Origin: an uncultured Erythrobacter sp.
Lineage (GTDB): Bacteria > Pseudomonadota > Alphaproteobacteria > Sphingomonadales > Sphingomonadaceae
Assembly (NCBI GenBank): GCA_947500645.1
Contig: CANMSD010000001.1
Coordinates: 868,001-932,000 of the forward strand
DNA: 64,000 bases
Reading direction: 5' to 3'
This document shows, piece by piece, positions 1 to 64,000 of the stretch. Each line of letters begins with the position of its first letter. Positions within the stretch are counted from its first letter, which is position 1. Below the pieces are notes generated by a model, which saw only the letters and a list, made by a program, of their open reading frames with translations, ran no database searches and was not told where the DNA came from. The position numbers and the translations under genes were made by a program.

Positions 1-577
1 TCACAGCGTTGTCGTGGTCGATATGCCGTTCGGAGCCTATGAGGGTTCGAAAGAACAGGCATTCGACACGGCCAGCCGGATCATGGCTGAGACAGGCTGC
101 GCTGCGGTAAAACTCGAAGGCGGAGAGGCGATGGCGGAAACGGTCGCTTTCCTGACCAATCGCGGGATACCGGTGATGGGCCATGTCGGGCTGACCCCGC
201 AGGCGGTGAACGTGCTGGGCGGCTATGCGGCGCGCGGTCGCAGTCAGCAGGAGCATGACAAGATCATCGCCGACGGGCAGGCATTGGAGCAGGCCGGAGC
301 TTTCTCGATCGTGGTCGAAGGGGTGATCGAACCGATTGCCATCGCTCTGACCAAAACGCTCGAAATCCCGGTCATAGGCATTGGCGCGTCTGCTCAATGC
401 GATGGCCAGGTGCTGGTCACCGAGGATATGCTCGGCATGTTTGAGCGCGTGCCGCGCTTCGTCAAACGCTACGAGAATATCGCGGAAGTGATCGACAAGA
501 CGGTTGCGACCTATGCCGAGGAAGTGCGCGCACGCAGCTTCCCTAGCGAAGAGCAGACTTACCAACCAAAAAAATAG
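1..577 (+). CDS. panB: 3-methyl-2-oxobutanoate hydroxymethyltransferase, 5'-truncated by window
   Basis: This is the C-terminal part of ketopantoate hydroxymethyltransferase, which transfers a hydroxymethyl group from methylene-tetrahydrofolate to 2-oxoisovalerate in pantothenate and CoA synthesis. The frame is open from base 2, so the start lies outside the window. Visible family landmarks are [28 protein letters not shown] and the late [15 protein letters not shown] segment; in the family these line the Mg2+ and substrate pocket. The stop is TAG at 575-577. The C-terminal tail is short and polar, as is usual. The next gene on the same strand starts 44 bp downstream and is not obviously related. 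Confidence 0.95.
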
Positions 578-621
578 GGGTCAGCCACACGCTGAGCCAC
601 ACAAAACGGGGCCGTTTTCCG

Positions 622-1698
622 ATGCAAACGCTGATGCAATATTACAAGTTTTCGCTCGCCTTTACAGCGCTCTGCTTCGGCTTGGCGGTCTGGTATGGCT
701 GGGCGAGCACCGGTTCGGTCACTGCGACACTCGGCATCTTGTGGATCGTGATCGTGCTCTCGATCCTCGAAGTGTCGCTGAGCTTCGACAATGCGGTCGT
801 GAATGCGACCGTGCTGCGCGATATGGACCCGGTGTGGCAGCAACGCTTCCTCACCATCGGCATCCTGATCGCGGTCTTCGGAATGCGGATTGTCTTTCCC
901 ATCGCCATTGTCTCGATCGCAGCTAGCGTCGGTCCTTGGGAAGCGGTCGAGCTCTCGCTCAACGACCCTCAAGAATATGAACGCATCGTATCGGGCGCGC
1001 ATATCGGGATCGCCGGATTTGGCGGCGCTTTTCTGGCCATGGTCGGGCTCACCTTCTTCTTCGACCACGACAAGGATGTGCACTGGATCGGTTCGATCGA
1101 GCGGACGATCAACAAATTCTCAACCGTGCCGGCGGTCGAGATCGGGCTCGTCCTGACTCTCGTCTACTTTGTATCGACACTCCTCTCGGAAGCCGATGCA
1201 ATGACCTTCCTCACTGCAGCGATCCTGGGCCTCATCACCTTTATCGGTGTCCATGCGCTTGGCGCGATTATCGAGCAACGCGAGGCTCGCAAGAAGGCTG
1301 CTGGCGAGATCGTGCGGTCGGGGCTTGGCGGGTTCCTTTATCTGGAAGTTCTCGACGCGAGCTTCAGCTTTGACGGCGTGATCGGAGCTTTCGCGCTGTC
1401 GAACAACATGGTCATCATCGCGCTTGGCCTTTCGGTCGGCGCGATGTTCGTGCGTTCGATGACGATCCATCTGGTGCGCACCGGCACGCTCGCACAATAT
1501 CGCTATCTCGAACATGGTGCATTCTGGGCAATCATCGTGCTCGGTGTGATCATGCTGGTGTCAGCCCGCTATCATATTCCCGAGACCATCACCGGCCTGA
1601 TCGGAGCGGTGCTGATCGGACTGTCGCTGTGGTGGTCGATCCGTCACAATCGCAGCGAGCGTACCGCTACTGAGGGGAATGTGCAGCCAGCCGACTAG
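622..1698 (+). CDS. TerC-like / DUF475 integral membrane protein
   Basis: This 358-residue polytopic membrane protein belongs to the DUF475 branch of the TerC superfamily. Two repeat-related acidic membrane motifs are visible, LSFDNAVVNATVL near residue 54 and LDASFSFDGVIGAFAL near residue 245, which in TerC-like proteins are thought to form the ion-related core. About eight or nine hydrophobic segments are present, with a cytoplasmic-looking charged stretch around residues 205-230 (EQREARKKAAGE). The family has been linked to metal or tellurium resistance and metal export, but the substrate here is unknown. Its last 32 bp overlap the convergent transporter gene at 1667. Confidence 0.85.
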   Translation: MQTLMQYYKFSLAFTALCFGLAVWYGWASTGSVTATLGILWIVIVLSILEVSLSFDNAVVNATVLRDMDPVWQQRFLTIGILIAVFGMRIVFPIAIVSIAASVGPWEAVELSLNDPQEYERIVSGAHIGIAGFGGAFLAMVGLTFFFDHDKDVHWIGSIERTINKFSTVPAVEIGLVLTLVYFVSTLLSEADAMTFLTAAILGLITFIGVHALGAIIEQREARKKAAGEIVRSGLGGFLYLEVLDASFSFDGVIGAFALSNNMVIIALGLSVGAMFVRSMTIHLVRTGTLAQYRYLEHGAFWAIIVLGVIMLVSARYHIPETITGLIGAVLIGLSLWWSIRHNRSERTATEGNVQPAD

Positions 1699-2635
1699 CG
1701 AGCGGCGCAGCCCATACCAACTGCAAGAGGTGGTAGAGCAGCAGCGGAGCAATGACGAAACCTGCTGCGCTCGGCGGGAACAGGATTGCGGCCAGCGGTG
1801 CACCGATGGCCACGCTCTTTTGCGCACCAGCGAAGAGGAAAGCGATCCTGTCCGCGCGGGAATAGCCGAACAAGCCTCCAGTCAGCCACGCCCCGCCCGT
1901 TCCCACGATGAGAAACGCCACTACCAGCCCCAGGAGCGCCGCCCAAGCTGTGATGTCGAACATGGTCGCAAGACCCTGCTCCACGGCGCCTGAAAAGGCG
2001 ACATAGACTGCGATGCCGATCACAAAACGATCGAGCCAGGCGACTTGGGCCTTACGTTCTTTCAGCCAATCGATTGTCCAGCCTTGGAGAGCCTGTCCGA
2101 TCACAAAAGGCAGGATCAGGATTAGGCCAATGCGGACAATAGTCTCGCTACCAATATCCGCAGCACTGCCTCCGCCAAGCGCAGCAAACAGCGGTGCGGT
2201 CAGGAACACACCGCCAATATTGATCAAGGCCGCGCCGACGACCGAAAGCGCGATATTGCCACCCGCAAGGCTGGTGTAGGAGGTCGCCGACTGGATCGTC
2301 GAGGGTAGGGTTCCGAGATAGAGGAAACCGAGCGCAACCAGTGGCGGTAGAGCAAGTTGGGCGATCAGCGAGAAGCCGAAACCGGCCAGCGCCATCGCGC
2401 CGAACACCCAGAGGAATAGTGGCCCGAAGAAGCGCCAATTGGCTAACCCGCGCGCAATCTCACCACGGGCAATACGCATGCCGTTCACCAGGAACAGCAC
2501 AAAGATGCCGGTGTTGGAAATGATCTGCGCCGCCCCGCGCGCTTCGCCCGCTGCCGGAACAATCAACGCGAGCACGGTCGCGAAAAGCAGCACTACGATC
2601 ATGGGATCGGCAAGGAAGGAAAGGCGCGAAATCAT
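1667..2635 (-). CDS. SBF-like bile acid:sodium symporter family transporter
   Basis: This 322-residue membrane protein has about nine or ten hydrophobic segments and resembles the SBF-like (PF13593) group of the bile acid:sodium symporter superfamily. A recognisable stretch is FLYLGTLPSTIQSATSYTSLAGGNIALSVVGAALIN (about residues 105-140), the crossover-helix region with the Q/S/T-rich motif characteristic of the family, followed by NIGGVFLTAPLF. Proteins of this group usually move organic anions or sodium-coupled substrates; the substrate cannot be read from sequence. It converges on the DUF475 gene with a 32-bp 3' overlap and lies downstream of the TPR lipoprotein on the same strand. Confidence 0.85.
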   Translation of the reverse strand: MISRLSFLADPMIVVLLFATVLALIVPAAGEARGAAQIISNTGIFVLFLVNGMRIARGEIARGLANWRFFGPLFLWVFGAMALAGFGFSLIAQLALPPLVALGFLYLGTLPSTIQSATSYTSLAGGNIALSVVGAALINIGGVFLTAPLFAALGGGSAADIGSETIVRIGLILILPFVIGQALQGWTIDWLKERKAQVAWLDRFVIGIAVYVAFSGAVEQGLATMFDITAWAALLGLVVAFLIVGTGGAWLTGGLFGYSRADRIAFLFAGAQKSVAIGAPLAAILFPPSAAGFVIAPLLLYHLLQLVWAAPLASRLAAHSPQ

Positions 2636-2681
2636 CGCGCGCGCCCTGCCCGCGCTTTGTCCATTTGTCGATAGATGCGCT

Positions 2682-4211
2682 CTACTCGCCCGCGGACGGC
2701 GCGAAATCGATTGGGTGTAAATCTTCGGCCAAGCTTGCGAACCGCTCCGCTTCTTCCTCGCGCTCTAACGCTTCGGCGGCATTTGCTCGCAGCCTGAGCA
2801 GCGCGGGATCATGCCCTGCGCCTAGTTCAATCGCGTAGTCGAGCAACACCGCAACGCGCAACCAATCTTCCGCCAAGGCACTTCGCTCCGCCAGCATCAA
2901 AATCGCTTCGGAATTGTGCGGCTCACCCGCCACGTGCCGCACCAGCAATGTGTCAGCCGCAGCTTGATCGCCCGCCGTGCGATAGACCGTAATAATCCGC
3001 TTGGTCAGCGGCCATGGACGGCGGATCTGTGCGGCGACTTGGTATAGTTCGAGCGCCTGCTCGGGATCGTCAGCCGCGAGGCTCACATCTCCGATGAGTG
3101 AGTGAATATCGGCAGAACCGGGAAATTGCCTTCGTAGCGATGTCGCGATACGTTCAGCGCCAGACAGATCATCGCTCGCAATCATCCGGCGCAATTGCCG
3201 GGTTGGTTCCGGTAACACCGCAAGACCCTCAGACGTGCTGCCTAACACCGCTAGTCTTCGCTCTCTTCCCTCCTGCGCCCGGTTCAGCATTGCAGCAGCA
3301 GTCGCACGATCGTCCAGCCGCTCGTAGGCGCGACCAACTAGCGTGAGTAGATACGGCGAGGCGTCGAGCAAACCGGTTCGTTCGGTAAAACGCTCGATCA
3401 GCTCCTCATCGCGACCTCCGCGATAGAGCGCGAGCGCGACCAGTTCCATCAATCGCACATTGCCCGGTTGGCGCCCAAACAAAGCGGTCAGCTTTTGCGC
3501 GGCGCTATCGTAATTGGTCTCGTCCAGATCGATGAGGCCGTCGAGCAGCAAGGCTGCGGGAACATTGCGATCGATCATTCCACTGCGTTCGAGCAAAGCG
3601 CGCGCTAAGATCGGTTCGCCTGCACGCGCGGCGAGCAGTGCCTGAAGGTAGTGAACCTTTGGGTGCTTGGGGTCGATTTCAGCAAGCTGACGGACCCTAG
3701 CGAGCATCTCCCGATTGCGACCGAGATCACCCAATGTCGCGGCGAGATCGGCCAGAATGTCTGCGTCACGCGGAGCTGCCTGATGCGCAGCTTCAAACCA
3801 CGGCAATGCGTCAGTTAGCCCATGTGCATCGCGCACCATCTGCGCGCGCAAATGCAGCGCGAGCGGCGATTGCGGATCGAGTTCCAGCGCTTTTTCCGCC
3901 GCTTCCAGCGCCGCCAGATGCTCACCTCCGCGAAAACGCAATCTTGCGATTGCAATCCACAGAGCCGGGTTTTCCGAATCCAATGCAAAAGCCTGGTCGA
4001 GTAGGTTGCCTGCTTCGACTAGGTCACCTTCTTCCATCGCATCACGTGCTTGTTCGATCAGAGCGATGAGCTCATCGCTTCCTTGGACTTGCACGCGGGT
4101 CGGCGCTTCCACTTCATCAGACGCGCCAGAACATGCAGCCAGCGCCAATGCGCAGCCCGCAAGCAAGCTAGACCTTGCAATTTTGCGTGCCGATTCAGGC
4201 CTGCAAATCAT
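2682..4211 (-). CDS. TPR-repeat lipoprotein of the PEP-CTERM regulatory locus (PrsT-like)
   Basis: Starting at the ATG at 4211 gives a 509-residue lipoprotein: basic n-region (RK...R), hydrophobic core, and lipobox LAAC with the lipidated Cys at residue 27. The remainder is a chain of tetratricopeptide repeats, for example NPALWIAIARLRFRGGEHLAALEAAEKALELDPQ written in 34-residue units, suggesting a periplasmic scaffold. A longer open frame runs to 4286 but would lose the signal peptide. It overlaps the 3' end of prsR by 17 bp, so it is the last gene of that operon. TPR lipoproteins of the PrsT type accompany exosortase/PEP-CTERM systems but are usually much longer; calling it PrsT-like rests mainly on position. 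Confidence 0.8.
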   Translation of the reverse strand: MICRPESARKIARSSLLAGCALALAACSGASDEVEAPTRVQVQGSDELIALIEQARDAMEEGDLVEAGNLLDQAFALDSENPALWIAIARLRFRGGEHLAALEAAEKALELDPQSPLALHLRAQMVRDAHGLTDALPWFEAAHQAAPRDADILADLAATLGDLGRNREMLARVRQLAEIDPKHPKVHYLQALLAARAGEPILARALLERSGMIDRNVPAALLLDGLIDLDETNYDSAAQKLTALFGRQPGNVRLMELVALALYRGGRDEELIERFTERTGLLDASPYLLTLVGRAYERLDDRATAAAMLNRAQEGRERRLAVLGSTSEGLAVLPEPTRQLRRMIASDDLSGAERIATSLRRQFPGSADIHSLIGDVSLAADDPEQALELYQVAAQIRRPWPLTKRIITVYRTAGDQAAADTLLVRHVAGEPHNSEAILMLAERSALAEDWLRVAVLLDYAIELGAGHDPALLRLRANAAEALEREEEAERFASLAEDLHPIDFAPSAGE

Positions 4212-5559
4212 ATTGCTTGAGCAGATCGTAGAGCGTCGGACGACTGATCCCGAGCAGTTTTGCCGTGCTCGAGATATTGCCCTCACTACGTGACAGGGCG
4301 TGGCGGATCACTCTCCGATCGGCCTCTTCGCGCGCGGCCTTGAGGTTGAGCACTTCGGCCTCTTCCTCTTCGCCGCCTTCGAAATCGAGATCCTCTGAGT
4401 TGACCAGCTTGCCTTCGGCCATGATGACCGCACGCTTCACGCGGTTTTCCAGCTCGCGAACATTGCCCGGCCAATCATGCGCATCGATTGCTGCGAGCGC
4501 GTCAGGTGCAAAGCCCGTCACGGCAGGGTTCATCTCGTTCGCAAACCGCTTGAGGAATGCCTTGGCCAGCAACACTGGATCGCCATGGCGTTCAGCAAGG
4601 CCGGGAATGCGCACCACAATTTCAGCCAGACGGTAGAACAAGTCTTCGCGGAAGGTACCCTCACCGATCATACCTTCGAGGTCCTGATGGGTCGCGCAAA
4701 CGATCCGCGTATTGACCGCGATCTGCTTGCGCCCGCCAATCCGCTCGATCGTCCGTTCTTGCAAGAAGCGTAGAAGCTTGACCTGGAGCGGCAGGGGAAT
4801 GTCGCCAACCTCATCAAGAAACAGCGTACCGCCATCCGCGCTTTCGATCTTACCCTCGGTCGTCTTGACCGCACCGGTAAACGCGCCCTTTTCATGACCG
4901 AACAGCTCGCTTTCGAGCAAGTTTTCAGGAATCGCTGCACAGTTGATCGCGATGAAGGGGCCATTTGCCCGGTCGCTCGCATCGTGCAGACCCTGAGCGA
5001 GCAATTCCTTGCCAGTTCCGCTCGCGCCGAGCAGCATTACCGAAACACTGGTACTCGCCACGCGCTCGATTGTGCGTGCAACCTTCACCATTTCCGGCGC
5101 ACCAGTGATCAGGCGGCCGAGCACTGTCTTGTCTTCGCCAGCGCTGGCAACAAGGCGGCGGTTTTCCTGCTCGATCTGGTGCAAGTTGTAGGCGCGACGA
5201 ACAATGAGGCCGAGCGCCTCGATATCGACCGGCTTTTGATAGAAGTCGTAGGCCCCGCGCTCGATGGCCTGCAATGCGCTTTCACGCGCGCCATGCCCGC
5301 TGGCAACGATCACTTTGGTGTCAGGCTTGAGCTCCATAATCGCATCGAGCACAGCAAAGCCTTCACTAGTGCCGTCTGGATCAGGCGGCAGGCCAAGGTC
5401 GAGCGTCACAACTGCAGGCATTTCACTGCGCAGCGCAGCAATCGCCGCCTCGCGGTTACCGGCAATGACGACTTCGAAATCGTCATAGGCCCATTTGAGC
5501 TGCGCCTGCAGACCCTCGTCATCCTCGACGATCAGCAGAGTGGGTTTCTTGTCGGCCAT
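4195..5559 (-). CDS. prsR: PEP-CTERM-box response regulator, sigma-54 activator
   Basis: This 454-residue NtrC-type regulator has a receiver domain (about 1-125, acidic DD pair near 13-14 and phospho-acceptor Asp54 in TLDLGLPP), an AAA+ domain (about 150-380) with Walker A GASGTGKE, the sigma-54 contact loop GAFTGA and Walker B GGTLFLDEVGD, and a C-terminal Fis-type helix-turn-helix (STAKLLGISRPTLYDLL). The order and neighbours match PrsR, the activator that with PrsK controls sigma-54 promoters of exopolysaccharide/PEP-CTERM genes. Its ATG overlaps the prsK stop in a TAATG arrangement, so the two are translationally coupled. No exosortase gene is present in the window. Confidence 0.93.
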   Translation of the reverse strand: MADKKPTLLIVEDDEGLQAQLKWAYDDFEVVIAGNREAAIAALRSEMPAVVTLDLGLPPDPDGTSEGFAVLDAIMELKPDTKVIVASGHGARESALQAIERGAYDFYQKPVDIEALGLIVRRAYNLHQIEQENRRLVASAGEDKTVLGRLITGAPEMVKVARTIERVASTSVSVMLLGASGTGKELLAQGLHDASDRANGPFIAINCAAIPENLLESELFGHEKGAFTGAVKTTEGKIESADGGTLFLDEVGDIPLPLQVKLLRFLQERTIERIGGRKQIAVNTRIVCATHQDLEGMIGEGTFREDLFYRLAEIVVRIPGLAERHGDPVLLAKAFLKRFANEMNPAVTGFAPDALAAIDAHDWPGNVRELENRVKRAVIMAEGKLVNSEDLDFEGGEEEEAEVLNLKAAREEADRRVIRHALSRSEGNISSTAKLLGISRPTLYDLLKQYDLQA

Positions 5560-7688
5560 TACGCGACCTCGTTTGTTTGAGATTGTTTGTCATTGGCGAG
5601 CATCTGTGCCGCCTCGCGCAGCGGCAACTGCACGCTAAACCGAGTGCCCAGCCCTTCGCGCGATTCCACGTTTACACGGCCACCCATCGCCTTGATGATT
5701 TCGCGCGCTTCGAAAGCGCCGATGCCGAACCCGCCATCCTTGGAGGAAACGAATGGTTTGAACAGGCCATTGCGTACGAAGCCTGGCGTCATACCGCACC
5801 CGGTGTCGATAATGTCGAACCGGCCATTCAGCCCGTCGCTGGAGACGTCAAGGAAGATCGGTTTATCGGCATCGCTTGCATCGATAGCGTTCTGGATCAG
5901 ATGGATCAGCGCCTGCTCCAGACCCTCACTGTCGGCCATCACCATGGCCGGATCGATGCGCGTGATCTGCACCGGATGGGCTTGCCTAAACCGTTTGGCG
6001 AGCTCTTTCCCCAACCCAGCCAAATCGACTTCGCGTGCCTCCTGCGCTTGGCCGGATCCATAGCGTCCCAGCCGGGCAAGCAGGTTGGTCAGCTTGTCGG
6101 AGGAATTGCGTAGAGTCACCAGCATATCCGCGCGGAATTCCGGGTTCTCGGCGTGCTTTTCGGCGTTGCGCGCAAGCAGCGACAACTGGCTGGCGAGGTT
6201 CTTGATGTCATGCATTACGAAAGCAATGCGGCGGTTGAACTCGTCGAACCGGGTCGCTTCCATAAGGGCCTGTTGGCCCGATTGCTCAGCAAGATAGCTC
6301 GCCAGCTGTTGGCCGACGACGCGCAACAGGTCGAAATCTTCCCAATCGAGCCGACGCTCGATCCGAGGCCGGGCCAGCACGATTGTACCAACCAGCCGAT
6401 CAAAGTGAATTAGTGGAACCAATGCCCAGGCATCCTCGGCCTCGGTCAGCCAGCCCGGCACAAGTGCCAGCTCACCGACATGGTCATGGCCAGCGCGCAC
6501 TTCATCGAGATCAAGAATATGGCTGTTTTGTTCGAGCAGGCTCGAAAGCTCGTATTCCGCCGCAATGGCCGGCACAGCAATGGTCGGCCAGTTCCAGCGC
6601 GCAACCAGCTCCAACTGTGCCTCTTCATTGGGGACAAGAAGCAGACCGCCCGGACTATCGGTAATGTCGGCAATCGCCTTGACGGCGCGCTCATGGAAGC
6701 TCGGCTTGTCGGTCGCCCCGACAGAGGCACTGCCGACGGTGCGGGTGAAGCGCAGCCACTCCTCGCGGTAGTCATAACGGTGCTGGAACAGATGCTTGGT
6801 CGCTGTGACACGCAGCCAGCCGCGTGCGCGCTCCGATGGCAACCAGACGATGGCCGCAAGGATGGCGAGCGCCAGGAATACAACCTGCGTAGCTCGGCCG
6901 AAATCGCCGCCAAGGAAGGTCAGCGACTTGGTGACTAGCGCCATGACAACCAGATAGCTGCCGATCACCAGCAGCGAGAGCGTCTGGAACGTGACAGCCC
7001 GCGAGGGCCGGAATTGCAGGTTCGCGCCGTTTGAATTCGCGCCGAGTGCAAGCACGCCGATCATCGCCCCGGCGATCACTCCGCGCAGAGCAACCAGCAG
7101 ACCGGGCTCCGCGCCGCTCAGATAGGCAATAGTGTGAAGGTTTAGATCGTAGGCCCAGATGCCCGCCAGCGCAGCCGCGCTCCAGCGCAGGATACGGCGT
7201 GATTCCGCAGCGGCACCGGCATAGAGGTTGTGCAGCATCACCAGCGCGCCGATCGCCACCAGCATGCCAAGCGCGGCGCTCACCTCGAACGTAAGTGCTC
7301 TCAGTTCCGGCGTGATGGCATAACGCGTTTCGATCACCAGCACGGCCACTTGAAGCAGCTGTGCGAAGGCGAGCGCGAAGATAACTGGTCGGGTCGGCTT
7401 CAAGCTCTCGTCGCGCCCGTCATTTGCGAACAGGCGGAAAATGACTGCGATCCAAGCGAGGTTCCGCGCTGCCTCTAGCATGCGGACGACAGGTTCGGAC
7501 GTGCCACTCGCAGCTGCGAGGGCGCACCACAGGCTGGTGAGCGCAATCGCGATCAGCGCAGCGAAACGGTCAGGACGCGACTTATCACCGCTGCGCGCCA
7601 CCCACAGGCCTGCGGAAGCGCTCAGCACGGCACCTGCGAGATAACCCGCAAAGCCCACATAGCCGACAAGGCCTGCATCACCGGTCAC
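5559..7688 (-). CDS. prsK: XrtA/PEP-CTERM system membrane histidine kinase
   Basis: From a GTG at 7688 (GTGA overlap with the upstream stop) the product has 709 residues; an ATG at 7706 would add six. The N-terminal third is a multi-spanning membrane region, followed by a GAF-like domain (about 330-480), a phospho-acceptor region FVMHDIKNLASQLSLLARNAE, and a HATPase domain with N-box LIHLIQNAIDASD, GCGM and GIGAFEAREI motifs near the C-terminus. This is the architecture of PrsK, the sensor partner of PrsR. The signal it detects is unknown. It is coupled to both neighbours by short overlaps, placing the sugar transferase, kinase and regulator in one transcript. Confidence 0.93.
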   Translation of the reverse strand: MTGDAGLVGYVGFAGYLAGAVLSASAGLWVARSGDKSRPDRFAALIAIALTSLWCALAAASGTSEPVVRMLEAARNLAWIAVIFRLFANDGRDESLKPTRPVIFALAFAQLLQVAVLVIETRYAITPELRALTFEVSAALGMLVAIGALVMLHNLYAGAAAESRRILRWSAAALAGIWAYDLNLHTIAYLSGAEPGLLVALRGVIAGAMIGVLALGANSNGANLQFRPSRAVTFQTLSLLVIGSYLVVMALVTKSLTFLGGDFGRATQVVFLALAILAAIVWLPSERARGWLRVTATKHLFQHRYDYREEWLRFTRTVGSASVGATDKPSFHERAVKAIADITDSPGGLLLVPNEEAQLELVARWNWPTIAVPAIAAEYELSSLLEQNSHILDLDEVRAGHDHVGELALVPGWLTEAEDAWALVPLIHFDRLVGTIVLARPRIERRLDWEDFDLLRVVGQQLASYLAEQSGQQALMEATRFDEFNRRIAFVMHDIKNLASQLSLLARNAEKHAENPEFRADMLVTLRNSSDKLTNLLARLGRYGSGQAQEAREVDLAGLGKELAKRFRQAHPVQITRIDPAMVMADSEGLEQALIHLIQNAIDASDADKPIFLDVSSDGLNGRFDIIDTGCGMTPGFVRNGLFKPFVSSKDGGFGIGAFEAREIIKAMGGRVNVESREGLGTRFSVQLPLREAAQMLANDKQSQTNEVA

Positions 7689-9070
7689 CGCGCACCCTCC
7701 GGCCATAGGACCACGCGCACGGTCTGGAGCAGGATCACCAGATCGAGGAAAGGTGTATAATTCTTCGCGTAGTAGAGATCGTACTCGAGCTTCTTGCGGC
7801 TATCCTCCGTCGATGCGCCGTATGGATAGTTGATCTGCGCCCAACCTGTAATGCCGGGTTTGACCATATGCCGCTCACCGTAGAACGGGATTTCCTCTTG
7901 CAGACCGTCGACAAATTGCGGCACTTCCGGGCGCGGACCGACAAAGCTCATATGACCTTTCAGCACGCTCCAGGACTGCGGCAGTTCGTCGATGCGAACC
8001 TTGCGCATGAAGCGACCAAGCCGGGTGATGCGCGGATCGTTCTCTTCGGCCCACTTGGCCCCATCTTTCTCCGCATCTGTGCGCATGGAGCGCAATTTGA
8101 TGAGGTGGAACGGCACGCCATACAGGCCGACCCGCTCTTGCTTGAAGAACGCCGGCCCTTTGCTGTCGAGCTTCACCAGGATCGCGAAAACAAAGATGAT
8201 CGGGAACGTCAGGATCAACAGTATAAGGCTCGCGATAATGTCGAAAACGCGCTTCACTGCACTCGACAGGATGCGGCCAGACGAGAACCCGTCGGAGAAG
8301 ATCAACCAGCTGGGGTTGACTGTATCAAGATCGACGCGACCTGTTTCGCGCTCCAGAAAGCTCGAAAAATCATTAACATGCACGCCCTTTGTCTTAATCC
8401 GTAGCAAGTCCGGAAGCGGGAGTGCGTTGCGCCGCTCCTGCAACGCCAGCACCACTTCGCTAACGCCGAGGTTCTCAACAAAGCGGCCGAGGTCATGGAT
8501 CGCCTCACGTGCAATCGCCTCTTCAACGACGCGCTCAGGCTCATTCATCGCGATGTATGAGACGATCGCAAAACCGGTCTCCGGCTTGTCGCCAAGTTCG
8601 CGCAGGCGCTGCGCCCGGTCACCAGCCCCCAGCACCATCACACGGCGGCGGAAGGCGGAGGAGCCAAGAAAGCTGTTGAGGAAGAGACGGTCAACCACCA
8701 ACAGCAGGATCGCAAAGCACATGGCGTAGAAAAGCGTCGAGCGCCAGAACACGTCGCCGCGCATGACGAAGTCGATCAGTGCGAGCGCAATGATCCCGAG
8801 GCTGATCGCGACCAGCAAGCGCGCACCCGCAAAACGCAAGCTGCGCAGCGCATAAGGGCCGTAAACTCCGACGGAAATCATCGCGACCCAAACCACGCCA
8901 GCTGATCCTGCAATGGCAATCCAGCGATCGGCGAAACGCCCTGGATCCATCCCGATTTGCGACGCCCGCAGCTGCCAGGCGAACTCGCCAGCCAGCATCA
9001 GCAGCGCAAAATCCAGCAGGCCGAGAAGCATAACGGCATGCGGGATGTAGTGCTTGAACAAGCGGATCAT
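7685..9070 (-). CDS. TIGR03013-type undecaprenyl-phosphate sugar transferase
   Basis: This initiates polysaccharide repeat-unit synthesis by placing a sugar-1-phosphate on undecaprenyl phosphate. The start MIRLFKHYIPHAVMLLGLLDF at 9070 fits the family; an upstream ATG at 9112 would add 14 polar residues. Four or five N-terminal membrane segments (to about 130) precede a CoA-binding-like/NAD-fold middle part (RRRVMVLGAGDRAQRL) and a C-terminal bacterial sugar transferase domain with KRVFDIIAS, FFKQERVG, KLRSM, DELPQ and GPRPE motifs, ending in the amphipathic region. It is the form associated with XrtA/PEP-CTERM exopolysaccharide loci and is first in the operon with prsK and prsR. Confidence 0.92.
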   Translation of the reverse strand: MIRLFKHYIPHAVMLLGLLDFALLMLAGEFAWQLRASQIGMDPGRFADRWIAIAGSAGVVWVAMISVGVYGPYALRSLRFAGARLLVAISLGIIALALIDFVMRGDVFWRSTLFYAMCFAILLLVVDRLFLNSFLGSSAFRRRVMVLGAGDRAQRLRELGDKPETGFAIVSYIAMNEPERVVEEAIAREAIHDLGRFVENLGVSEVVLALQERRNALPLPDLLRIKTKGVHVNDFSSFLERETGRVDLDTVNPSWLIFSDGFSSGRILSSAVKRVFDIIASLILLILTFPIIFVFAILVKLDSKGPAFFKQERVGLYGVPFHLIKLRSMRTDAEKDGAKWAEENDPRITRLGRFMRKVRIDELPQSWSVLKGHMSFVGPRPEVPQFVDGLQEEIPFYGERHMVKPGITGWAQINYPYGASTEDSRKKLEYDLYYAKNYTPFLDLVILLQTVRVVLWPEGAR

Positions 9071-9248
9071 CGAATTTCGGGCTCGCATCAATTGCAATTG
9101 CATTGGCTGCATTAGGCGCGAGAAATTAAGTGTCGGTAAATTTTACAGACGTCTGACAAACCCGCGTCGCCTGCGGATTTGCGAAGTTAATCAAATATGA
9201 AATTGGACCTAAGTGTTTCTGCGCAGTTTTGCAGGTTTGTTCCCAGTT
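9071..9248. other. intergenic region upstream of the PEP-CTERM operon
   Basis: No gene is supported here. It carries the promoter side of the sugar-transferase operon. The palindrome CAGACGTCTG at 9146-9155 overlaps a TTTACAG half-site (9142-9148) that resembles half-sites in the aceA control region. I did not find a convincing sigma-54 promoter. Confidence 0.4.
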
Positions 9249-10586
9249 TCAAAAACCTGGTTGCGAGGCCAGACGCTGGCTTTGCGGAGTGAGGCAATCG
9301 GTGCGCCCGCAGCGCAGGCATGCACTGCCCAGCGGGGTTGCATCTTCGGGCTTGAGCGACAGGCCCCTTGCAAGCGCCAATTCACCTGCAAAACGCGCCT
9401 CAACCCCCAGAACTATTGCCCCTTTTGCAGAGCACGCCACGCCGTCTCCCTCCACCGTTCGCGCTGCGGTGAACCAGTGTTTGGGCGCCGCCTCACCTTC
9501 GCTAAACAAGACCGCCTGTGTCATTAGTGTGCCTGGCTGCTCGAATGCGGCGTAGGGCACCCAGGCGGGCCAGCGCGCGCCGTTGAGCGGGAACATCGCT
9601 CCGCTCGCCCCTGCGGTGTAACTGGTTAGCCGCCCCGCCCGATCAAACCGTGCGCTGAAGAATGGCAGGCCCCGCTCGCCCACGCGCTGCAAGGTCGTAA
9701 GCCGCTGCGCCAATTGGTCGAAACTGACAGAGAACCGTCGGCGCAGGGTTGGCAAGTCATAAGCGGTTTGCTCGCAAGCACGCAGAAACCGGCCATACGG
9801 CATCAGCAGAGCACCCGCGACGTAGTCGGTCACAGCCTCGCGAAAGGCGTCGCGCGCCTCTTGCGTCGCAAACCCCGCTCCCTCGACCAACAATTCGATC
9901 TGCTCACGCTGTTCAAGGCTGCCGACCTGACGAGCAATCTGGAACCGACGCGCCGCCCCGGCGAGCATCTCCGATATCTGTAGCTGCCGTGCATGCAGGT
10001 CGAGTCGGTGCACCTGTCCCGGGATGACCTCGGCAGGCAGTATCCGCACGGAAAGCTGGTGCTTTTCACGCAGATGAGCGCTCAGCCCGGCGCTGATCTC
10101 TCCCTGCGACAATCGCAATCTGTCCGCGAGTTCTTCGGCCGCATGATCGAGATCGGCAAAATGGTTCTGCCAACGTTCAATCGCTTCGCGCGCTTCACGG
10201 ACCGGATCATCTCGCCGTGCCTCCCCCATTCCTCCTGCATCGAACAAGCGTGCAAAGGCGGCGGCGGCTTGCGGAGCAGCGGCGAGAAACTCTTGCACTT
10301 CTTCACGGTCGATACCGAGATCGGCGAAGCGCTCATCCGACAATCGCCGCGCGAGACCATCGACCCCGCCAATCGCTTCGTCCTCTCGCAAGCTCCGAGG
10401 ATCGAAGTCGAACCGCTCGATTACCTGCACCAGCACGCGGGCGGAGAGCGGACGCTGGTTGCGCTCGATCAGGTTGAGGTAGCTTGGGCTGATGCCAAGC
10501 GACGTCGCCATTGCGGCTTGGGTCAGGCCTTCACGCTTGCGTAGGCGGCGTAGAGCAGGACCGGCGAGAAGAGCGTTATCGGGCAT
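9249..10586 (-). CDS. XRE/M78-type short-chain fatty acyl-CoA regulator (ScfR/RamB-like)
   Basis: This 445-residue regulator has an N-terminal XRE helix-turn-helix (about 10-65, LTQAAMATSLGISPSYLNLIE), a central ImmA/IrrE-related M78 region, and the C-terminal domain of the short-chain fatty acyl-CoA regulator family. The C-terminus carries C423xxC426xxxxC431; relatives such as mycobacterial PrpR bind an Fe-S cluster through conserved cysteines, so these could be ligands (inference). RamB/PrpR-type proteins control glyoxylate-cycle and propionate genes. Here the gene is divergent from isocitrate lyase, with two clear inverted repeats between them, so control of aceA and itself is the natural reading. 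Confidence 0.88.
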   Translation of the reverse strand: MPDNALLAGPALRRLRKREGLTQAAMATSLGISPSYLNLIERNQRPLSARVLVQVIERFDFDPRSLREDEAIGGVDGLARRLSDERFADLGIDREEVQEFLAAAPQAAAAFARLFDAGGMGEARRDDPVREAREAIERWQNHFADLDHAAEELADRLRLSQGEISAGLSAHLREKHQLSVRILPAEVIPGQVHRLDLHARQLQISEMLAGAARRFQIARQVGSLEQREQIELLVEGAGFATQEARDAFREAVTDYVAGALLMPYGRFLRACEQTAYDLPTLRRRFSVSFDQLAQRLTTLQRVGERGLPFFSARFDRAGRLTSYTAGASGAMFPLNGARWPAWVPYAAFEQPGTLMTQAVLFSEGEAAPKHWFTAARTVEGDGVACSAKGAIVLGVEARFAGELALARGLSLKPEDATPLGSACLRCGRTDCLTPQSQRLASQPGF

Positions 10587-10594
10587 ATCAGCGT

Positions 10595-10610
10595 TGTAAA
10601 TTACTTTACA
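10595..10610. promoter_or_regulatory. inverted repeat, candidate operator near the regulator start
   Basis: TGTAAA-TTAC-TTTACA is a perfect inverted repeat of 6-bp arms, 9 bp upstream of the regulator start codon. Related half-sites CTGTAA (10658-10663) and TTTAC (10666-10670) lie on the aceA side. It is a candidate site for autoregulation by the adjacent ScfR/RamB-like protein. Confidence 0.5.
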
Positions 10611-10642
10611 GCTTCACACAAGATTTGAGAGTTTCCAGCCGA

Positions 10643-10662
10643 TACAGACAAGAAAGTCTGTA
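10643..10662. promoter_or_regulatory. inverted repeat, candidate operator of aceA
   Basis: TACAGAC and GTCTGTA form perfect 7-bp arms around a 6-bp AAGAAA spacer, 78 bp upstream of the aceA ATG. The spacing and position fit a dimeric regulator site in the divergent control region. No binding data can be inferred from sequence. Confidence 0.5.
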
Positions 10663-10740
10663 AGGTTTACTGGAGAATCGCCCGCTCTTCGCGCATGCAC
10701 AATGGCACAAACCTCCCCATCACGCTGCAGGAGAACAGCC

Positions 10741-12339
10741 ATGACATATCAGAACACCATTGCCCAAATGCAGGGCACTATCGCTGCCAACGGACCTAGC
10801 TGGGGCGCTATTGACCCCGAAGCAACCGCCCGCATGGCGATCCAGAACCGTTTCCCGACCGGCCTCGATATCGCTAAATACACCGCGAAGATCATGCGCG
10901 CCGATATGGATGCCTATGATGCCGATCCGGCGAACTACACCCAGTCGCTCGGCTGCTGGCACGGTTTTATCGCGCAGCAGAAGATGATTTCGATCAAGAA
11001 GCATTTCGGCAGCACCAAACAGCGCTACCTCTACCTGTCCGGCTGGATGGTCGCCGCCCTGCGGAGCGAATTCGGCCCGCTGCCCGACCAATCGATGCAC
11101 GAAAAGACTAGCGTTCCGGCGCTGATTGAGGAGCTTTACACCTTCCTCAAGCAGGCGGACGCCCGCGAGTTGGGCGGCATGTTCCGCGAACTCGATGCCG
11201 CACGCGATGCTGGCGACGAAGTGGAGGCAAAGCGTCTCGAAAATGCGATCGACAATTACGAAACGCATGTCGTTCCAATTATTGCGGACATCGATGCAGG
11301 CTTCGGCAATGCTGAGGCAACCTACCTGCTCGCCAAAAAGATGATCGAAGCTGGTGCCTGCGCGCTGCAGATCGAAAACCAGGTCTCTGACGAGAAGCAA
11401 TGCGGCCACCAGGACGGCAAGGTTACTGTTCCGCATGAGGACTTTCACCAGAAGATCCGCGCCTGCCGCCACGCTTTCCTCGAAATGGGCGTGGAAGACG
11501 GCATCATCGTTGCCCGTACAGACAGCCTTGGCGCTGGGCTGACGAAGCAGATTGCCTACACCAAAGAAGAAGGCGATTTGGGCGATCAGTACAACAGCTT
11601 TCTTGATTGCGAAGAGGTTGATCCGACCAACATCAAGAATGGCGATGTATTCCTGAGCCGCGACGGCAAACTGCTGCGCCCCAAGCGTCTGCCATCGAAC
11701 CTTTACCAGTTCCGCGCTGGCACCGGCGAGGATCGCTGTGTTCTTGATGGCATCACCTCGCTGCAAGCGGGAGCCGACCTGCTATGGATCGAAACCGAGA
11801 AGCCGCACGTTGAGCAAATCGCTGGCATGGTCGACCGTATCCGCGAAGTCGTACCGAATGCGAAGCTGGTTTATAACAACTCGCCAAGCTTCAACTGGAC
11901 GCTGAACTTCCGGCAGCAAGTGTTTGATACATGGGAAGAAGCCGGTAAGGATGTATCGGCCTACGACCGCGACAAGCTGATGAGCGTCGATTATGACGCG
12001 ACCGAGCTTGCGCAAGAGGCCGACGAGAAGATCCGCACCTTCCAGGCCGATGCTGCGAAGCGTGCTGGCATCTTCCACCACCTCATCACTTTGCCGACCT
12101 ATCACACGGCTGCGCTGAGTACCGACAACCTCGCCAAGGAGTATTTCGGCGAACAGGCAATGCTAGGCTACGTCAAGAACGTGCAGCGTGAGGAAATCCG
12201 CCAGGGTATCGCTTGCGTAAAGCACCAGAACATGGCCGGCTCCGACATTGGCGATGACCACAAGGAATACTTCGCCGGTGAAGCCGCATTGAAAGCGGGC
12301 GGCAAGGACAACACTATGAACCAGTTTGCGGCTGCTTGA
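10741..12339 (+). CDS. aceA: isocitrate lyase (large type)
   Basis: Isocitrate lyase cleaves isocitrate to glyoxylate and succinate, the entry step of the glyoxylate shunt used for growth on acetate and fatty acids. The 532-residue product is the long form found in pseudomonads and some alphaproteobacteria. Visible motifs are IADIDAGFGNAEAT (metal-binding Asp near 183-185), the catalytic KQCGH with Cys221, and IVARTDSLGAG. The start at 10741 is preceded by AGGAG at 10729-10733; an in-frame ATG at 10702 has no such site. The gene diverges from its likely regulator. A 34-bp imperfect tandem repeat begins inside its last codons. Confidence 0.97.
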   Translation: MTYQNTIAQMQGTIAANGPSWGAIDPEATARMAIQNRFPTGLDIAKYTAKIMRADMDAYDADPANYTQSLGCWHGFIAQQKMISIKKHFGSTKQRYLYLSGWMVAALRSEFGPLPDQSMHEKTSVPALIEELYTFLKQADARELGGMFRELDAARDAGDEVEAKRLENAIDNYETHVVPIIADIDAGFGNAEATYLLAKKMIEAGACALQIENQVSDEKQCGHQDGKVTVPHEDFHQKIRACRHAFLEMGVEDGIIVARTDSLGAGLTKQIAYTKEEGDLGDQYNSFLDCEEVDPTNIKNGDVFLSRDGKLLRPKRLPSNLYQFRAGTGEDRCVLDGITSLQAGADLLWIETEKPHVEQIAGMVDRIREVVPNAKLVYNNSPSFNWTLNFRQQVFDTWEEAGKDVSAYDRDKLMSVDYDATELAQEADEKIRTFQADAAKRAGIFHHLITLPTYHTAALSTDNLAKEYFGEQAMLGYVKNVQREEIRQGIACVKHQNMAGSDIGDDHKEYFAGEAALKAGGKDNTMNQFAAA

Positions 12340-12427
12340 GCAGGAGCCGTAGGGAACAATTTGCGGCTGCTTAAGTGGCAACCGTTGGGAACCTGAGCGA
12401 GTTTGCCGTAAGGCAACTCGCCGGGAA
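12325..12427. repeat. imperfect tandem repeats and hairpin after aceA
   Basis: Two copies of a unit beginning TTTGCGGCTGCTT and ending GGGAAC (about 12325-12358 and 12359-12392) are followed by a third segment also ending GGGAAC. That third segment folds into a hairpin, GCGAGTTTGCC-GTAA-GGCAACTCGC (12397-12421, one bulged T). The first unit includes the aceA stop, so the array looks like a duplication of the gene end. It lies between aceA and the small downstream gene and could affect mRNA stability or read-through. Confidence 0.5.
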
Positions 12428-12477
12428 CCAAAACAAGGCTGAAAGAGCTTTACCTCTACCAGCCGAGGAGAGTGATA

Positions 12478-12657
12478 ATGACGAACGCTACGACACCAGA
12501 ACCAGCACGTGCCCGCGCCCTGCTATCGACGGCTGACATGAAGCTGCTGCGCCGCGCGCTGGAGAGCCATGCTCGCAACACCGAAGACCGCGATGAGCTT
12601 GCCAAGATCAACGCACTGCACCACCGGCTTGGCACCTACGTTCCAAATCCGGAGTAG
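12478..12657 (+). CDS. small conserved-looking hypothetical protein after aceA
   Basis: This 59-residue polar protein is supported by a good ribosome binding site (GAGGAG at 12465-12470, 7 bp before ATG). It is rich in Ala, Arg and charged residues: ARALLSTADMKLLRRALESH is an amphipathic helix, followed by NTEDRDELAKINALHHRLGTY. I recognise no domain. It follows aceA on the same strand, separated by a repeat/hairpin, so it is probably expressed with aceA. A mini-hairpin of the CGGTCGC family lies 90 bp after its stop. Function unknown. Confidence 0.65.
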   Translation: MTNATTPEPARARALLSTADMKLLRRALESHARNTEDRDELAKINALHHRLGTYVPNPE

Positions 12658-12744
12658 GAAAGCTCCCGTTTCCAGCATTCTCCTGGGGAGGAGAACACGG
12701 CCGTCGTAGCGCAACCCCCGGCGTCTACGGCGGCCGTTACTTTG

Positions 12745-12761
12745 CGGTCGCTTTGCGACCG
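12745..12761. repeat. CGGTCGC-type mini-hairpin between convergent genes
   Basis: CGGTCGC-TTT-GCGACCG is a perfect 7-bp-arm hairpin between the convergent small gene and the M20 hydrolase. The same arms recur at 23630-23647, 36640-36657 and 37208-37225 with different loops. There is no T-run on the plus side, so it is not a classical terminator. Confidence 0.55.
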
Positions 12762-12774
12762 ACCGTTCCACCGA

Positions 12775-14115
12775 TCAGCCGCCATTCCTAGGCATCAGGT
12801 TGAGCGTCGCCGCCGTCATTGCTTCGGTTGCGGTCGATATCACCGCCTCGGCATCGGGCGCCCAGAACGGCGAGTGCAACGAAGGCAGTTCGATCTCGCC
12901 GCGCTCGGACGCCTCCCATTGATCCATCGGCACACCGCCAACCCAGAAGATCAGCGACTCGATGTTCTCCGGATCAGCCAGGTAGAACTGACCAAAGTCC
13001 TCACCACCCATCACCGGCGGCGTTTCCTTGATCCGCTCCCCAAACCGGTCGGCGAGACCGGCCATCACGCGTTCGGTGAACTCCGGCGTGTTGTAGGTCG
13101 ATGGCAGATACGGATCCTGCACCGTTACCACTGGCATGCGATCTTCCGGCATGCCTGCCGCCATCGCCTCAGCCTTGGCGATCCGTTTGATCCCCTCAAG
13201 CAGAGCCGCGCGCGATTCCGCGCCGTAAGAGCGGACCGTCAACTGCAGTTTCGCTTCATCTGGGATGATGTTGTGCTTAGCGCCTGCCAAGAAGCTGCCG
13301 ACCGTAACAACCGCTGGATCGAGTGGGTTCTTCTCGCGGCTGACCAAGGTCTGCAAACGCATCACGATGCTCGATGCGACCACGATCGGGTCCTTGGTCG
13401 TGTGCGGGTAGGCACCGTGACCGCCGACGCCCTTCACCGTGATGTCGACACTATCGACATTGGCAAGCGCGTAGCCCTTGGCGTAGCCGATGAAGCCCGC
13501 AGGCGCGCCCGCCGCATCGTGGAAGCCAAGCACATAGTCAGGTTTGGGGAAGCGTTCGAACAACCCGTCTTCAAGCATCGCCAGAGCGCCCAGCCCCAGC
13601 TCTTCCGCCGGTTGCAGGATCATGACCAAAGTGCCCGACCACTCGTCCTTGCGTTCCGCGAGCAGCTGCGCAGCGCCGATCCACGCCGCCATATGCGTAT
13701 CGTGCCCGCAAGCATGCATCAGGCCGCTCTCGATGCCAGAGGCTGGCACCCCGCGCGCCTTGGACGCATAAGGTAGACCGGTTTGCTCTTCGACCGGCAA
13801 GCCGTCCATATCTGCGCGCAACATCACGGTCGGGCCATCGCCATTGCGCATCACCGCGACCACGCCGGTCTGGCCGACACCCTCGGTCACTTCGTAACCC
13901 AGCTCGCGCGCCCGCGCCGCCAGCTTCTTGGAGGTCTCGAACTCTTGAAACGACAGCTCGGGATTGGCGTGCAGGTCCTTGTAGAGCTCCATCAGGCCCG
14001 GCATGTCCTCGACGACAGCATCGCGCAGCTCATCCGCCTGCGCCGGTGCGCTCAACACCAGCGCTCCCAAAGCCAGCCCGATCGTCGCCGAGCTTCTCCG
14101 TATCATCGCACGCAT
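12775..14115 (-). CDS. exported M20 family amidohydrolase
   Basis: From the ATG at 14115 (GGGAG ribosome site just upstream) the 446-residue product begins with a Sec signal peptide (MRAMIRRSSATIGLALGALV...APAQA). The mature part is an M20 peptidase/aminoacylase-like hydrolase of the hippurate-hydrolase/IAA-amino-acid hydrolase group. LRADMDGLPV and HACGHDTHMA supply metal ligands, QPAEELGLGA the catalytic Glu, and a dimerisation domain (VKGVGGHGAYPHTTKDP) lies in the middle. It probably removes acyl groups from N-acyl amino acids or peptides in the periplasm; the substrate is not deducible. It is followed across a hairpin by a convergent small gene. Confidence 0.9.
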   Translation of the reverse strand: MRAMIRRSSATIGLALGALVLSAPAQADELRDAVVEDMPGLMELYKDLHANPELSFQEFETSKKLAARARELGYEVTEGVGQTGVVAVMRNGDGPTVMLRADMDGLPVEEQTGLPYASKARGVPASGIESGLMHACGHDTHMAAWIGAAQLLAERKDEWSGTLVMILQPAEELGLGALAMLEDGLFERFPKPDYVLGFHDAAGAPAGFIGYAKGYALANVDSVDITVKGVGGHGAYPHTTKDPIVVASSIVMRLQTLVSREKNPLDPAVVTVGSFLAGAKHNIIPDEAKLQLTVRSYGAESRAALLEGIKRIAKAEAMAAGMPEDRMPVVTVQDPYLPSTYNTPEFTERVMAGLADRFGERIKETPPVMGGEDFGQFYLADPENIESLIFWVGGVPMDQWEASERGEIELPSLHSPFWAPDAEAVISTATEAMTAATLNLMPRNGG

Positions 14116-14364
14116 TCTCAAACTCCCGTCTTTGTGTGGCCCGTCACTATCCGGACCGTCCAGCCAGCTCCATTCGTCGCACGTGAAGCACGTTTGGAAC
14201 GCATGGAACACTGTCCTAGAGCAAAATTCCAATCGATCACAAACACCGCCTTTGATCGGAAAAATCGATCATCTGGAGGAGGTGTTCGCGCGTCATGCTG
14301 ACCGTTTCGCATAAATAGGGTGCGGTAGGAAATCGTCGTCTGCGCAAGACAATCGTCCGCCCGC

Positions 14365-16164
14365 CTAAAGATCATATGTCATCACCAGCAGGACCGATAG
14401 CGTCGCAACCATCAACACCACCAGAGGCACACCGGTGCGGATGTAATCCTTAAACTCGTAATTCCCCTCCGCCATGATCAGCATGTTCGTCTGATAGGCA
14501 ATGGGCGTCGCGTAGCAGAGGTTGCAGCCGAACAGCACGGCAAGGACCAGCGGCTCTGGCGGAAGGCCCAATTGTGCGGCAATGCTGAAAGCAATCGGCG
14601 TGCCCACAGTCGCTGCGGTCGCATTTGAGGCGAAGTTGGTAAGCACGGTCACGAAGGCCATGATCGCGGCCAGCACCAGCGCGGGTGGCAAGACGCCAAG
14701 CCCCAACGACAAGGCCTCGCCCAGCCACGCCGCCGCTCCGCTTTCGTCGATCACGCGGCCAATCGCGATACTCGCGGCGACCAGCACGATCACCTGACCC
14801 GACAGCGCCCTACCCACCCGGTCGAATTTTACACACCCGGTGACAAACATCAGGATCGCACCCGCCAGTGCAGAGATCGCAATTGGGAAAACACCAATCG
14901 ATGCGGTGAACACGGCGAAGCCCATGATCGCGGCGGCAAGCACAGCCTTGGAACGGCGAGGCAATTCGCGCGCACCTTCCAGCATCAGCAGGCTGTCTGC
15001 TCGCGAGAAGGCTTCGAGGTCTTCCTGCAACCCCATCACCAGCAGCACGTCACCTTCCGCGATGCGCAGATCGCCGCCTTCGGAATATTGATCGGGTCCG
15101 CCGAGCAGGCGGGCTGGCCGGTGAATACCCAGCACCGCGACCCCATAGAGATCGGCGATCCCCGACGATGGCAACGTCCGAGTGATCAGCCGCGAATCCG
15201 CCGTAACCGTCATTTCGAAGACGAGAATATCGCTGCCCTGTGCCGACGCATTACGCTTGATCCGGTCGAGCACCCAGTTGGGGGCAAGCTCACCTCTCAG
15301 CTCGCGTACAGCATCTTCCAGCGCTTCGTGAGTGCCCGAAATGTGGATGCGTTGCTGAGCGTAGAGCGGCCCCGTCTGCTCGCCATGGAAAACGATTCCA
15401 TCGGGCAGTTTCGGCAGGATATCGGAAACATCCTGCCCGATCAGGTCGCTGTCTCCGGCAATCCGCAAACGGGTGTGAAACCGGCGCACGTTCTCGTCAG
15501 CGGCTACTTTGTTGTCCCCGAGCAGACGCGGCATGACCAGCCACATGTAGGGCAGCGCCACAAGGCCTGCGAGCAGCACGATCGGGGTGAAATCGAACAC
15601 GCCCATCTCGCGCATGCCCAGATCGACCGCGATGGAAACCACCAGGATGTTTGTCGATGTGCCGATTGTCGTCGCCAGTCCGCCGATCAGCGATGCGGCG
15701 TTCAAGGGCATCAACGTCTTGGATGTGGGCAGAGCGCCGCGCGCCGCCAGGGCTGCGAAGATCGGTATCATCAACACCAGAACCGGCGTGTTGTTGACGA
15801 ACATCGACAGGATGAAAACAATTACCAGCGAAACCAGCAGACCAAGCTGAAGGTTTACCTTGAACACCCGCTGCAACACGCGGGCCGCAGGCTCCAGCGC
15901 GCCGGTGACGACCAGCCCCCTGCCCATCACCATCAGCGCGCAGATCGTAATCAGCGCGTAATGGCCGAAGCCGCCAAATGCGAGCGCGAGCCCGTCGATT
16001 TCACGGGTGCCAGGTAGCGGGAAGAAATAGAGACCCACCGCAATCACGGCGATTGTCAGCAGCGAGACGATCTCGATCGACATCCGCCCGCGCACAAAGC
16101 CGACAAACATCAGTATCGTGACAACCATTGCGGCTATCGCATGAAGAGATGGCATTGACAGCAT
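14365..16164 (-). CDS. SLC13-type permease with RCK/TrkA-C domains
   Basis: This 599-residue transporter has an SLC13/ArsB-NhaD fold. Hydrophobic helices fill the first 200 residues, with the family segment MFVNNTPVLVLMIPIF. A soluble insert (about 210-385) with two TrkA-C-like ligand-binding domains follows, and then the second transport half with FASNATAATVGTPIAF and GCNLCYATPIAYQTNMLI near the C-terminus. Relatives move sulfate, citrate or dicarboxylates with sodium; the two soluble domains indicate control by a bound ligand. It is divergent from the alcohol dehydrogenase gene across a repeat-bearing region. Confidence 0.88.
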   Translation of the reverse strand: MLSMPSLHAIAAMVVTILMFVGFVRGRMSIEIVSLLTIAVIAVGLYFFPLPGTREIDGLALAFGGFGHYALITICALMVMGRGLVVTGALEPAARVLQRVFKVNLQLGLLVSLVIVFILSMFVNNTPVLVLMIPIFAALAARGALPTSKTLMPLNAASLIGGLATTIGTSTNILVVSIAVDLGMREMGVFDFTPIVLLAGLVALPYMWLVMPRLLGDNKVAADENVRRFHTRLRIAGDSDLIGQDVSDILPKLPDGIVFHGEQTGPLYAQQRIHISGTHEALEDAVRELRGELAPNWVLDRIKRNASAQGSDILVFEMTVTADSRLITRTLPSSGIADLYGVAVLGIHRPARLLGGPDQYSEGGDLRIAEGDVLLVMGLQEDLEAFSRADSLLMLEGARELPRRSKAVLAAAIMGFAVFTASIGVFPIAISALAGAILMFVTGCVKFDRVGRALSGQVIVLVAASIAIGRVIDESGAAAWLGEALSLGLGVLPPALVLAAIMAFVTVLTNFASNATAATVGTPIAFSIAAQLGLPPEPLVLAVLFGCNLCYATPIAYQTNMLIMAEGNYEFKDYIRTGVPLVVLMVATLSVLLVMTYDL

Positions 16165-16223
16165 AGGTCGTGCGCAGGGTTCTCTCAGTGCGGCCGAAAT
16201 TACAAGAGATTATTCTTTGTTCT

Positions 16224-16267
16224 GGCTTCAAGCGCCAGCGTTCGCATCCGCTCACTCGGCTATCCTC
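16224..16267. repeat. 44-bp dispersed repeat, copy 1
   Basis: This segment matches 23485-23528 at 39 of 44 positions in the same orientation. Both copies lie 60-80 bp upstream of a minus-strand start codon (the SLC13 gene here, the DsbA-fold isomerase there), and both are followed by mini-hairpins. Confidence 0.65.
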
Positions 16268-16302
16268 CGGGGCCCGCCCCCTGCGTGGCCACCCCTACGG
16301 AC

Positions 16303-16366
16303 GGGCATGCGCCCCCTTCGGCTGGCTTGCCAGCCGATCAAGACAGGCTTGCGGCGCTACGCGCCG
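16303..16366. repeat. mosaic mini-hairpin array A
   Basis: There are three consecutive small hairpins: GGGC-ATGC-GCCC (16303-16314), CGGCTGGC-TT-GCCAGCCG (16319-16336) and CGGCGC-TAC-GCGCCG (16352-16366). The first module is identical at 37193-37204. The array lies between the divergent SLC13 and alcohol dehydrogenase genes. Confidence 0.65.
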
Positions 16367-16438
16367 ATTTGTTGGTTGCGACCTCTGGGTATGGTCGTCA
16401 AGGTGGGCATAAATCGCGCTAGGGAGTCAGCCGCAAAA

Positions 16439-17488
16439 ATGAAAGCACTGGTGTTCAACGGACCGCGAGACATTCGCTATGAAAGTTTCGCCGATCCCGA
16501 ATTGCGTAGCGCCAACAGCGCAATCCTGAAGGTCGAAAGCTGTTCGATCTGCGGCAGCGACCTCCACATGTATCACGGCGCACATATCGGAAAGACCGAG
16601 TATGGCGCGGATTCCCTCAAGTTTTGCACCGGCCATGAATTCATCGGCGAAGTCGTGGAAGCGGGCGGCGACGTGCACGGCTTCAAGGTGGGCGATAAGG
16701 TTTTGGCCGCAGGCGGCACGGGCTGTGGCACCTGTTCCTTCTGCATGACCGGCAGGGCTAGCGAATGCGCCGTCAGCACGGCCTTCGGGATCGGGCCGGT
16801 GCTGCAAGGTGGCCAGGCCGAGTATGTCTGCGTGCCTAATGCCGACGATACGCTCCATTCAACCGAGGGCCTGACAACCGAGCAGGCGTTGTTGCTCACC
16901 GACGGCATGGCGACCGCCTATTTCGGGCTGACCCGCGCCGATCCGCAGCCGGGCGGCAACGTGGCGATAGTCGGCCTCGGTCCGATTGGTCTGATCGGGG
17001 TCGAGCTCGCCTTTCTGCTCGGCGCGAGCCAGGTTATCGCGATTGATCCGGTGGCATCGCGGCGAGAAATGGCTGAGAAGCTAGGCGCAACCACCTTTGC
17101 GCCGGGACCTGACCTGCAGGCGCAGGTGCTTGAGGCGACCGGCGGTAAAGGTGCGCAATCCGTATTTGAGGCAAGCGGCGCAAAGGGCGCGATCAACGCC
17201 GTCCTGCCGCTAACCGCGCGACGGGGAACCGCGAGCTTTGTCGGCATACCGGAGCCGGACGATGCCCTGCCGCTGCCGCTAATCATGTTCAAGAATATCA
17301 CCGTGCGCGGGGGCATTTGCGATGTCACCAATATGTGGCCGCATCTCGTGCCGCTGGTGCAATCGGGCCGGATGAAGGCCAACGCCCTGTTCAGCCACAA
17401 CTTCGACTTGAGCGATGGCGCGGAGGCCTATCGGCTGTTCGACAGCCGCGATGAGGGCGTGCTCAAACTGCGCATCGATGTAAATTAG
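16439..17488 (+). CDS. zinc-dependent alcohol dehydrogenase (MDR superfamily)
   Basis: This 349-residue medium-chain dehydrogenase uses NAD(P) and zinc. The N-terminal catalytic part shows CSICGSDLHMYHG (catalytic Cys), GHEFIGEVVEAG, VGDKV and the structural zinc cluster GTGCGTCSFCMTGRASEC. The Rossmann domain has VAIVGLGPIGLIGVEL near residue 176. It probably oxidises a secondary alcohol or polyol, since it resembles the threonine/butanediol dehydrogenase group, but the substrate is not clear. The start at 16439 (MKALVFNG) is the family's usual N-terminus, although the open frame continues upstream through repeat DNA. Its stop overlaps the convergent GNAT gene stop by 4 bp. Confidence 0.92.
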   Translation: MKALVFNGPRDIRYESFADPELRSANSAILKVESCSICGSDLHMYHGAHIGKTEYGADSLKFCTGHEFIGEVVEAGGDVHGFKVGDKVLAAGGTGCGTCSFCMTGRASECAVSTAFGIGPVLQGGQAEYVCVPNADDTLHSTEGLTTEQALLLTDGMATAYFGLTRADPQPGGNVAIVGLGPIGLIGVELAFLLGASQVIAIDPVASRREMAEKLGATTFAPGPDLQAQVLEATGGKGAQSVFEASGAKGAINAVLPLTARRGTASFVGIPEPDDALPLPLIMFKNITVRGGICDVTNMWPHLVPLVQSGRMKANALFSHNFDLSDGAEAYRLFDSRDEGVLKLRIDVN

Positions 17489-18000
17489 GAGCGCGCGAGC
17501 TTACCGTAGAGATACAGGTCCCGCACTCCGATATGCGTCGTTTCATGCTCGCGCAGATGCGCCTCGCGCGTGAAACCAAGGCGTTCGAGCAGTCGCACTG
17601 ACGGAGCGTTATCGACATCGACTTCGGCAGTGAGTTTGCGCATGCCTTCGGTGTCGAACAGGTGCGCGACCAGCGCGCCCATGCATTCGTGAGCAATGCC
17701 CTCGCCCTGCCGATGCATGACCGTAACATAGCCGATTTCTTCGATGCCCTTTTCATGCGCGGGGACCGCGACAAACCGGCCGACCACCTCGCCGTTTTGA
17801 TCCTCGGCAATCCAGGTGCGCCCGGTCCAGTCAGGATCCGCGAGCCAATCCCAAAGCTCCGTCTCAGAGGTGAACTCAGCCCGCGACATATAGAGGTTCT
17901 GCTGTTTGTCAGCGAAGGTCGGGAACAGTGCCGCGCAATCCTCGCGCTGCAGCGGACGCAATATGAAGCGGGGAGTTTGTAGAAGCGGTACATCCTTCAT
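17485..18000 (-). CDS. GNAT family N-acetyltransferase (RimJ/RimL-like)
   Basis: This 171-residue GNAT protein begins TPRFILRPLQREDC, the RimJ/RimL-type N-terminus, and has the acetyl-CoA loop HRQGEGIAHECMGALVAHLF and the C-terminal NAPSVRLLERLGFTREAHLREHE. It probably acetylates an amino group on a protein N-terminus, amino acid or small molecule; no specific substrate is indicated. It converges on the alcohol dehydrogenase with overlapping stops. Upstream lies a mini-hairpin array that separates it from the LysR gene on the same strand. Confidence 0.88.
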   Translation of the reverse strand: MKDVPLLQTPRFILRPLQREDCAALFPTFADKQQNLYMSRAEFTSETELWDWLADPDWTGRTWIAEDQNGEVVGRFVAVPAHEKGIEEIGYVTVMHRQGEGIAHECMGALVAHLFDTEGMRKLTAEVDVDNAPSVRLLERLGFTREAHLREHETTHIGVRDLYLYGKLARS

Positions 18001-18015
18001 GGCAGAGCTCTATCT

Positions 18016-18108
18016 CGGTTCGTGCGGCGAACCGCAAGGGCGTACGCCCGCCCGCAGCGGCGCGGACTTGTCCGCAAGCCGCGAGGAAAACGCGCGCCCG
18101 GATGGGCG
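18016..18108. repeat. mosaic mini-hairpin array B
   Basis: There are four consecutive hairpins: CGGTTCG-TGCGG-CGAACCG (18016-18034), the palindrome GGGCGTACGCCC (18038-18049), GCGGAC-TT-GTCCGC (18062-18075) and CGCCC-GGAT-GGGCG (18095-18108). About 30 bp around the third hairpin recur in inverse orientation near 23524-23554. The array lies upstream of the GNAT start. Confidence 0.65.
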
Positions 18109-18116
18109 TCGCGGAA

Positions 18117-18905
18117 TTAAGAAGTCAAATGACCCACTAACGCCTTCACCTTCTTCTGTCGCCATTGCGGCAGTGGCGCGAGCAGCCAATAGGCGCGCTG
18201 GCTCTCATTCGGTTCGTCCAGAGCCTCAAGGCGTCCATTTTCCAGCGCTTCGGCGACCAGTGGTAGAGGCAGCACGGTGCGCCCCATTCCCGCCAGCGCC
18301 GAGCTGAGCGCCTGCCCCGGATTGCCCGCCTTGATACAGGGCTTGGTACCTTCCGGCAGAGCCGCACCCGGCCAATCGATCCACGCATCCCGGTGCCCTG
18401 GTGCTGCCACCGTCACCCGCTGCGCAGGCGCCAATTGCACGCCTTCCAGATCACCCGGGCCGTCGACCAAGCGGATCGCAAGGTCGAGATTGGACTCGGT
18501 GAAATCGGCATTTTCGTCCGCGACGAGGATGTATTGCACACCTTCCGTACCGGCTTGGAATTCCGCCAGTCGCGAGGCCAGCCACTGCGCATAGAACTCG
18601 CGCGGCGCAGCTATCGTGTAGCGATCGGATGCCTGACCCGCCTGCATCGCCTGCACGCTCTGTTCGAACTGCAGGAAACCTTCGCGCAGCGGATCAAGCC
18701 CAGCCTCGCCTTCAGGGGTGAGCTCCAAACCCTTGCTCGTCCGCCGGAACAGCACCACGCCGAGATGATCCTCCAGCGCACGGATCTGCTGGCCCACCGC
18801 AGCGGGCGTCACCGCCAACTCGTCAGCCGCGCGGGTGAAGGAGAGATGCCGCGCCGCCGCATCGTAGACACGCAGCGCATTCAGAGGGAGATGGGTCCGT
18901 TTCAT
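18117..18905 (-). CDS. LysR family transcriptional regulator (GcvA-like)
   Basis: This 262-residue LysR regulator has an N-terminal winged HTH (LNALRVYDAAARHLSFTRAADELAVTPAAVGQQIRALEDHLG, about 8-50), typical of the GcvA/AmpR subgroup, and a shortened effector-binding domain. The family is usually about 300 residues, so the C-terminal domain lacks some 35 residues, mostly late in the fold; the sequence still ends cleanly. It is divergent from the DUF1036 gene 171 bp away. That region contains GCGCAA-AGC-TTGCGC (18970-18984), which may be its site. Its regulon is unknown. Confidence 0.88.
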   Translation of the reverse strand: MKRTHLPLNALRVYDAAARHLSFTRAADELAVTPAAVGQQIRALEDHLGVVLFRRTSKGLELTPEGEAGLDPLREGFLQFEQSVQAMQAGQASDRYTIAAPREFYAQWLASRLAEFQAGTEGVQYILVADENADFTESNLDLAIRLVDGPGDLEGVQLAPAQRVTVAAPGHRDAWIDWPGAALPEGTKPCIKAGNPGQALSSALAGMGRTVLPLPLVAEALENGRLEALDEPNESQRAYWLLAPLPQWRQKKVKALVGHLTS

Positions 18906-18969
18906 TGCGCGCGGTGATTAGTCGCAGTGCCAGCGTGCCGCAACATCACAAATGCGCCTTACCTTGACG

Positions 18970-18984
18970 GCGCAAAGCTTGCGC
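18970..18984. promoter_or_regulatory. inverted repeat in divergent LysR/DUF1036 region
   Basis: GCGCAA-AGC-TTGCGC has perfect 6-bp arms. A TTGACG (18964-18969) immediately precedes it and could be a -35 element read toward the DUF1036 gene, placing the repeat in the promoter spacer. It is a candidate LysR operator only. Confidence 0.35.
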
Positions 18985-19076
18985 TTTTACAACAATGCGG
19001 TTCACAATACAGTCAATCAAAGCTCGATAAGGGTAATCAGGGTCGTCGATGAGCAGCCAATTGGAGGGCAGCTGCG

Positions 19077-20888
19077 ATGGTCAGTCTATTCGGCTCAAAG
19101 AACTTTCGGGCAAGAGATTTTCGAAGCGGTGTTTTCCACCGAGGCGTTTTCGGAACTCTTCAACGCTGTATAGCTGCGTCGGTTTGCGCGATCCTGCTAA
19201 GTTTCGCCCCCGGCATATCGCAGACCACCGCCACACCGGCCCAAGCTCAGATCAACAAATGCGGGAACCTCAACCAGCGGTCCTGCACAATCGCGGACCC
19301 GATCTACTATCGGCGCGGCGCATGCAAACCCGGTCTACAACCTACGACAGTCCTCGGCGGCAAATGCTCCAAGACTAAAGACAGCGTACTCAAGGACGTG
19401 CGCAATGCGATAAAAACGCACGATGCCACGATTACGAACGTTGCCAGAACGTGGTCGGCTTGTTTCACTCCAGAGTCGCTTATGAAAGTCGCAGGCAGCC
19501 AGGACCAGTTCTTCAACGCGATCGCAAGTAGCCCTTGCCTTGCCAACGTGTTGCAGGCCGCCAAGGATGCGGGTTTCGGTCATGTTGCGATCGGAACATC
19601 GGCCAGTCTCGGCCTGGGCGTCGGTGGAGATGTCGAAACAGGCTTTGCCTTCGATGTCCAAGGCAGGCGCGCGCCGGTATTCTACCAAACCCGCGGTATT
19701 ACCTTTTTTACGGTGGGGGGCGGAGGATCGGTGGTCATCAATCTTGGTCAAGGCCCCGCTACCGTGGCAAATCTTCAAGGCAATGAGCACGGAGCGAGCG
19801 TTGGTTTTGCCGCTTTCGGAGGCGGTGGGGCTACGGCATCGTTCAGTTATCGTGGCCAGTTGCAGAGCGTCGGTATCATCCTGACAACTGGTGTAAAGGG
19901 CGAGCTGGGATATGTGCGCACCAACACGATCGCGCGCAGCACGGGGCACAGCCCTCCTCGCATTGTAGCTGCCACCAATTCGGACGATCAAGGCGGCTAC
20001 AGCGAACTGCCACCGGTACAGGAATACGCAGCATCGGAGCGTCCGACCAAACTTCGCTTCTGCAACAACACGCCGTTCGAACATATCTATGCCGGCTTCA
20101 GTTTCTGGGATGATGGCTCCGCCATGGGCCGCGCTGGCTGGTCGGCCAAGGGCTGGAAGAAGATCAAGCAGGGTAAATGCAAGACGACCAGTATCCCCAA
20201 CGATACCTATGGATACGCCTATAGCGGAGATGTTTACGTCTTTGCTTCGGCCGAAGGCGCATGGTGGGGAAAGAACTCGCCGGCGATGTGCGTTTCAACG
20301 CCAGAGTCCGATATCCCGCTTCGTCTGGACAATGTCGACCGGGGCTGCCCGTCGGAATCGGACGTCTATTTCGACACTGGGACATACGAGTTTGTCGATC
20401 TACCGCCATCGACCGACAATACATTCACGTTTTCCGGTCAGCCGGATTACCGTCCGCAACAACGTTCTACCTCGGCATATTCGGTAACACTGTGCAACCG
20501 AACAACCTCCGACACCATCTTTGTCGCGCTTGGCATTGAAGGGCGCAGCAGATCCTACGCCCAAGGCTGGTGGGAGGTCGGAAACGGCGATTGCAAGACA
20601 ATCGACCAAACCTCAGCCGATGGCAGCCCATATGGCGGCAAAATCTGGGCTTTCGCGACGGACGGGACTCAGCAATGGAGCGGAATGGGCAAGACGTTCT
20701 GCGTCCGCCACCCGCACGCTTCTCCTAAGATCTCCGATACTCAAGGGGCACCTTGTAATCGACCTGAGCAATTTAGGTTGGCGACGATGTATCTTGGGGA
20801 CTTGAACCTCCAAGCCAATATGCGGCTGGTTTTCGAAGGGCCACCGACCCTCCCGGTTCGGACCAACGGGGCGATACCTCCGCGCTGA
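19077..20888 (+). CDS. secreted protein with Gly-rich beta region and two DUF1036 domains
   Basis: This 603-residue exported protein has a strong ribosome site (GGAGG at 19063-19067). A long basic n-region and hydrophobic core (about 30-48) form a signal peptide likely cut near residue 58 (AQA). Residues 60-160 are Cys-containing. Residues 165-285 are Gly-rich and beta-like, with repeats such as GLGVGGDVETGFAF and GFAAFGGGGATASF. Two DUF1036-type domains follow, at about 326-437 (LRFCNNT...AGWSAKGWKKIKQGKC) and 468-577 (VTLCNRT...YAQGWWEVGNGDC). DUF1036 has no established function. The duplication and the extra N-terminal region are unusual. I cannot assign a role. Confidence 0.8.
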   Translation: MVSLFGSKNFRARDFRSGVFHRGVFGTLQRCIAASVCAILLSFAPGISQTTATPAQAQINKCGNLNQRSCTIADPIYYRRGACKPGLQPTTVLGGKCSKTKDSVLKDVRNAIKTHDATITNVARTWSACFTPESLMKVAGSQDQFFNAIASSPCLANVLQAAKDAGFGHVAIGTSASLGLGVGGDVETGFAFDVQGRRAPVFYQTRGITFFTVGGGGSVVINLGQGPATVANLQGNEHGASVGFAAFGGGGATASFSYRGQLQSVGIILTTGVKGELGYVRTNTIARSTGHSPPRIVAATNSDDQGGYSELPPVQEYAASERPTKLRFCNNTPFEHIYAGFSFWDDGSAMGRAGWSAKGWKKIKQGKCKTTSIPNDTYGYAYSGDVYVFASAEGAWWGKNSPAMCVSTPESDIPLRLDNVDRGCPSESDVYFDTGTYEFVDLPPSTDNTFTFSGQPDYRPQQRSTSAYSVTLCNRTTSDTIFVALGIEGRSRSYAQGWWEVGNGDCKTIDQTSADGSPYGGKIWAFATDGTQQWSGMGKTFCVRHPHASPKISDTQGAPCNRPEQFRLATMYLGDLNLQANMRLVFEGPPTLPVRTNGAIPPR

Positions 20889-20909
20889 TAACTTTCACCT
20901 GGAGGAGAA

Positions 20910-21311
20910 TCAGCGATCCGCGGTTTCAGGCGCCGCGAGCGGGAAGAACGGAATACGCACCTCCAGCGGCGATCCGTCCGCGCGCAGGAAGGTGTAGAAG
21001 CCTTCCATCGAGCCGTGCGGCGTCGTCAGCGGACAACCTGAAACATAGTCATGGCTCTCGCCCGGTGCGAGCATCGGCTGCTCACCCACCACGCCTTCGC
21101 CATCGACATGATTCACCATGCCGCGTGCATCGGTGATCCGCCAATGGCGCGTACGCAAAGTTAGCGCCTCGTGAGACCCGTTTTCGATGCGAATATGATA
21201 GACCCAAAACCACTTGCCCGCTTCAGGCTGTGATTGCTCCGGCAGGAAGTTGACAGCAACCCGAACGGTAATCCCTTCGGTGACGGCAGCATGTTGGAAC
21301 AGCTCTTTCAT
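20910..21311 (-). CDS. apaG: ApaG domain protein
   Basis: This 133-residue protein matches ApaG, an immunoglobulin-like fold linked genetically to Co2+/Mg2+ resistance and diadenosine tetraphosphate metabolism in enterobacteria. Characteristic segments are VRVAVNFLPEQS, WVYHIRIENGS, LRTRHWRITDARG, VDGEGVVGEQPMLAPGESHDYVSGCPL and GSMEGFYTF. Its length is normal for the family. It converges on the DUF1036 gene with a 21-bp gap. The biochemical function remains uncertain for the family as a whole. Confidence 0.95.
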   Translation of the reverse strand: MKELFQHAAVTEGITVRVAVNFLPEQSQPEAGKWFWVYHIRIENGSHEALTLRTRHWRITDARGMVNHVDGEGVVGEQPMLAPGESHDYVSGCPLTTPHGSMEGFYTFLRADGSPLEVRIPFFPLAAPETADR

Positions 21312-21982
21312 AGGTCTCTCAAGGTAACGATTCTGCTTTCCTCTACAAGAGCACCAACGCGGTTAATCCACCCTGTATCCCGTTTCAGCCCGATAAAGAC
21401 TACATAGGCGCTTTCCCCGAGGGGCGCGCGGATGGAGCACATCGCGCAATTTGAGAAGTGTGACCTTTGCGGCTTTCACCAATAATTACAGTTTGTTGTG
21501 CGATTTCCGGATGAGCGAAGTGTGACCTTCCATCTCGAAAGTGCGGTTGCGCCAGTGTTGCCAAAACCACGCGGCAACGCAGCTGTGCAAAGCCTTAAGA
21601 ACGGCGCTGTGAGAGGCGTTGTAAAAGGCGTTACTCGCGTGCGCTCCAGCCAAGCCCGACGGACCATCCGCAAGCGTCGATCAAACTCTAGCGAGCGCTC
21701 AAAATGTAAGAAAATGCCGAGCTAGGGACGCCCAAGAGTATCTCTCGCAAACGGCAAAGGGCGTCTCGCTAAACGTAACTTGAACACGTCTTTGAGTTAA
21801 AATAGGTTTCAAAGAATGATCGACTGGGTGGGAGGACTGATTTTCTCAACGGAGACAAAGCAGACTAGGGGCGAATCGAAGTTATGTTCGCAGCAGAGCG
21901 AATTTCGCGCTAGCGCGAGAGCAAGCGCGGCACTCGGCGTGTTCGAAGATCGCATTTTGTTGAACTAGATAGGCTAGCACAA
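21312..21982. other. 671-bp gap without a supportable gene
   Basis: The base composition is lower in GC than the surroundings. Several short open frames exist, but none has a ribosome site, family motif or consistent codon use. A perfect 14-bp palindrome TCGCGCTAGCGCGA lies at 21905-21918. The right end presumably holds the promoter of the lipoprotein gene. Confidence 0.4.
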
Positions 21983-22618
21983 ATGACGATAAGAAGCAGA
22001 ACCGTTGGCTGGTTATTGGGTGCATTTCTGTCGCTTACCTCCTGCGCCACAGGGTCCGGTGGCGATGGCGTCAATCTCGCGTCAATGCGATTGCAAGATC
22101 TTTACTTCCCGGAAGGCGAAATCATTAGCCGACTTCCCGCCACTCGGCGTGCTTCCACTTTCTGCATGAAAAATATTGTGAAAACCGATGCTGGACTCGC
22201 CGGGGTGTCTACGGTGACCGGTTTTGATCAAGCTCTTAGAGGGGCTGTTGACGGCTCGTGTGACATAGAGGTCTCGACAATGCTCGAAGATTTCACTCCG
22301 GACATCACACACGGCGAATGCCAGTGGAAATTGAGTATGGACGATGATCCCAGGATTGTGCGCATGAACATAGGGTCAAGTGATGGCGTTGTCGTGGAGG
22401 AGTGCTTTTTGAGGCTTGCTATGGTTGATGCAGGTTATCCCGGCGCGCTGATGCTGGATTCCAACGCACTGTTTATGCCTTTGGAAGAGAGCATGTGGAT
22501 GTCTTATTCAAATTTTCCACGGTTAGTTCCTAGGGCCCCACACATCTTTCAGTTTTGTGGCGTTCGGCCACCTCATTTAACGCCCGAGTTTGAGCTTCCA
22601 GACGAGATTATGTGTTAG
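21983..22618 (+). CDS. putative lipoprotein, unknown function
   Basis: This 211-residue protein has a lipoprotein signal (MTIRSRTVGWLLGAFLSLTSC, lipobox LTSC with Cys21) and then a Gly/Ser linker. The mature part contains several Cys residues (CMKNIV, GSCDIEV, GECQWKL, EECFLRLA, FQFCGV, final C), which may form disulfides in the periplasm. I recognise no family. GC content and codon use are lower and less biased than in neighbouring housekeeping genes, and it is flanked by a long gap, so it may be an accessory or acquired gene. Confidence 0.65.
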   Translation: MTIRSRTVGWLLGAFLSLTSCATGSGGDGVNLASMRLQDLYFPEGEIISRLPATRRASTFCMKNIVKTDAGLAGVSTVTGFDQALRGAVDGSCDIEVSTMLEDFTPDITHGECQWKLSMDDDPRIVRMNIGSSDGVVVEECFLRLAMVDAGYPGALMLDSNALFMPLEESMWMSYSNFPRLVPRAPHIFQFCGVRPPHLTPEFELPDEIMC

Positions 22619-22639
22619 CGGCCTGCACCACTTACCCCC

Positions 22640-22775
22640 CTACGGCAACTCCAGCCCAAGCGGAGCGTACGGCCCGATTGAAAGCTGTTCGAACACGCCC
22701 AGCCCTTCGGCATAGCCGCCGACCCTGCAAATCATCTGCACGTTTCGATTTTTAATCGCTGCGGGGCAATCGCCA
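22640..22775 (-). pseudogene. possible C-terminal remnant of a small secreted Cys protein
   Basis: Directly after the isomerase stop, the minus strand reads a coding-like stretch with two Cys residues (DCPAAIKNRNVQMIC), then RVGGYAEGLGVFEQLSIG and a PYAPLGLELP terminus before a stop. Codon choice looks genuine, but there is no plausible start except GTG or ATG codons inside it. Sphingomonad genomes often carry small exported proteins with a CP...VVCxR pattern, which this resembles; the 5' part would have been replaced by the isomerase gene. Low certainty. Confidence 0.25.
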
Positions 22776-23405
22776 TTACCCCTTCGCCAATTCTTCCTCG
22801 ATTTGGCCCAAGCGTTCCTTGCCGAAGAACATTTCGAACGTATCGGCATCGTCGCCTTTCGTGCCAACGAACATGGTCGGTATGCCAAACGCGCCGCGCT
22901 CAACCACGCTTGAGGTATTCTCGACGAGGCCCTGTTTCACTTCGTCGCTCTGGCTGCGCGCAAACAGATCCTGCGCGTCGAAACCCGCCTCGCTCACCGC
23001 CTTGCCGAGCGCCTCAGGATCAGTGACATCGACGCCGTCCTCCCAGATCGCGGGCAGCATCGTTTCGACAAATTGCACCCCGCGCCCGTCCTGATCGGCG
23101 GCATAAAGCATGCGTTGGAGTGTGATCGAATTGAACGGGAACTTGGGATGCATACGGTATTTGTCGAGCTGGTGCTTGGCAATAAAGCGCCGCATTTCCA
23201 GCATCGCATAATCGTTCTTACCCTTCACCTCCGCATCGCGCATGAAGGGCGGAGCATTGCCGGTGAGCTTGTGCATACCGGCGAGAAAGGCTGGCACGAC
23301 GTCCAGCTCTGCACCGGTGCGCTTGATCACATCGCGCAGCGGCCACCAGATGAGATAGGCGTTTGGGCTGACGAAATCGAAAACCAGCTCGACGCGGTTT
23401 GCCAT
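22776..23405 (-). CDS. 2-hydroxychromene-2-carboxylate isomerase / DsbA-fold protein
   Basis: This 209-residue protein has the DsbA/kappa-GST fold. ELVFDFVSPNAYLIWWPL gives the N-terminal thioredoxin strand with Ser in place of CxxC, FPFNSITLQRMLYAA lies in the helical insertion, and RGAFGIPTMFVG contains the cis-Pro. This is the pattern of 2-hydroxychromene-2-carboxylate isomerase, a glutathione-dependent enzyme of naphthalene degradation, though many homologues outside such pathways are general GSH-dependent isomerases or transferases. No aromatic degradation genes are nearby, so the specific reaction is uncertain. A large palindrome and a repeat array lie upstream. Confidence 0.85.
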   Translation of the reverse strand: MANRVELVFDFVSPNAYLIWWPLRDVIKRTGAELDVVPAFLAGMHKLTGNAPPFMRDAEVKGKNDYAMLEMRRFIAKHQLDKYRMHPKFPFNSITLQRMLYAADQDGRGVQFVETMLPAIWEDGVDVTDPEALGKAVSEAGFDAQDLFARSQSDEVKQGLVENTSSVVERGAFGIPTMFVGTKGDDADTFEMFFGKERLGQIEEELAKG

Positions 23406-23484
23406 GTGATTACTCTCCCGTTCTCAGTTGAGAGAATGGGTTGCACGAGAAAACTTGCATGGCAAGAGTTTGAGTTTCTGGTTC

Positions 23485-23528
23485 GGCTTCAAGCACCAGC
23501 GCTCACATCCGTTCGCTCGGCTATCCTC
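23485..23528. repeat. 44-bp dispersed repeat, copy 2
   Basis: This matches 16224-16267 with five differences. It sits 80 bp upstream of the isomerase start and runs directly into mini-hairpin array C. Confidence 0.65.
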
Positions 23529-23535
23529 GCGGCTT

Positions 23536-23647
23536 GCGGACAAGTCCGCGCCGCTCCGGACGGGCAGTCGCCCTTGCAACGCCTGCGGCGTCGAATGAGT
23601 CCGACAAATCTGGCTTGGTCGCGAAAGCTCGGTCGCGTCAGCGACCG
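23536..23647. repeat. mosaic mini-hairpin array C
   Basis: Hairpins in order: GCGGAC-AA-GTCCGC (23536-23549), GGGC-AGTC-GCCC (23562-23573), ACGCC-TGC-GGCGT (23579-23591) and CGGTCGC-GTCA-GCGACCG (23630-23647). Read on the minus strand, the last one lies in a stretch shared with 36632-36669 and 37201-37235. Confidence 0.65.
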
Positions 23648-23679
23648 CAAGGCCAAGTGGCTTTTTCTCTTGATGCTAT

Positions 23680-23759
23680 GCCAGCCCGCTCCCTCCACCC
23701 TTCCACCCGGATGGTATCCCGGTAGGCTCCGGGTGGAAGGGTGGAGGGAGCGGGCTGGC
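23680..23759. repeat. large G-rich palindrome, copy 1
   Basis: Arms of 32 bp (23680-23711 and 23728-23759) are perfectly complementary around a 16-nt loop (TGGTATCCCGGTAGGC). The right arm carries four G3 runs spaced 5, 4 and 3 nt, a canonical G-quadruplex motif; the left arm carries the complement. Three further pairs (CTA/TAG) follow a one-base bulge. It lies between the SulP gene end and the isomerase start. Confidence 0.85.
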
Positions 23760-23781
23760 TAGGTCCAAGCATTCGACAAAA

Positions 23782-25296
23782 TCAATGCGGCGCGAGCCCG
23801 ATCTCCAGACCCGTGCGGTCTTCCAGCGCGAACTTGTCAAACAGGTCGGCGCTCGCCGAGTTCAGCCCCACGATGCGCGTGTGGCGACCGTTCCGGCGCA
23901 TCCGGTCGACCGCCTTTTCAAGCGCACCGATGGCGGAGATGTCCCAGAAATGCGCCTTCGACACGTCGATCACCACGTGATGCGCGGCGTCGTCATACTG
24001 GCTTTCCGGGCCGAGCATACGCTGGAACTTGTCGACGCTGGCGAAGAAAATCTCGCCGGTGACGCGGTAGACCGCGCTGTGCTCACGCCGCTCGCGCTCC
24101 ACGGTGAACATGTTGCGCACCTTGTTGGCGAAGAAGATGCCCGAAAGCAGCACGCCAACCAATACGCCGAGCGCAAGATCGTGAGTCCACACTACGACAA
24201 CGACGGTCGCTATCATCACCAGCGAGCTGCTGGTTGGATGGCGGCGTAGGTTCGGGATCGAGTTCCAGCTGAACGTCCCGATCGAAACCATGATCATCAC
24301 TGCGACCAGCGCTGGCATCGGCACCTGACCCACATACGGGCCCAGCACGGTGAGCAGGAACAGCAGGAACGCGCCAGCAGTGAAGGTCGACAAGCGTCCG
24401 CGACCGCCCGAGGCGACGTTGATCACCGATTGGCCAATCATCGCGCAGCCACCCATGCCGCCAAAGCATGCGGCGACGATGTTCGACACGCCCTGGCCCG
24501 CGCTCTCGCGGCGTTTGTCACTGTCCGTATGCGTCATGTCATCGACGATCTGCGCGGTCAGCAGGCTTTCGAGCAGCCCGACCGCCGCCATCGTCAGCGA
24601 ATATGGCGCGATGATCTGAAACGTTTCCCAAGTCAGCGGAACATTGGGCAGTGCGAATGTCGGCAGGCCATCGGGCAAGGTGCCCTCGCCTGCGACATTG
24701 TTGACCGGCAGCCCCCAGAACACCGCCGCCGCCGTCAGCAAAACGATAGCGACCAGCGGGCTAGGCACGGCCTTGGTAATGCGCGGGAAGCCGTAAATGA
24801 TCGCAAGACCTGCTGCGACCATCACCCATGTCCACGGGCCGACGCCCTCGTTTCCGGGCATCAACTGCGGGATTTGCGCCATGAAGATCAGGATCGCTAG
24901 CGCGTTGACGAAGCCGGTGATGACCGACCGGCTCACGAATTGCATCAGCAGGTCGAGCCGCAGCAGCGCCGCAATACCCTGAAAAATTCCCATCAGAATA
25001 GTGGCGGCGAACAGGTACTCGACGCCGTAATCTCTCACCAGCGGGATCACCACCACGGCCACCGCCGCCGTCGCCGCCGAGATCATGCCGGGACGTCCGC
25101 CGGTGAGTGAAATCACCATCGCAATCGCCACTGAGGCATACAGACCGACGCTCGGATCGACACCGGCAATCAGCGCGAAACCGATCGCTTCTGGGATCAG
25201 CGCGAGCGCAACGACGATGCCGGCAAGAATGTCTGCGCGCGGCTGAGCCAGCCAGTCGCGCCGCATCGTGCCCATGAAAGAGGCGTCAGCAGCCAT
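23782..25296 (-). CDS. SulP family anion transporter with STAS domain
   Basis: This is a 504-residue SulP (SLC26) transporter. The membrane part (about 15-390) contains [35 protein letters not shown] and the [17 protein letters not shown] segment. The C-terminal STAS domain (about 400-495) reads [14 protein letters not shown]...[26 protein letters not shown]. Such proteins carry sulfate, bicarbonate or other anions, often coupled to H+ or Na+. The start at 25296 ([15 protein letters not shown]) is more family-like than the ATG 36 bp upstream. It is monocistronic, with a 350-bp gap before the Excalibur gene. Confidence 0.92.
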
Positions 25297-25683
25297 AATA
25301 AATTTCCAGGTTTTTGAGCATAGCGAGATCACCTCTCGCCCAATTGGTTCGCTGCGCGCCTAGAGGTTTATGCTGCATTGCACAATAGCGCGAATACGTA
25401 TTTCGACCCTTCAAGGCGTTTTGCGCGCATGTGTGGTAAATTCCGCATTACCTGCGTTTGCAGCCAGTTTGTTAGTTCACACAGTGCAATTTTTGCAAAC
25501 CGATCCTTCGGTGCGCAAAAAGGGGACCAAGAAGCCCCACCTGTTTTGTCGTTTCCACACCGACCTTCCCGGGTCGCATAAGAGGCTGGGAATGCGAGGT
25601 TTTTTACTTCGCTTCCTGGCTCTCTTTGCGTGTGGGAGGTCGGCGTTAACGGATGGACTACCTCGCGCCGTTATTGTTGGGGC
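25297..25683. other. intergenic gap between SulP and Excalibur genes
   Basis: No gene is supported. The region is AT-richer than average and should hold the promoters of the two divergent genes. I see no repeat or clear operator. Confidence 0.4.
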
Positions 25684-26010
25684 ATGAGCCGTCTTCTTAT
25701 CTTGCTGATTGTCGGTTTCGGCCTGAGCAATGTGTCGCCTTCATCAGCGACAGCGCATCCGGGCGGTCTGAACGCAGAAGGATGCCACAACAATCGCAAA
25801 ACCGGCGGCTATCACTGCCATCAGAACCGCCGCGCATCGCGCCCGGTAAACCGCGCTCAATCGCTCAACGGCGACGTCTATTTTCGAAATTGCGATGCTG
25901 CTCGCGCGGCTGGACGCGCGCCAATCTATCGCGGGCAGCCTGGCTATCGCCCAGCCCTGGATCGCGACAATGACGGAGTGGCCTGCGAACCCTATCGCGG
26001 AAGGCGCTAA
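25684..26010 (+). CDS. exported YHYH/Excalibur-type calcium-binding protein
   Basis: This 108-residue secreted protein starts at ATG 25684 with a signal peptide (MSRLLILLIVGFGLSNV...ATA). The mature part has HPGGLNAEGCHNNRKTGGYHCH, a Cys/His motif common in small exported proteins, and a C-terminal Excalibur domain (VYFRNCDAARAAGRAPIYRG...LDRDNDGVACE), whose DxDxDG loop resembles an EF-hand and is predicted to bind calcium. It is probably anchored or free in the periplasm; its role is unknown. Its stop overlaps the convergent metZ stop by 4 bp. Confidence 0.85.
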   Translation: MSRLLILLIVGFGLSNVSPSSATAHPGGLNAEGCHNNRKTGGYHCHQNRRASRPVNRAQSLNGDVYFRNCDAARAAGRAPIYRGQPGYRPALDRDNDGVACEPYRGRR

Positions 26011-27224
26011 ATCCCCGCCACCCCAAGCGCGCGATCGAGATCTTCGGTCAAATCCTGCGGGTCTTCCAGCCCGACATTAATCCGCAGCAGACCCTCGGTG
26101 ACGCCCATTTCCACGCGCCCCTCTTCGCTCATCCCGGCATGCGTAGTCGAGGCCGGGTGACACATCAGAGAGCGCGCATCGCCGATGTTGTTCGAGATAT
26201 CGACCAGCTCCAGTGCATCGAGAATGGCGAAGGCGCGCGCCCGTGTACCGACATCGAAGGCAAAGATCGGACCGGTCGCATCCATCTGAGCCTTGGCGAG
26301 ATTGTGGCGCGGATGGCTCGGCAGGCCAGGATGGAGCATGTGCCCGCCCGCCTTTTGCACGCGCGGCTCCAGGAATTGGCCGAGCTCAACCGCCTGCTCG
26401 CTTTGCCGGTGCGCGCGCAGACCAAGCGTCTCCAATCCTTTATGCACGACCCAGGCGTTGAACGGTGAGATATTCGGGCCAGTGTTGCGCTGGAATGGCA
26501 GCAGCACCTCGTTGATCCATTCTTCGCTGCCACAAATCGCGCCAGCCAGAACGCGGCCCTGTCCGTCCATGATCTTGGTCGCGCTGTAGGCGACTACATC
26601 CGCGCCGAATTCCATCGGGCGCTGCAAGGCGGGCCCAGCGAAGGCGTTGTCCACCACGGTGGTGATCCCATGCGCTTTCGCAACATCGCAAACGTGCTTG
26701 AGGTCAACGATATCGAGCGTCGGATTGGCAGGTGTCTCGAAGAAAAACACCTTGGTGTTGGGCCGGATCGCGGTCTCCCATGCAGCATCGTCCGCGCTGT
26801 CGATAACAGTGGTTTCAATGCCGAAACGCGGCAGCAATTCATCGACTAGCCAGCGGCATGAGCCGAACGCCGCGCGGGCTGCAACACAATGATCTCCAAC
26901 CGAAAGTTGGCATAGCAGCGACGCTGTCATCGCCGCCATGCCGCTCGCCTGGGCGCGGCAGGCCTCAGCACCTTCGAGCAGCGCGATCCGCTCTTCCAGC
27001 ATCGCCACTGTCGGGTTCTGCAGGCGCGAATAGGTCATTCCCTCCGCATCACCAGCAAACCGGTCGGCCACGGTCTGCGCGTCGTCATAGGTGTAGCCGG
27101 AAGTGAGGAACAAGGCCTCGCTCGTCTCACCATGTTCGCTGCGCCAGGTGCCGCCACGCACCGCGCGGGTCGCCGGGCGCCAGTTGCGCGTCACCGCGCG
27201 GTCCATGCCAGTGGTCTTCTTCAT
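26007..27224 (-). CDS. metZ: O-succinylhomoserine sulfhydrylase
   Basis: This is a 405-residue Cys/Met metabolism PLP enzyme. It joins O-succinylhomoserine and sulfide to give homocysteine in direct-sulfhydrylation methionine synthesis. Landmarks are TRAVRGGTWRSEHGETSEALFLTSGY, YSRLQNPT, the QASGMAAMTA loop, NPTLDIVDL, the PLP lysine in AYSATKIMDGQGR, and GMSEEGRVEMGVTEGLLRINVGLE at the C-terminus. The GRVLAG and NTGPNISPFNAW segments favour MetZ over cystathionine synthase. An ATG six codons in is an alternative start. It is adjacent to a TetR gene on the same strand. Confidence 0.93.
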   Translation of the reverse strand: MKKTTGMDRAVTRNWRPATRAVRGGTWRSEHGETSEALFLTSGYTYDDAQTVADRFAGDAEGMTYSRLQNPTVAMLEERIALLEGAEACRAQASGMAAMTASLLCQLSVGDHCVAARAAFGSCRWLVDELLPRFGIETTVIDSADDAAWETAIRPNTKVFFFETPANPTLDIVDLKHVCDVAKAHGITTVVDNAFAGPALQRPMEFGADVVAYSATKIMDGQGRVLAGAICGSEEWINEVLLPFQRNTGPNISPFNAWVVHKGLETLGLRAHRQSEQAVELGQFLEPRVQKAGGHMLHPGLPSHPRHNLAKAQMDATGPIFAFDVGTRARAFAILDALELVDISNNIGDARSLMCHPASTTHAGMSEEGRVEMGVTEGLLRINVGLEDPQDLTEDLDRALGVAGI

Positions 27225-27266
27225 GTCGGCAGCTTTAGCGCACGGGCTGCGGCTTACAAGTCGATC

Positions 27267-27806
27267 CTAGAGCCCGCTCGCAATCATTCCTTCGCGCGCG
27301 GTGCGGGCATGGCCGACCGCGCTCAGCATCAGACTGCCTTCGATCACCGTAAGCAGGTAACGTGCGCCACCCACCGGATCGGGATCGTCTTCGGGCATTT
27401 GCGTCTCCAACCAGGCCAGCAGTTCGCTCATCATCTGCTCGGCTGCCTCGCGATAGCCGGGCACGCCGCGTGCAGACCCGGCGACAATTTCCCACCACAG
27501 CACCATGAACGGCTGCATCGCCGGCTCACGCCCCTGAGCCAGAATGCGGGCGATACATTGCTGACGGCTCGTCGCGCGCTCCTCACCCATTGCGGCATCG
27601 AGCGCTGCGGAGTAGATTCCGGCGATATAACCTAAAACGTCCGTTATAAGTTGCTCCTTTTTGCCAAAATGGTAAATCAGCATACGGTCGCTGGTTTCCG
27701 CAGCTTTAGCCAATGGGCGCAGGCTTGCACTGCCGAGTCCATGTTCGAGCACATGCGCGGCGAGCTTCGGCAACAGGGTTTCGCGGGAAAGTGGCGCTGG
27801 TTTCAT
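27267..27806 (-). CDS. TetR family regulator
   Basis: This 179-residue TetR-type repressor has an N-terminal HTH (about 8-55: LLPKLAAHVLEHGLGSASLRPLAKAAETSDRMLIYHFGKKEQLITDV) and a C-terminal ligand-binding domain with MVLWWEIVAGSARG. Two matching operators lie in the 74-bp space between it and the divergent membrane-protein gene, which strongly suggests that it represses both. The ligand is unknown. The upstream gene metZ lies downstream in transcription and is probably separate. Confidence 0.92.
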   Translation of the reverse strand: MKPAPLSRETLLPKLAAHVLEHGLGSASLRPLAKAAETSDRMLIYHFGKKEQLITDVLGYIAGIYSAALDAAMGEERATSRQQCIARILAQGREPAMQPFMVLWWEIVAGSARGVPGYREAAEQMMSELLAWLETQMPEDDPDPVGGARYLLTVIEGSLMLSAVGHARTAREGMIASGL

Positions 27807-27814
27807 TTTGGCCT

Positions 27815-27830
27815 TGTAGCAATCGCTACA
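27815..27830. promoter_or_regulatory. TetR operator 1
   Basis: TGTAGC-AATC-GCTACA has perfect 6-bp arms. Its start is 9 bp from the TetR ATG. A third GCTACA half-site lies at 27835-27840, between this operator and operator 2. Confidence 0.75.
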
Positions 27831-27846
27831 TCGCGCTACAAGCCTA

Positions 27847-27862
27847 CGTAGCGCTCGCTACA
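27847..27862. promoter_or_regulatory. TetR operator 2
   Basis: CGTAGC-GCTC-GCTACA repeats operator 1 with one arm change, centred 32 bp away (about three helical turns). It ends 18 bp before the divergent gene's ATG. Together they define a YGTAGC-N4-GCTACA site. Confidence 0.75.
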
Positions 27863-27880
27863 CGATCGGAGATTCATCCT

Positions 27881-28279
27881 ATGCAACCGCTTGAAATTCT
27901 TGCCGCTGTTGGCCTAGCTATTGTGGCTCTTGCTGCATTCTACATCGCCTCGGGCGACCGCAAAATCGGAAATGCCGCCCTCTCCGCAGCGCTCTCCGCC
28001 GCCTTTGCCACCTATAGTGGAGTAACAATCTACAGCGAAGGCATATTGCCGGTCTGGACCAACCACACCACAAATATGTGGGGCGTACAGGTCTGGTGGG
28101 ATCTGTTGTTCGCGGTTGGCATCGCTCTATTCCTTATCGCCCCGCGCGCCCGCAAGCAAGGCATGAATGTACCACTTTGGACAATCGCTATCCTTGCTAC
28201 CGCCAGCATCGCCCTGCTCGCCATGGCTGCGCGCCTTTTCTGGCTCGAACATCAGGCAGAGGCCGCCAGCGAAGGCTGA
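27881..28279 (+). CDS. small integral membrane protein controlled by TetR
   Basis: This 132-residue protein has four hydrophobic segments (about 5-24, 30-50, 66-85 and 97-117) and a cytoplasmic-looking basic loop PRARKQGMN. ATG 27881 follows CGGAG at 27867-27871. I recognise no family with certainty; DUF2834-like small four-helix membrane proteins are comparable (WTNHTTNMWGVQVWWDLLFAVGIALFLIAPRARKQGM in several pieces resembles them). Its only partner is the divergent TetR regulator, so it may be induced by a small molecule. Confidence 0.8.
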   Translation: MQPLEILAAVGLAIVALAAFYIASGDRKIGNAALSAALSAAFATYSGVTIYSEGILPVWTNHTTNMWGVQVWWDLLFAVGIALFLIAPRARKQGMNVPLWTIAILATASIALLAMAARLFWLEHQAEAASEG

Positions 28280-28329
28280 TGTTAGGGGGGCTTGTCGCAA
28301 GATCGCTGCTTGCCTAAGCGCTTGCAGCG

Positions 28330-29604
28330 ATGAGCGAAGCCCCTCCCCATCCTCGCGACCCTTGGCTGGCCTGCCTGGCGATTACTGGCCTGTTCGCCGC
28401 GCTCGCCTCGGTTCGGTTGGGCATTCCGACAAAGCCCTATTTCGACGAGATCCATTACCTGCCAGCTGCGCGCTCCATGCTGGAAGGCGGTGCCTATCTA
28501 AATCGTGAGCATCCGCTCCTGGGCAAGCAGTTACTCGCCCTTGGCATGTCGCTATTCGGTGACAATCCTTTGGGCTGGCGAACCATCCCGCTGATTGCAG
28601 GCACGATCGCTTTGTTCGCGAGTATGCGGGCGATGTGGCATGCCAGCTTCGAACGCTTTGCAACGCTTGCCTTTGGCCTGTTGCTCGCGACCGGATTTCA
28701 CCTGCTGGTCCATGCCCGCATTGCGATGCTCGACATTTTCATGGCCGCGTTTCTGAGCGTTGCGGCATGGCAGTTTGCCGCCGCCATTCGCGAGCCGGAG
28801 CGTGGACGCTGGCGGCTTGCCATCACTGGAATCGCGCTTGGCCTGGCGATGGCGTCAAAATGGAATGCCGTACCGTTGGCAGTGCTGCCGGGCCTTGCTT
28901 TCTTCGCCGCGAGATTATGGGCCGGACGCAGGCGGTTGCTCACCAGCACGCGGGGGATTCCGGTGCCCGGCGTGTCGCTGGCCGAAGCGTTCCTGTGGCT
29001 CGGGATCGTGCCGCTCGCCGCCTATGCGCTTACTTTCTGGCCCGCGTACGACCAGCTCAATTCTCCGCTCGCGGAGCAAGGGCTGATCGGACTGCATCGT
29101 GAGATCATCGAGCTTCAGGCGTCGGTCAAGAACCCGCATCCTTATCAGAGCACGTGGGACCAATGGATGCTGAACACGCGCGGCATCTGGTATCTTTACG
29201 AGTTCACCGACGGTGCTCAGCGCGGCGTACTGCTTATCGGCAACCCACTGACCATGCTGCTCGGCCTATCCGGACTTTTCTGGTGCGCGATGAGCGGATT
29301 TTTGCAGCGCGACTGGGCAAAGATAGCGATGGTGATAGGCTTTGCTGCGAGCCTGGGCCTATGGTTCATCGCGGACAAGCCGATCCAGTTCTACTACCAC
29401 TATTTCATGCCGAGCATGTTCTTGCTGGGCGCGCTGGCGCTATCGCTCAGCGATCTCTCGCGCAGCAGGCACCGCGTGTGGAGCTATGGCGCATTGGTCA
29501 TGAGCGTCGCGATCTTCGCGTTCTTCTTCCCTATCCTGACGGCGGGACAGCTGGACGGCCCGATGAGCTTCGCCACATGGACGTGGATTGCCGGCTGGCG
29601 GTGA
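28330..29604 (+). CDS. PMT-type (GT39) glycosyltransferase
   Basis: This 424-residue membrane enzyme is of the dolichyl-phosphate-mannose:protein mannosyltransferase family. Diagnostic features are the catalytic acidic pair in YFDEIHYLPAARSML (about 38-52), NREHPLLGKQLLALGM, LLVHARIAMLDIFMAAF and MASKWNAV, with about ten membrane helices. It should transfer a sugar from a polyprenyl-phosphate donor to a protein or lipid on the outer face of the inner membrane. A convergent GT2-GtrA fusion that could make or flip that donor lies only about 370 bp away. One base separates its stop from the next gene. Confidence 0.9.
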   Translation: MSEAPPHPRDPWLACLAITGLFAALASVRLGIPTKPYFDEIHYLPAARSMLEGGAYLNREHPLLGKQLLALGMSLFGDNPLGWRTIPLIAGTIALFASMRAMWHASFERFATLAFGLLLATGFHLLVHARIAMLDIFMAAFLSVAAWQFAAAIREPERGRWRLAITGIALGLAMASKWNAVPLAVLPGLAFFAARLWAGRRRLLTSTRGIPVPGVSLAEAFLWLGIVPLAAYALTFWPAYDQLNSPLAEQGLIGLHREIIELQASVKNPHPYQSTWDQWMLNTRGIWYLYEFTDGAQRGVLLIGNPLTMLLGLSGLFWCAMSGFLQRDWAKIAMVIGFAASLGLWFIADKPIQFYYHYFMPSMFLLGALALSLSDLSRSRHRVWSYGALVMSVAIFAFFFPILTAGQLDGPMSFATWTWIAGWR

Positions 29605-29605
29605 G

Positions 29606-30004
29606 ATGAGGACTTTGGCAATCGCAAGTCTACTGCTAATCGGCGCGTCACCAGACGCATTCAATTGCCCAGAGCCTGCAGGGACACTAACGTTTTCAAA
29701 GAATTGGGACGATGCGTTTCCCTCACATACTGATCGTATTTTACCCTCGCCTTTGGAGGTAGATTTCGTCTGTGCTGTAGATAACCAAGGCGCATTCGTG
29801 AAATGCGAATTCTCTGCACGCCAAGAGCTAACGCGAGCTCAAAATGCGCTGATGCTGAGAAGCATGAGCAGGCTTATGAACTACATGAAATCTGACATTC
29901 CAAACCAACCATGCGTTGCGAGCAAAATTACGTTTCAATCCGGCGCTGAGCCTACTCACAATGACGGGGAACTAATATCTCCCCCAGACGAACCGGCTCG
30001 ATAG
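29606..30004 (+). CDS. small exported hypothetical protein after PMT gene
   Basis: This 132-residue protein begins one base after the PMT stop (ATG 29606), so it is probably co-translated. It has an N-terminal signal (MRTLAIASLLLIGASPDAF). The mature part, with three Cys residues and FVCAVDNQGAFVKCEFSARQ, resembles the TonB C-terminal-like domains seen in short periplasmic proteins, but only weakly. GC content is clearly below that of both neighbours. Its last 33 bp overlap the end of the convergent GT2-GtrA gene. Function unknown. Confidence 0.65.
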   Translation: MRTLAIASLLLIGASPDAFNCPEPAGTLTFSKNWDDAFPSHTDRILPSPLEVDFVCAVDNQGAFVKCEFSARQELTRAQNALMLRSMSRLMNYMKSDIPNQPCVASKITFQSGAEPTHNDGELISPPDEPAR

Positions 30005-31069
30005 GGCGTAATTCCATACCGACCCGATCAATATGCCGGCGAGTGCGGCAAGCGCCCAGAACACCCCTTCACTCTCGAGCAGAGTCGCCACCGCGACATT
30101 GGCGAAGCCCCCCACCGCACAGGTGAGGCAGAATCCGGCCCAACCGCGCAAGACCGCACCCAATCCGCGCAAACGCTGGTCCCGATAGGTCAGCCAGTTG
30201 TTGAGCCAGAAGTTGAAGCTCATCGCGGTCAGCACCGCCGCAGCCTGCGCGATTGTAAAGGCCTCTTCGAACACGAACAGCAGGCTCGCAAGCACCGCCA
30301 TATGCACGATCACACCCAGCGCGCCGACCGTGCCGAACAGCGCAAAGCGCGTGGGGATCACGCGCCCCAACGTCTTGTCGTAAAGCCCTGCGAGAAAGTC
30401 GAACAGGATTGCGCGATCGAGCTTGCTCTCGCCCTCGCGGCGCTTCGCGAATTTGAGTGGGAATTCCTTTACTTTCAGCGGCCTGTCAGACGTCGCCAGC
30501 AGGTCGAGCAGGATCTTGAAACCAATGCCCGACAAGCGCGGCACGAGCGCCCTCGCCGTCCCGGTGCGCAGCAGGAAATATCCGCTCATCGGATCCGACA
30601 GCTCGACGCCCGTCATCCGCCGAGCGATGCCATTGGCGAAGCTGGAAAGGCGCTCGCGTTCCGGTGCACCCCACTCATCCGTGCTGGAACCAGGTGCAAA
30701 GCGCGACGCGACCGCCACATCGCCTTCGCCCGCGCGCACCGCCTCCAGCATCTCGGACAGCAAAGCAGGGTCATGTTGGTGGTCTGCATCCATCACGGCG
30801 ACGAACGGCGCGGCGGTGGCGCAGAAGCCCTCGATCGCGGCGCTTGCGAGGCCTCGCCGCCCGATCCGTTGAATAACGCGCACGCGGCCGTCGGTCAGCG
30901 CGATGCTGCGCGCCTCATCCGCTGTGCCGTCGGAGCTGTCATCATCGACGATCAGGACTTCCCAGCCCTGAGAGCCCAGCGCATCCTCGATCCGCGCGAC
31001 CAGAGGCGCGAGATTGCCGCGCTCATTGAGCGTCGGCAGGATAATCGCGAGTTCGAGGCTCTGGCTCAC
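29972..31069 (-). CDS. GT2 polyprenyl-phosphate glycosyltransferase fused to GtrA
   Basis: This 365-residue fusion has a cytoplasmic GT2 domain (about 1-225) resembling dolichol-phosphate mannose synthase: IILPTLNERGNL, VDDDSSDGT, the MDADHQHDP metal site and SRFAPGS. The C-terminal GtrA domain (about 235-365) has four helices with FNFWLNNWLTYR and NYALSSRFVW. The first domain charges polyprenyl phosphate with a sugar and the second is thought to move it across the membrane. It converges on the PMT gene cluster, a plausible donor/transferase pair, and lies downstream of leuB on the same strand. Confidence 0.92.
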   Translation of the reverse strand: MSQSLELAIILPTLNERGNLAPLVARIEDALGSQGWEVLIVDDDSSDGTADEARSIALTDGRVRVIQRIGRRGLASAAIEGFCATAAPFVAVMDADHQHDPALLSEMLEAVRAGEGDVAVASRFAPGSSTDEWGAPERERLSSFANGIARRMTGVELSDPMSGYFLLRTGTARALVPRLSGIGFKILLDLLATSDRPLKVKEFPLKFAKRREGESKLDRAILFDFLAGLYDKTLGRVIPTRFALFGTVGALGVIVHMAVLASLLFVFEEAFTIAQAAAVLTAMSFNFWLNNWLTYRDQRLRGLGAVLRGWAGFCLTCAVGGFANVAVATLLESEGVFWALAALAGILIGSVWNYALSSRFVWGRY

Positions 31070-31090
31070 ATCCCCGGTCCTCGTTTGACC

Positions 31091-32149
31091 TCAAAGACGC
31101 TCGATAATGGCGCTGCCGATCGCTTCGCAGCCATGCGAACCACCCAGATCAGCGCCGCGAATGCCGTCTGCGAGCGCCTTCGCGACAGCAGCTTCGATTC
31201 GTGCGGCCTCTTCCTCGCGGCCAAAGGAATGACGCAGCATCAGCGCCACCGACAAAACGGTAGCCATCGGATTGGCCTTGCCCTGCCCCGCGATGTCTGG
31301 CGCACTGCCATGGATCGGCTCGTACAGGCCAAAAATGCCGTGATCCGTCTTTCGCTCGCCAATCGAGGCGCTAGGCAGCAGACCAATCGAACCAACCGCT
31401 GCGCTAGCTAGGTCGGATAAAATATCACCAAATAGGTTTCCCGTGAGGATCACGCCGAATTGCGCAGGGCGGCTGATAATCTGCATCGCGGCGTTGTCGA
31501 CATACATGTGGTCGAGCTGGATATCGGGGTGCGGGCCCGCAGCCTCTTTCACCGTGTCACGCCAGACCTGGCTGGTTTCCAGCACATTGGCCTTGTCGAC
31601 GCTGGTCACGCCCTTGCCTGCGGCCCTGGCAGCGCGAAAGGCAACGCGGGCAATGCGGCCCACCTCGGTAGCGGAATAGGACATCATGTCCCACCCCTCA
31701 CGGCTGCCGTCTACGGCCACACGTTCGCCCTTGTCGCCGAAATAGACGTCACCGGTCAGTTCGCGCACAATCAGCAAATCGAGAGTTTCGGCGATTTCCG
31801 GCTGCAGCGGGGAGAGATGCTCAAGGCCCGGAAAAACCTTGGCCGGGCGAAGGTTTGCAAACAGGTCCAGCTCTTTGCGCAGACCTAGGATCGCCTGCTC
31901 GGGCCGCAGGTGCCGCTCTAAGCCGTCACATTCGGGATCGCCCACTGCGCCGAACAGCACCGCATCAGATCCGCGTGCGATTTCGAGAGTTTCCTCCGGC
32001 AGGGGCTGCCCATGGCGCTTGTATGCAATGCCGCCAACATCGCCTTCGAACAGGGTCAGTCCGGGCAGCGAGAGCGCGTTCAGCACACGAGTGGCCTCGC
32101 GGGTCACCTCCGGGCCGATCCCATCACCGGGCAAGATTGCAATCTTCAT
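31091..32149 (-). CDS. leuB: 3-isopropylmalate dehydrogenase
   Basis: This 352-residue NAD-dependent decarboxylating dehydrogenase catalyses the third step of leucine synthesis. [15 protein letters not shown] opens the protein. [39 protein letters not shown], the [11 protein letters not shown] region and the active-site [37 protein letters not shown] in sections are all typical, and [15 protein letters not shown] binds NAD. The length is normal. It sits between recO and the GT2-GtrA gene on the minus strand; leuCD are not in the window. Confidence 0.96.
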
Positions 32150-32159
32150 ACGATCCCCC

Positions 32160-32762
32160 TCATGTCAGCATCCGGGCGAGCCGTTCGCCCAAAAGCGTGC
32201 GGGCGGCCATAACATCGCGGTCACGCTCGGCAAGCAGGTATCGCGCAAGCGGCGCTTCGAGTGCGCGAAATTGCTCGAGCTGTTGCTCAAGGTCGCCGTC
32301 CACATCGGGTTTGCCGCCGCCATAGCCGAGCTCGCGCAGCAGCATCGCTTCATAGGTGATTAGCGCCGAGAGCCAACCGCGCGCAGAAGGTGCATGGCAC
32401 ACTGCCGTCAGCACCGCCTGAAGCGCTTGGTAGAGATTGGGATAGGCGTTGCGCTCCGGCAGAACGCAGGCGGTGAGCGCGCAGACCCAGGTGATTGCCG
32501 CGGCCGGCAGCGGTTCGGTCATCCACGGGCCGCGACTTTCCGCCAGTTCCAGCCGCGCAAAGGGAAGCTGGCTGTCGGACTTCGCACGCAGCTCCACCTC
32601 GACCGAGTTTCCCGGGATCATGACGGGGCGCAATCGCCGCCCTCGCCCGCCCGCAACATAGCCTGCGACGAGCCCGTATTGCTCGGTGAACATGCGCGCA
32701 ATCGCCGCGTTTTCACCGTGAGCGCGAGAGGCGACGAGTATGGCAGGGGCGCGCAGCTGCAT
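32160..32762 (-). CDS. recO: DNA repair protein RecO
   Basis: This 200-residue RecO homologue assists RecA loading in RecF-pathway recombination. The N-terminal OB fold (APAILVASRAHGENAAIARMFTEQYGLVAGYVAGGRGRR) and the helical C-terminal part (WLSALITYEAMLLRELGYG) are recognisable. It is somewhat shorter than the usual 230-250 residues, and no zinc-binding Cys cluster is visible, as in many alphaproteobacterial forms. It lies 11 bp upstream of leuB and follows the UbiK-like gene by 12 bp, so the three may be co-transcribed. Confidence 0.9.
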   Translation of the reverse strand: MQLRAPAILVASRAHGENAAIARMFTEQYGLVAGYVAGGRGRRLRPVMIPGNSVEVELRAKSDSQLPFARLELAESRGPWMTEPLPAAAITWVCALTACVLPERNAYPNLYQALQAVLTAVCHAPSARGWLSALITYEAMLLRELGYGGGKPDVDGDLEQQLEQFRALEAPLARYLLAERDRDVMAARTLLGERLARMLT

Positions 32763-32774
32763 GGCTGCGCCGTC

Positions 32775-33026
32775 TTACTTGGAGGCGAGCTTGGCTTCCA
32801 GCTCGGCAATGCGGGCTTCGAGCGCTTCGTTCTGCTCGCGCGCCTTTTGCGCCATCAGCTTGACCGTCTCGAACTCTTCGCGGCTGACGAAATCGACGCC
32901 GCCAAGGGCCTCGCGCATTTTCTCGCGCGCGCCTTCGCGGGCTTCGCGCGTCATGCCAGCCATCGTGCCAGCAGCGCTGTTTGCGAGTTTGACGAAGTCG
33001 GCGATGATCGGGTTTTCGCTTTGCAT
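32775..33026 (-). CDS. UbiK-family (BMFP) accessory factor
   Basis: This 83-residue protein matches the BMFP/UbiK family (formerly YqiC): an amphipathic N-terminal helix (IIADFVKLANSAAGTMAGM), then EGAREKMREALGG and a C-terminal coiled coil (REEFETVKLMAQKAREQNEALEARIAELEAKL in two halves). In gammaproteobacteria UbiK helps aerobic ubiquinone synthesis, probably by trimerising and binding membrane lipids. The ATG at 33026 (MQSENPIIADF) is preferred over the TTG three codons upstream. It is followed by recO. The large palindrome copy 2 lies 84 bp upstream. Confidence 0.88.
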   Translation of the reverse strand: MQSENPIIADFVKLANSAAGTMAGMTREAREGAREKMREALGGVDFVSREEFETVKLMAQKAREQNEALEARIAELEAKLASK

Positions 33027-33109
33027 GGGGGACAAATGGTGAAGCTGGGAGGTTTTGTCCAGTGAGAGTTTTTGTGCGTGGGTCGGTTGTCCAACCGATC
33101 CTTTACCGT

Positions 33110-33187
33110 GCCACCCGCGCCCTCCACCCTTCCACCCGGAGCCTACCGGGATACCATCCGGGTGGAAGGGTGGAGGGCGCGGGTGGC
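33110..33187. repeat. large G-rich palindrome, copy 2
   Basis: Arms of 31 bp (33110-33140 and 33157-33187) are perfectly complementary around a 16-nt loop (GCCTACCGGGATACCA) that is the exact reverse complement of the loop in copy 1. The outer third of the arms differs from copy 1, but each change is matched in the opposite arm. A four-G3-run motif is kept. It lies between the tspO end and the UbiK-like start. Confidence 0.85.
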
Positions 33188-33208
33188 TACGGCACGCTAA
33201 ACGGAAAC

Positions 33209-33757
33209 TTACAACTCAATACGCTGTGCAGCTGCGCTTTCCCCTTTGACGCCGCCATAAGGGTTTTCTGCCAGGAACTGATAGTTCAGCGCCGTCGCGA
33301 ACAGCACCCAAGCAAGATAGGGGATCAGTAGGTAAGCGGCCAGCTTGCGCACTTTCCAGAAAGCCCAGATCACGATCAGCAGGGTTAGATCGACCAGACC
33401 GATCACAATCAACCCGCCTGCGATGTTCTGCATCCCGAAGAACACCGGAGTCCAGGCAAGATTAAAGGCGAAGTGGATGATAAACAGCATGAGCGCCACC
33501 TTACGGCCATGCGCCCCCCACGCACTGGCCACCAGTGCGACCGATAGGCCGATCATCACATAGAGAATGCTCCAGACAATCCCGAACGCGGCAGGCGGCG
33601 GATAGATGTCAGGCTTCACAAGGTTCTGGAACCACAATGTGTTTGGCCCGGCCGATTGCCCCATCAGAAAGCCGAGCAGAAAGATCAGCGGAACCAGAAA
33701 CAGTGACCAGCGCAGCAGACTTGCCCGCAATTGAGCCTTGGAAGCCAGTAAACTCAT
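33209..33757 (-). CDS. tspO: TspO/MBR family membrane protein
   Basis: This 182-residue, five-helix TspO homologue related to the mitochondrial translocator protein starts at ATG 33757, which follows GAGGA; the open frame extends 35 codons further without support. Conserved segments are VKPDIYPPPAAFGIVWSILYVMIGLSVALV, MLFIIHFAFNLAWTPVFFG and the YLAWVLFATALNYQFLAEN stretch with the cholesterol-consensus-like region. Bacterial TspO binds porphyrins and influences tetrapyrrole or stress responses. A C-terminal tail NPYGGVKGESAAAQRIEL extends beyond the last helix. No photosynthesis genes are in this window. Confidence 0.93.
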   Translation of the reverse strand: MSLLASKAQLRASLLRWSLFLVPLIFLLGFLMGQSAGPNTLWFQNLVKPDIYPPPAAFGIVWSILYVMIGLSVALVASAWGAHGRKVALMLFIIHFAFNLAWTPVFFGMQNIAGGLIVIGLVDLTLLIVIWAFWKVRKLAAYLLIPYLAWVLFATALNYQFLAENPYGGVKGESAAAQRIEL

Positions 33758-34046
33758 TCTATTCCTCACCAGCGCTCGCAAATCGGAAGCGCTCATTGGC
33801 ACAGCACGATTCGCCGGAGCGATCAGAGCGCCCGCGATACACATTGCAGCGGCGAGCGCCAATCACGGCTCATCGCGAATACGCCACAAGATCGGGGAAG
33901 AATTTCGCCTCCAGAAAATTTATTCGAACAAAACGCTAGGACTCTCGGAAATCATTCTGCTAGCACTGCCACATTCTTGCCGTGATTCGTGGTGCTAACG
34001 GTGGGGAAAGTGGAGTGGAGCACCCGACCCAATGAGGGAAACAGTT

Positions 34047-34298
34047 ATGCAAAAGACCAAACTCGCTTCGATGATGGCGATCGCTGGCGGCCTTTCGATC
34101 GCTACCGCAGCATGCAACGCACCGGCTGAAGACGGCGCAGAAACCGCTGCTGACGAAACATCGGTAAGCGCTTGTGAAGCTGCTGAAGAAGTTGCTGAAG
34201 CTGCATGTGAAGCCGCTGAAGAAGTTGCTTGTGCCGCTGACGGCTGCTGCGCTGCAGAAGGCTGCTGTGCAGCTGCATGTTGCGCCGCTGCTGAATAA
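34047..34298 (+). CDS. Cys-rich repetitive lipoprotein
   Basis: This 83-residue lipoprotein starts at ATG 34047, with GAGGGA at 34035-34040. The signal MQKTKLASMMAIAGGLSIATAAC has its lipobox Cys at residue 23. The mature part is almost only Ala, Glu, Asp and Cys: nine further Cys at 43, 54, 62, 67, 68, 73, 74, 78 and 79, in CEAAEEVA repeats passing into CC pairs (DGCCAAEGCCAAACC). The codons are correspondingly repetitive. This suggests a surface- or periplasm-anchored metal- or thiol-reactive buffer (inference). A clear terminator follows. I know of no named family. Confidence 0.75.
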   Translation: MQKTKLASMMAIAGGLSIATAACNAPAEDGAETAADETSVSACEAAEEVAEAACEAAEEVACAADGCCAAEGCCAAACCAAAE

Positions 34299-34324
34299 TT
34301 CAGCTCAGCGAAGCTAAGCATTGT

Positions 34325-34367
34325 GGGCCGGCGGCAACATGGTTGTCGTCGGCCTCTTTGTTTCTTA
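34325..34367 (+). terminator. Rho-independent terminator after Cys-rich lipoprotein
   Basis: The stem GGCCGGCGGCAAC / GTTGTCGTCGGCC closes an ATG loop with G-U pairs allowed, and is followed by the T-rich tract CTCTTTGTTTCTT. It ends the lipoprotein transcript just before the next gene. Confidence 0.75.
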
Positions 34368-34378
34368 GGCCTAGCGAC

Positions 34379-35035
34379 ATGACCGAAAACGAAGCTGCCC
34401 TTACCGTTATCGAGACAATCACGCAGATGGCCGGAGAGCAGCGCCCGCTGATGCTGCGGGTCGTGCCGGATGAAGGTGCGAAATTCTGGCAGCACTACCC
34501 GGACAAGGATGCGCGCGACGCGAAGACCAAGTCGCGCTGGTACTATCATGTCCATGCGCCCGGCGATCGCGATCCGGAGGAGCATGGCCACTTTCATCTA
34601 TTCCTGCACCGGACCCAACTGAAAGACGGCCTTTCACCGGTGGTCCTGCCTCCGGAAGGCGAAGATGCGAAAGCGCATGTGACGCATCTGATCGGCCTGT
34701 CGATTGCGCATACGGGAATCCCGCGCGCCTGGTTTTCAACCAATCGCTTTGTGACCAACGAATTCCTCTACAGTGCCGACGACATGATCGAGCATATGCC
34801 GCTCTACGACGTTGACGACACGAAGGAAGACAAGCTGGTCAATCGCTTCGTGACCGCGATGGTCGCGCTTTATCGCGACGAGATTGCCGACCTTCTGCGC
34901 CAGCGCGATGCGCGTCAGGCAGAGCTGGTCGCCGAGCACGGAGATGCCGCTTATGAAAAGACGTCGGGTGAGGATGTGCTCGCCATTATTCCGATTGATC
35001 TCGACGAGAAGATTTCAGCGCTCGATTTAGACTGA
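34379..35035 (+). CDS. conserved hypothetical cytoplasmic protein
   Basis: This 218-residue soluble protein has no signal or membrane segment. Notable stretches are RPLMLRVVPDEGAKFWQHYP, SRWYYHVHAPGDRDPEEHGHFHLFLHRTQL (rich in His and acidic residues, possibly a metal site), HVTHLIGLSIAHTGIPRAWFSTNRFVTNEFLYSADDM in parts, and a C-terminal helical region. It resembles an uncharacterised DUF family found in proteobacteria, possibly DUF6969, but I am not sure of the name. It begins right after the terminator of the Cys-rich lipoprotein. Function unknown. Confidence 0.75.
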   Translation: MTENEAALTVIETITQMAGEQRPLMLRVVPDEGAKFWQHYPDKDARDAKTKSRWYYHVHAPGDRDPEEHGHFHLFLHRTQLKDGLSPVVLPPEGEDAKAHVTHLIGLSIAHTGIPRAWFSTNRFVTNEFLYSADDMIEHMPLYDVDDTKEDKLVNRFVTAMVALYRDEIADLLRQRDARQAELVAEHGDAAYEKTSGEDVLAIIPIDLDEKISALDLD

Positions 35036-35077
35036 GTATTGCTGGCTAAGCCAATCGGTTCAACGTTAGCACAAGTT

Positions 35078-35152
35078 CGACGCCGCAGGCGTCGCAAGCG
35101 CGCATGCGCGTCGGCCGGTTAGGCCGGAAGCCAAGCGAGCCGGATGGCTCGC
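35078..35152. repeat. mosaic mini-hairpin array D
   Basis: Four hairpins in a row between convergent genes: CGACGCC-GCA-GGCGTCG (35078-35094), the palindrome CGCGCATGCGCG (35099-35110), CGGCC-GGTTA-GGCCG (35112-35126) and GCGAGCC-GGAT-GGCTCGC (35135-35152). The GGAT tetraloop recurs at 18100-18103 and 37346-37349. Confidence 0.65.
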
Positions 35153-35173
35153 GCCCGGCGTTTGAGGGCGAAA

Positions 35174-35950
35174 TCAAAAACGCGTAGCGCTGACCAAAAA
35201 CTCGACATTTCCCTGCGGGCCAGTGATCGGGCTCTCAACGATGCCCTGGATCGTCCAGCCCGACTGTTTGAGCCAATCGCGCACCTCGTCGCAGACCCTG
35301 TTGTGCAAAGCGGTATCGCGCACGACGCCGCCCTTGCCAACTTCTTCGCGCGCAACCTCGAATTGCGGCTTGATCAGCGCCACCAACTGGCATTCTCTCC
35401 CCGCCAGTTCGAGTGGCCGCTCCAGCACTTTGACAAGGCTGATAAAGCTCGCATCGCACACCACCCAAGTCACTGGCTGATCGACATGATCGCGCGTCAA
35501 GATCCGCGCGCTGGTCTGCTCATGCACGGTGACGCGATCATCTTGTCTCAACTTCCACGCAAGCTGATTGGTCCCGCTATCGACCGCGAAGACATGCGCC
35601 GCGCCATTTGTCAGCAGCACGTCGGTGAAGCCGCCGGTCGATGAGCCGACATCCATTGCGATAGCGCCGCTCGGGTCGAGGTCGAAATGTTCGATCGCAT
35701 GGGCAAGCTTGATCCCGCCGCGGCTGACCCAGGGGTGATCGCGCCCGCGCACGTTCAGTTCTGCATCCTCGGCGATCTGCTGTCCCGGCTTCTCGATCTT
35801 CTGCTCGCCGGCAAAAACTGTCCCGGCCATCACCAGCGCCTGCGCGCGCGTGCGGCTCTCGGCAAGCCCGCGTTCGACCAGCAAATGGTCGACCCGCCTC
35901 TTTTTTACTTTGGGCGGAGATTTGGATGAGGAATTCGGCGTTTTCGTCAT
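35174..35950 (-). CDS. tlyA: TlyA family rRNA methyltransferase
   Basis: This 258-residue protein has an N-terminal S4 RNA-binding domain (RRVDHLLVERGLAESRTRAQALVMAGTVFAG) and an FtsJ-like SAM methyltransferase domain: WVSRGGIKLAHAIEHFDLD, AMDVGSSTGGFTDVLLTNGAAHVFAVDSG, VVCDASFISL and LIKPQFE. TlyA proteins 2'-O-methylate cytidines in 16S and 23S rRNA. The ATG at 35950 is used, giving a basic N-terminal tail; the open frame extends 12 codons more. It is divergent from the Pro-rich lipoprotein with 34 bp between the start codons, so their promoters overlap. Confidence 0.92.
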   Translation of the reverse strand: MTKTPNSSSKSPPKVKKRRVDHLLVERGLAESRTRAQALVMAGTVFAGEQKIEKPGQQIAEDAELNVRGRDHPWVSRGGIKLAHAIEHFDLDPSGAIAMDVGSSTGGFTDVLLTNGAAHVFAVDSGTNQLAWKLRQDDRVTVHEQTSARILTRDHVDQPVTWVVCDASFISLVKVLERPLELAGRECQLVALIKPQFEVAREEVGKGGVVRDTALHNRVCDEVRDWLKQSGWTIQGIVESPITGPQGNVEFLVSATRF

Positions 35951-35984
35951 GGACGAAGACTGCGTTAGCGCGCATTGTTGTCGC

Positions 35985-36593
35985 ATGAAAGCTATCTACT
36001 TCAATGCGATCGGCGCCGTCGCCCTGACCTTCGGCATCGCCGCCTGTGTGCCATCATCATCGCCGCCTCCCGCCAGCGTTCCCATACAAACCAGTGCACC
36101 GCCGCCCAGACCCGCGCCTGCGCCGACACCATCTCCGGGTCCGACGCCCACTCCAGCTCCGGCGCCTACTCCTGCCCCAACACTCGCTCAGCCGGACTTC
36201 GAGAACTATCTCGACGCGCCGCAGACACCGGGAACCTGGCGTTATCTGACCGAGCCGGATGAGACATTCGCGCTGTTCGGCACAAGCGTGGACAACGCAC
36301 AGGCGATCATCCGTTGCGATCGTAACACCAGAATGGTCGGCATTGGCCGCTTCGGTTCGAACAGCGCAACCGCAGCGATGCAAGTTCGCACGGAAACGCG
36401 CAGCACCATTTTGCAAGGATCCACGCGATCGAGTGGCAGGCCGCTCGTGGCTGCTGAACTCAGCGCGCGCGATCCACTGCTGGATGCGATGGCGATCACG
36501 AAAGGGCGCTTTGCGTTGGAGGCCTCGGGCATGCCAACACTCTACCTGCCTGCATGGGCGGAGGTCACGCGCGTGATCGAGGATTGTAGGTAA
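35985..36593 (+). CDS. Pro-rich linker lipoprotein, unknown function
   Basis: This 202-residue lipoprotein has a signal MKAIYFNAIGAVALTFGIAAC with Cys21 in an IAAC lipobox. A long Pro/Ala/Thr linker (about 25-68, built from PTP and APAP units) follows, consistent with spanning the periplasm or peptidoglycan. The C-terminal domain (about 70-202), with WRYLTEPDETFALFG, a pair of Cys (IIRCDRN and EDCR at the end) and LVAAELSARDPLLDAMAITKGRF in parts, has no family I can name, but similar sphingomonad lipoproteins exist. It is divergent from tlyA. Confidence 0.75.
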   Translation: MKAIYFNAIGAVALTFGIAACVPSSSPPPASVPIQTSAPPPRPAPAPTPSPGPTPTPAPAPTPAPTLAQPDFENYLDAPQTPGTWRYLTEPDETFALFGTSVDNAQAIIRCDRNTRMVGIGRFGSNSATAAMQVRTETRSTILQGSTRSSGRPLVAAELSARDPLLDAMAITKGRFALEASGMPTLYLPAWAEVTRVIEDCR

Positions 36594-36614
36594 GGAGAGT
36601 GAGTCCTTGGTTCC

Positions 36615-36657
36615 GCACGCCATCCGGCGTGCGCCCTTGCGGTCGCTAGCGCGACCG
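36615..36657. repeat. mosaic mini-hairpin array E
   Basis: GCACGCC-ATCC-GGCGTGC (36615-36632) is followed by CCTTG and CGGTCGC-TAGC-GCGACCG (36640-36657), then GCTCCGCGAC. The second module is nearly identical to 37208-37235. Confidence 0.7.
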
Positions 36658-36748
36658 TGCTCCGCGACTTCCCCTCCAATCTCTACCGATTCTTTTTCCG
36701 CTTTCCACAGCTGCGCGGTGGGATGCACTAATTCTATCGCGCATAAAC

Positions 36749-36780
36749 AAAAAGCGCCCGAAGTTCCCTCCGAGCGCTTT
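36749..36780 (-). terminator. minus-strand terminator without an assigned gene
   Basis: Read on the minus strand, AAAGCGCTCGGAG-GGAA-CTTCGGGCGCTTT forms a 13-bp stem (two or three G-U pairs) with a GNRA loop and runs into TTTTTGTTT. The plus-strand reading has mismatches and no T-run. No minus-strand gene lies upstream, which suggests a small RNA or antisense transcript ending here. Confidence 0.5.
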
Positions 36781-36940
36781 AGCAAACTTCATTTTGCAAC
36801 GATGTTCTATTCTGACGTGGGAAAAGTTTTTTACAAGGCTTGTTTTCATGCTCCGAACGACTCAAATTGATAATTGAGTTCAGCGGCGAACGCAGTACTC
36901 GGCCCCCCAGTGAAACGGCAGGGTCTTGGCTTAAAAGCGC

Positions 36941-36955
36941 GAAAGGAGGTGATCC
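36941..36955 (+). promoter_or_regulatory. extended Shine-Dalgarno matching 15 nt of the 16S tail
   Basis: GAAAGGAGGTGATCC is complementary to the conserved 3' end of bacterial 16S rRNA (GGATCACCTCC plus the alphaproteobacterial TTTC). The AGGAGG core ends 7 nt before the ATG at 36957. Such a long match is rare. Confidence 0.7.
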
Positions 36956-36956
36956 G

Positions 36957-37013
36957 ATGTCTCATGGTTCAGTAGCGAGGTCGGTGAAGATCCCTACGGA
37001 GCATATTCGGTAA
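36957..37013 (+). CDS. 18-codon micro-ORF (leader peptide candidate)
   Basis: The peptide MSHGSVARSVKIPTEHIR is encoded directly behind the extended ribosome site. A second micro-frame (MPSKAT, 37032-37052) follows within the same transcript, and a perfect 15-bp terminator closes the unit at 37078-37123. TTTCC-CACGC-GGAAA and AGCGGC-ACTTCCG-GCCGCT hairpins lie between. No long gene follows before the terminator. It could be a leader peptide, a small RNA that pairs with ribosomes, or a true microprotein. Confidence 0.5.
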   Translation: MSHGSVARSVKIPTEHIR

Positions 37014-37077
37014 TTTCCCACGCGGAAACAGATGCCGAGTAAGGCTACGTGAGCGGCACTTCCGGCCGCTGACCATG

Positions 37078-37123
37078 AAAGGGCAGTTCCTCCTACGGGC
37101 GAGGAACTGCCCTTTTCATTTTT
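37078..37123 (+). terminator. strong Rho-independent terminator
   Basis: AAAGGGCAGTTCCTC and GAGGAACTGCCCTTT form a perfect 15-bp stem around CTACGGGC, followed by TTTTCATTTTT. It closes the micro-ORF transcription unit. CTCCT at the loop edge could itself pair with a Shine-Dalgarno sequence. Confidence 0.85.
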
Positions 37124-37141
37124 GTTGATTGCTTTGTGTTC

Positions 37142-37225
37142 CGCGAGCGCATCCGCGCTCGCGATCTCCTTGGCCCGTGCGGGCCTGCGCGCGGGCATGC
37201 GCCCTTGCGGTCGCTGGCGCGACCG
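37142..37225. repeat. mosaic mini-hairpin array F
   Basis: Hairpins in order: CGCGAGCGC-ATCC-GCGCTCGCG (37142-37163), GGCCC-GTGC-GGGCC (37172-37185), GGGC-ATGC-GCCC (37193-37204) and CGGTCGC-TGGC-GCGACCG (37208-37225). A matching inverted hairpin with a GGAT loop lies at 37338-37357, so the segment is bracketed by opposite copies. Confidence 0.7.
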
Positions 37226-37337
37226 AGCTCCGCGACCAAGCCGATGGCTGGAAATGGTTCGAACCCGATAGGGTTCGCAAGCCCAATCGGGCGTCCGCAG
37301 GTGCACTGTAGTGCAGCGAAGGAGCTGCACCAAGGAT

Positions 37338-37357
37338 GCAAGCGCGGATGCGCTTGC
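37338..37357. repeat. GGAT-loop hairpin upstream of ilvE
   Basis: GCAAGCGC-GGAT-GCGCTTGC has perfect 8-bp arms, 33 bp before the ilvE ATG. Its reverse complement shares AGCGCATCCGCGCT with the hairpin at 37142-37163. Confidence 0.65.
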
Positions 37358-37389
37358 GGAAAACAAGAACGCGCATTATCCGCAGCGCC

Positions 37390-38466
37390 ATGCAATTCGA
37401 GACCATCCCCCACCCTTCGCTAACGCCCGACGATGCGCGCATGGCCGCGATTGCCAACCCGGGTTTCGGCACTGTCTTCACCGATCACATGGTCACAATC
37501 GATTATGACGAAGATCGGAGTGGCTGGCATTCCGCGCGGATCGGCCCGCGCGAGCTCATCGCACTCGATCCGGCGGCGAGCGTGCTGCACTATGCGCAGG
37601 AAATCTTCGAAGGGATGAAGGCCTATCGCCTGGCCGATGGCGAGCTCGCCTTGTTCCGTCCGGAAGAAAACGCGCGTCGCTTTAATGCCAGCGCTCGCCG
37701 CATGGCGATGCCCGAATTGCCTGAAGAACTGTTCCTGGAGGCCGTGCGCAAGGTCGTCGCTGCGGACGCAAACTGGTTCCCCAATGTCGAAGGCGGCTCG
37801 CTCTATATCCGCCCCTTTATGTTCGCGACCGAAGCGTTTCTGGGCGTGCGCCCGGCCAAGCAGTACAAGTTCCTCGTGATCCTCAGCGCAGCGGGCAATT
37901 ACTTCAAATCAGGCGCGCCCGCGGTCAGCATCTGGCAATCGGAATACACTCGCGCTGCCCCGGGTGGCACAGGCGCGGCGAAGACCGGCGGCAATTACGC
38001 GGCGAGCCTCGTGCCCACGGGTGAGGCCTTCGAACGCGGCCACGACCAGGTTCTCTTCCTGGACGCGGTCGAGCGAAAATGGGTCGAGGAATTGGGCGGC
38101 ATGAACCTGTTCTTCGTCATGCGCGATGGGCGGGTAATCACTCCGCCGCTGACTGGCACGATCCTGCCCGGCATCACACGCGAGAGCCTGATCAAACTGC
38201 TCGGCGAAGAAGGCCGCGACGTGCGCGAAGAACCCTATTCGATCGATCAGTGGCGCGCGGATGCGGCCAGCGGCGATCTGGTCGAGGTGATGGCCTGCGG
38301 TACGGCAGCGGTCGTGACCCCGGTCGGCAAGGTCGATAGCACGGATGGCGAATTCGTAATCGGCAATGGTGGTCCGGGCGAGCTAACCAGCACCATCCGC
38401 GAGAAGCTCGTCGGCATCCAGCGCGGCTCGGTCGAGGATACGCATGGCTGGGTGAAGCGGGTTTGA
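37390..38466 (+). CDS. ilvE: branched-chain amino acid aminotransferase
   Basis: This 358-residue class IV PLP aminotransferase carries out the last step of valine, leucine and isoleucine synthesis using glutamate. Visible markers are MVTIDYDEDRSGWHSARIGP, LHYAQEIFEGMKAYR, RPEENARRFNASARRM, IRPFMFATEAFLGVRPAKQYKF, the PLP lysine segment GGTGAAKTGGNYAASL, and MNLFFVMRDG with the TPPLTGTILPGITRESL loop. The ATG 37390 (MQFETIPHPS) is the expected N-terminus; an in-frame ATG 54 bp upstream lies in repeat DNA. The stop overlaps the next gene's TTG start. Confidence 0.95.
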   Translation: MQFETIPHPSLTPDDARMAAIANPGFGTVFTDHMVTIDYDEDRSGWHSARIGPRELIALDPAASVLHYAQEIFEGMKAYRLADGELALFRPEENARRFNASARRMAMPELPEELFLEAVRKVVAADANWFPNVEGGSLYIRPFMFATEAFLGVRPAKQYKFLVILSAAGNYFKSGAPAVSIWQSEYTRAAPGGTGAAKTGGNYAASLVPTGEAFERGHDQVLFLDAVERKWVEELGGMNLFFVMRDGRVITPPLTGTILPGITRESLIKLLGEEGRDVREEPYSIDQWRADAASGDLVEVMACGTAAVVTPVGKVDSTDGEFVIGNGGPGELTSTIREKLVGIQRGSVEDTHGWVKRV

Positions 38467-38837
38467 AGCGTCAAAAGCTCATATGGTTTGCACTAGGGGC
38501 GGCGGTCACTGCGTTCGCCACGATGCTCCCGCGTTGGTTCATCACGGAATCTGACGAGAAGTCCCCATACCTTTCGATATCGGAGCGACCATACGTCCAA
38601 GAAGATCTTGAGAGAATCGAAGAAATTGCCTCAACGAGCGGTGAACTACTCCGAGAATGCGGGGCGAAACAGTTTTTCATGAAACCTGCTAATGGGGTTG
38701 ATGGACTGCCATATGCTCTGATCAAAATCGCACCTGAGAACCATCTTGCCATTCATTGCGTTTTCGAAAGAGCCAAGAGCGAGGGCTTTCCGCTATATGT
38801 GCAAATGTTGACTGCTCAGCAGGCAGAAGTTTGGTAA
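38463..38837 (+). CDS. small membrane-anchored hypothetical protein
   Basis: This 124-residue product starts with a TTG that overlaps the ilvE stop (TTGA). One N-terminal membrane segment ([17 protein letters not shown], about 6-22) is followed by a soluble domain with a Cys ([11 protein letters not shown]) and [19 protein letters not shown]. Codon use is less GC-biased than in ilvE. I recognise no family. Translational coupling to ilvE supports expression, but no functional link is evident. Confidence 0.6.
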
Positions 38838-38853
38838 GCCCGAAGTTGTCGTA

Positions 38854-39876
38854 ATGCTAGAATGCAAATCTCTAATCCAAGTCGCTGCGCTCTATCACTT
38901 TGCGCCGTTTGACGATCCCGCTGCGCTGCAAGGCCCCTTGCAAGCGGCCTGCGATGCGGCGGGTATTCGCGGCACAATCCTGCTCGCGCCGGAAGGCGTC
39001 AATGGCACGATAGCTGGCTCGCCAGAGGGCATTGCCAAGGTGCTCGATCACATCCGCACCCTGCCCGATTGCGAGACCTTCGATGTGAAGTACTCGCACG
39101 CCGACGAAATGCCGTTCAATCGCATGAAAGTGCGGCTGAAGCGCGAGATCGTGACCATGGGTGAGCCGGGCATCGATCCGCGTGCCAGCGTTGGCCGCTA
39201 TGTCGATCCCAATGACTGGAACGAGTTGATCAGCGATCCTGAAACCATCGTGATCGACACGCGCAACGACTACGAAGTCGCCATCGGCCAGTTCGAAGGC
39301 GCAATCGATCCTGAAACCGCCAGCTTTCGCGACTTCCCCAAATGGTTTCGCGATCACCGCGACGACCTGCTGTCAGGCAAGAAGAAAGTGGCGATGTATT
39401 GCACCGGCGGCATTCGCTGCGAAAAGTCGACCAGCTTCCTGCGCTCTGAGGGGGTTGAAGATGTCTTCCACCTCAAGGGCGGGATCCTCAAATACCTCGA
39501 AAATGTGCCAGAGGAAGAGAGCCTGTGGCAAGGCGAATGCTTCGTCTTCGATCAGCGCGTCGCGGTGAAGCACGGGCTTGAGCTTGGATCGTACGGCCAA
39601 TGCTTTGCCTGCCGCCATCCGCTGAGCCAGGAAGAAATGGCCTCACCGGATTACAATGAGGGGATCAGCTGCCCGCATTGCATTGATCAACGTAACGACG
39701 AACAGCGGGCGCGCTATATCGAGCGGCAAAAGCAGCAGCAGCTCGCCAAAGCGCGCGGCGAGGCGCATATCGGCGCTACGGTCGACAGCGCCTCCAAGGC
39801 CGATCTGGAGTTAAGCGATGCGTCGTGGGAGGCAAATTTCCCCGGCGGCCTGAAACCGGAGCGGGACGGCGATTGA
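38854..39876 (+). CDS. trhO: tRNA uridine(34) hydroxylase, rhodanese family
   Basis: This 340-residue TrhO (formerly YceA) homologue installs 5-hydroxyuridine at position 34 of tRNAs in an oxygen-dependent reaction. The N-terminal UPF0176 domain ([13 protein letters not shown]...[15 protein letters not shown]) precedes a rhodanese domain (about 125-225) with the catalytic loop [14 protein letters not shown]-terminal Cys-containing zinc-like region (CFACRHPL...CPHC) follows, then a helical tail. The length is normal. It overlaps the following GST gene in a TTGA arrangement. Confidence 0.93.
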
Positions 39877-40514
39877 CGCATCCTCCGATCCTCTATTCTT
39901 TCCGCCGCTGCCCTTACGCGATGCGCGCGCGAATGGCCCTATGGGTGGCGGAGATCAACGTAATCCTGCGCGAGGTGAAGCTATCCGACAAACCGCCGGC
40001 GCTGATTGAAATCTCGCCCAAGGCAACCGTCCCTGTGCTGATCTCGCCAGACGGGCCGGTACTTGAAGAAAGCATCGAAATCATGCGCTGGGCGCTTGGC
40101 AGAAACGATCCGGAGGGCTGGCTTGCGGGTGATGATGCTGAGCTGATCGAACGCAATGATGGGCCGTTCAAGCACCACCTCGACCGTTACAAATATCCCA
40201 CCCGCTACGAAGATGAAGCCGATCACGGTGAAGTCGATCATCGCGCGGCAGGCCTCGCGATCCTGAGCGATCTCGATGCGCGGCTTGCATCGCAAAAATA
40301 CCTGTGCGGAGACAGCCGCACATTGGCGGACATGGCGCTGTTTCCCTTCATCCGGCAATTCGCCAACACTGATCGCGAATGGTTCGATGCACAGGATATT
40401 CCGCATCTTCAGCAGTGGCTGGAGGGACATCTGACGTCCGACATTTTCAAGAGCGTCATGCCAAAGTTCACGCCGTGGCAAGCGGGCGATGAACGGATCG
40501 CCTTCGGCCCGTGA
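39873..40514 (+). CDS. glutathione S-transferase-like protein
   Basis: This 213-residue protein starts at a TTG overlapping the trhO stop (TTGA). The N-terminal thioredoxin-fold domain has [19 protein letters not shown], with Cys and a glutaredoxin-like CPYA in place of a Tyr/Ser site, and the cis-Pro [11 protein letters not shown] then [10 protein letters not shown]. The C-terminal helical domain has [21 protein letters not shown]. This is like the omega/beta-type GSTs acting in glutathione-dependent reduction or conjugation. Coupling to trhO is seen only by position; the substrate is unknown. Confidence 0.88.
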
Positions 40515-40575
40515 CTATCGCCGGCTCGCACTAGGGTTTCACCCAAAGTTTACCATCACGGCCTATGAAACAATC

Positions 40576-40959
40576 ATGGCAAACACAGAACCATTCCATC
40601 AAGTCGATTTGGTCGAGCACCATTGTGAAACGCATTCGGTAGTCCGTGGATTCTGGAATGTTGAGACGATCCAGACCTATTTCGATGACGTCAATGAGAT
40701 AGCTACACCGCTGGTGAAGGCCCGTTCGCCGATCTATGCGCTGGTCGATTTCACCGATTTCGTCCCGCAAGATCGGGCGACGGGCGACGCCATTCGCGAC
40801 CACCTGATGACGGCGCAGAAATTCGGGCTGAAGCGGATTGCCATCCTCGGTGCCACCACGCTCACGAAAATGCAGTACAAGCGTTTGAGCGAAGGGCTCA
40901 CTGTGGAATTCTTCGAAACTAAGGCAGATGCGCTGAACTGGCTTCGCGCAGATAGATAA
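40576..40959 (+). CDS. STAS/SpoIIAA-like domain protein
   Basis: This 127-residue soluble protein is composed of one STAS-like (SpoIIAA-like, PF11964 type) domain. SVVRGFWNVETIQTYFDDVNEIATPLV and IYALVDFTDFVPQDRATGDAIRDHLMTAQKFGLKRIAILG, in parts, match the alternating helix/strand layout seen in these proteins. Family members bind lipophilic ligands or act in signalling; no specific role can be given. ATG 40576 is chosen over the longer frame, which overlaps the GST end. It converges on the LysR gene with a 9-bp gap. Confidence 0.75.
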   Translation: MANTEPFHQVDLVEHHCETHSVVRGFWNVETIQTYFDDVNEIATPLVKARSPIYALVDFTDFVPQDRATGDAIRDHLMTAQKFGLKRIAILGATTLTKMQYKRLSEGLTVEFFETKADALNWLRADR

Positions 40960-40968
40960 CGTCCGAAA

Positions 40969-41862
40969 TCACTCGGTAAGTTGCTGCCCAAGCGCATTGA
41001 TCAGCCAACTGGTCGCCGGACCGGGTGGCTCATCGCGCCGCCACAAGGCGCTTAAGGGGTAGGTATCTCCCGGTTTTTCCGGCAGGTCCAATTCCACCAA
41101 ACGACCATTTGCGACATCCTCTGCGATCATGTGTCGGGGCATATTGCCCCAGCCCAACCCTTCCTTGAGCAGCGCTTGCTTCGCTCCAAGGTCGCCCAGC
41201 CGCCAAGTCTGCGGGCTGAGCACGGAGAATTCGCGCCCCTCGGTCAGAGATGAGCGATCGGCCAGAACCAGCTGCAAATGCTTGCGGCTCTCCCCCGATT
41301 GAATGCCCGGTTGTGCGAGCGGATGATTGGGCGCAGCGACAGGGACCAATTCCACGCCTCCCACAACCTGACGCTCCAGCGCGGGATGATCGCCAATGAC
41401 CGGACCGCCGATTGCAAGGTCAGCTTCTTCGTCGAGCAGGCAGGCGGCAACGGCGCCCAGCCCCTCGATCTGGAGCCGCAGGGCAACCGTTGGAAACATG
41501 GCGCGAAAGTCGCGTAACACGCGTGCAGTGACGTCACTCGGCACCATCACATCTAGCACCAGTGAAACTGAGCTTTCGAGCCCGGCATGGAGGCTACGCG
41601 TTTTGGCCAGCAAGGCATCGACCCCATCGGAAACACTGCGCGCTTCGGCGAGCAGCCCCTCTCCAGCTTCGGTCAGCACCGGTTTGCGCGATCCCTCGCG
41701 AGCAAACAGGGTCACGGCCAGCTGATCCTCAAGCTGGGCAATTCCATAGCTGATCGCAGAAATGGCCCGCCCCATACGCCTCGCCGCACCGCCAAAGCTG
41801 CCCTCCTCCACAACGGCGAGGAAGATGCGCAATTGATCGAGGGTGGGATCGCCCAATTTCAT
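40969..41862 (-). CDS. LysR family regulator of the pirin/azoR/doxX operon
   Basis: This 297-residue LysR regulator has an N-terminal HTH (LDQLRIFLAVVEEGSFGGAARRMGRAISAISYGIAQLEDQLAVTLFAREGSR) and a complete effector domain (about 90-295). It is divergent from the pirin gene, with a strong palindrome 9 bp from its own start. This arrangement, LysR beside pirin, an NADH-azoreductase and a DoxX protein, recurs in proteobacteria and is associated with quinone, electrophile or oxidative stress (family knowledge). The inducer is unknown. Confidence 0.92.
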   Translation of the reverse strand: MKLGDPTLDQLRIFLAVVEEGSFGGAARRMGRAISAISYGIAQLEDQLAVTLFAREGSRKPVLTEAGEGLLAEARSVSDGVDALLAKTRSLHAGLESSVSLVLDVMVPSDVTARVLRDFRAMFPTVALRLQIEGLGAVAACLLDEEADLAIGGPVIGDHPALERQVVGGVELVPVAAPNHPLAQPGIQSGESRKHLQLVLADRSSLTEGREFSVLSPQTWRLGDLGAKQALLKEGLGWGNMPRHMIAEDVANGRLVELDLPEKPGDTYPLSALWRRDEPPGPATSWLINALGQQLTE

Positions 41863-41870
41863 GATTTTAT

Positions 41871-41891
41871 ATGTTCAGATATCTTGAACAT
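41871..41891. promoter_or_regulatory. palindromic LysR operator candidate
   Basis: ATGTTCA and TGAACAT form perfect 7-bp arms around GATATCT, itself nearly symmetrical. The TTCA-N7-TGAA core fits a LysR T-N11-A site. It lies in the 131-bp region between the regulator and the pirin operon. Confidence 0.65.
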
Positions 41892-41993
41892 TTTAGCAAG
41901 TTTTATCGCACTTATCCGCGCGAACTTTCACGCCTATCTCCCATTTCAACAGAGCGCGCTCCGTCTCGGAGCCACTTCAACAGGAGACAGACA

Positions 41994-42707
41994 ATGATTG
42001 AACTTCGCCCCTTCAGCAGCCTGGGTTCCGCCAATCACGGCTGGCTCGACGCCCATCATCATTTCTCATTCGCAAGCTACCATGATCCATCGCGGGTCAA
42101 TTGGGGCAGCTTGCGGGTCTGGAACGATGATACGATCGCTGCGGGCACCGGATTCCCCACGCACCCGCATAACGACATGGAAATCATCACCTATGTCCGC
42201 AAAGGCGCCATCACCCACCGCGACAGCATGGGCAATGAAGGCCGCACCGAAGCGGGCGATGTACAGGTAATGAGCGCAGGCACAGGCGTGCAGCATTCGG
42301 AGTACAATCGCGAGGATGAGGATACCGAGATCTTTCAGATCTGGATCATCCCCAGCGAACGCGGCGGTGAGCCAAGCTGGGGCGCTGCGCCCTTCCCCAA
42401 GGATGATCGCGCGGGCAAATTCGTAACGTTGGCGAGCGGTTCGGCCAACGATAACGACGCGCTTCCCATTCGCACCGATGCAAGCGTGCTCGGCGCAACG
42501 ATCAAGGCTGGCGAAAGCGTGACTTACGACGTCACCGACGCCTCGCGCCACCTCTACCTGGTCCCCGCCACTGGCAAGGTCCGGATCGAGGACGGGACCG
42601 AGGGAGTGGAGGCAGAGGCCCGCGACGGCGTCGCCATCACCCAGCACGACCGCGTCACCATCACGGCAATCGAGGACAGCGAAATCGTCCTCGTCGACGC
42701 CGCCTGA
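41994..42707 (+). CDS. pirin family protein
   Basis: This 237-residue bicupin belongs to the YhhW/quercetinase-type pirins. The N-terminal cupin gives HHHFSFASYHDPSRVNWGSLRVWNDD in parts, the metal ligands HPHNDMEIITYVRKGAITHRDSMGN (His, His, Glu) and MSAGTGVQHSEYN. The C-terminal cupin ends GVAITQHDRVTITAIEDSEIVLVD. Related enzymes oxidise quercetin and bind Fe or Ni. It is the first gene of the operon with azoR and doxX, under the divergent LysR. The ATG 41994 follows AGGAGA. Confidence 0.93.
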   Translation: MIELRPFSSLGSANHGWLDAHHHFSFASYHDPSRVNWGSLRVWNDDTIAAGTGFPTHPHNDMEIITYVRKGAITHRDSMGNEGRTEAGDVQVMSAGTGVQHSEYNREDEDTEIFQIWIIPSERGGEPSWGAAPFPKDDRAGKFVTLASGSANDNDALPIRTDASVLGATIKAGESVTYDVTDASRHLYLVPATGKVRIEDGTEGVEAEARDGVAITQHDRVTITAIEDSEIVLVDAA

Positions 42708-42782
42708 ACTAAGGAGTCAGCCGGATCATTCGGCTGGCTCCAACATTCCCTAGTCAAAGCATTGAACGAAAGGCCCCCCACC

Positions 42783-43376
42783 ATGACAAAAGTCCTGCAC
42801 ATCTCCGCCAGCATCAATGGCGCAGCATCCGTCTCCCGCGAACTGGGCGACAAGCTCGCCCGTAAGCTCGCCGATCACCACAGCGCGGACGTCGTCGAGC
42901 GCGATCTATCAACAAACGATGTTCCACTGATCGACGCCCTCCGCTTCGAGGCCAACAACACCGCACCTGAAGAACGCAGCACCGCGCAGGCGGAACTGGC
43001 TGTAATCGCCGATGAACTGATCGACGAATTGAAGGGTGCGGATGTGATCGTGTTCAGCGTCCCGATCTACAATTTCTCGGTGCCTGCCAGCGTCAAGGCC
43101 TGGGCTGATCTGGTCGCCCGGGCGGGTACGACTTTCAAATACACCGAGAACGGCCCAGAAGGACTGCTCACTGGCAAGAAGGCCTATATCGCCGCGTCAT
43201 CGGGAGGTGTACCGGTGGGAAGCGAGGTCGACTTCATGACCAAATGGCTCGAGCACTTCCTCGGCTTCCTTGGCATTCCCACTGAGAAGGTGATTGCCGC
43301 AGACGGGATCATGGGCGAGAATGCCGATGAGAAAATCGCGGAAGCTCACGAAAAGGTCGAGAAGCTAGCCGCCTGA
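42783..43376 (+). CDS. azoR: FMN-dependent NADH-azoreductase
   Basis: This 197-residue flavodoxin-like NADH:quinone/azo reductase carries KVLHISASINGAASVSRELGDKLARKL (FMN phosphate loop), ADVIVFSVPIYNFSVPASVKAWADLVARAGTTFKYTENGPEGLL in parts, and KKAYIAASSGGVP. Such enzymes reduce quinones by two electrons and protect against thiol-reactive stress. It is the middle gene of the LysR-controlled pirin/azoR/doxX set, 75 bp downstream of pirin and 30 bp upstream of doxX. Confidence 0.95.
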   Translation: MTKVLHISASINGAASVSRELGDKLARKLADHHSADVVERDLSTNDVPLIDALRFEANNTAPEERSTAQAELAVIADELIDELKGADVIVFSVPIYNFSVPASVKAWADLVARAGTTFKYTENGPEGLLTGKKAYIAASSGGVPVGSEVDFMTKWLEHFLGFLGIPTEKVIAADGIMGENADEKIAEAHEKVEKLAA

Positions 43377-43406
43377 CCGCTCCTTCGTTCCCGTTCCAGG
43401 AGAACC

Positions 43407-43835
43407 ATGATGAATACCACAGCCACAAGTCCTGCCGCTATCACCGGAACTTCGAACGCGACGCAAAACATCCTCGCTCTAGTTGGCCGCCTGTTACTGG
43501 CCGCGTTGTTTATCCTCGCAGGGGTCAACAAGCTGACCTCGATGGAGGGAACGGTCGGATACATAGCATCGGTGGGATTACCGCTGCCCGAACTGGTTTA
43601 TTTCGGCACGGTGGCGCTAGAGATTGTCGGTGGGCTCATGCTCGCTACGGGTTTCAAGGCCCGCTATGCTGCGGGCGCGTTGGGGATCTTTACCGTTCTG
43701 ACGGCGCTGATCTTTCACAACAACTTCGCCGAACAGATCGAAATGACGCTGTTCCTCAAGAACCTAGCGATTGCAGGGGGAATGTTCGCGGTCGCCGCGT
43801 TCGGACCGGGACGTTTCTCGATAGATCGCGGATAG
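43407..43835 (+). CDS. DoxX family membrane protein
   Basis: This 142-residue DoxX-like protein has four membrane helices: LVGRLLLAALFILAGVNKLTS, LVYFGTVALEIVGGLMLATG, a third around YAAGALGIFTVLTALIFH, and a last LFLKNLAIAGGMFAVAAFGPG. DoxX proteins accompany thiol and quinone stress systems and may take part in membrane-associated redox complexes. It ends the LysR-controlled operon and is followed by a hairpin with a T-rich tail at 43863-43892. Confidence 0.9.
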   Translation: MMNTTATSPAAITGTSNATQNILALVGRLLLAALFILAGVNKLTSMEGTVGYIASVGLPLPELVYFGTVALEIVGGLMLATGFKARYAAGALGIFTVLTALIFHNNFAEQIEMTLFLKNLAIAGGMFAVAAFGPGRFSIDRG

Positions 43836-43862
43836 ACGCCGGGAAAAATCGAAATGCATTGT

Positions 43863-43892
43863 GCCGGGGCCTTAGCGTGCTCCGGCGCTTTG
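43863..43892 (+). terminator. terminator-like hairpin between doxX and amt-mcp
   Basis: GCCGGGGC-CTTAGCGT-GCTCCGGC (one G-U pair) is followed by GCTTTGCCTTT. It lies between convergent genes and probably serves the doxX side. Confidence 0.5.
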
Positions 43893-43902
43893 CCTTTAAA
43901 TG

Positions 43903-46197
43903 CTATTCGGCTGGTTCCTGAGCGGCACCGCCATTGGAGAGCTTGAGGCGCAACGCTTCCACCTCAGCTTCAATTCGCGTCGCGAGATTTTCAAGCTGGC
44001 CTGAGCTGTTGTCGATCCGGTCGATCGTCTCGCCAGACTGTGCAAAATTCTCAGAGACCTGCGCAACGGCACTGCCGCTGTCGATCGCCTTGCGGCGCAC
44101 GCCTTCGATCAGATCGCTAAGATTGGTACTGGTTGCACGCTGTTCTTCGACCGAACTTGCCGCGACAGCAGCCATCTCGCCAACCGTTTCAATCGAGGCA
44201 TCGATCGCCCGGAACTGAGCGATGGACTCGCCAATCAATCCGGAGAGTGATCCGACAATCGTAGCGATCTCGCTCGATGCTTCCTCGGTCTGTTTAGATA
44301 GCGCGGCGACTTCGGTAGAAACAACCGTAAAGCCTTTGCCCGCATCGCCCGCGTTAGCCGCTTCGATCCGCGCGTTCAGTGCCAACAATCCAGTCTTGTC
44401 TGAGATGGCCTTGATCAACGCGACAAGCTTGCCGATCTCGTTGGCAGAAACCTCAAGCTGACCTGCGATTTGGGCACCGCGATCGCTGGCCTGATCCGCA
44501 TGACCGACAGCGGTGTTTGCATCTTCGACCCGCCTACCTACCAGCTCGAGCGTGTCGGCCAGCAATTGGGCGCCTTGCGCCATCTGCTCTGCAATCGACA
44601 GTGCAGCATCGGCCTGATCGCTGGCATGGCCGACCAGTTCGCCCGATTGCTGCGCATTGGTGGCGAGTTGCTCAGAGCCACGCGAAAGATCACGCGCCTG
44701 CGTGTTCAGCTGTGTCACAAGCTCGGCAAACTCGCGCTGGAAGTCGGTCAACAATTCCGAAGTGGTGTCCGCCCTCGCCCGTTCACGTTCTGCCATATGG
44801 GCGAGTTCGCGTTGCTCGGCGCGCAGGCGATCGGCAGCAACTCGCTCCGTTGCTTGAACCCGGTCGAGAAAGGCATTTAACTCGGCGGCAATATCGCCGC
44901 CCTCTTCAAAAGGGTCGACATCGATCCGCGTATCGAGGTCGGCGTCGCCGCGATTGATTTGCTGCAATGTCCGCGACAATTCCGCGTTGCCCAGCATGGC
45001 GCGGTGTTCCGATAGGTTAAGACCGCGCTGCTCGTCATCGAGCGACACGCGCAATTTGCCGCGCGAGTGCATGAAGTGAGCGGCGGTGCCCATCGCTAGG
45101 AATGTGAAACCGCCGATGCTGACCGCACCGAGTATTTGCACACCAAGCTGCGCAAAAAAGCCATTTGCCATAGCCTCGCTGGGAACAATGAAAGGCACTG
45201 CAATCGTGCCGAAGAATCCTCCAAAACCGTGGACGCTCACTGCGTAAACTGCGTCGTCGACGCGGTGTGTGCGTTCCAACCAGTCGGTGAAGAAAACCGC
45301 GAGCCCGGCTGCAAGCGCTGCAGCACCAATGGCTCCAAGCGAGATCGCAAACGGCGCACTGGCAGTGACCGTCACCAGTCCGACTAGGAGGCCGTTGATC
45401 ATGCGGTCCGCGCGATAATAGCCGTCTTTGTAGAATCCGACGACGGTCGCAGCGCAAGCCGCCGCCGCGCCAGCGAGAAGCGTGTTGGAAAGGGCGCGGG
45501 CGAACTGATCGCTGCCCGGTTCCAAGGTGCCAGTGTTGAAGCCCAGCCAACCTACGAGGAGCACGAGAGCGCCAGCACCCGCCAGGATCGGGCTGTGACC
45601 GTGAATGGTGCGCACATCGTCGCTTAGCTCATCACCGGTTTCATTATCGAAACGTCCCGAACGTGCGCCGACGACCAGCAAGATCGCCAAAGCCGCCGCG
45701 CCGCCAGCAAGGTGAACCACGCTCGATCCAGCAAAGTCGATAAAGCCAAGCGTTTCCAGCCAACCTTTACCTGTTCCGCCGGGTAGCAAGCTCGCCCAGG
45801 CCCAATGTCCAACGATTGGATAGATCAATGCAGTTAACGGCAAGGTCAGCAAAACATAGGCCGAAAACCGCAAACGCTCAGCAATCGCGCCCGATACGAT
45901 TGTGGCGGCCGTGCCGCAGAAGAGCGCTTGAAAAAGGAGGAAGAGCGTAACCGAGCCGCTGCCCGAATAACCCATCAAACTGGCATCGAAACCGATCAGG
46001 CCAAAACCTGGGCCAAACATGATTGCCGCGCCGACAATATGGAAAGCGAGAACCGCGACCACAAAATCCGCAAGGTTCTTCATGGAGACATTGATACTGT
46101 TCTTGGAACGGACGAAGCCCGCCTCCAAAAACAGGAATCCGATTTGCATTCCAGCCACCAGCACGCAGGCCAGCGCCAGCCAGATCTCTACCGCCAA
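43903..46197 (-). CDS. ammonium transporter fused to chemoreceptor signalling domain (Amt-MCP)
   Basis: This 764-residue fusion has an N-terminal Amt/Rh domain (about 1-378, eleven hydrophobic segments). Its pore residues are intact when compared with E. coli AmtB: Phe93 gate (FQALFCG), Asp154 and His162 (DFAGSSVVH), Trp217-Phe220 (WLGFN) and His323 (VHGFGG). A HAMP-like linker (about 405-450, INRGDADLDTRI...AFLDRVQA) and a coiled coil lead to an MCP hairpin with the CheA/CheW-contact tip at about 597-630 (SDKTGLLALNARIEAANAGDAGKGF). It should sense or transport ammonium and signal to chemotaxis-type kinases. TTG start after GGGAAGG. No che genes are nearby, and no glnK gene is adjacent. Confidence 0.93.
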   Translation of the reverse strand: MAVEIWLALACVLVAGMQIGFLFLEAGFVRSKNSINVSMKNLADFVVAVLAFHIVGAAIMFGPGFGLIGFDASLMGYSGSGSVTLFLLFQALFCGTAATIVSGAIAERLRFSAYVLLTLPLTALIYPIVGHWAWASLLPGGTGKGWLETLGFIDFAGSSVVHLAGGAAALAILLVVGARSGRFDNETGDELSDDVRTIHGHSPILAGAGALVLLVGWLGFNTGTLEPGSDQFARALSNTLLAGAAAACAATVVGFYKDGYYRADRMINGLLVGLVTVTASAPFAISLGAIGAAALAAGLAVFFTDWLERTHRVDDAVYAVSVHGFGGFFGTIAVPFIVPSEAMANGFFAQLGVQILGAVSIGGFTFLAMGTAAHFMHSRGKLRVSLDDEQRGLNLSEHRAMLGNAELSRTLQQINRGDADLDTRIDVDPFEEGGDIAAELNAFLDRVQATERVAADRLRAEQRELAHMAERERARADTTSELLTDFQREFAELVTQLNTQARDLSRGSEQLATNAQQSGELVGHASDQADAALSIAEQMAQGAQLLADTLELVGRRVEDANTAVGHADQASDRGAQIAGQLEVSANEIGKLVALIKAISDKTGLLALNARIEAANAGDAGKGFTVVSTEVAALSKQTEEASSEIATIVGSLSGLIGESIAQFRAIDASIETVGEMAAVAASSVEEQRATSTNLSDLIEGVRRKAIDSGSAVAQVSENFAQSGETIDRIDNSSGQLENLATRIEAEVEALRLKLSNGGAAQEPAE

Positions 46198-46274
46198 TGT
46201 CCTTCCCCAACTTTTGTTATATTGCGGACATATATGGGAAATCAGCTAACGAAGTCTTACCGGTTTGTTAGCCT

Positions 46275-48347
46275 TTATAACCCCGGGGGAAGCTGGGTTT
46301 TCAGCTCTTCGAGCCATACATCGGCCACTGCATCGGATGGTGCACGCCAATCGCCGCGTGGGCTGAGTGCACCGCCCGAACTAACTTTGGGCCCATTGGG
46401 CAGAGCGCTGCGTTTGAACTGACTGAAAGCGAAGAAGCGCTTCACGAAGTTTTCGAGCCAGCGCGCAATCTTCGCCAAATCGTACTCATTCTTGCGCTCG
46501 TCCGGGAAGCCCGCGGGCCACAGCCCAGCCTTTGCATCTTTCCACGCATGCCATGCGAGAAACGCGATCTTGGACGGTCGCTGACCGTAACGGATCGTGT
46601 GGTGCAGGAAGAAGTCGTTGAGCTCATATGGCCCAATCCGCTCTTCAGTGCTTTGCATTGCTCCGTCCTCGCCCGCCGGGACAAGCTCCGGCGAGATTTC
46701 CGTTTCGAGGATCGCACCGAGTACTTCGCTGCATGCAGGCAGGAATTGCTCGGTCTCAATCGTCCAACGGATCAGATACTGGATCAACGTCTTGGGTACA
46801 CCTGCGTTCACACCGTAATGGCTCATGTGATCACCGACGCCGTAAGTGCACCAGCCCAGCGCGAGCTCTGACAAATCGCCTGTGCCGACGACGAAACCGG
46901 AATGCTGCCCGGCAAGGCGGAACAGGTAGTCGGTGCGCAGCCCCGCCTGCACATTCTCGAACGTCACGTCGTAGACCGGTTCTCCATCTGCGAACGGATG
47001 CTCCATATCTTCGAGCATCCGCGTCGCGGCCGGTTTGATGTCGATCTCCTCTGCGGTGATCCCCATCGCTTCCATCAATTTCCAGGCGTTGGACTTTGTC
47101 GTGTCGGAAGTTGCAAATCCGGGCATCGTGTAGCCGCGAATGGCGGTGCGCGGCATCTCCAGCCGGTCACAGGCCTTGGCCGCCACGATAAGCGCGTGGG
47201 TGGAATCGAGCCCGCCAGAAATGCCGATGACCAAGGATTTCGCTTGAGTTGCGGTGATCCGCCGCATCAGCGCATCGACCTGAATATTGAAAGCCTCGTA
47301 ACAGTCTTCGTCCAGCGCATGCTGGCGATTGGGCACGAACGGGAAACGGCGGATAGGTCGGATCAGGCCGATATCGCGCGCTTCTTCGGTCACACCCGCA
47401 TGGTCGAACACGACGCGGCGGTAATCATCCTCCGGTCGCCCATGCGCCTCGGCAGCGTCGGCGAAGGTCTGGTTGCGATTGCGCTCGGCGGCGATCCGCT
47501 GCGTGTCGATATCGACCACACATAGCTCTGGTTGAAGGTCGAAGCGCGTGCTTTCAGCCATCAGATCGCCGAGCTCATAAATCACGCCCTGTCCGTCCCA
47601 GGCCAAGTCGGTCGTGCTCTCGCCATGCCCGCTGGCGGAATAGACATAGGCGCAAATCGAACGCGATGAACTGGATCGGCAATGAAGATGGCGATCATCG
47701 GCGCGGCCAATCGTGATCGGCGAGGCGGACAGATTGCAAAGGATCTGCGCACCCGCGAGCGCTGCCATCGTACCTGGCGGATTGGGCGCCCAGAAATCTT
47801 CGCAGATCTCGACCCCAAAGGTGAAACCGCGAAGGTTGCCCGCCGCAAAGACGAGATCGGTTCCGAACGGCACTTCCTCGCCTGCAACCGCGATCCACAG
47901 GTCTTCGCAGCCACGACCATGCGCAAAATAGCGCTTCTCGTAGAATTCGCGGTAGTTCGGCAGGTATGATTTGGGAATGACGCCGAGCAGCTCGCCGCCC
48001 GCGATCACCAACGCGCAATTGTAGACCTTGTCTCCGCGTTTGAGTGGCGCACCGATCACCAGAACTGGCGCAAGCTCGCTGGACGCTTCCAAGACTTCGC
48101 CAATTGCTTCTTCAACGCGCCCTAGCATCGCCTGTTGCAACAGCAGATCGTCGATCGCGTAGGATGACAGCGTCAGCTCCGGATAGACGACCAAGTCGAC
48201 ATTCTGCTCATGCGCCTTCCGCGCCTCTGCAATTACGCCTGCTGTATTGTACGCCACGTCCGCCGGACGCGCGCTGGGTGTCGCTGTCGCCACACGGACG
48301 AACCCATGAGCGTGCATGTCGTAAAATCGATGCGTTTCCTGAGCCAT
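46275..48347 (-). CDS. nadE: glutamine-dependent NAD+ synthase
   Basis: This 690-residue NadE of the two-domain type uses an N-terminal nitrilase/amidase domain to release ammonia from glutamine (Glu57 in YPELTLSSY, Lys126 in PKSYLPNYREFYE, Cys182 in GVEICEDFW). The C-terminal synthetase domain, with P-loop SGGLDST at 377-383, amidates deamido-NAD. GTGDLSELALGWCTYGVGDHMSHY is the typical late motif. The ATG 48347 gives MAQETHRFYDMHAHGFVRVA, close to the family N-terminus. It lies 58 bp after the topoisomerase IB gene on the same strand. Confidence 0.95.
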   Translation of the reverse strand: MAQETHRFYDMHAHGFVRVATATPSARPADVAYNTAGVIAEARKAHEQNVDLVVYPELTLSSYAIDDLLLQQAMLGRVEEAIGEVLEASSELAPVLVIGAPLKRGDKVYNCALVIAGGELLGVIPKSYLPNYREFYEKRYFAHGRGCEDLWIAVAGEEVPFGTDLVFAAGNLRGFTFGVEICEDFWAPNPPGTMAALAGAQILCNLSASPITIGRADDRHLHCRSSSSRSICAYVYSASGHGESTTDLAWDGQGVIYELGDLMAESTRFDLQPELCVVDIDTQRIAAERNRNQTFADAAEAHGRPEDDYRRVVFDHAGVTEEARDIGLIRPIRRFPFVPNRQHALDEDCYEAFNIQVDALMRRITATQAKSLVIGISGGLDSTHALIVAAKACDRLEMPRTAIRGYTMPGFATSDTTKSNAWKLMEAMGITAEEIDIKPAATRMLEDMEHPFADGEPVYDVTFENVQAGLRTDYLFRLAGQHSGFVVGTGDLSELALGWCTYGVGDHMSHYGVNAGVPKTLIQYLIRWTIETEQFLPACSEVLGAILETEISPELVPAGEDGAMQSTEERIGPYELNDFFLHHTIRYGQRPSKIAFLAWHAWKDAKAGLWPAGFPDERKNEYDLAKIARWLENFVKRFFAFSQFKRSALPNGPKVSSGGALSPRGDWRAPSDAVADVWLEELKTQLPPGL

Positions 48348-48405
48348 AGCCGGCCTGTACTCCCGCTGTTTCAAGCAGCGCTCTAGCGAGGAATGCGTCG
48401 ACTTC

Positions 48406-49425
48406 CTAGGCCGCGAGCAATTCGGCGGCGTCGGGGCTTTCTTCGAGCAGTTGCAGAAGACCGCGTTCGTGGCGGGTGAGATAGCGCGTTGCACGCGGCA
48501 TTTGCAGCCTTTCGCGCCATTCCTCCCAGCCATTGTCGCGCGAAAGAATGTCGATCACGGCGGGATGGATATAGCTGTTGCGCACGACCGTCGGCGTGTT
48601 GCCTAGCTTTTGCGAAACCTCGTCGAGCACCATGCTGATCGTCGGGCGATCCTTCGCCGTGGCAAGAAGCGCGAAAGCAAGGACGCTGGCGTGCCAGGTG
48701 CGAAAATTCTTGGCAGAGAATTGCTCGCCCATCGTCTGACGCAGATAGCCGTTCACATCGCTGCTACCGATTGGCTGTCGCAGTCCGTTTTCATCGTAAT
48801 ATTGAAACAAATGCTTGCCCGGCACGTCACGCGCATCTTCGACCGCGCGAGCGAGCGCTTCGTCCTCCAGCGTGATGCTGCGCTCTTTCCCGCCTTTACC
48901 CCTATAGCAAAGCTCGACCGTGCTGCCCGTTATCGTGGCGTGGCGATCACGCAACGTCGACGCCCCGAACGATTTGTTGTTCTTCCTGTACCGCTCGTTG
49001 CCGATGCGAACGAAACCCATGTCGAGCAGCCGGACAATCGCAGCGAGAACACGCGAACGGGTCGCGGTCTCACCTTCGATCTCCGCTTCGACCCATTTGC
49101 GGATTTGAGGCAGGAAATTGCCGAAATCGAAGCAACGATCGAATTTTTCGCTTTCGCGCATCGTGCGGAAATGGGGGTGGTAGCGATATTGCTTACGCCG
49201 CCGGTCGTCATATCCGGTGGCGAGGATGTGCCCGTTGGCCATCGGGCAGAACCAGGTATCGCGGTAAGCGGGCGGCAGCGCGATTGCATTCAATCGCGTC
49301 CGCTCCTGGCGATCCCGGATCAACTCACCATCGGGATCGTAATAGGCAAATCCCTTGCCCGCGCCGCGCCGAGTGATCCCCGGCAGACTGTCATCGACAT
49401 AGATCAACTTTTCCATCGACAACAT
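48406..49425 (-). CDS. type IB DNA topoisomerase (bacterial/poxvirus type)
   Basis: From the ATG at 49425 the protein has 339 residues; an ATG three codons on (49416, MEKLIYVDDSLPGITRR) is equally possible. The N-terminal domain binds DNA. The catalytic core shows FVRIGNERYRKNNKSFGASTLRDRHA, RGKGGKERS, NFRTWHAS (Arg and His) and the nucleophile Tyr in VVRNSYIHP. It relaxes supercoils through a 3'-phosphotyrosine. Bacterial TopIB genes are patchy in distribution. It is divergent from the YghU-type GST gene, with nadE downstream. Confidence 0.93.
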   Translation of the reverse strand: MLSMEKLIYVDDSLPGITRRGAGKGFAYYDPDGELIRDRQERTRLNAIALPPAYRDTWFCPMANGHILATGYDDRRRKQYRYHPHFRTMRESEKFDRCFDFGNFLPQIRKWVEAEIEGETATRSRVLAAIVRLLDMGFVRIGNERYRKNNKSFGASTLRDRHATITGSTVELCYRGKGGKERSITLEDEALARAVEDARDVPGKHLFQYYDENGLRQPIGSSDVNGYLRQTMGEQFSAKNFRTWHASVLAFALLATAKDRPTISMVLDEVSQKLGNTPTVVRNSYIHPAVIDILSRDNGWEEWRERLQMPRATRYLTRHERGLLQLLEESPDAAELLAA

Positions 49426-49525
49426 AAACGCGCCAATCCGTCGCTTGTTTCCGGCTTGCGCTCGTAACCGCGATGCCCCACCTCGCGAACCAGACGGACA
49501 TAACCGCACGAAGGAGCCGAACATT

Positions 49526-50380
49526 ATGGCCGATGCCACCTACACTCCCCCCGCAGTCTGGAATGCCGAGACTGAAAGCGGCGGTCGCTTTGCCAACATC
49601 AATCGCCCGACCGCTGGCGCGCGTGAGCAGAAGGAGCTGCCAGAAGGGAATAACCCCTTCCAGCTTCACTCGCTGGCGACGCCCAACGGGGTGAAGGTCA
49701 CGATCATGCTGGAGGAGCTCTTGGAGCTTGGCCACAAAGGTGCCGAATACGACGCTTACACGGTGAACATCGGCGAGGGTGTGCAATTCACCAGCGGCTT
49801 CGTCGAGATCAACCCCAACTCGAAAATCCCTGCCCTGCTCGACAAGAGCGGAGACAAGCCGTTTCGCGTCTTCGAATCCGGCGCGATACTGGTTCACCTG
49901 GCTGAGAAGTTCGGCGAGTTCCTGCCCACTGATCCAGCGGCTCGGGCCGAGACGCTCAGCTGGCTGTTCTGGCAGGTCGGCACCGGCCCTTTCATCGGCG
50001 GCGGGTTCGGCCACTTTTACGCGTATGCGCCCGAAAAATACGAATATCCGATCAACCGCTATGCGATGGAGACCAAGCGGATTTTCGATGTCGCCGACAA
50101 GCGCCTCGCTGAAACACGCTTCCTCGCTGGCGACGACTACACCATTGCCGACATGGCGAATTACCCATGGCTCGCCCCGTTCACCACTGGGATGATGTAC
50201 AACGATGCCAAGACCTTCCTGTCGATCGACGAGTACAAGAATGTCGGTCGCTGGGTGGAAGAAATCTCGGCGCGGCCAGCCGTCAAACGTGGGCGCATCG
50301 TCAACAAGACATGGGGCGAAGAAAACGAGCAATTGCTCGAACGCCACTCGGCTGTGGATTTTGAAGGCAAGGCTATTTAG
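49526..50380 (+). CDS. yghU: YghU-type glutathione S-transferase
   Basis: This 284-residue nu-class GST, the disulfide-bond oxidoreductase group of E. coli YghU/YfcG, carries HSLATPNGVKVTIMLEELLELG, EINPNSKIPALLD with the cis-Pro, FESGAILVHLAEKFG, and a C-terminal domain with GGFGHFYAYAPEKYEYPINRYAMETKR and MANYPWLAPF. These enzymes bind two glutathiones and reduce organic peroxides or disulfides. AAGGAG at 49511-49516 supports the start. A 9-bp-arm hairpin follows its stop before the next gene. Confidence 0.92.
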   Translation: MADATYTPPAVWNAETESGGRFANINRPTAGAREQKELPEGNNPFQLHSLATPNGVKVTIMLEELLELGHKGAEYDAYTVNIGEGVQFTSGFVEINPNSKIPALLDKSGDKPFRVFESGAILVHLAEKFGEFLPTDPAARAETLSWLFWQVGTGPFIGGGFGHFYAYAPEKYEYPINRYAMETKRIFDVADKRLAETRFLAGDDYTIADMANYPWLAPFTTGMMYNDAKTFLSIDEYKNVGRWVEEISARPAVKRGRIVNKTWGEENEQLLERHSAVDFEGKAI

Positions 50381-50395
50381 CGCTGCGACGAACCT

Positions 50396-50422
50396 AGGGA
50401 GCGCTTGACACAGGCGCTCCCT
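50396..50422. repeat. hairpin between yghU and GPH symporter
   Basis: AGGGAGCGC-TTGACACAG-GCGCTCCCT has perfect 9-bp arms. It follows the yghU stop but lacks a long T-run, so it is a weak terminator at best. Confidence 0.5.
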
Positions 50423-50454
50423 TGCCCTCCCCCTGCCATCGGAAGGATGATGGT

Positions 50455-51834
50455 TTGGCCGCAGCGGCAGACAGCAGGATCGGGTTTCGCGAGAAGCTGG
50501 GCTACGGCGTCGGCGATCTTGCCTCTGGGCTTTACGTCAATTTCTTCAGCGTCTTCCTGTTCTACTATTTCGCCGACCTAGCGGGGTTGGCACCTGCAGC
50601 GATTGGCCTGATGCTGCTCGTCACGAAGCTGATCGACGCATTGACCGACCCACTGACAGGCGCTCTCGCGGATCGCACCCGCACACGTTGGGGGCGCTAT
50701 CGTCCTTACCTATTATTCGGCGCGATTCCCTTCGGCCTGACGGGCCTCCTGATCTTTGCCCCGTTGGATATGAGTGGAACCGCCCTGCTCGTATGGGCTT
50801 ATGCGACGTACACATTGTGTATGCTGGCCTTTACCGCCGTGAACGTGCCCTATGGCGGTCTGCTCGGCGTGATCTCACCTTCGGCGCAGGAACGCACCAG
50901 CGCGACCGCATATCGGATGTTCTTCTCCGCACTGTCGGGAATTCTCGTCGGCATTCTCGGCACGACTTTGGTACGAGAGCTTGGCGGCGGAGACGAGGCG
51001 CGCGGCATCTTCCTCACCATGGCATGCATCTCGGCATTTGCCGTCTTTTGCATCCTGACGACCTTTGCCACCACGAAAGAACGCATTCCGCCGTCAGCCA
51101 ACAATGGATCGGTCACAGGCGACCTCGCGGTGTTGGTCCGTACCGGCCCGTGGATCGCGGTTGCGATAGCAGCCATTCTAGGTGTCACTGCGATTGCCTC
51201 GCGCGCGGCCAGCGCGCGGTTCTTCTACAAATATGTCGTAGGCGATGACGGGACGCCGGTGTTCCTGTTTCTCGACCGCCTTGCCCTGTTCCTGACCGCG
51301 CTGGCATTTGGGCAGATCACCGGGGTCATCATCGGCAATCTGTTGCAGCGCAAGTTCGAGAAATCGCACCTGCTGATCGCTGCGGGAGTTGTGAAAGCCA
51401 GCGGGATCATGCTGTTCTACTTCCTGCCGCTCGACGCAGTCTGGCCGCAGACATTCGTACAGTTTATCGTCGGGGTTGGCTTCGGCTTCCTGATGGTGCT
51501 GTCATTCTCGATGTTCACCGACATTGCCGAGTTTATCGACTGGAAGTCGGGCTTACAGATGACGGGCCTCGTCGTGTCTGCTTCGATCTTCGCGGTGAAG
51601 GCAGGCATCGCCTTCGGATCAGCGATTCCCGGAATGGTGCTGGGCCTGACCGGATTCGTTGCTCAGGGCGAACAGAGCGCAACCGCATTGATGGGAATCC
51701 AGTTCGCTTTTGCGATGATTCCCGCCGCCGTGATGGTCCCTGCGGCCACCGCCTTGTTGTTTTACAGCCTCGATCGCCGCACAATTGAGCGAGTTGAAGG
51801 GGAATTGGCCACACGTCGTACCGCGAGCGCCTGA
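50455..51834 (+). CDS. GPH family sugar:cation symporter (MFS)
   Basis: This 459-residue, twelve-helix MelB-like transporter starts at TTG 50455, behind AAGGA at 50443-50447; a TTG 33 bp upstream has no such site. GYGVGDLASGLYVNFFSVFLFYYF begins helix 1, and LLVTKLIDALTDPLTGALADRTRTRWGRYRPYLLFGAIPF, in parts, contains the family's conserved Asp residues for cation binding. FVVGVGFG-like and SMFTDIAEFIDWKSG segments occupy the second half. It probably moves a sugar or glycoside with Na+ or H+; no glycoside genes are nearby to suggest which. Confidence 0.9.
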   Translation: MAAAADSRIGFREKLGYGVGDLASGLYVNFFSVFLFYYFADLAGLAPAAIGLMLLVTKLIDALTDPLTGALADRTRTRWGRYRPYLLFGAIPFGLTGLLIFAPLDMSGTALLVWAYATYTLCMLAFTAVNVPYGGLLGVISPSAQERTSATAYRMFFSALSGILVGILGTTLVRELGGGDEARGIFLTMACISAFAVFCILTTFATTKERIPPSANNGSVTGDLAVLVRTGPWIAVAIAAILGVTAIASRAASARFFYKYVVGDDGTPVFLFLDRLALFLTALAFGQITGVIIGNLLQRKFEKSHLLIAAGVVKASGIMLFYFLPLDAVWPQTFVQFIVGVGFGFLMVLSFSMFTDIAEFIDWKSGLQMTGLVVSASIFAVKAGIAFGSAIPGMVLGLTGFVAQGEQSATALMGIQFAFAMIPAAVMVPAATALLFYSLDRRTIERVEGELATRRTASA

Positions 51835-51892
51835 TTTTCACTCGATCTGGCCTTCACATCTCAGAATTCGCCGCTATACAGCGGCGCTCTGC

Positions 51893-51967
<75 letters not shown>

Positions 51968-52011
51968 TTAGTTCTCAAACTGTTTGACACCTGATCGAGG
52001 CGCACGAGTGC

Positions 52012-52683
52012 TCACTCGATTTCAAGCGGTTCCTGCGGGTTGTTCGGTTCCAGAATCATTTCATTGGTCTGATTGTCGACCCGGTATGATGCGAGCCGCG
52101 AGAGCAGGTTCATTCCGATCACATTGGTCTCGCCGAGCGTCGGGGCGATAACGACATCCAGCCCCCGAGCGGCCACGTTTCCGAAGCGCAATTCTTCTAT
52201 TGAGCCGAGCCTGGCCTCAACCGGTCCATTGGCCGTTCCGATAGTGATCGGCAATCCGCCTGTTCGCGGCTCAACGCCCGCACGATCAGCCGTCTTTTGC
52301 GAGATCGCGGTCAGCGTTGCCCCGGTATCGACCAGAAAATTGGCAGGCACGCCGTTCAGCTCCGCACGCAACCAGAAATGCCCATCACGGCTCAGCGGAA
52401 TGCGAGTCACACCGCCTTCAACAACTTGCTCAGGTAACCCAAGCTGCGGCACCGCAACGTCGATCCGCGGATCAAAGCGCGACAGCTGTACGATGACCGT
52501 CACGAGAATGCCGACCAACACCAGAGTGCTAGCGCCGCGTACAAACTTGCCGAACAACACGCCGCGCTTGACCATCAGCGAGCCAAGTATTCCGGCCATA
52601 ACTGCAATGAGCGCAACCATCAGCAAATCCGATCGCGGAATGGCTGCAAAAGCGCCCGTCACATTGGCGATGAGGTTATCCAT
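52012..52683 (-). CDS. TIGR02281-type retropepsin-like aspartic protease
   Basis: This 223-residue protein has one or two N-terminal membrane helices (about 22-65) and a periplasmic single-lobe aspartic protease domain of clan AA. FLVDTGATLTAIS contains the catalytic Asp, and NVIGMNLLSRLASYRVDNQ the late hydrophobic motif. Such proteins are thought to dimerise like retroviral proteases. ATG 52683 is preferred to the GTG two codons upstream. The substrate is unknown. It lies downstream of the FAD oxidoreductase on the same strand. Confidence 0.9.
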   Translation of the reverse strand: MDNLIANVTGAFAAIPRSDLLMVALIAVMAGILGSLMVKRGVLFGKFVRGASTLVLVGILVTVIVQLSRFDPRIDVAVPQLGLPEQVVEGGVTRIPLSRDGHFWLRAELNGVPANFLVDTGATLTAISQKTADRAGVEPRTGGLPITIGTANGPVEARLGSIEELRFGNVAARGLDVVIAPTLGETNVIGMNLLSRLASYRVDNQTNEMILEPNNPQEPLEIE

Positions 52684-52757
52684 GCTCACATGTGGGAATA
52701 TAGGCGCACGAACCCGACATTTCCATGAACGGCATCAGGCGCATGCACACCGGAAAC

Positions 52758-53714
52758 TCAGCCTGCGGCCAGCACCCGTTCTGCCAAAGCGCGACCGGAG
52801 ACAAAAGCGCCCTCGACGCGCGGACTGTGTAAGTAATCGCCCGCAATGCCGATGCGCTGCGCCGCATCATAGCGCGCTGGTTCGCCTTCGAGCGCTTCCG
52901 CCATTGCGTAGAGCCAGCGATGCGCGACCAGATGGATCGGTTCTTTGGCAACCGCACCCGTTTGCTCGAAAAAGTCGGCGAGCAGGAGCTCGGCGACCCG
53001 CTCCTTGGGAAGGTCGAGAATTTCGCGACTGCGCGATGGACTGGCGTGCAGCACCCAACATTCCCCGCCAGCACGCACAGGCTTGGCCGAGTTGCGTGCG
53101 GCCCAAGATATCCCCGCGCCCGGATCACGCAGGCTGTCCGCTTCGATTTCGAGCCTCTCGGAGAACGCCGCCATCACCGCCCAGCAGGGGGCCGATTTAA
53201 CTTCGGAGGCGGTCTTCGCCAGATCGGGTGCAGGATTGGCCAGCAATTCACGCGCCTGCTCTGCGGGGATCGCGCACAGGACCGTGTCTGCCGCAAAAGT
53301 CTTGCCTTCCGTCTCGATCTTCCAGCGATCGCCATCACTGTAGAGTTTCTCGATCCGCGTTCCCCAATGCACATCAAGCTGCGTTGCCATAGCGCGAATG
53401 GGCCCGTTCATTCCTGGTAGGCCGACCCACGCGTCGTCGCCAGCCGCCGGCCAGCGTGCAACCACGCCGATCTTCTCCCATTCGCTGATCGCCAATTGGA
53501 ATGCTGGATCGCGCGCGGTGAAGTACTGCGCTCCGTGATCGAAACCGACCGTCTCGCCAGCTATCTCCGCACGCCGCGTCGCCATACGCCCGCCTGGCCC
53601 GCGTCCTTTATCGAATAGCATGACCGAGCGCCCCGCCGCCGCCAATTGGGTGGCGCAGGATAGTCCGGCCATGCCAGCGCCGATGATCGCGATTGCGTCT
53701 TGTGATCCGTCCAT
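52758..53714 (-). CDS. FAD-dependent amine oxidase/renalase-like oxidoreductase
   Basis: This 318-residue flavoprotein has the N-terminal FAD motif IAIIGAGMAGLSCATQLAAAGRSVMLFDKGRGPGGRMATRR and HGAQYFTARDP, and a C-terminal FAD contact IGIAGDYLHSPRVEGAFVSGRALAERVL. This is the pattern of small renalase-like NAD(P)/FAD oxidoreductases of bacteria. It probably oxidises a reduced nicotinamide isomer or an amine, but the substrate is not certain. The gene follows egtD by 64 bp on the same strand; a link to ergothioneine is possible only by position. Confidence 0.88.
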   Translation of the reverse strand: MDGSQDAIAIIGAGMAGLSCATQLAAAGRSVMLFDKGRGPGGRMATRRAEIAGETVGFDHGAQYFTARDPAFQLAISEWEKIGVVARWPAAGDDAWVGLPGMNGPIRAMATQLDVHWGTRIEKLYSDGDRWKIETEGKTFAADTVLCAIPAEQARELLANPAPDLAKTASEVKSAPCWAVMAAFSERLEIEADSLRDPGAGISWAARNSAKPVRAGGECWVLHASPSRSREILDLPKERVAELLLADFFEQTGAVAKEPIHLVAHRWLYAMAEALEGEPARYDAAQRIGIAGDYLHSPRVEGAFVSGRALAERVLAAG

Positions 53715-53778
53715 GGCGAGTTAACGCGCGGGCGCACCATTCGGTTTCGATCTGTTTTGGATGGGTTGCCTGAAGGCG

Positions 53779-54765
53779 TCAGGGAGCGCTTTTTTCCGGC
53801 GCCGCTTCCGCCAGCAAAAGCGAGAAGCGCTCCTTACTGTCGAGCCAGCGTTTCTGCGGCTCCCATCCACCCGCTAGCAGCAGCATATTCGCCGTTCGGC
53901 GGCTGAATTTGTGGCTGTTTTCAGTGTGGATCGTCTCGCCCTTCTTCATCGCAAACCGTGTTCCAGCAACGCTGAATTCGAGGTTCTCCTGCGCCACTAG
54001 GTGCATTTCGATCCGCGCGAAGTCGTCGTTCCACCGCGCCTCATGTGTGAAGCTATCGACCGGCACATCACCGTCCAGCTCGCGGTTGATCCGGCGCATC
54101 AGGTTGAGATTGAATTCGGCCGTAACACCCGCCGCATCGTCATAGGCATCGACCAGCACCTGCTCGTCCTTGATCAGGTCCATACCTATCAGCAGGCGCG
54201 CGCCCTCACCCAAAGTCTCACGCATATTGCGCAGCAGATCCACCGCTGTGCGCGCGACCATATTGCCGATAGTCGAACCTGGGAAGAAGCCGAGCTTGGG
54301 CAGTTCCGCGACTTCGTTTGGCAAGGCAACCTGGCGCATGAAGTCAGTCTCGACCGGATGGACTGGAAGACCCGGAAATTTCGCCGCGAGATCATCTGCC
54401 GCCGCGCGCAGGAAATCTCCGGAGATATCGAGCGGCACGTAGGCGCTTGGTTCGATTGCAGAGAGCAGCAACGGCGTTTTGACCGAACTGCCCGAACCGA
54501 ACTCGACCACCGCGCGGCCCGGCCCGATCAACTCGGCAAATTCGCTGCCTCGCGCTTGCAGGATTTCCGTCTCCGCGCGGGTCGGATAATACTCCGGAAT
54601 CTGAGTGATATCCTCGAACAGCTGCGATCCAGCATCGTCATAGAGCCAGCGCGCAGGAATCGCCTTTTGCGACTGCTTCAGGCCCTTCAACACGTCCTCG
54701 CGAAACGCTGTATCCACTCCATCATCATCGCGGGTCACCAGCGCAATGCCGTTCTTTGCAGTCAT
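53779..54765 (-). CDS. egtD: L-histidine N-alpha-methyltransferase
   Basis: This 328-residue EgtD makes hercynine by trimethylating histidine with SAM, the first step to ergothioneine. Typical segments are IPARWLYDDAGSQLFEDITQIPEYYPTRAETEIL, VVEFGSGSSVKTPLLLSAI, YVPLDISGDFL, FFPGSTIGN, LLIGMDLIKD and EFNLNLMRRINREL. ATG 54765 follows AGGGA, 15 bp after the egtB stop, so the two form an operon with egtB first. EgtE and EgtC homologues are not in the window. Confidence 0.95.
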   Translation of the reverse strand: MTAKNGIALVTRDDDGVDTAFREDVLKGLKQSQKAIPARWLYDDAGSQLFEDITQIPEYYPTRAETEILQARGSEFAELIGPGRAVVEFGSGSSVKTPLLLSAIEPSAYVPLDISGDFLRAAADDLAAKFPGLPVHPVETDFMRQVALPNEVAELPKLGFFPGSTIGNMVARTAVDLLRNMRETLGEGARLLIGMDLIKDEQVLVDAYDDAAGVTAEFNLNLMRRINRELDGDVPVDSFTHEARWNDDFARIEMHLVAQENLEFSVAGTRFAMKKGETIHTENSHKFSRRTANMLLLAGGWEPQKRWLDSKERFSLLLAEAAPEKSAP

Positions 54766-54780
54766 CAATTATCCCTGGTC

Positions 54781-56058
54781 TTACAAGTCTTTGGCAAGCC
54801 GCAGTCCGGTGAACTGCCAACGCTGATGCGGATAGAAGAAATTGCGATAAGACGCGCGTGAATGGCCACGCACGGTCGCGCAACTGGCACCCTTGAGCAC
54901 GAATTGACCGCTCATGAACTTTCCGTTGTATTCGCCAACAGCACCGCTGGCCGGTGCGAAGCGCGGATAAGGCAGATAGGCAGAGCGCGTGAACTGCCAG
55001 CAATCGCCGAACAGAGCCTCCCCGCCATGCTGCGAAGGCGCATGCGCTCCGTCGATCTGATGCCCGGAGCTGGCGTCATGCGCGGGCGCACTGTGCTCGC
55101 CATCCTGGCCGCGCGCAATCGCTTCCCACTCGAATTCCGTCGGCAGACGCATTCCCGCCCAGGCGGCAAAGGCATCCGCCTCGAAATAGGAGATATGCGT
55201 TACGGGCGCGTTCGGATCGCGTTGGTGCCAGCCTTGATGCGTGAACGCTTCGCCATCGCGCCAATAGAGCGGTGCGGTGATCGCATTGTCCAGTAGCCAC
55301 GCCCAACCATCCGACAGCCACAGAGCTGGATCCTGATAGCCACCATCGGCGATAAACTCATCCCATTGGCGATTGGTGACCAGCCGCCGGGCAAGTGCAA
55401 ACGGCTCAAGCAACACGCGGTGGCGCGGTCCTTCATTGTCAAACGCGAACCTCTCACCCGAATGGCCGACAAGAGCGATACCGCCTGGATGTTCGTGCCA
55501 GCCGGGATCGCCCGCACCACTCGACATGGCTGGCTCTGGCTCTCCGTCCCACATGGCCGGGCCAAGCGGGTTCTGGAACAGGGCGTGTTTGATATCGGTC
55601 AGCAGCAATTCGATATGCTGCTGCTCGTGCGCGATGCCCAGCGCGATCAGGCCCGCATGCGCGCCGTCATCAAGCAATGGCTTCATCGCCGCATTCACAT
55701 GCGCGCGCCAATCGAGAATTTCATCCATGGTCGGGCGCGAAAGCATGCCGCGCGAGAAGCGCGCAATCCGGTCGCCCTCCGCCTCGTAGTATGAGTTGAA
55801 GAGATAGGGCCATTGCTCGTTATAGAGTGCATATCCCGGCGCATGATCGCGCAGCAGGAACGTCTCCCAAAACCAGTTCGTGTGCGCCAGATGCCATTTG
55901 GCAGGCGAGGCGTCTTCCATCGATTGCAGGGTGGCATCGGCATCCGAGAGCCGCTCCGCCAAAGCCTCGGTCAAGGCACGCGTTTCACAAAAACGCTCTG
56001 TCAGCGACGCAGCATCCTGCTCGCCACGCGATACTTCATCCGGCGATGTCAGCGGCAC
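54781..56058 (-). CDS. egtB: ergothioneine biosynthesis sulfoxide synthase
   Basis: This iron enzyme joins hercynine with cysteine or gamma-glutamylcysteine and O2. A GTG at 56058 behind GGGAGG gives 425 residues, the usual size; a TTG at 56127 would add 23 without a ribosome site. The N-terminal DinB-like domain carries the three predicted iron ligands His59 (WHLAH), His144 and His148 (HEQQH), spaced as in known EgtB. The C-terminal FGE-sulfatase domain has EGPRHRVLLEPFALARRLVTN, MRLPTEFEWE and the ending FTGLRLAKDL. Operon with egtD. Confidence 0.93.
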   Translation of the reverse strand: MPLTSPDEVSRGEQDAASLTERFCETRALTEALAERLSDADATLQSMEDASPAKWHLAHTNWFWETFLLRDHAPGYALYNEQWPYLFNSYYEAEGDRIARFSRGMLSRPTMDEILDWRAHVNAAMKPLLDDGAHAGLIALGIAHEQQHIELLLTDIKHALFQNPLGPAMWDGEPEPAMSSGAGDPGWHEHPGGIALVGHSGERFAFDNEGPRHRVLLEPFALARRLVTNRQWDEFIADGGYQDPALWLSDGWAWLLDNAITAPLYWRDGEAFTHQGWHQRDPNAPVTHISYFEADAFAAWAGMRLPTEFEWEAIARGQDGEHSAPAHDASSGHQIDGAHAPSQHGGEALFGDCWQFTRSAYLPYPRFAPASGAVGEYNGKFMSGQFVLKGASCATVRGHSRASYRNFFYPHQRWQFTGLRLAKDL

Positions 56059-56201
56059 TCTTGCCTCCCACTTCGCAAACCGTCCTGGCTCGCTCGCATG
56101 CGTGGCAATGCCTGAAAGTGGTGACAATTGAAAGGGATGCGCCGCAACATGTGGTCGCTTTGCGGAAAACCGAGAATTTTTAAGCTTCTACGCGCCCGAA
56201 T

Positions 56202-57272
56202 TCAGGCGGCCATTCTGACACGGTTGCGGCCAGCACCCTTAGCTTCATACAGAGCGGCATCCGCGCGAGCGAATAGTTTGAGCGAAGCATCGCCCTGCAT
56301 CATTGAAGTGATGCCGACGCTTATAGTCACCGGCGGACGATCGCCAATGGCTGTACCCATCGAGATAGCAAGGCGCAGCCTTTCGGCCACGATCCGGGCA
56401 AAGGATTGATCCGCACCGGGCACAATCCAGACGAATTCCTCGCCGCCAACGCGCCCGACAATGTCTCCGTCGCGGGCTTGCTCCATCGCGAGCTTTGCAA
56501 CCTGTTGCAGCACCTTGTCGCCATGCGGGTGACCGTACGTGTCGTTGACTGATTTGAAGTGATCAATGTCGAACAGGACCAGCGCGAGCGGCTGAGACTT
56601 CTCCTGCGCGCGAACCACCATCTGGTCGAGCGCAGCCATCACGCGGCGACGATTGGCAAGACCGGTAAGCGGATCGGTCTGCGCCAACTCGCGGGCGATG
56701 CTCGCCTCTTGCAAGGCGGAGACGCGCGATTGCTCCAACTGGCGTTCGCGCTTCACCTGATCGGTCACATCGCGAACCACCGCGACGACATGGGCGACCT
56801 CACCCTCCTTATTCCTCAGATTGCAGGCCTGGACCGAGATTGAGCGCGGCATGCCGTCATAGCCATGAATGTCATAGTAGAGCTCGAATGGACCATCTTC
56901 GTCACTTCGCGCCATGACCTGACCGACCAGATCGATATCATTGGCGAACAACAGCGTTTCCGCATCGCCGGCGACGAATTCTTCGTGCTTGTCGACCCCG
57001 AACAGGATTCTCATCCCTTCGGACCATTGTTGAACATCGCGCACGGGATCGTATTGCCATACGCCCAATTCGGCGATGCTCTCTGCCATGCGAACGGTGC
57101 GGAGCAACTCGCCCATGCGTTCGGCCCGTTCGCGCGCCAGACGCCCTGCAAAACGCGCTTCGCCCCTTGCGGAAATGGTTGCTGCGATCAGGACAAGCGC
57201 GATCACTGCCAGCAGGAAGCAACCGGCGATCAATGCCTGATACCCCAGTCCTGCGGCTAACATGTCGGCCAT
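56202..57272 (-). CDS. PAS-GGDEF diguanylate cyclase
   Basis: This 356-residue protein has one N-terminal membrane helix (about 11-33), a short coiled region, a PAS domain (about 60-170: GVWQYDPVRDVQQWSEGMRILFGVD), and a GGDEF domain (about 188-352). The catalytic site is intact (DPLTGLANRR, FDIDHFKSVNDTYGH, GRVGGEEFVW). It should make cyclic di-GMP in response to a PAS-bound signal. I see no clear RxxD inhibitory site before GGEEF. It is monocistronic between egtB and the DAHP synthase. Confidence 0.92.
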   Translation of the reverse strand: MADMLAAGLGYQALIAGCFLLAVIALVLIAATISARGEARFAGRLARERAERMGELLRTVRMAESIAELGVWQYDPVRDVQQWSEGMRILFGVDKHEEFVAGDAETLLFANDIDLVGQVMARSDEDGPFELYYDIHGYDGMPRSISVQACNLRNKEGEVAHVVAVVRDVTDQVKRERQLEQSRVSALQEASIARELAQTDPLTGLANRRRVMAALDQMVVRAQEKSQPLALVLFDIDHFKSVNDTYGHPHGDKVLQQVAKLAMEQARDGDIVGRVGGEEFVWIVPGADQSFARIVAERLRLAISMGTAIGDRPPVTISVGITSMMQGDASLKLFARADAALYEAKGAGRNRVRMAA

Positions 57273-57389
57273 GTGGTCTGCCCTCGCTCCATATTGAGCG
57301 TGGGATTAGCGCTTATCTCTCAAGCATAAGCGCAAGGTCACCTTGGTAGTTTCACCTAGGTGACGCGGCCGAATTTCGAGAGCACAGAA

Positions 57390-58763
57390 TTAGGCTGCGT
57401 TAGCCTGACGCCCAACAATTTCCTGATTGAGCATTTCGGCTAGCAGAAACGCCAGTTCGAGCGATTGCTCTGCATTGAGGCGCGGGTCGCAATGCGTGTG
57501 ATAGCGATCGCCCAGCACATCGTCGGTAATGGCAACCGCGCCGCCGACGCACTCGGTCACGTCCTGACCGGTCATCTCGATATGGATGCCTCCCGGATGC
57601 GTGCCTTCGGCGCGATGGACAGCGAAAAAACCCTTCACCTCGGTCAGGATGCGATCGAACGGCCTCGTCTTGTAGCCGCTGTCCGACTTGATGACATTGC
57701 CGTGCATTGGATCACAGCTCCATACGACCGGATGGCCTTCGCGCTGCACCGCACGGACCAGCTTGGGCAGTCCCTCTTCGACCTTGTCGTGGCCAAAACG
57801 GCTGATCAGCGTGATCCGACCGGGCTCACGCGATGGATTGAGCACATCGAGCAGCTCAAGCAGTGCGTCGGGCTCAAGGCTCGGCCCACACTTCATGCCG
57901 AGTGGATTTCCGATACCGCGTGCAAATTCGATATGCGCACTGCCCGGGAAGCGCGTGCGATCGCCGATCCACAGCATATGCGCGCTGGTTGCATACCATT
58001 GGCCGGTCAGCGAATCCTGCCGGGTCAGAGCCTGCTCGTATGGCAGCAGCAGCCCTTCATGGCTGGTGTAGAAGCTGGTGCCCTGCAGTTGCGGAACGGT
58101 CGCTGGATCGACCCCGCATGCTTCCATAAAGTCCAGCGCTTCGCCAATCCGGTCGGCAGTCTGCGCGAATTTGTCAGTCCACGGGGTTCGGCCCATGAAG
58201 TCCAGCGTCCACTGGTGAACCTGGCGCAAGTTCGCATAACCACCACCGGCGAAGGCGCGCAGCAGGTTCAACGTCGCCGCCGCCTGCGAGTAAGCACGGA
58301 CCATCCGGCCCGGATCATTGCGGCGTTGCTCGGGGTCGAAGTCGATCCCGTTGATGTTGTCACCGAAATAGCTAGGCAGGGTAACGTCGCCCTTGGTCTC
58401 TGTCGGGGCCGAGCGAGGCTTGGCAAATTGGCCCGCCATCCGGCCGACCTTGATCACCGGATGCTTGCTGGCGAAGGTCATGACGACGGCCATTTGCAGC
58501 AGCACGCGGAAAGTATCGCGGATATTGTTGGGGTGGAACTCGGCAAAGCTTTCCGCACAATCGCCGCCTTGCAGCAGGAACGCCTTGCCATTGGCAACGT
58601 CCGCAAGGTCCGATTTCAGCGCGCGCGCTTCCCCGGCAAAGACCAACGGCGGATAGGCCGCCAGAGTCGCCTCGGCATCAGCCAGCTCGACTTCATCCTC
58701 ATAGTGAGGCAAGTGCCGGGCTTCATGCGATTTCCAGCTTTCAGGGGACCAATTGTTTGACAC
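57390..58763 (-). CDS. class II DAHP synthase
   Basis: This 457-residue plant-type 3-deoxy-7-phosphoheptulonate synthase condenses PEP and erythrose-4-phosphate, the first step of aromatic amino acid synthesis. Visible landmarks are [21 protein letters not shown] at the N-terminus, [59 protein letters not shown] and [18 protein letters not shown]. The GTG at 58763 is preceded by GGAAGAAG and fits homologues better than the GTG 24 bp upstream. A palindrome (58856-58867) lies about 93 bp before the start. Confidence 0.94.
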
Positions 58764-58834
58764 GTCTATTCTTCTTCCAGTTTGCACGCGCAGCAGACCG
58801 CTATGATGGGGGCGTCGCTGCGAGCGAATTCGGC

Positions 58835-58867
58835 GGCGCGGTTACCGCGCCTTCATTACATATGTAA
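58835..58867. promoter_or_regulatory. two palindromes upstream of DAHP synthase
   Basis: GGCGCGGT-T-ACCGCGCC (58835-58851) has perfect 8-bp arms. It is followed by the perfect 12-bp palindrome TTACATATGTAA (58856-58867). Both lie between the M16 gene end and the DAHP synthase start; the second looks like an operator. Confidence 0.45.
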
Positions 58868-58949
58868 AGCCGCAAAGGTTAAAGCGACAACTTTATTTCG
58901 CGAACCCTGTGATCGAATGGCTCGATAAACAGGTCCTTTTAGCCGTGAA

Positions 58950-61900
58950 TTACCGTCCGATAATCTCCGTGCGACGCGGCGCAGCAGGTGCCGCAGGCGT
59001 ACCGGTGCCGGGCAGGGTCGTCGACAACTCCGCACCTTCGGGCAAGACCGCCAAGCGCCAACCGGGCTGACGACCGAAATAGCGCCCGGCCAGGAACTGC
59101 ATAGTCTGCGGCGTGGTTCGCGAATAATCGTCGAGCAGGGTCGGCAGCAGCTGCACCCGTCTACGATCGGTGGTCGATCCCTCGAGCTGGAACAGCCAGA
59201 ATGTGTTGCCAGTCGACGCGCGGCTAAACAGCTGACGCAGCGGCTCGGTCACCCGGTCGAGCTCTTCCTTTGTCGGAGGCGTGCTTACGAGATCGCGGGC
59301 AATCTTGTCGGCCTCGGCGAAGAAGACCGGCACATCCTCCGGCTGCAGCTGTGCAAGCGCGGTGATGGTCCCGCCACTGGTGAGATCGACCGGCCAATCG
59401 GAGATCACCTGCGGCGCATAGCTGGCTCCGGCCCGCTCGCGCATCGCCTCAAGCAAGCGGTTGTTGAACACATCGATCAGGATCTGCAATTGGCGGGATT
59501 CGCGCAAGGACTGCACCCCTGCCCCACTCGGCCAAGCAATCACCGCCGCTGCCTGATTGGCATCGCCGCGATGGTTGAGCACAGTGGTCTCGCCAGTCGC
59601 CTGCGGGAATTGCGGCACGCGATTGGCAATTTCTGTAGGCACGGGATCGCGCGGATCCAGCGCGCCGAATGTCTTGCCAAGCGCCTCGACCGTTGCTTCC
59701 TTGTCGAACTCGCCGAACACCAGAACTTCGACCGGTCCTTGCGCCAGCAGTGGCTCCCACACTTCGCGGAACTGCTCAGGCGTCACGCCCGCCAGATCTT
59801 CCGGACTTGGCGTCGCAAAGCGCGGATCGCGGTCGGTGATCAGATATTCGAGGTCGCGATTGATGACACCACTCGGGCTGGTTGCATAAGTGTTATAGGC
59901 CAACCTTGCCGCCGCCGTTGCCCGGATCACAGGGTCTTGGTCCCACCGCGGCATGCCCAGCTTTGCAGCGAATAGATAAAGCTGGTCCGCCAGATCGGCG
60001 GAACGGGTGCGCGCGGTGAAAGTGAAGACCGCATCTTCGATCTCGAATTCGAAGCCAAGTCGGCGCCCGGTCGCCAGCCGGTCCAATTCTTCTTGACCAA
60101 GTTCGCCAAGGCCCGAGCCTACCAGTGCCGATGTGCCAAGCGCTGCGTAGACCGCATCTTCGGCATCGAAAGCCCTGTACCCAGCGCCAAAGCGAACCTT
60201 GACCACGACGCGACCCGGCTCTGCATTGTTCGACCAGAGCAGCGTGCGCACGCCATTGGCAAAATCGACTTGCTCGATATCCAGCAGCCCGATGGGCGCG
60301 CGATTAGCAACCGCGCCCGGCTCGCCCACAGGCGGTAGCTGGTCAAAGGAAATTGTCTTTGCCGCCAGACGCGCGCTGGCATCGCCTGTAACCGTGCGGC
60401 CAAGCGCCACGCGAAGAGCGTCTTCATTGGCTTCGCCGCCAACAGGTGTCACATAGATTCCGCGAACCACATCACCGGTGAAGAGTTTACGGGTATGTGC
60501 GAGCACTTCCTCGGGATTGAAACGAGGCTTCGTCTCGCGGAACACCTTGAGCACCACCTCTGGCGATGCCGTGGTCTCGCGAATATCAACCGCATTGATC
60601 AGCGTATCGGCCAGATCGGAACCGGCGATTACCGTGCGCTGCTCAACCTGAGCGGCAAAGGCAGTATCGAATTCGGCCACCTCGCGGTCGATTTCTTCCT
60701 GAGTTGGAGCGCTAGCCAAAGCATCGGCGATCACGCCCCGCACATCGGACAATGCGCTGTCCCAATCGTCTGACAGGGGTGCGAAAGTGATGAATGTCGC
60801 ATCGGTAGAGCGGGAAACGTCGTCCTGCTGCACCTGTGCGTAAAGATAGCTGCCACCAGCACGAGCGCGTGATTCCAGACGGCGATTGATGATCGCCTGC
60901 GCCACCGCTTCGATCATAAGACCTTCATTGTAGACGATAGTGTCTTCGACCGGGCGCCATGGGCGCATCACGGCATAGGTGAGGCTGCGCGGAAGGTCCG
61001 GTTCAACCGTCACTCCGATCTCGCCAATCGGGCCGGTTATGTCCTGCGTCTCATCGGCACCAGGTGGCGGGACAGGGTCGCCGAAGTCTGGAGCCTCTAC
61101 GCGTTCGCCCTTCCCTTCCCAATCGCCAAACCATTGCTCGACAAGGCCCGCCAGCATTTCCGGCGGTGCATCGCCGACCACGACAATCACCGTGTTTTCA
61201 GGGCGGTACCAGCGGCGATAGAATTCCTCGACTTTATCACCATCGGCACCGCGAAGGGTCTCTTCTGTCCCGATCGGCGTGCGTGTGGCGAGACGCTGCC
61301 CGGCGAACAGGGTCGAACGGGTGAACTCACCCACGCGCTCGGCAGCACCGCCGCGTTCGCGCTTCTCCGCCAGAACAATCGGCAATTCCGCGGCAACATT
61401 CTCGTCACTCAGCACGGGCTCGCGGATCATACCCGAAAGCAGCTTGAAACTCTCGTGCAGTTTGGCCCGGTTCACACCGGGCAGATCCAGCTTGTAAGCC
61501 GTGTGGGTCGGGCTGGTTTCGGCATTGGTGTCGCTGCCAAAGGTAGCGCCGAGCCGCTGCCAGGTTTCAATCGCCTTCGCTTGGCCGAGATATTTGCTCT
61601 CGCGGAACAGCAGATGCTCCAGCAAGTGCGCATAGCCCCGCTCAAATTCGCGCTCGTGCAGAGAACCCGCATCGATCCTCACCCGGATCGAAACCTGACC
61701 GGGCGGGACACCATTATTGCGAACCGCATAGCGCAGACCGTTGTCCATCTCGCCGAACAACCACTCGCGATCGACCGGCACGTCGCTGTTTTCGTACAGC
61801 CAAGGAGTCTCCTCGCCCGTCTGCAAGCTCTCCGGAGCCGGAATTGCAACCTCCGGATCGGGCAGGCTGATCGTCGGCGGCGCGGTGCGTGGGCCGTTTG

Positions 61901-61991
61901 GCTCCACATTTTGCGCAGTCGCGGGGAGGACAAAAGCCGCAGGCGCGGCAAGCAGGCAAAGGGCTCCGGTGGCCCGAAAAATCACGTTCAT
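58950..61991 (-). CDS. exported M16 family zinc metalloprotease
   Basis: This 1013-residue protein has a Sec signal peptide (MNVIFRATGALCLLAAPAAFVLPATAQ). It is a full-length two-half M16 peptidase of the pitrilysin type. The active N-terminal half holds the inverted zinc motif H122-x-x-E125-H126 (AHLLEHLLFR), with the distal Glu expected in the ELPIVLAEKRERGG region. The C-terminal half is the inactive partner (AFTARTRSADL..., RESRQLQILIDVFNNRLLEAMRERAGASYAP in parts). It probably degrades peptides in the periplasm. Single gene between convergent and divergent neighbours. Confidence 0.93.
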   Translation of the reverse strand: MNVIFRATGALCLLAAPAAFVLPATAQNVEPNGPRTAPPTISLPDPEVAIPAPESLQTGEETPWLYENSDVPVDREWLFGEMDNGLRYAVRNNGVPPGQVSIRVRIDAGSLHEREFERGYAHLLEHLLFRESKYLGQAKAIETWQRLGATFGSDTNAETSPTHTAYKLDLPGVNRAKLHESFKLLSGMIREPVLSDENVAAELPIVLAEKRERGGAAERVGEFTRSTLFAGQRLATRTPIGTEETLRGADGDKVEEFYRRWYRPENTVIVVVGDAPPEMLAGLVEQWFGDWEGKGERVEAPDFGDPVPPPGADETQDITGPIGEIGVTVEPDLPRSLTYAVMRPWRPVEDTIVYNEGLMIEAVAQAIINRRLESRARAGGSYLYAQVQQDDVSRSTDATFITFAPLSDDWDSALSDVRGVIADALASAPTQEEIDREVAEFDTAFAAQVEQRTVIAGSDLADTLINAVDIRETTASPEVVLKVFRETKPRFNPEEVLAHTRKLFTGDVVRGIYVTPVGGEANEDALRVALGRTVTGDASARLAAKTISFDQLPPVGEPGAVANRAPIGLLDIEQVDFANGVRTLLWSNNAEPGRVVVKVRFGAGYRAFDAEDAVYAALGTSALVGSGLGELGQEELDRLATGRRLGFEFEIEDAVFTFTARTRSADLADQLYLFAAKLGMPRWDQDPVIRATAAARLAYNTYATSPSGVINRDLEYLITDRDPRFATPSPEDLAGVTPEQFREVWEPLLAQGPVEVLVFGEFDKEATVEALGKTFGALDPRDPVPTEIANRVPQFPQATGETTVLNHRGDANQAAAVIAWPSGAGVQSLRESRQLQILIDVFNNRLLEAMRERAGASYAPQVISDWPVDLTSGGTITALAQLQPEDVPVFFAEADKIARDLVSTPPTKEELDRVTEPLRQLFSRASTGNTFWLFQLEGSTTDRRRVQLLPTLLDDYSRTTPQTMQFLAGRYFGRQPGWRLAVLPEGAELSTTLPGTGTPAAPAAPRRTEIIGR

Positions 61992-62127
61992 GCCTGCGAT
62001 ATAGGCGAGCAGGGTGTGAAGGGATAGTGAATGCTGCGCAACTTCGCTGTTTTTGGCGATGCCCAGTCTCGCTTTACCTTATCGAGTTTACCTTGTCGGG
62101 GCGCCCACCCGCTCCTAGATACAGTCC

Positions 62128-62706
62128 ATGTTTATTGAAACCGAAACGACGCCTAACCCGGCTAGCCTCAAATTCCTCCCCGGCCGCTCGGTAATGAGCG
62201 CAGGCACGCGCGAATTCGCCAGTCCCGAAGCAGCGGAGGCCAGCCCACTCGCCCAAGCGATCTTCGACACTGGCGAAGTGGTGAATGTCTTTTTCGGTAG
62301 CGATTTCGTCAGCGTAACCGCCGCACCTGGTGCAGACTGGGGTTCGCTCAAGTCGCAGGTGGTTGCAATCCTGCTCGATCACTTTGTTTCCGAAGCCCCT
62401 CTGTTCACCCCCGGAACGGCTGGCGAGATTTCTGTCCCGATGGACGATGAGATGGCGGTTGAAGAAGCAGCGGAAGATTCGGAAATCATTGCGCAGATCA
62501 ACGAGCTACTCGAAACCCGTGTACGCCCGGCGGTTGCCGGCGATGGCGGTGATATCGCCTATCGCGGGTTCAAGGATGGTGTGGTTTACCTGACACTGCA
62601 GGGGGCGTGTTCGGGATGTCCATCCAGCACCGCGACGCTCAAGCACGGAATTGAAGGTCTGCTGAAACATTATGTGCCCGAGGTCGTTGAAGTTCGCGCA
62701 GCGTAA
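62128..62706 (+). CDS. nfuA: NifU-family Fe-S scaffold/carrier protein
   Basis: This 192-residue NFU protein of the alphaproteobacterial/mitochondrial type has an N-terminal Nfu_N domain (MFIETETTPNPASLKFLPGRSVM...) and a C-terminal NifU domain with GDGGDIAYRGFKDGVVYLTLQGACSGCPSSTATLKHGIE in parts; CSGC supplies two Cys for a [4Fe-4S] cluster shared in a dimer. It delivers clusters to target enzymes. It is followed 22 bp downstream by a nitroreductase-family gene and then tsaB on the same strand. Confidence 0.95.
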   Translation: MFIETETTPNPASLKFLPGRSVMSAGTREFASPEAAEASPLAQAIFDTGEVVNVFFGSDFVSVTAAPGADWGSLKSQVVAILLDHFVSEAPLFTPGTAGEISVPMDDEMAVEEAAEDSEIIAQINELLETRVRPAVAGDGGDIAYRGFKDGVVYLTLQGACSGCPSSTATLKHGIEGLLKHYVPEVVEVRAA

Positions 62707-62728
62707 ATTTCAACCTTCAGGGACTTAC

Positions 62729-63337
62729 ATGACACAGCAGTTTCACGATCACGTTCTTTCAGACGACGCACTCGCCCAGCTTTTCAACGAAGCGCGCAGC
62801 TATAACGGCTGGCTCGACAAGGCCGTGTCGGACGAACAACTCCACACGATCTGGGACCTGATGAAGATGGCCCCGACATCGGCTAACATGCAGCCGGTTC
62901 GGATCGTCTGGGTCAAAGGCGACGATGCCAGGGCGAAGTTGGTCGAATGTGTGTCTGAAGGCAACCAGGACAAGGTGAAGGCCGCGCCCGTAACCGCGAT
63001 CATCGGCTACGATATCGACTTTCATGAAGAGCTTCCGTGGCTGTTCCCTCACACCGATGCGAAGAGCTGGTTTGAAGGTGACGAGGAAGGCCGTAAGGAA
63101 GGCGCGTTTCGCAATTCCTCGCTGCAGGGCGCATACTTGATGCTGGCTGCACGGGCGGTTGGGCTGGATTGCGGACCGATGTCGGGCTTCGATGCCGACA
63201 AGGTCAATGAGACCTTCTTTGCTGATGCACCGCGCCACCGCGTTAACTTCATTTGCTCGGTCGGCTACGGCGATCCAGAGAGTATCTTCGATCGCAGCCC
63301 GCGACCGGAATTCGGCAAGTTCAATCAGATTGTCTGA
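62729..63337 (+). CDS. RutE/HadB-type nitroreductase family protein
   Basis: This 202-residue flavin reductase belongs to the malonic semialdehyde reductase RutE/HadB branch of the nitroreductase family. RSYNGWLDKAVSDEQLHTIWDLMKMAPTSANMQPVRIVWV in parts (FMN phosphate site), AFRNSSLQGAYLMLAARAVGLDCGPMSGFD and VNFICSVGYGD are typical. In pyrimidine degradation RutE reduces malonic semialdehyde with NADPH, but no rut genes are here, so the substrate is uncertain. ATG 62729 follows AGGGA. It sits between nfuA and tsaB. Confidence 0.88.
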   Translation: MTQQFHDHVLSDDALAQLFNEARSYNGWLDKAVSDEQLHTIWDLMKMAPTSANMQPVRIVWVKGDDARAKLVECVSEGNQDKVKAAPVTAIIGYDIDFHEELPWLFPHTDAKSWFEGDEEGRKEGAFRNSSLQGAYLMLAARAVGLDCGPMSGFDADKVNETFFADAPRHRVNFICSVGYGDPESIFDRSPRPEFGKFNQIV

Positions 63338-63373
63338 CTTGCGAGTCCGCGCCGGCTGAGGCAGGACTTTCCC

Positions 63374-64000
63374 ATGCGCATTCTCGCCATCGAAACGGCC
63401 ACGCAAGCTTGCTCAGTCGCGCTGATCGACACGGGTCAGACACCGTCGCAGCAGTTGATCGGGCACGATCATCAGGAGCTTGGACGCGGTCACGCCGAAG
63501 CGCTCGTGCCCATGATCGCCGCATTGCCTGACAAAGGCCGGGCGGATCGCATCCACGTATCTTTGGGGCCAGGCAGCTTCACCGGCGTACGGATCGGGAT
63601 CGCTACGGCGCGCGCTCTTGGCGTTGCCTGGCGCGCGCAGGTGCTGGGTTATCGCACTTTGTCGCTGATCGCACGTATGGATTCGCAGGTGCCCGGCACG
63701 GAGCACTGGCCGTTCGAAACGGGCGGACCACAGCCATTCTTGGTGTGTATGAACGGCGGCCACGGCGAATGGTTTGTGCAAGGCTTCAACGACGCGAGAC
63801 AACCGATCGGCAAAGAACGGTCCATGTCACCAGATCTCGCCATCGCAGAATTCCAGCAAGACGTGGTAATCGGCTCAGCTGCTGAGCAATTTGTCGAGCT
63901 GCGCGGACGCGGAAAAAGCCTACATGTTTTGCCCAACGCTGTGGCAGCGTGCTATTTCGATGAGTCCGAGCTCTACAGCAACCTTACACCGATTTATGGC
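63374..64000 (+). CDS. tsaB: tRNA threonylcarbamoyladenosine factor TsaB, 3'-truncated by window
   Basis: TsaB is the partner of TsaD in forming t6A37 in ANN-decoding tRNAs. The visible 209 residues begin MRILAIETATQACSVAL, the first ASKHA nucleotide-binding strand. GRGHAEALVPMIAAL and IHVSLGPGSFTGVRIGIATARALGVAW contain the second signature. The fold continues to LYSNLTPIYG, which in the family is near the C-terminus, so little is missing. Start ATG 63374. Nearby nfuA and the nitroreductase gene share the strand. Confidence 0.95.
   Translation, partial: MRILAIETATQACSVALIDTGQTPSQQLIGHDHQELGRGHAEALVPMIAALPDKGRADRIHVSLGPGSFTGVRIGIATARALGVAWRAQVLGYRTLSLIARMDSQVPGTEHWPFETGGPQPFLVCMNGGHGEWFVQGFNDARQPIGKERSMSPDLAIAEFQQDVVIGSAAEQFVELRGRGKSLHVLPNAVAACYFDESELYSNLTPIYG

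Follow-up and report, generated by a model that had tools for sequence, protein, structure and literature searches.

The question that this locus raises is whether an ammonium transporter domain (Amt) joined to a chemoreceptor-type (MCP) signaling hairpin reports ammonium to a chemosensory kinase and, if so, by what signal and to what end. The fused gene lies in the window, by which we mean the whole stretch of 64,000 nucleotides analyzed from an uncultured Erythrobacter sp. We read the protein, at a probability of roughly 70%, as a membrane ammonium receptor of the Amt sensor kind with an MCP hairpin as its output. The Amt receptor kind is already known, and the MCP is a new output variant. 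Ammonium is a main bacterial nitrogen source; among CC-licensed papers, no bacterial ammonium chemoreceptor or Amt-MCP was found, and the words chemotaxis and MCP are absent from the 2018 Ks-Amt5 paper (PMC5764959) and a 2023 review of prokaryotic Amt proteins. Amt-MCPs offer a defined receptor with a predicted ammonium site, also in named strains, and they raise the structural question of how a trimer drives a signaling unit whose working forms are dimers and trimers of dimers. Their interest is heightened by the seemingly flagella-free state of this strain and by how widespread the hybrids are.

The fusion is encoded by one frame with zero internal stops in its translation. A sequence-only reading had described Amt, HAMP-like linker, and MCP hairpin in that frame, and the open reading frame, the Pfam matches, and the layout of an AlphaFold2 model all agree with this (Table 1). 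The start position is common to the window protein and five genus relatives, which use ATG in four cases and GTG in the fifth, the GTG having been assigned by us. In the relatives L017 and L018, the ATG start is preceded by GGGGTGAGAG and GGGGTGAGAA, respectively. The NAD synthase gene adjoins the Amt-MCP gene in all five genus relatives, and no functional link between the two is claimed. Flavodoxin-like, pirin, and LysR genes come next in four of the five, the contig of the fifth stopping shortly past the gene, and a DoxX gene was matched near the fusion in two of the five.

Table 1. Features of the Amt-MCP locus in window coordinates
Feature	Position	Strand	Details and basis
Amt-MCP gene	43903-46197	(-)	Single intact frame, 764 aa, TTG start
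Likely ribosome-binding site, GGGGAAGG, before the TTG start	46201..46208	(-)	Inferred by reading of the sequence
NAD synthase gene, upstream of Amt-MCP	46275..48533	(-), same strand	Pfam
Amt (ammonium transporter family) domain	44998..46182	(-)	Residues 6-400; Pfam PF00909, AlphaFold2 model, Foldseek
Stretch with predicted sensor-type ammonium site	45892..46146	(-)	Q18, E25, N41, D44, T99, S102; alignment
HAMP-like linker	44848..44988	(-)	Residues 404-450; Pfam HAMP in other Amt-MCPs, helix-loop-helix in model
MCP signaling hairpin	43939..44730	(-)	Helices 490-615 and 617-753; Pfam PF00015, AlphaFold2 model
MCP tip	44320..44406	(-)	Residues 598-626 (LALNARIEAANAGDAGKGF at 605-623); alignments
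Predicted methylation motif SSVEEQRATS	44128..44157	(-)	Residues 681-690; consensus motif

The Amt-MCP fusion is real and conserved. A search of 100 genus genomes returned full-length matches in the genome itself and in 5 of the 99 others, at 56 to 80% identity to the window protein, and the same fusion recurs in many further lineages. It is therefore no product of an assembly error or a frameshift, and the chance that a sequencing or assembly error joined two genes, a danger already raised on the sequence alone, is vanishingly small. The fusion is also under purifying selection. In the two closest pairs, G052-G073 and G055-G073 (dS, 0.68 to 1.24), dN/dS was 0.034 to 0.064 across all three parts (Amt, linker, and MCP); comparisons with more distant relatives, in which dS was high or saturated, were excluded from this support. 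Given these low ratios, a degenerate gene was not supported.

The Amt domain is, by sequence and model comparisons, of the sensor type. It matched Ammonium_transp above the cutoff (E, 1.6e-79), and in the AlphaFold2 model (a single chain from 35 sequences, with a mean pLDDT of 81.8 and a pTM of 0.61), the Amt part mostly reached a pLDDT of at least 90, except for values of 63 to 73 at residues 181 to 200. The top Foldseek matches of the model were 8qj4 and 8qj3, the ON/OFF states of Sd-Amt1, and 6eu6, the structure of Ks-Amt5, with identities of 38% for Sd-Amt1 and 34% for Ks-Amt5. A profile built from the six genus proteins scored 332 bits for Sd-Amt1 and 265 for Ks-Amt5, compared with 152 for A. 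fulgidus Amt1 and about 96 for AmtB. Elsewhere in the genome there are two unfused Amts, one of them adjoining PII, and we assigned both to uptake.

In Ks-Amt5, two ammonium ions are bound at Q24, E31, N47, D50, T51, T109, and T112 (PMC5764959). The window protein keeps six of these seven residues, T112 as Ser, and the seventh, T51, is Phe, as it is in the Sd-Amt1 sequence; the equivalents of Q24, E31, N47, D50, T109, and T112 are the six residues given in Table 1. The full Q-E-N-D-T-[ST] set was present in 116 of the 120 distinct fused Amts versus 5 of the 25 unfused ones. This count covers 145 distinct genes, after removal of identical rows and duplicate genes (L196 = L043, L208 = L068), and its rows were picked for their similarity to the window protein, which makes them no random sample. 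By output domain, the signature was complete in 41 of 41 MCP, 49 of 53 GGDEF, 22 of 22 kinase, and 4 of 4 other fusions, and the fused Amts missing it were L187, L211, L207, and the truncated L217. Within flanks of about 1.5 kb, a PII gene was found near 19 of the 20 signature-negative unfused Amts versus none of the 5 signature-positive ones; put the other way, none of the 19 PII-linked unfused Amts carried the signature. We read the signature and this split in PII linkage as pointing to a receptor-type Amt lineage distinct from the PII-controlled uptake channels. The idea that the signature marks fused Amts only was weakened by the five unfused controls with the full set, and the site can therefore exist without fusion. 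These five (L213, L214, L215, L216, and L218) are proteobacterial Amts with no PII match in their flanks, and in L214 and L216, the Amt gene has an overlapping or nearby frame that matches GGDEF, perhaps a partner in trans.

The segment that follows the Amt domain would be a HAMP-like linker. HAMP domains have a helix-connector-helix layout, and the model places a short helix at residues 404 to 416, a loop at 417 to 431, and a long helix at 432 to 486; this match in layout and Pfam HAMP matches in other Amt-MCPs suggest the assignment. Pfam HAMP gave no match in the window protein even at an E value of ≤10. Among 35 Amt-MCPs scanned (Pfam, E ≤0.01), namely, the window protein together with 34 of the 37 Amt-MCPs from the species-genome scan described below (L113, L130, and L133 were left out), Amt and MCPsignal were each found in 35, HAMP in 14, and HAMP_2 in 4. 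HAMP stands directly past the Amt domain in L049, L050, L136, and L141, the loci for which positions were seen. Residues 477 to 509, between linker and hairpin, and residues 731 to 764 were modeled with a pLDDT mostly below 50.

MCPsignal was matched above the cutoff at residues 568 to 721 (E, 2.5e-20). Aligned with the nine other MCPs of the genome, the hairpin was internally gap-free with seven, both che-operon receptors included. The tip reads LALNARIEAANAG, with Asn at the usual Arg. This residue, N615 (window positions 44353 to 44355), is Arg in all five genus relatives, and its replacement could weaken tip contacts. The predicted methylation motif (E685/Q686), matched against the methylation consensus, is the only one in the protein, and its register, +76 from the tip, recurs in five further MCPs encoded here.

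The genome (3.38 Mb, 99.98% complete) contains 10 MCP-domain matches, the window protein included, and its CheW domains belong to one CheW and one CheA only. Both are on another contig than the window. The earlier statement that the window is free of che and glnK genes thus held in its CheA and CheW part, and the expectation that the downstream partner would be found elsewhere was borne out; the proposed genome search for CheA and CheW found both present, so the objection that they might be absent falls. The operon order is cheA-cheW-cheY-cheB-cheR-GGDEF/EAL-MCP-MCP, in which CheY was recognized by eye from its translation. The GGDEF-EAL gene (L036, 14744 to 16282) sits between cheR and the two MCP genes. 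The order cheA-W-Y-B-R-GGDEF/EAL was kept in five of six relatives' clusters examined; in G166, cheA-W-Y-B-R was matched and GGDEF/EAL had no match. CheW-domain proteins were present in all 11 carrier genomes examined. The Pfam domains and the che genes support the proposal that this MCP-type receptor takes its input through an Amt. Since an Amt-like sensor is joined to a chemotaxis-receptor arm, the protein probably reports ammonium to the chemosensory kinase, and an ammonium receptor that feeds CheA is, judging from these sequence features, quite likely.

What such a receptor would respond to is less plain. The gate Phe, pore Asp, and twin His residues noted earlier were all mapped by alignment with Ks-Amt5: the gate Phe residues are F93 and F220, the filter Trp is W134, the twin His residues are H162 and H323, and the pore Asp is D154. 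From this intact pore, the sequence-only reading had drawn a hint of flux or occupancy as the signal; the pore stands, and the step to flux is not supported, given a sensor-type Amt with a Ks-Amt5-like site. A protein that still transports ammonium and whose hairpin reports the flux would fit both the intact pore and the loss of part of the plug. The pore-blocking trio of Ks-Amt5, F27/Y30/F34, is F21/L24/F28 (F-L-F) in the window protein, so that Tyr30 is Leu here; among the Amt-MCPs, F-L-M is the commonest set (20 of 41) and the full F-Y-F trio is rare. Because the trio is only partly kept, the pore of the window protein may conduct. Nevertheless, Ks-Amt5 keeps the pore residues and does not translocate ammonium efficiently (PMC5764959). 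The filter Ser, which is Thr (T224) in the window protein, is absent in 11 of the 41 Amt-MCPs (5 Thr, 5 Gly, and 1 Leu), and a pore His is substituted in single Amt-MCP rows of the alignment. No PII gene was found at any of the six genus Amt-MCP loci (flanks of about 1.5 kb), and the two other Amts of the genome are available for uptake. We therefore consider a flux-reporting transporter doubtful. All 41 Amt-MCPs keep the residues of the high-affinity site, and the PII-linked unfused Amts lack the set, which favors binding of ammonium, rather than its flux, as the signal; given a receptor that feeds CheA, binding would be the likely trigger.

The output is a separate matter. Taxis had been suggested, and a classical chemoreceptor that steers flagellar or pilus motility toward ammonium would account for the complete CheA-W-Y-B-R set and for the full-length FHIPEP matches in carriers such as G052, G073, and G092. 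The genome itself argues otherwise. Flagellin had no matches in it, and no flagellar-type export gate was recognized; its FHIPEP matches fall at one locus, an injectisome-like cluster with secretin, YscD-, YscU-, FliP-, and FliR-family genes. The T2SSE matches are one 512-amino-acid protein and one beside VirB/TrbL genes, and by their length and neighbors, they look CpaF/TadA-like and VirB11-like, respectively. A PilT-type pilus route was set aside, as no such ATPase was recognized among the T2SSE matches, which were judged without a PilT-specific model. The carrier G166, which is 100% complete, has no FHIPEP match. Because flagellin, a flagellar export gate, and a PilT-like ATPase all went unrecognized, the suggestion of taxis was not upheld for this strain, where classical motility is unlikely. 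Full-length FHIPEP in other carriers means that Amt-MCPs elsewhere may serve taxis. Loss of flagella could also have left the fusion as a relic that has stopped signaling, and the Asn that replaces an otherwise conserved Arg at the tip, the TTG start, and the unrecognized flagellum would suit such a history. We find it very unlikely, as the frame is intact, the che operon is intact and conserved, and the Amt and MCP parts each have a dN/dS of about 0.08 versus G052 (dS is high, at 1.6 and 2.0, and the linker was not computable). A non-motility output in this strain is moderately probable, and an output in c-di-GMP or adhesion would be more likely than taxis.

The region with the FHIPEP matches (G000:C2:333857-344643; L105 15858 to L106 6743) is a non-flagellar type III secretion-like cluster of secretin, YscD-like, FHIPEP, FlhB/YscU, FliM/N-like, FliP, and FliR families. 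A gene for a DNA/RNA non-specific endonuclease lies immediately downstream of the cluster. FHIPEP matches with the same two-piece pattern were seen in three genus relatives. The window's own contig carries VirB/TrbL-type IV secretion genes (G000:C1:1203000-1214000; L108).

Anatomically, the binding-triggered receptor has good support, and its further steps are put forward as a proposal. Ammonium would enter the Amt vestibule from outside, cross the selectivity filter, and be held in the intramembrane site formed by Q18, E25, N41, D44, T99, and S102. Occupancy of the site would shift the Amt C terminus and loop 5, and the HAMP-like linker, paired between protomers, would relay the shift to the MCP hairpin. 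The hairpin would tune the single CheA-CheW complex, with adaptation via CheR and CheB, and the likeliest output routes would be the operon's CheY and GGDEF-EAL proteins, acting on c-di-GMP, adhesion, or Tad-type pili. The mismatch in symmetry between Amt trimers and MCP dimers counts against this explanation. One tentative solution, which we put forward as rather improbable, is that a chemosensory array reads ammonium directly via a trimeric channel fold, that two Amt trimers give six hairpins, equal to one MCP trimer of dimers, that the Amt trimers thereby tie the receptor lattice together or thin it out, and that the array in this strain sets c-di-GMP or attachment and not swimming.

Within the genus, the Amt-MCP is sparse (6 of 100 genomes, its own included). 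Full-length proteins turned up in 2 of 298 family genomes (its own and G166; E ≤1e-58), 3 of 396 order genomes (its own, G166, and G612; E ≤1e-70), and 4 of 385 class genomes (its own, G659, G748, and G913; E ≤1e-80), the three samples overlapping. The remaining 17 class matches were Amt-kinases by purpose-built profiles, L052, L053, and L055 also by Pfam. A scan of a species-genome collection yielded 561 relatives, and the best 80 of these, classed by purpose-built output profiles, comprised 37 Amt-MCP, 34 Amt-GGDEF, 4 Amt-kinase, 3 other, and 2 interrupted proteins. The interrupted ones, L120 and L131, are Amt-MCP-like frames excluded from the 37; one of the 37, L139, ends within the MCP domain. 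The 37 fall into five phyla, with 31 from Pseudomonadota (30 Alphaproteobacteria and 1 Betaproteobacteria), 3 from Spirochaetota, and 1 each from Bacillota, Planctomycetota, and Verrucomicrobiota, as assigned from record titles, many of the records being metagenome bins. Because 37 of the best 80 of 561 relatives are Amt-MCPs, the type is less rare than had been supposed. Named carriers include Roseibium marinum DSM 17023, Tritonibacter mobilis, and Terasakiella pusilla.

The outputs joined to Amt sensors are MCP, kinase, GGDEF(-EAL), nucleotide cyclase, and SpoIIE phosphatase, and with these five kinds the Amt sensor acts as a swappable input module. The class III nucleotide cyclase is fused in L161, from a Leptospiraceae bin, and the PAS-SpoIIE phosphatase in L180 and L183, from Cyanobacteria (Pfam). 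In a phylogeny of 118 Amt domains, 6 changes of the MCP label were required versus a shuffled mean of 33.5, and starred branches force 2; this is a quickly built tree, long-branched and with open forks, on which gains and losses are indistinguishable. A single origin, with one clade for all 40 Amt-MCPs on the tree, was rejected (p-AU, 0.0074). A viral origin was also considered, and the viral_contigs scan gave 32 pattern matches, none of them a relative. The plasmid collection held 31 records with an Amt match, all below 60% identity.

One of the closest known systems is Sd-Amt1 of Shewanella denitrificans (PDB 8qj3, 8qj4, and 8qpf), which has the same site residues, with Phe at 51 and Ser at 112. 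The sequence alignment with Sd-Amt1 continues across the linker to residue 454 of the window protein. The output differs, being an MCP hairpin here and reportedly a diguanylate cyclase in Sd-Amt1, where a HAMP domain is said to form the joint and the HAMP domains to pair, so that the output dimerises. Ks-Amt5 (PDB 6eu6), an ammonium-sensing histidine kinase from Kuenenia stuttgartiensis, likewise uses an Amt as receptor, and Q24, E31, N47, D50, and T109 are kept in the window protein, with T112 as Ser, as are the twin His, gate, and Trp residues. It differs in its kinase output and in T51 and Y30; it is described as having no HAMP domain, and the loss of transport is shown for Ks-Amt5 itself (PMC5764959). 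Alphaproteobacterial Amt-kinase and Amt-PAS-GGDEF-EAL proteins have the same Amt type with other output domains. In many of the Amt-kinases, the linker similarity extends beyond residue 480, and in one, L048, Pfam HAMP falls just under the cutoff. Assimilatory Amts of the AmtB-GlnK kind share the fold and pore residues and, unlike the window protein, have no site signature, are PII-linked, and lack an output domain. Classical HAMP-bearing MCPs, such as the che-operon receptors of this genome, share hairpin length, tip, and the register of the methylation motif; where they have a membrane anchor with a periplasmic or PAS domain, the window protein has an 11-helix channel fold that is trimeric in its relatives.
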